A stretch of DNA of 10,259 nt, taken from contig CAAEKI010000253.1 of the NCBI GenBank assembly GCA_900756495.1, positions 1 to 10,259 of the forward strand. Reading direction: 5' to 3'. Position numbers and translations under genes: made by a program. The DNA comes from an uncultured Oscillospiraceae bacterium (lineage in GTDB: Bacteria > Bacillota > Clostridia > Oscillospirales > Oscillospiraceae). This document shows, in pieces, positions 1 through 10,259 of this stretch. The notes under the pieces were generated by a model. That model searched no databases and had not been told where the DNA came from. It saw only the letters and a program-made list of their open reading frames with translations. The first letter of the stretch is position 1; every line of letters starts with the position of its first letter.

Positions 1-20
1 CCCGCTGCGGCCGCAGCGGG
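1..20. terminator. Perfect 20-bp palindrome after the CoA-disulfide reductase gene, probable terminator stem
   Basis: The first 20 bases are a perfect inverted repeat (10-bp arms, GC-only apart from one A/T pair per arm) starting 14 bases beyond the stop codon of the minus-strand flavoprotein gene. Such GC-rich stems after stop codons are usually intrinsic terminators. The window edge cuts off the sequence where a minus-strand T-run would lie, so the terminator role is inferred. The central bases form a GCGGCCGC octamer. Confidence 0.5.
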
Positions 21-34
21 GGGCTCTCTATCAG

Positions 35-1729
35 TCATTCCCGATCCATGCCGCAGGCAGAGGCGGTCTCCATCAGGCATCTGTCGTTGGTTACCGCATC
101 ATAGAATCGGAACCCACCGGAAAAATTGTAGCAGTCATAGCCGTTCCCGGCGAGAATCCTGCAGGCGATATAGCTGCGCAGACCGCTCTGGCAGATTACA
201 TATACCGGCTTGCCGGGCGGAATCTCCCCCATCCGGTCCCGGAGTTCATCCACAGGAATATTTAAAAAGCCGTCGATGTGGCCCCGGCTGAACTCTGCCG
301 GAGTACGGACGTCCAGCAGTGTCACATTATCATCCATCCTCAGTCTGGCCACGTCCTCCAAATGGAATTGCTTCAGCAGTCCCCTGGAGATATTCTCGAT
401 CATAAAGCCCGCCATGTTCACCGGATCCTTGGCCGAGGAATAGGGAGGCGCATAGGCGAGGTCCAGTTCTTTGAGCTGAATTGCGTCCAGTCCCGCGTGG
501 ATTGCGGTAGCCAGCACGTCAATTCGTTTGTCAACGCCCTCATAACCCACAATCTGGGCCCCCAGCAGGCGGTAGGTGTTCCTCTCAAATATCACCTTTA
601 TGGTCATCACTTTGCCGCCGGGATAGTAGCCGGCGTGGCTCATGGGCGAAAGAACCACCTTATCTGCATCAATCCCCGCCTTCCGGGCCGTTATCTCATT
701 GATACCAGTGACCGCCGCAGTCATATTGAAAACCTTGATGACAGAGCTCCCCTGGGAGCCGGGATACCGGCTGTCTCCGCCGCAGATATTGTCGGCGGCA
801 ATGCGGCCCTGCCTGTTGGCGGGGCCCGCCAGAGCGATCAGCGTGTCCTCCCCCGTGACATAGTGTTTGACCTGCACCGCGTCGCCAACGGCGTAGATGT
901 CGGGGACAGAAGTCTCCATCCTGTCGTTAACCAGGATACTGCCCCTGGCCCCCAGGGCGAGGCCGGCCTCGCTTGCCAGGTGTGTATCCGGCGTGACGCC
1001 GATGGCAAGTACCACCATGTCAGCGTGGAGCGGCGCTTCCTCTCTGAGTAAAACATCAACGCCCCCGTCCTTCTCCACGAAGCCCTCTACTGTGTGTCCC
1101 AGGGCCAGCCTGACTCCATGCCTGCGCATTTCGCTGTGGATGAGCGCGGCCATGTCCGGATCAAAGGGGCTCATAAGCTGCGGTGGGCGCTGTACGATGG
1201 TGACCTCCATCCCCAGGCTCCGCAGGTTCTCCGCCAGCTCCAGGCCGATAAAGCCGCCGCCCGCCAGCACGGCAGATTTCGGGCGTTTCTTCTGGATATA
1301 CGCCTTGAGGCGAAGCGTATCCTCCACCGTGCGCAGAGTAAAAAGCTGCTCCAGGCTCCCGCCGGGGAGCCTGGGCCGGGTGGGCTGTGCGCCCGGCGAG
1401 AGGAGCAGCTTGTCATAGCGTTCCTCAAACTCCTCGTTGCTCTCCAGGTTTCTGACGGAGACGGTCTTCCGCTCCGGATGGATGGCAATGACCTCATGGC
1501 GCACCTTCATGTTCACCCGAAACCGGGAGAAAAAGCTCTCCGGCGTCTGAAGCGTCAGCTCCTCGGGATCCTCAATCGCGCCGCCGATGTAATATGGCAG
1601 GCCGCAGTTGGCGTAGGAGATGTAGCCCGAGCGCTCGAATACGACTATCTCCGCCTGCTCATCCAGCCTGCGGATCCTGGCGGCCGCGGTAGCGCCCCCC
1701 GCCACGCCGCCTACAATAACGACCTTCAC
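35..1729 (-). CDS. CoA-disulfide reductase-like FAD/NAD(P)H oxidoreductase with C-terminal rhodanese domain
   Basis: A 564-residue protein of the class III pyridine-nucleotide disulfide oxidoreductases. An N-terminal FAD motif (VGGVAGG, residues 6-12) is followed by the single active-site Cys42 in SYANCGLPYY, the pattern of CoA-disulfide reductases and NADH/persulfide reductases. A second dinucleotide motif, GGGFIG, sits at 157-162, and the FAD-contacting YAVGDAV at 279-285. The last ~110 residues are a rhodanese domain with active-site Cys513 in CQSGLRS. The family reduces CoA disulfides, persulfides or polysulfides with NAD(P)H; the fused rhodanese suggests sulfane-sulfur transfer. The start chosen is GTG at 1729, one base after the upstream rhodanese stop, with an AAAGGTGGAG ribosome site; an upstream in-frame start at 1762 would overlap that gene by 32 bases. 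Expected cytosolic, with no signal peptide. Exact substrate (CoA-S-S-CoA, persulfide or polysulfide) is open. Confidence 0.9.
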   Translation of the reverse strand: MKVVIVGGVAGGATAAARIRRLDEQAEIVVFERSGYISYANCGLPYYIGGAIEDPEELTLQTPESFFSRFRVNMKVRHEVIAIHPERKTVSVRNLESNEEFEERYDKLLLSPGAQPTRPRLPGGSLEQLFTLRTVEDTLRLKAYIQKKRPKSAVLAGGGFIGLELAENLRSLGMEVTIVQRPPQLMSPFDPDMAALIHSEMRRHGVRLALGHTVEGFVEKDGGVDVLLREEAPLHADMVVLAIGVTPDTHLASEAGLALGARGSILVNDRMETSVPDIYAVGDAVQVKHYVTGEDTLIALAGPANRQGRIAADNICGGDSRYPGSQGSSVIKVFNMTAAVTGINEITARKAGIDADKVVLSPMSHAGYYPGGKVMTIKVIFERNTYRLLGAQIVGYEGVDKRIDVLATAIHAGLDAIQLKELDLAYAPPYSSAKDPVNMAGFMIENISRGLLKQFHLEDVARLRMDDNVTLLDVRTPAEFSRGHIDGFLNIPVDELRDRMGEIPPGKPVYVICQSGLRSYIACRILAGNGYDCYNFSGGFRFYDAVTNDRCLMETASACGMDRE

Positions 1730-1730
1730 G

Positions 1731-2051
1731 TCAGTACTCCACCTTTCCCCTGTAAGCGGCAATGCCGCCCAAATTCTTTACGTTCGTATAGCCCATCTTG
1801 TTGAGGATCCCTGCCGCATGCCGGCTTCTGCTTCCGCTCTGGCAGTACACAAAGATGGGGGTGCTGGGGCTGCCGGCGAAGTCTCCGGCTCTCCCGAGGC
1901 TCTGCAGCGGAATATTTTTGCTGCCCGGAATATGTCCCCCCCGGTACTCCTGTGCAGTCCGGACGTCCAGAAGGACTGCGCCCTGTGTGCCCCTATACTC
2001 CGCTATGCCCTGATTGATATCAGGACCTTTTAGAAAATCAAAAAATCCCAT
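1731..2051 (-). CDS. Single-domain rhodanese (sulfurtransferase)
   Basis: A 106-residue rhodanese-fold protein. It has the LLDVRTAQEY entry motif at about 27-36, the GHIPGSKNIP segment at 39-48, and active-site Cys70 in the loop CQSGSRS, all typical of GlpE/PspE-like single-domain sulfurtransferases that carry sulfane sulfur as a cysteine persulfide. Its length is normal for the class. The start is ATG at 2051 behind a GGAGGAAAG site; an upstream in-frame ATG at 2264 falls inside a hairpin, and the residues it would add look like no protein. One base separates this stop from the flavoprotein GTG, so the two are almost surely cotranscribed and probably translationally coupled. The pair may hand persulfide sulfur from the free rhodanese to the reductase. 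Natural donor and acceptor are unknown. Confidence 0.9.
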   Translation of the reverse strand: MGFFDFLKGPDINQGIAEYRGTQGAVLLDVRTAQEYRGGHIPGSKNIPLQSLGRAGDFAGSPSTPIFVYCQSGSRSRHAAGILNKMGYTNVKNLGGIAAYRGKVEY

Positions 2052-2187
2052 GGTAAGCTTTCCTCCAGTCAGTACAATCACTCCGGCCCTTGGATGGACG
2101 CTGCTTCTCATAGCGTCATGCCGCCGTCTCTTCGCCGTTTCTTCACGCAGACTTATCACAGTCAAATTCTCCGGTTCTTTTAAGGTT

Positions 2188-2193
2188 ATTATA
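2188..2193 (-). promoter_or_regulatory. Candidate -10 box for the rhodanese-flavoprotein operon
   Basis: A perfect minus-strand TATAAT lies about 137 bases upstream of the rhodanese ATG and just downstream (minus-strand sense) of the 21-bp hairpin. No good -35 lies at 16-18 bp, so activator dependence or a different start is possible. The resulting leader of about 130 nt has only weak hairpins (for example arms 2097-2102 and 2112-2117) and matches no riboswitch I recognise. Confidence 0.35.
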
Positions 2194-2236
2194 CAGATAT
2201 GAAAGCCCCTTTCCGTGACAAAATCACAGTTGAGTG

Positions 2237-2282
2237 AAATCCAATGAGCGGCCCATGGTTTCATGGGCCGCTCATTGGATTT
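2237..2282. terminator. Perfect 21-bp hairpin with 4-base loop, probable bidirectional terminator
   Basis: Arms 2237-2257 and 2262-2282 are exact reverse complements, with loop GTTT. The plus-strand side ends in a run of T (2280-2284 is TTTTT), part of it inside the stem. It sits between the end of the unrecognised minus-strand gene pair and the rhodanese operon, so it most likely stops readthrough between them. The long perfect stem is more than a minimal terminator needs. Confidence 0.65.
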
Positions 2283-2427
2283 TTATCAGGGTGCGCTGAA
2301 TGTCGCTGCAGCGTTAACTGCTTCTGTAAAATCTCAAATCCATATCACTTCGTTCAAAGCAAGATTTCATGGCTGCTCCAGCCGTGAGCGTCTGGCGGTT
2401 TCCACACACGGCCAGCAAGCAGCGGCG
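2283..2427. other. Intergenic stretch, nothing recognised
   Basis: 145 bases between the 21-bp hairpin and the stop codon of the unrecognised minus-strand gene. I see no convincing ribosome site plus frame, no strong inverted repeat and no RNA gene here. Confidence 0.5.
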
Positions 2428-3078
2428 TTATTCCTCCTGCTCAAGGCCGTCAAGCAACGCTGCCAGCTCCTCTGATTCCCATGCCGGCTTAAAGTCCAGC
2501 CGTGTCAGCGCGTCCCGGAACGCCGTCACAAGGGCGTTCCACATCTGCTGCCGCTCCAGCAGCTCCTCCAGATACTGCTCCCAGGTGTAATCCTTTCCGG
2601 CATTGAGCTGGCAGTGATAGTAGGCGATTTCACACCTGAAAAAAATTGCGCCCACGATAGCGCGCCTTTCTTCCGCAGGGAAGAGCTGTGAGCAGCGGAG
2701 GCTGCCGTTCCGCTGGTCGCGCACGTCATCAGCATGGAAGAAATGGATATCCTCTGCTTCAAAATTGAAAAAGCCGTTATGGAAGAAATCTCTGAGTGTG
2801 CGCCAGCAGGCTGCTATGGCTGCATTCCGCAGCATTTTGACGCTGCGAATTGTCAGGACAAAATCATCCCATGACCAATCGTCAGGCAGTCCGCCATCTT
2901 CCGCTTGGCACAGTTCGTATAAGTCCCGCTGCACCCGGTAAGTGAGATACCGGGCATAGACGTCAATTTCCTCCTGATCGTCTAACGACAGATAGCGGTT
3001 GGAGGTGAAGATTTTTTCTATGGGCGTCTCATGTTCCGCCCGCCGCAGGCGGCTCCCTCTATGGCCGGTTTTGCTCAT
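2428..3078 (-). CDS. Unrecognised acidic helical protein, second gene of a coupled pair
   Basis: A 216-residue soluble protein that I do not recognise. It has a basic N-terminus (MSKTGHRGSRLRR), is then largely acidic, and is rich in aromatic residues (for example WSWDDF near 68-73 and FFHNGFFNFEAEDIHFF near 98-114), which suggests an all-helical fold. There is no signal peptide, membrane span or obvious catalytic motif. The ATG at 3078 overlaps the stop of the upstream gene by four bases (ATGA) and has a GGAGAAG ribosome site, so the two proteins are made together and may bind each other. The gene lies downstream of the control region shared with the XRE1 regulator. GC content looks lower than in the flanking metabolic genes. 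Function unknown. Confidence 0.7.
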   Translation of the reverse strand: MSKTGHRGSRLRRAEHETPIEKIFTSNRYLSLDDQEEIDVYARYLTYRVQRDLYELCQAEDGGLPDDWSWDDFVLTIRSVKMLRNAAIAACWRTLRDFFHNGFFNFEAEDIHFFHADDVRDQRNGSLRCSQLFPAEERRAIVGAIFFRCEIAYYHCQLNAGKDYTWEQYLEELLERQQMWNALVTAFRDALTRLDFKPAWESEELAALLDGLEQEE

Positions 3079-3779
3079 TGCTCTTCTCCATTTTTGGGTT
3101 CGCCGTCTGCCGCTCCCCCTATGTTCATCAAACAGCGCCTGCTGCGCGCTTCCCCTTCCTGTTCCTCCAGGGTTTGCAGAAAGCCCAGTGCGTGCTCCAT
3201 TTTCAGAATTTTTCCGACCCTCTTTCCTTTGCTGCCAAGCGGTGTGGCGGTGTCAATCGTGGAAAACGCATAGCGGAACCCCAAATAAAAGCCGTAGCGC
3301 ACTACGCCATAGAGGCGGTTGTCCCAGGCGCTGTACAAGTCTGTCACGTGCGCCTGGGTTTCCTCGTCAAGCTGCTGTTCCACCTGAGCAAAGAGGTCAT
3401 TGACCTGTTCCCGCTTCTGGCAGTAACCGACATGCCGTTTCATGCCGGGCATGGTCATAATCTGATTTTCAATATAGATGTCAAAGGCATCTTCCGGCGT
3501 TTCCTGCGCAAAAAACTGCTCAAAGCCCGCATATACTCCCTGGGAAAATGAAAAACGGAGGGCATATGAGATGTTCTCGCGGCACAGCTTCTCCGCCTCC
3601 AGCAAGGCGGCCTTTTGTTCCGCGGTCAAGGCCGGGAGCAGAACGGCCTTTTCCTCCAGCGTCTCCCAGTTCAGCTCATAATCCTCCAGCTCCGGCCGGT
3701 AAGCCGCTTCCATCTCCTCCAGCAATTCGGGCGTAAACATCCGCTCCTGCATCGCCGCCAGTTCATTCTTAAAATTCAT
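3075..3779 (-). CDS. Unrecognised helical protein with internal duplication, first gene of a coupled pair
   Basis: A 234-residue soluble protein of unknown function. The start is ATG at 3779 with AGAGGGG eight bases upstream; an in-frame GTG at 3788 lies on top of that site and is unlikely. Two similar helical segments can be seen: residues 72-90 (YALRFSFSQG, then VYAGFEQFF) and 157-173 (YGVVRYGFYLGFRYAFS). Each follows a stretch resembling L-T/D-x-E-x-x-x-x-x-x-x-L, so the protein may be a tandem repeat of one helical unit. The units vaguely resemble small DUF6809-type proteins of clostridial mobile elements (QK...L...GFxLG); this is from memory and untested. It overlaps the downstream gene by four bases and is divergent from the XRE1 gene, which may regulate it. 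Confidence 0.7.
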   Translation of the reverse strand: MNFKNELAAMQERMFTPELLEEMEAAYRPELEDYELNWETLEEKAVLLPALTAEQKAALLEAEKLCRENISYALRFSFSQGVYAGFEQFFAQETPEDAFDIYIENQIMTMPGMKRHVGYCQKREQVNDLFAQVEQQLDEETQAHVTDLYSAWDNRLYGVVRYGFYLGFRYAFSTIDTATPLGSKGKRVGKILKMEHALGFLQTLEEQEGEARSRRCLMNIGGAADGEPKNGEEQ

Positions 3780-3785
3780 GTTAAA

Positions 3786-3887
3786 CACCCCTCTATAAAT
3801 GCGCCCACTATACCGCTATAGGGGACAATATCTACCATAAGGGATTATATTTTTCCCTAAATTGCGATATTTTTCCTCTACAGGGGA
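3786..3887. promoter_or_regulatory. Divergent control region with repeated TATAGGGGA-like boxes
   Basis: Between the unrecognised gene pair and XRE1 there are several related boxes: TACCGCTATAGGGGA (3811-3825), TACCATAAGGGAT (3833-3845), TCCTCTACAGGGGA (3874-3887), and inverted versions near 3786-3799 (TATAGAGGGG on minus) and 3852-3860. A similar box, TACCCTTATAGGGG (4271-4284), lies directly before XRE2. Repetition at both XRE promoters suggests an operator of these regulators. No convincing -35/-10 pair could be fixed. Confidence 0.4.
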
Positions 3888-3921
3888 TGGAAATAGGAAA
3901 AGATAACATGTTTTAGTTGAA

Positions 3922-4218
3922 ATGGGAAATCGGATTTTACAACGTCGCAAGCAGATGCGCATGAGCCAAGAGCAGTTAACTGAGTTAGCAGGAGTTTCTG
4001 TCAAAACGGTTATCTCGGCAGAGAAGGGACAAAAGGCTCTCCGTCCAGAAAATATTGTGCGGTTCAGCAAAGCGCTTAATATGGAGCTGTCCTATCTAAT
4101 GACTGGAGAGCTATCGGACAGAGATATCCTGTCCGGCCTAAGTCACCGGGAGCGTATGGCCTTGGACAAAATCTTGGAAGGGTTTCTTTCCATTTGCAAA
4201 GGAGAACAAGACCCATGA
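3922..4218 (+). CDS. XRE-family (Cro/CI-type) DNA-binding regulator, XRE1
   Basis: A 98-residue protein with an N-terminal HTH_3 domain at about 4-60 (scan helix around MSQEQLTELAGVSVKTV, residues 14-30) and a short helical tail, SHRERMALDKILEGFLS. Members of this family bind operator palindromes as dimers, usually repressing their own promoter. The ATG at 3922 is the only in-frame start, because TAA lies at 3904-3906, yet it has no good ribosome site close by; an AGGAAAAG sits instead before a three-codon mini-frame (ATG TTT TAG) at 3908-3916. Expression may need reinitiation or be leaderless. XRE2 is a close paralogue immediately downstream. Its likely target is the shared control region with the divergent minus-strand pair. 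Confidence 0.88.
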   Translation: MGNRILQRRKQMRMSQEQLTELAGVSVKTVISAEKGQKALRPENIVRFSKALNMELSYLMTGELSDRDILSGLSHRERMALDKILEGFLSICKGEQDP

Positions 4219-4270
4219 GAGGATTATCACCCCTATGGTGGATTAAAAAAACCGTTTATTTGGGATAATA

Positions 4271-4284
4271 TACCCTTATAGGGG
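4271..4284 (+). promoter_or_regulatory. TATAGGGG-type box just before XRE2, probable operator
   Basis: TACCCTTATAGGGG matches the boxes at 3811-3825 and 3874-3887 and overlaps the ribosome site of XRE2 (the G-run at 4281-4287). A -10-like GATAAT lies just upstream at 4264-4269 without a clear -35. A protein bound here would block both transcription and access to the ribosome site. Confidence 0.4.
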
Positions 4285-4292
4285 GGGATTGC

Positions 4293-4619
4293 ATGGAAAG
4301 TGAAACGCTGAGGGAGATTGGAAAACGCCTCGCGCACACACGTAAAGCGAAAGGGTACACGCAGGAGCAGTTGGCAAATCTCACTGGACTTTCAATAAAA
4401 ATGATCTCTGCTGCGGAGAATGGACACAAAGCCATGCGCCCGGAGAATATTATCAAAATCTGTGGTTGCCTTTCTATCTCTGCCGATTATTTACTTTGTG
4501 GCGAATCCCCTACCTTGCATTCAATGGTATCCGCCAGCGAACTCAAACACTTGTCATCAAAGCAAAAAGAAGCGTTATCAAAGCTGATTGAGGACTTCCT
4601 TTCAGCATTTCAAGATTAG
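4293..4619 (+). CDS. XRE-family DNA-binding regulator, XRE2 (paralogue of XRE1)
   Basis: A 108-residue Cro/CI-type protein. The HTH_3 domain spans about 7-67 (YTQEQLANLTGLSIKMIS in the middle), followed by a C-terminal helix, SSKQKEALSKLIEDFLSAF. The start is ATG at 4293 behind a run of seven G. It shares with XRE1 the pattern QEQLxxLxGxSxK, then SAxxxxxKAxRPENI, then YLxxGE and a final ALxKxxExFLS, so the two arose by duplication and may bind related sites or form heterodimers. It lies 74 bases after XRE1 with its own promoter region. A strong terminator follows 61 bases after the stop. Confidence 0.9.
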   Translation: MESETLREIGKRLAHTRKAKGYTQEQLANLTGLSIKMISAAENGHKAMRPENIIKICGCLSISADYLLCGESPTLHSMVSASELKHLSSKQKEALSKLIEDFLSAFQD

Positions 4620-4680
4620 ATGCTCTTCTTGGAGGCACAGAAAAGTTCTAGATCAAACAACAGAAAATCTTTGATACAAC

Positions 4681-4710
4681 GAGCTATCTCTTAAAGATAG
4701 CTCATTTTTT
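4681..4710 (+). terminator. Intrinsic terminator after XRE2
   Basis: A perfect 9-bp stem (4681-4689 with 4695-4703), a 5-base loop CTTAA, and then A plus six T at 4705-4710. This is a classic plus-strand rho-independent terminator ending the XRE1-XRE2 unit. Confidence 0.9.
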
Positions 4711-4815
4711 CTGCTTCCAGCCGGCAGGAAATTTCTTTTATAGAGCCCTTGTTCCCCTACCCCCTGCGGACGGTTCTCTGTACGGCCTGTTTTGCTTATT
4801 TGTCCATTCTGCCTT
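4711..4815. other. Intergenic stretch between convergent XRE2 and hfq-like genes
   Basis: 105 bases with no recognised gene or RNA. The XRE2 terminator stem (4681-4703) could also slow minus-strand transcripts from the hfq-like gene, but it lacks a minus-strand T-run, so no dedicated hfq terminator is seen. Confidence 0.4.
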
Positions 4816-5232
4816 TCATTCACGGACTACTGCTCCCACTTTATACAGAGAGATGTACCAAATATCAGAGAGTATTAAAATCGGAAAAAACTGCTGGTAT
4901 GGCACAGCCTGTTCAGGCTCAATCGTTGAGATTGCGTGCTTGAAGATGATATTTTGTTTCTGATCACTAATCGTTCTGACCGCGACGGTATAGTGGTCAA
5001 AGGCTTCTATGATACCCTTTAGCTGAAATCCATTCATCAGGTATAAAGTGACCTTCGTTCTTTGTGTGCGCATCCTATTTAGAAAGGCATCCTGAACATT
5101 ACACGCTTGTATAAACACCTCGCCATTTCTATATAGCGGATAATACTCCTTGATGGGAGAATTACAGGTTACTGTTTCAATGGAATTGCCGTTGCTGTTC
5201 AGAATATTGACGGATAGGTATTCGCCCCTCAT
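4816..5232 (-). CDS. hfq: Hfq-like Sm RNA-binding protein with N-terminal extension
   Basis: A 138-residue protein whose middle matches Hfq. Residues ~45-107 align with the start of Hfq (VQDAFLNRMR against E. coli LQDPFLNALR), Sm1 (VTLYLMNGFQLKGIIEAFD against VSIYLVNGIKLQGQIESFD) and Sm2 (IIFKHAISTI against MVYKHAISTV). The Gln of the proximal U-binding pocket, the Tyr/Gly of the distal face and the KH pair are kept; YKH becomes FKH, and the rim arginines are partly kept (RMRTQR). Hfq forms hexamers that bind sRNA and mRNA. Unlike ordinary Hfq (about 70-100 aa), it has ~44 extra N-terminal residues and ~30 after Sm2. The usual miaA neighbour is absent. ATG 5232 is the first in-frame start but has a weak ribosome site; no better internal start was found. 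It diverges from XRE3. Probably a second, acquired Hfq. Confidence 0.85.
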   Translation of the reverse strand: MRGEYLSVNILNSNGNSIETVTCNSPIKEYYPLYRNGEVFIQACNVQDAFLNRMRTQRTKVTLYLMNGFQLKGIIEAFDHYTVAVRTISDQKQNIIFKHAISTIEPEQAVPYQQFFPILILSDIWYISLYKVGAVVRE

Positions 5233-5247
5233 CTCTAACTTAATTTC

Positions 5248-5263
5248 AGATACTATAATATCT
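5248..5263. promoter_or_regulatory. Near-palindrome in the hfq-like promoter region
   Basis: AGATACTATAATATCT is a 16-bp inverted repeat with one mismatched pair, 16 bases upstream of the hfq-like ATG. On the minus strand it contains TATTAT/TATAGT, which could be the -10. It shares the 8-mer CTATAATA with the palindrome before XRE3. Confidence 0.4.
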
Positions 5264-5312
5264 TTTTTTGTCCAAAACGGATAATATATGTGTAATCAAC
5301 GACAAAAAATAA

Positions 5313-5332
5313 TGCTATTATCTATAATAGCA
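5313..5332. promoter_or_regulatory. Perfect palindrome upstream of XRE3, probable operator
   Basis: Arms TGCTATTAT (5313-5321) and ATAATAGCA (5324-5332) are exact reverse complements around a 2-base centre. The right arm overlaps a TATAAT-like -10 (5323-5328) and runs into the XRE3 ribosome site AGGTGAT (5332-5338). This is the right size and place for an autoregulatory operator of a dimeric Cro/CI-type protein. Confidence 0.6.
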
Positions 5333-5341
5333 GGTGATATG

Positions 5342-5641
5342 ATGAATCTTGATATAAGCGCAAGGATAAAAGAACTGAGAGAAGCACAAGGATTATCTAC
5401 AAATAAACTCTCCAATATGGCAGGGTTATCTCAAAGCTATGTGCGGAAGCTGGAAAAAGGCGAAAGTAGACCAACGGTTGAATCGTTGGAATTGCTATGT
5501 CATGCGTTAGGTATTACTTTTGAGGACTTTATAAATTATAAAGATAAATCCATTGTACAACTTCGAGCTATTAAAATTATTGGAGAATTAAGTGATAGCC
5601 AGCTAGAAGGTTTTTGTAAGTTAATGGGCACAGACTCTTAG
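5342..5641 (+). CDS. XRE-family DNA-binding regulator, XRE3, divergent from hfq-like gene
   Basis: A 99-residue Cro/CI-type protein. The HTH_3 domain is at about 5-62 (helix-turn-helix around LSTNKLSNMAGLSQSYVRKL, residues 18-37; then the usual EKGESRPT turn). A short tail, IKIIGELSDSQLEGFCKLM, may dimerise. ATG 5342 has AGGTGAT at optimal distance; ATG 5339 is too close and the frame start at 5288 has no ribosome site. Clearly AT-rich compared with the flanking operons. It shares a 109-base control region with the hfq-like gene, holding a perfect palindrome and a near-palindrome, so it probably represses itself and possibly hfq. No clear terminator follows. Confidence 0.9.
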   Translation: MNLDISARIKELREAQGLSTNKLSNMAGLSQSYVRKLEKGESRPTVESLELLCHALGITFEDFINYKDKSIVQLRAIKIIGELSDSQLEGFCKLMGTDS

Positions 5642-5686
5642 TTAGAATCATAAGCGTTATTTTATTATATCAAAAATCAATTAGCT

Positions 5687-5704
5687 TGTCTATTATCATA
5701 GACA
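5687..5704. promoter_or_regulatory. Palindrome upstream of XRE4, probable operator
   Basis: TGTCTAT (5687-5693) and ATAGACA (5698-5704) are exact reverse complements around TATC. The sequence CTATTATC is shared with the XRE3 palindrome, pointing to one binding protein or one protein family acting at both sites. A -10-like TATTAT sits inside (5691-5696) without a good -35. Confidence 0.5.
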
Positions 5705-5760
5705 TTTTTCTTTCCTATCTCTTTTACAATCTGTGCTTAAGAGAGGTAGGTGGGAATGAT

Positions 5761-6012
5761 ATGCACTTTGATTCTCTTGTGGTTGGACAAACAATTCGCA
5801 GATTAAGAAAAACGAGAAGACTTTCACAAGATGTTTTAAGTGGCCTCGCCGGGATTGCGCGTACCCACTTAACAATGATTGAAAATGGTTCCAAACAGCC
5901 GAATTTTGAAACAGTCTGGAAAATTGCTTTAGCCTTAAATTTACGTCCAAGTGAACTTGTTAGCATTATAGAGAAGGAAATAGAGGACACCAGCCGTTTG
6001 AACATGGGGTGA
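5761..6012 (+). CDS. XRE-family DNA-binding regulator, XRE4
   Basis: An 83-residue, almost pure HTH_3 domain (residues ~8-70; LSQDVLSGLAGIARTHLTMIE, residues 21-41, covers the helix-turn-helix and is followed by the ENGSKQPNFETVWKIA signature). The start is ATG 5761 with GGTGGG six bases before it; the longer frame beginning at 5686 has no ribosome site. Very short, like Cro-type repressors or the DNA-binding antitoxins of mobile elements. The last residues (about 78-83) may be read from a different segment: from about 6007 on, the opposite strand encodes a protein-like fragment, suggesting a junction at the gene end. AT-rich. Confidence 0.88.
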   Translation: MHFDSLVVGQTIRRLRKTRRLSQDVLSGLAGIARTHLTMIENGSKQPNFETVWKIALALNLRPSELVSIIEKEIEDTSRLNMG

Positions 6013-6084
6013 ATAGGTTCGGTAGAACTGGTCTAAGTAGTCCCTGTCCATGTCGTTCTTCAGTTCAGCGATATCCCTCAGCAT
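5941..6084 (-). pseudogene. Possible fragment of an unrecognised mobile-element gene
   Basis: On the minus strand from 6084 a 47-codon frame begins MLRDIAELKNDMDRDYLDQF and continues YRTYSP. These 26 residues have the composition of a real charged helical protein, then the frame becomes noise where it runs antisense to XRE4. There is no ribosome site and a stop lies just upstream, so it looks like the remnant of a disrupted gene rather than an expressed one. The family is not recognised. Confidence 0.25.
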
Positions 6085-6300
6085 AAGTATGATAACTTAA
6101 AAGACTTTCACAATACCGTAGCCAAAATCGAGGAAGATAAGGTGATAGGTGGTTTCATAAACGGTCGAAGAAAACAAATAATCCGAACCTATCTCCTATT
6201 GGAAACAGGTTCGGATTATTTTAGTTTGCCTTGTCTTGACAAAAAAGATGCTATCAATGGCTCGGGCATCCGACAAGTGGTATTTACACCTAAAAATTGA
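6037..6300 (+). pseudogene. Open frame of 87 codons without a good start, possible gene fragment
   Basis: After the stop at 6034-6036 this plus frame stays open to TGA at 6298-6300. It reads protein-like in places (HKYDNLKDFHNTVAKIEED, then KVIGGFINGRRKQIIRTYLL) but has no ATG and no ribosome site, and a 15-bp perfect hairpin lies within it. It may be the broken 3' part of a mobile-element gene or chance. The family is not recognised. Confidence 0.2.
6176..6223 (+). terminator. Intrinsic terminator-like hairpin downstream of XRE4
   Basis: Arms AAATAATCCGAACCT (6176-6190) and its exact complement (6207-6221) enclose a 16-base loop, with a T-rich right side (ATTATTTTAG). It is AT-rich at the base and GC-rich near the loop and would work best on the plus strand, probably ending the XRE3-XRE4 transcript. 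Confidence 0.6.
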
Positions 6301-6317
6301 ATACACGACGAGAATTT

Positions 6318-6349
6318 GAGGGGCTTTCTGTTCGCAGGGGGCCTCTTTT
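6318..6349 (+). terminator. UUCG-loop hairpin with G-U pairs, plus-strand terminator
   Basis: GAGGGGCTTTCTG (6318-6330), loop TTCG, then CAGGGGGCCTCTT (6335-6347) pair over 13 positions if G-U pairs are allowed (T6325-T6327 with G6338-G6340, and two more). Four T follow from 6346. The G-U pairs would be A-C mismatches on the other strand, so the structure is meaningful only in plus-strand RNA. It could end a short transcript beginning between the two hairpins, or be an attenuator before the 6395 frame. Confidence 0.5.
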
Positions 6350-6394
6350 CTCATACCCCGACGCTGCCGCAGGCCCTACAAGGAGGCGTTAGAA

Positions 6395-6505
6395 TTGTCA
6401 GCTAAAAACGAGCGACAGGAGGGACGTGTGGTATGGCTCACGTTAGGGAGATACACCTGTTCAAATGAAAAGGGCGGTGCGGATGGTGGAGCACAGGCCG
6501 GGTAA
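6395..6505 (+). CDS. Short frame with strong ribosome site, possible truncated gene start
   Basis: A perfect AAGGAGG (6380-6386) sits eight bases before TTG 6395, which opens a 36-codon frame beginning (M)SAKNERQEGRVVWLT. The first ~16 residues look like the N-terminus of a small basic mobile-element protein; the rest runs antisense through the end of the HEPN gene and looks random. A second frame with its own GGAGGG site starts at ATG 6433 (MAHVREIHLFK). I read this as a gene start cut off by the segment carrying the toxin-antitoxin pair, or as a leader peptide. Confidence 0.3.
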   Translation: MSAKNERQEGRVVWLTLGRYTCSNEKGGADGGAQAG

Positions 6506-6790
6506 ATCATCCGTGATGATCTCCCACACCAGCGTCATGTTCACGCCTTCATAGTCGTGGACGATGCGGTTGCGGAGGCCGTACATCTCATTCCAAGGGA
6601 TTTGCGGGTGTGCTTTTACAAAAGCATCGTCAGCGGATTTACAGAGTTCCCCCATCTGGCTCAAGTTGAACACACAAGCCTCCACAAGTTTTGTGTCCTT
6701 GATGAAGCTGTCATAGGAATACTCTTTGCAGTAGGCGATGATTTTCTCCGCATAGCCGAGCAGTTTTTGAAGGATGATCTCATTTCTCAT
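6461..6790 (-). CDS. hepT: HEPN-domain ribonuclease toxin, HepT-like (DUF86)
   Basis: A 109-residue all-helical HEPN/DUF86 protein with the family catalytic signature R73-x4-H78-D79-Y80 in RNRIVHDY, fully intact, so an active RNase is expected. In the HepT/MntA type of toxin-antitoxin system the toxin cleaves RNA and is silenced when the MNT partner AMPylates the Tyr of this motif (established for Shewanella and Aphanizomenon members). The start is ATG 6790 with GGGAG nine bases upstream, inside the end of the mntA gene (11-base overlap); a GTG at 6820 is less likely. Usual length for the family. It is the second gene of the operon. Confidence 0.88.
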   Translation of the reverse strand: MRNEIILQKLLGYAEKIIAYCKEYSYDSFIKDTKLVEACVFNLSQMGELCKSADDAFVKAHPQIPWNEMYGLRNRIVHDYEGVNMTLVWEIITDDLPGLCSTIRTALFI

Positions 6791-7079
6791 AAATCGTGAC
6801 TCCCGTGGATCTAATTTCACGGTCTATGGGCGACCCCTTCTCAATATGTGACACGTCCAGCAGATCCACTGGCATCTGGGTGGCGCGGCGCACATCCTCT
6901 ATCAGCCCGACAAAGCGCAGGCCCTTCAAACGGCTGTCCACCAACAGATCAATGTCGCTTTTTTCGGTGGATGTCCCCTTGGCTACCGAGCCGAACAAGA
7001 TGGCACTCCGCACACCATAGGCGTCAAAAATTGGCGTCAACTTTCCCTTGATTTCATTGATTGTCTGTACCCTAGACAT
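6780..7079 (-). CDS. mntA: Minimal nucleotidyltransferase antitoxin, MntA-like
   Basis: A 99-residue MNT-family protein of the DNA polymerase beta superfamily. It shows the motif GS-x10-DxD exactly: G30-S31, then D42-I43-D44 within LFGSVAKGTSTEKSDIDLLV, plus a third acidic strand at VDLLDV (D72). It is predicted to transfer AMP to the HepT tyrosine and so neutralise the toxin. ATG 7079 is preceded by AAGGAGGCG at ideal distance. The first gene of the operon, as usual for antitoxins. Its promoter at 7105-7133 is strong and close. Apart from defence or element maintenance, no other role is suggested by the context. Confidence 0.88.
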   Translation of the reverse strand: MSRVQTINEIKGKLTPIFDAYGVRSAILFGSVAKGTSTEKSDIDLLVDSRLKGLRFVGLIEDVRRATQMPVDLLDVSHIEKGSPIDREIRSTGVTIYEK

Positions 7080-7104
7080 GAGATCGCCTCCTTCCTTACT
7101 TTTT

Positions 7105-7133
7105 ATTATAGACGCTTGGAGGGAGAAAAACAA
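7105..7133 (-). promoter_or_regulatory. Promoter of the mntA-hepT operon
   Basis: On the minus strand, -35 TTGTTT (7133-7128) and a perfect -10 TATAAT (7110-7105) are separated by 17 bases, 26 bases before the mntA ATG. Upstream, TATGCTA (7145-7151) and TAGCATA (7172-7178) form an inverted repeat with a further TATAAT (7168-7173) in between, a possible operator or second promoter. Confidence 0.65.
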
Positions 7134-7320
7134 TTCTATTATGCTATGCTAAAAAATATTCCAATTTATTATAGCATATTTTTCCCAGTGTTCACAACAG
7201 ATATATTATCAGTCTATTGGAAAGGTGGAGTTTGAATAAAAAGTTCTATTACCCACACTTCAAACGCGAGTGGTGTTATAGAATTTACACATCAGACGAG
7301 CGAGTATAAGCGAGTAAATC
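7134..7320. other. Intergenic stretch between the toxin-antitoxin promoter and the tRNA
   Basis: 187 bases with no gene seen. It holds the inverted repeat TATGCTA/TAGCATA (7145-7178), an imperfect inverted repeat TTCTAT/ATAGAA (7244-7283), and a direct repeat GCGAGTA at 7300-7306 and 7310-7316. The last could be a remnant of a recombination site next to the tRNA, but nothing proves it. Confidence 0.35.
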
Positions 7321-7362
7321 AGAGAAAAAGAAATCAGAGCCGTCAAATACGACGGCTCTGAT
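7321..7362 (-). terminator. Terminator of tRNA-Leu
   Basis: A perfect 12-bp stem (7333-7344 with 7351-7362), loop of six bases, then on the minus strand ATTTCTTTTTC. It begins three bases after the encoded CCA end of the tRNA. Confidence 0.85.
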
Positions 7363-7364
7363 AA

Positions 7365-7450
7365 TGGTGCCGGTGGTGGGACTTGAACCCACACGGTGTT
7401 GCCACCAACGGATTTTGAGTCCGTCACGTCTGCCATTCCATCACACCGGC
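7365..7450 (-). tRNA. tRNA-Leu (anticodon CAA)
   Basis: On the minus strand the 7-bp acceptor stem GCCGGTG/CACCGGC, discriminator A (7368) and an encoded CCA (7367-7365) are clear. The anticodon stem ACGGA/TCCGT encloses the loop CTCAAAA, giving anticodon CAA. A long variable arm (GGTG-GCAA-CACC) and the T arm GTGGG-TTCAAGT-CCCAC confirm class II tRNA-Leu, reading UUG. Its 3' end faces the accessory region, the usual side for integration of mobile elements at tRNA genes. Confidence 0.97.
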
Positions 7451-7454
7451 AAAT

Positions 7455-7509
7455 CCGGCGCATCTAATACGCCGGTAAGCATTATAGCATGGGTTCCAAA
7501 CTGTGGCAA
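7455..7509 (-). promoter_or_regulatory. Promoter and leader hairpin of tRNA-Leu
   Basis: On the minus strand, -35 TTGCCA (7509-7504) and -10 TATAAT (7486-7481) are 17 bases apart, immediately after the stop codon of the HAD phosphatase gene. A short hairpin, CCGGCG/CGCCGG (7455-7460 with 7470-7475), lies in the 5' leader before the mature tRNA. No terminator separates the upstream operon, so some readthrough into the tRNA is possible. Confidence 0.8.
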
Positions 7510-7520
7510 GAGTTTTTTCA

Positions 7521-8348
7521 TCACTTCCGAAGAAGAAATTGTTCTACCGCCGCCCCCACGCCTCCTTCAGTATTGGACAGCGCCTGGAAACGGGCCGCCG
7601 CTTTTGCCTCCGGCGTGGCGTTGGCCATGGCAAAAGACCATCCGGCCCAAGAGAGCATCTCCAAATCGTTGCCCGCATCTCCAAAGGCCATCACCTGCCC
7701 CGCCTCTATTCCAAGCCTTGCGCATAAGGCTCTCAGCGCTGCGCATTTGGTAACGCCCTCTGCGGCCAATTCCAGGTTGCGCCGGAAAGAACAGGCTACC
7801 GTCAGCGGGCCGGTTTCTCCTACCTCGGCCAGCACCGACGGCCGGTCGCCGTCAGGCACGTCAAAGACATGAACTTTCTCAACCGTCAGATCCGCCGTGG
7901 CATCATCCAGGCTGTCCACCACATCGGTGTGCCGCTCAAACGTAGCCAGGAATTCCGGCGTCACTGCTGCAGCCCGGACAATCTCCAGCAAACGGCGCTC
8001 AACCAGATTCTTTCCGCTGCAGTAGACTTCGAATGGCAGCCTCCGCTGGCGCAGAACCTCAAAAATGGCGTTGGCCTGGGCGTGCGGCAGTCCTTTCCGA
8101 ACCAGCCACTCCCCTCGCTCCGCATCCAGTACCGCCGCGCCGTTGGAGCAGACCGCGTAGCGAATCACGCCCAACTGGGCGGCCACGTCAGTGAGAAGCG
8201 CCCAAGCCCGGCCGCTGGCAATGGATACCGCCGCGCCCTGCGCTGCAGCTGCCCGCAGGGCGCGGATGTTGCGCTCAGGAATTGTAGCGTGGTCATCGTC
8301 CAAAAGCGTCCCATCCAAATCCAGCGCAATCAGCTTTATCTCTTCCAT
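7521..8348 (-). CDS. Cof-type HAD-IIB sugar-phosphate phosphatase
   Basis: A 275-residue haloacid dehalogenase superfamily protein. Motif I is ALDLDGTLL, with nucleophile Asp10 and Asp12; motif II is Ser45 in SIASGRA; the motif III Lys is in EGVTK; motif IV is GDAGNDLEML (Asp224, Asp228). The large cap between about 85 and 190 and the length fit the Cof/YidA type (HAD-IIB), which hydrolyse sugar phosphates, FMN or PLP with Mg2+. The start ATG 8348 follows the transketolase C-half stop after one base, with AAGGG before it. The operon with transketolase hints at a pentose- or erythrose-phosphate substrate or at removal of a toxic by-product; the family is promiscuous, so this is only a guess. 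Confidence 0.9.
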   Translation of the reverse strand: MEEIKLIALDLDGTLLDDDHATIPERNIRALRAAAAQGAAVSIASGRAWALLTDVAAQLGVIRYAVCSNGAAVLDAERGEWLVRKGLPHAQANAIFEVLRQRRLPFEVYCSGKNLVERRLLEIVRAAAVTPEFLATFERHTDVVDSLDDATADLTVEKVHVFDVPDGDRPSVLAEVGETGPLTVACSFRRNLELAAEGVTKCAALRALCARLGIEAGQVMAFGDAGNDLEMLSWAGWSFAMANATPEAKAAARFQALSNTEGGVGAAVEQFLLRK

Positions 8349-8349
8349 C

Positions 8350-9297
8350 TCAGCCCTTGCGCTTCAAGGCCTCGCGCGCCTTGGCGGCAATTCCCTCGGG
8401 AGTCAGTCCGAAATACTCCAGTACCTGCTGGGCCTTGCCGGAACGTCCAAAGACGTCCTCCACCCCATGGCGGATAACCGGCACAGGACAGTGCTCCGAC
8501 AAATACTCGGCCACAGCGGCCCCCAGTCCTCCAATCACATTGTGCTCCTCAGTGGTGACCACTGCGCCGGTCTCTTCGGCGGCTTTTTTCAGCAGCTCCC
8601 CGTCCAGCGGCTTAATGGTGTGCATGTCAATCACCCGTGCGCAGATACCCTCAGCGGCCAAAATTTCTGCCGCCTTCAGCGCCATCTGAACCATCATGCC
8701 CACGGCCACAATGGTCACGTCTCCTCCGTCCCGCAGCGTAATCCCCTTGCCCAGTTCGAAGGTATAGCCGGGAATAGAGCCGGTGACGCTCTCCACCGCC
8801 AGGCGGCCCAGCCGCATATAGGCGGGGCCGTCATAGTCCAGCAGGGCCTTTACGGCATGGCGCATCTCAGGGCCGTCACAGGGGGATACCACCAGCATAT
8901 TGGGAATAACCCGCATCACCGCGTAGTCCTCACAGCACTGGTGGGTGGCGCCGTCCTCGCCTACGGATACCCCCCCATGGGAGCCCACCACCTTCACATT
9001 AAGGCGGGGATAGGCGATGGAATTGCGCACCTGCTCAAACGCCCGCCCAGCGGCAAACATGGCAAAGGTGTTGGTAAAGGGTTTCTTTCCGCAGGCGGCC
9101 AGTCCGGCAGCCACAACTGTCATATTGGCCTCGGCAATCCCCATGTTGAAGAAGCGATCAGGATGCGCTGTGGCAAACCCCTTGGACATGGTGGAGCCGG
9201 ACAGGTCGGCATCCAGTACGACCAGCTCCGGATATTCCTCTGCCAGCGCCACCAGCGCCTCGCCATAGGCGGCACGCGTTGCAATCTTCTCGCTCAT
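8350..9297 (-). CDS. Transketolase, C-terminal half (pyrimidine-binding subunit)
   Basis: A 315-residue protein covering the Pyr and C-terminal domains of transketolase. It has GIAEANM at 53-59, with Glu56 as the residue that activates thiamine diphosphate, GSHGGVSVGEDGATHQ at about 105-120, and the transketolase C domain near 190-300 (IDMHTIKPLD and TTEEHNVIGG). In split enzymes it pairs with the N half to move two-carbon ketol units in the non-oxidative pentose phosphate pathway. ATG 9297 lies two bases after the N-half stop, with GGAGGGG before it, so equal synthesis of the two subunits is expected. The length fits split transketolases of Firmicutes. A DXS-type or other sugar specificity cannot be excluded but is less likely. 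Confidence 0.95.
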   Translation of the reverse strand: MSEKIATRAAYGEALVALAEEYPELVVLDADLSGSTMSKGFATAHPDRFFNMGIAEANMTVVAAGLAACGKKPFTNTFAMFAAGRAFEQVRNSIAYPRLNVKVVGSHGGVSVGEDGATHQCCEDYAVMRVIPNMLVVSPCDGPEMRHAVKALLDYDGPAYMRLGRLAVESVTGSIPGYTFELGKGITLRDGGDVTIVAVGMMVQMALKAAEILAAEGICARVIDMHTIKPLDGELLKKAAEETGAVVTTEEHNVIGGLGAAVAEYLSEHCPVPVIRHGVEDVFGRSGKAQQVLEYFGLTPEGIAAKAREALKRKG

Positions 9298-9299
9298 CT

Positions 9300-10145
9300 C
9301 TATTTCCCCTCCAGTTCCGCCAGCGCACCGCGCAGCTCTGCCATGGCCCTTTCATACTGCTCATCGTTAGGGGCCTTGCCATGCCAGCCGGCGTCATTTT
9401 CCATGAAGGAAACCCCTTTGCCTTTTACAGTCCTGGCCAGCAGAACCACAGGCGCCCCCTTCAAGGTTTTCGCCCGTGAAAAGGCCTCATCCAAGGCCGC
9501 CATATCGTGGCCGTCCACAGCGATTACCTGCCATCCAAAAGCCTGGAACTTCTGGTCCAGGGGTTCAGAAGGCATCACATCGGCGGTTCTGCCGTCAATC
9601 TGGAGCCCGTTTACATCTACCACAGCGCAGAGGTTATCCAGGTGGAACTTGGCCGCAGACATGGCCGCCTCCCACACCTGACCTTCCTCTACCTCGCCGT
9701 CGCCGAGGACAGCGTAAACCCGGTAGTCCTTTTGGTCCATCTTTCCCGCCAAGGCCATTCCCACAGCGGCGGAGATCCCCTGCCCCAGCGAGCCGGTTGA
9801 CATGTCTACGCCGGGGACATGCACCATATCGGGATGGCCGGAAAAATGCCCCTCAATGGATCGGAAGAGTTTCAGCTGCTCCTCCGGGAAATAGCCTCTG
9901 AGAGCCAGCGCCGCATAGAGCGCAGGCGTACAGTGGCCTTTGGAGAGGACAAGCCTGTCCCGTTCCGGGTCCTTCGGGTTCTTTGGGTCTACCCGCAGAA
10001 TGCTGAAATAGAGGTCGGTCAGTATATCCGCAACGGACAGCGAGCCGCCGATATGTCCGGAAGCGGCGGTATGGACCATATCCATCGCCAGCAGTCGAAC
10101 GCGGGCCGCCGCCGTCGCCAGGGCGTGCGCCTTTGCCTGTTCCAT
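9300..10145 (-). CDS. Transketolase, N-terminal half (thiamine diphosphate-binding subunit)
   Basis: A 281-residue protein with the transketolase PP domain. AASGHIGGSLS (28-37) is the sugar/phosphate-binding segment, SKGH is at 68-71, GSLGQGIS at 118-125, and the thiamine diphosphate motif GDGE at 148-151 ends in N179. The start is ATG 10145 with AAGGGTGAT seven bases upstream; an upstream in-frame start at 10190 has no ribosome site and would lie in the leader. It is the first gene of a three-gene operon (N half, C half, Cof phosphatase), with a strong promoter about 60 bases upstream. Split transketolase pairs are frequent in Clostridia. Confidence 0.95.
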   Translation of the reverse strand: MEQAKAHALATAAARVRLLAMDMVHTAASGHIGGSLSVADILTDLYFSILRVDPKNPKDPERDRLVLSKGHCTPALYAALALRGYFPEEQLKLFRSIEGHFSGHPDMVHVPGVDMSTGSLGQGISAAVGMALAGKMDQKDYRVYAVLGDGEVEEGQVWEAAMSAAKFHLDNLCAVVDVNGLQIDGRTADVMPSEPLDQKFQAFGWQVIAVDGHDMAALDEAFSRAKTLKGAPVVLLARTVKGKGVSFMENDAGWHGKAPNDEQYERAMAELRGALAELEGK

Positions 10146-10202
10146 TTGATCACCCTTCTCTTTTCTATCACTGGTTTTTTCACACAGCAATTTATCGTAT
10201 CC

Positions 10203-10231
10203 AGTATATTACACCAAGCCCTGAATTGCAA
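10203..10231 (-). promoter_or_regulatory. Promoter of the transketolase operon
   Basis: On the minus strand, -35 TTGCAA (10231-10226) and -10 TATACT (10208-10203) are separated by 17 bases. Transcription would start near 10196, giving a leader of about 50 nt before the ATG at 10145. No further operator was seen. Confidence 0.8.
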
Positions 10232-10259
10232 GGGGCAGAAAGGCCGGGCGGCCCAACGG

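Follow-up and report, generated by a model that had tools for sequence, protein, structure and literature searches.

A putative accessory Hfq divergent from an XRE-family repressor-like gene in an AT-rich stretch of an Oscillospiraceae genome

The window considered here is a stretch of 10,259 nucleotides from an uncultured Oscillospiraceae bacterium, and it harbors an open reading frame (the hfq ORF; 4816..5232, minus strand) of 138 amino acids, counted from its first ATG (ATG1), that carries an intact, real Hfq core. With a probability of roughly 0.55, this frame appears to encode an accessory second Hfq, derived from mobile DNA and placed under the control of a divergent repressor-like gene, XRE3, within a small AT-rich stretch beside a tRNA-Leu gene in an Oscillospiraceae species near Flavonifractor. 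The accessory nature is proposed because the relatives searched each have a single canonical Hfq, encoded beside mutL and/or HlyD_2 at the six of nine loci that could be read, unlike the gene in the window. The association with mobile DNA is proposed because relatives of XRE3 share promoter blocks with the window, face different genes and, in one case, lie near a relaxase.

Hfq is a homohexamer that binds U-rich and A-rich RNA. It is usually a single-copy RNA chaperone, and its role in Gram-positive bacteria is disputed. Membership of the hfq ORF in this family, which the sequence-only reading had claimed, is borne out by Pfam PF17209, matched by residues 46-110 (E 2.8e-26, 91.4 bits against a cut-off of 27), and by NCBIfam TIGR02383, passed with 87.6 bits against 61.7. 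The full-length NCBIfam models remain below their cut-offs, with NF001602 at 83.4 against 95 bits and NF010691, a model of 176 positions, at 61.1 against 270 bits. The core covers 4903..5100 (minus strand; residues 45-110) and has a two-residue insertion between its second and third thirds. Sm1, Sm2, the K-H pair and the first-helix glutamine are all present, and an alignment of 27 rows, which sets the window protein beside 26 of the 33 proteins that the protein search yielded, contains 14 invariant columns, including the start methionine, Q47, K98 and H99; the last three have a role in RNA contact. The best relative with a solved structure is, by sequence, B. subtilis Hfq (3ahu/3hsb; 2.7e-17 over residues 42-111), and the fold predicted by AlphaFold2 for a single chain gives Listeria and B. 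subtilis Hfq as its best Foldseek matches.

On either side of the core the frame is more unusual. Residues 1-44, if ATG1 is the start, form an N-terminal extension (5101..5232, minus strand), and residues 111-138 form a C-terminal tail (4819..4902, minus strand) without family match, which is 28 residues long and both orphan and hydrophobic. A search with residues 1-48 of about 5.8 billion proteins gave a sole match, P0001, which is identical there and 99% identical over the whole protein; it comes from a metagenomic contig of 586 bases and its cluster counts 13 members. The same 48 residues alone, used as a query against the protein collection, gave no match in a word search that compares proteins of similar length only, which leaves room for a match within far longer proteins. 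The N-terminal part matches nothing in Pfam or PHROGs, and in the PDB it has two weak matches (E 0.3 and 1). Near-identical P0001 aside, neither end of the window Hfq was seen elsewhere in the searches made, in keeping with the remark in the sequence-only reading that the extension matches nothing known. AlphaFold2 pLDDT, averaged per ten residues, is 41-54 in the extension and 27-47 in the tail, and because of the low values in the former the strands predicted at residues 6-11 and 17-23 are only a hint.

The N-terminal extension of Hfq is usually short, at about four residues (PMC6561178); in the window Hfq it amounts to 44 residues from ATG1 and to six from GTG39, an in-frame GTG (5118-5116, minus strand) that is the start codon nearest to the core. 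Predicted N-termini of more than the usual length are also seen in some other Hfqs, with about 24-26 residues before the core in proteins P0031 and P0027 and 26 residues from the nearest start at locus L106, and by eye these are unrelated to the extension in the window. It is quite possible that the same accessory Hfq is translated from GTG39, or from another internal codon, so that the protein has an N-terminus of canonical length and the 114 upstream bases are a leader left open by chance. The core motif could be located in 67 of 68 other Hfq loci (all but L186). Of these 67, 65 have their nearest start 1-6 residues ahead of the core, and in the other two the distance is 20 and 26 residues; by this measure the window is ordinary, GTG39 being within the common range. 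An open frame of such length is also not rare, since 5 of the 67 loci would likewise permit a start at least 44 residues upstream. The extension has no relatives to speak for it and ATG1 has no Shine-Dalgarno sequence (-0.9 kcal/mol), but GTG39 lacks one to the same degree (-0.9 kcal/mol). By coding score, the hfq frame is the best of six over both the extension and the tail, the former result arguing against an internal start, although 9.6% of stop-free shuffles score as well over the extension (3.8% over the tail and 3.7% over the core) and, within the core, a plus-strand frame with four stops outscores the hfq frame by 5.2 to 2.4. The identity of the extension in P0001 would argue in the same direction but is uninformative because that protein is too close. 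The evidence on translation of the extension is thus mixed: the additional 44 or so residues described in the sequence-only reading stand as an open frame from ATG1, but with a start codon six residues before the core they may not be part of the protein product.

Strong Shine-Dalgarno sequences are found in several neighboring genes, at -11.5 kcal/mol for XRE2, -11.7 for MntA, -9.8 for TktC and -9.5 for XRE4, and XRE1 resembles the hfq ORF in having none (+0.6). Since neither ATG1 nor GTG39 has one, hfq could be poorly translated; in addition, a promoter scan listed no sigma-70-like site for it. Both absences count against an accessory Hfq that is actually made. Along with the orphan hydrophobic tail and a long branch in the tree, they would fit a decaying fragment, in which an hfq core had recombined into the XRE3 slot and was no longer usefully translated. 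Such decay seems unlikely, however, given that all 138 codons from ATG1 are open in both the window and P0001, with a cluster of 13 members, and that the core retains the invariant residues of the alignment.

The accessory Hfq that we favor would lie in a small accessory stretch of DNA. As had been noted from the sequence, the setting is AT-rich, with a GC content of 0.32-0.46 in 500-base segments within 4001-6500 as against 0.54-0.64 within 1-2000 and 7501-10250. Here hfq is surrounded by four XRE genes, a HepT/MntA-like pair and a tRNA-Leu. XRE1 (3922..4218) and XRE2 (4293..4619), both assigned by Pfam, are on the plus strand, the latter with a terminator-like hairpin downstream (4681-4703). 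XRE3 (5342..5641, plus strand) matches Pfam HTH_3 at 2.5e-15, and XRE4 (5761..6012, plus strand) does so at 1.2e-12 for an ORF of 5686-6012 in which ATG 5761 has the strong Shine-Dalgarno sequence. The HepT-like gene (6461..6820, minus strand; Pfam HepT-like, 3.4e-22) and the MntA-like nucleotidyltransferase gene (6780..7079, minus strand; Pfam Polbeta, 7.3e-12; ORF 6780-7133 with ATG 7079 as the likely start) resemble a type VII toxin-antitoxin system; they pass the two Pfam cut-offs and remain below those of NCBIfam, with HepT_toxin at 41.3 and MntA_antitoxin at 46.1 bits against 60 in each case. The tRNA-Leu (CAA; 7365..7450, minus strand; Rfam match) borders the AT-rich stretch. A strong inverted repeat (6176-6221) with 21-base arms that are 90% complementary and a 4-base loop, listed as a terminator-like site of the minus strand, lies between XRE4 and the HepT-like gene.

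None of the 14 window ORFs scanned with Pfam is an integrase or relaxase, and no second copy of the tRNA-Leu end was found in the window as an 18-base repeat with up to 3 mismatches. The window therefore does not itself display the features of an integrative or mobilisable element, and the lack of integrase, relaxase and att repeat counts against the accessory reading.

The lineage of the host is indicated by the flanks. Among the loci listed (at least 80), the transketolase C subunit (TktC, Pfam) shares 84% identity with its counterpart in Flavonifractor plautii and 67-79% with the other 79. One or two candidates being scored per genome, 394 of 400 genomes of the family gave a match to window DNA; those matches that were listed fall in the two flanks, reach 76% identity at best and differ between the flanks in the genome that matches best. 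The flanks 1-2054 and 8100-10259 match different places in relatives, and no close match to the flavoprotein gene lies alongside any of the 80 transketolase loci listed. Elsewhere in the window, 2428-3788 holds two overlapping genes, one with a sub-threshold DUF6809 match and the other without Pfam match, and at 1542-1710 (plus strand), antisense to the flavoprotein/rhodanese gene, Rfam V_AS7 reaches 54.3 bits, short of its gathering score of 90, which probably reflects shared coding sequence.

The relationship between hfq and XRE3 is central to the proposed regulation. The two are divergent, as the sequence-only reading had it, across 109 bases (5233-5341), with ATG 5342 rather than 5288 as the likely start of XRE3. 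Two palindromes in this region are candidate XRE3 operators: one that is near-perfect (5248..5263; one mismatch over 8-base arms) and upstream of the hfq ORF, and one that is perfect (5314..5331; 8-base arms) and covers the TATAAT of the promoter-like site of XRE3. With overlapping palindromes entered separately, the observed counts were reached in 0.95% of 2000 shuffles for perfect and in 3.3% for near-perfect palindromes, and the promoter scan gave 12 sites for the region where shuffles gave 7.9 (sd 2.3). An HTH_3 gene with palindromes between it and its neighbor is the arrangement associated with a divergent repressor, the operators here being candidates only.

Close, full-length relatives of XRE3 are known from three of 390 family genomes (G458, G006 and G004; 87, 76 and 68%), and eight further genomes pass the threshold with matches that are weaker or shortened, up to 12 candidates being scored per genome. 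Promoter blocks of 39 bases are common to two of the three loci (L162 and L163) and the window at 90-92%, versus 73-77% over longer matches, and the palindrome near hfq shares 15 of its 16 bases with L163, is partly shared with L162 and is not evidently shared with L164. The genes that face the XRE3 relative encode, respectively, a YpsA/SLOG protein (L162), a protein of 276 amino acids without assignment (L163) and one of 337 amino acids with a sub-threshold zinc-ribbon match (L164). An AbiL-like pair is present at L162, a relaxase about 1 kb away at L163, and a phage integrase at L165, which has a shortened XRE3 relative. Viral contigs contain matches to XRE3 at 10 loci, at 32-45% identity, and among 98 plasmid records none reaches 60%. 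Judged from these three relatives, the XRE3 locus may be a slot in mobile or defence DNA that pairs a regulator with cargo, the cargo being Hfq in the window. The mobile carriage claimed in the sequence-only reading is in this way supported indirectly, through the relatives, where the relaxase and the integrase are found, but not by the genes of the window. That only three full-length relatives are known, one of them not evidently sharing the palindrome on the hfq side, weighs against the accessory reading.

The question of copy number depends on the resident hfq of related genomes. Exactly one canonical Hfq per genome was found in 9 of 9 relatives searched, and one likewise in G445, the best match by DNA. 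More broadly, an Hfq match was obtained in 342 of 390 family genomes and in 182 of 394 genomes of an order-wide sample; in both sets the remaining genomes may be incomplete or their genes missed. Two matches each are present in four family genomes (G260, G421, G692 and G741), and G344, from the order-wide sample, has three. The second copies of G692 and G741 were not counted as mobile, for they adjoin miaA and/or HlyD_2 (the miaA scan covered one copy per genome, and in G692 one copy only), and neither was that of G421, which is a contig-edge piece.

The sequence-only reading had regarded the lack of miaA context as a sign of an orphan gene. While miaA is indeed absent from the window, its absence is not diagnostic, because miaA is on a different contig from hfq in 9 of 10 relatives (G001-G007, G009 and G445) and adjoins it only in G008 (Anaerotruncus); the argument that a missing miaA proves an orphan was accordingly rejected. 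One or both of mutL and HlyD_2 adjoin the resident hfq in 6 of the 9 relatives' loci examined, these being all six that could be read (the hfq neighbors in G003, G004 and G445 could not). MutL domains are encoded next to hfq in G002, G005 and G006, and HlyD_2 in G001, G006, G007 and G009. The window, unlike these resident loci (L082-L086 and L088), has neither among its genes. The lineage thus probably had its ancestral hfq at a different locus, in agreement with the earlier description of an orphan, and the window hfq is probably an extra copy in its genome.

The same data bear on whether the host might instead have no hfq other than the one in the window, its resident copy having been lost, or having moved here and diverged. 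The 48 of 390 family genomes without an Hfq match leave room for losses, though these genomes may be incomplete or the search may have missed the gene, and the regular presence of a canonical hfq in the nine relatives and in G445 makes a sole copy distinctly unlikely. In a tree of 81 rows, the window Hfq is the longest tip (0.77, against a median of 0.051) and falls outside the resident group without a firm place. A clade uniting it with the resident Hfqs of the relatives is not rejected by the AU test (p 0.239), a result that is compatible with kinship to the residents and counts against the accessory reading. These comparisons speak neither for nor against a recent duplication of the resident gene. 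As the tree has 66 columns, the origin of the window Hfq is not pressed further.

The accessory Hfq envisaged here would not be without parallel, since Hfq-like genes are found in other mobile or phage-like settings. In G344, two hfq genes (L230 8750-8980 and L231 7390-7641) adjoin phage integrases with XRE genes close by, accompanied in one of the two regions by genes for Erf and NinB. In G260, a 65-amino-acid Hfq-like ORF (L228 1489-1686; PF17209, 64.1 bits) is found among XRE genes, with a Spo0A_C-domain gene nearby and a serine integrase about 2.5 kb away. On a provirus contig (IMGVR_UViG_2914020768_000008; L234 5986-6216), an Hfq with 106.4 bits to PF17209 is encoded between a CI-like repressor and genes for Gam, an exonuclease and DnaD. 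These XRE-linked Hfqs are few, and all are without an extension of the type in the window. Viral scans with the Hfq alignment and with the Hfqs of L228, L226 and P0003 gave no matches, and a scan with the L234 Hfq recovered L234 alone. Pattern matches to the full-length window protein in genome contigs (81) and viral contigs (6) include no relative, pattern scans requiring exact short peptides and so missing distant relatives; with tblastn, none of 81 plasmid and 6 phage records reached 80% query coverage.

Several further candidates were set aside or can simply be recorded. MT835489.1 (L150), filed as a bacteriophage, looks like a bacterial scaffold and was not taken as a phage Hfq because mutS, mutL and miaA precede its hfq in the translations read. 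NZ_CP017270, filed as a plasmid, is annotated with mutS-mutL-miaA-hfq and was not taken as mobile. The 2.9-kb Paenibacillus plasmid pHD06 (NZ_CP013209.1; L237) has hfq as its sole listed gene, which could be either real or an assembly artefact, and another plasmid of the same strain also bears hfq. The 16-kb Caldicellulosiruptor plasmid pCALKR01 (NC_014719.1; L235 4001-4225) contains an unannotated Hfq-like stretch of 50% identity, preceded by two helix-turn-helix genes and one for an MBL-fold protein. Six expressions, among them 'prophage-encoded Hfq', 'phage-encoded Hfq' and 'viral Hfq', searched as exact wordings, are absent from 5.39 million papers outside subscription journals; mobile Hfq-like proteins as such have already been published (PMC5348863; PMC3543421).

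As to how the system might operate, XRE3 would bind both candidate palindromes and repress itself together with hfq, and relief of this repression would allow the accessory Hfq to be made. The protein would form the usual ring, bind U-rich and A-rich RNA like other Hfqs, and alter the stability or translation of RNAs of the element or the host beside the resident Hfq. The extension, if translated, would be present in six copies on the proximal/rim side, close to the N-terminal helices, and could limit or redirect RNA access there.

The sequence-only reading also raised the ideas that an Hfq on mobile DNA could rewire host sRNA regulation or act as a decoy; as a decoy, the window Hfq would mix with or compete against the resident ring. 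The conserved core could allow subunits to mix, and the plasmid-encoded Hfq3, when overproduced, disturbs its host through distal-face residues (PMC5348863); even so, we regard a decoy role as improbable. A broader proposal is that, in gut Clostridia, temperate phages and integrative elements have repeatedly been equipped with an XRE-switched Hfq near the repressor-integrase region, with which they seize RNA regulation on induction, the window protein being a remodelled member whose extension gates RNA access to the proximal face or blocks mixing with the resident ring; this we consider doubtful. A repressor-controlled extra Hfq on accessory DNA, with cousins in prophage-like regions, would provide a direct means of examining if mobile elements supply an RNA chaperone of their own and if that chaperone competes with the host's. 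The extension, if real, would be a natural test of the effect on RNA access of an addition adjacent to the first helix.

Compared with known systems, the window Hfq shares its Sm/Hfq core, predicted fold and Q47, K98 and H99 with the chromosomal Hfqs of Clostridia and Bacilli (PF17209, TIGR02383; B. subtilis 3hsb), but it differs from them in its orphan 44-residue N-terminal frame and 28-residue tail, in the two-residue insertion of the core and in its locus. It resembles the Hfqs of G344 (L230 and L231), G260 (L232) and the IMG/VR contig (L234) in having a PF17209 core encoded next to XRE genes, in those cases within prophage-like regions, whereas they have short N-termini and are accompanied by integrase or phage genes; the Hfq of L229 is 39% identical to the window protein. 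Likened by description rather than by sequence, Hfq3 of B. anthracis pXO1 is also an extra Hfq on mobile DNA in a Gram-positive bacterium with resident Hfqs, but it is plasmid-borne and the abstract of its report (PMC5348863) mentions no extension. The Hfq-like proteins of thermococcal plasmids are likewise borne by mobile elements, and three of the four named in PMC3543421 have an added N-terminal domain; this is a C2H2 zinc finger, absent from the window, and the proteins are archaeal. Finally, Burkholderia Hfq2 (PMC7074383) is chromosomal and has 175-216 residues with a C-terminal extension, but it is a longer, faster-evolving second Hfq that stands beside a canonical one, as the window Hfq would be.
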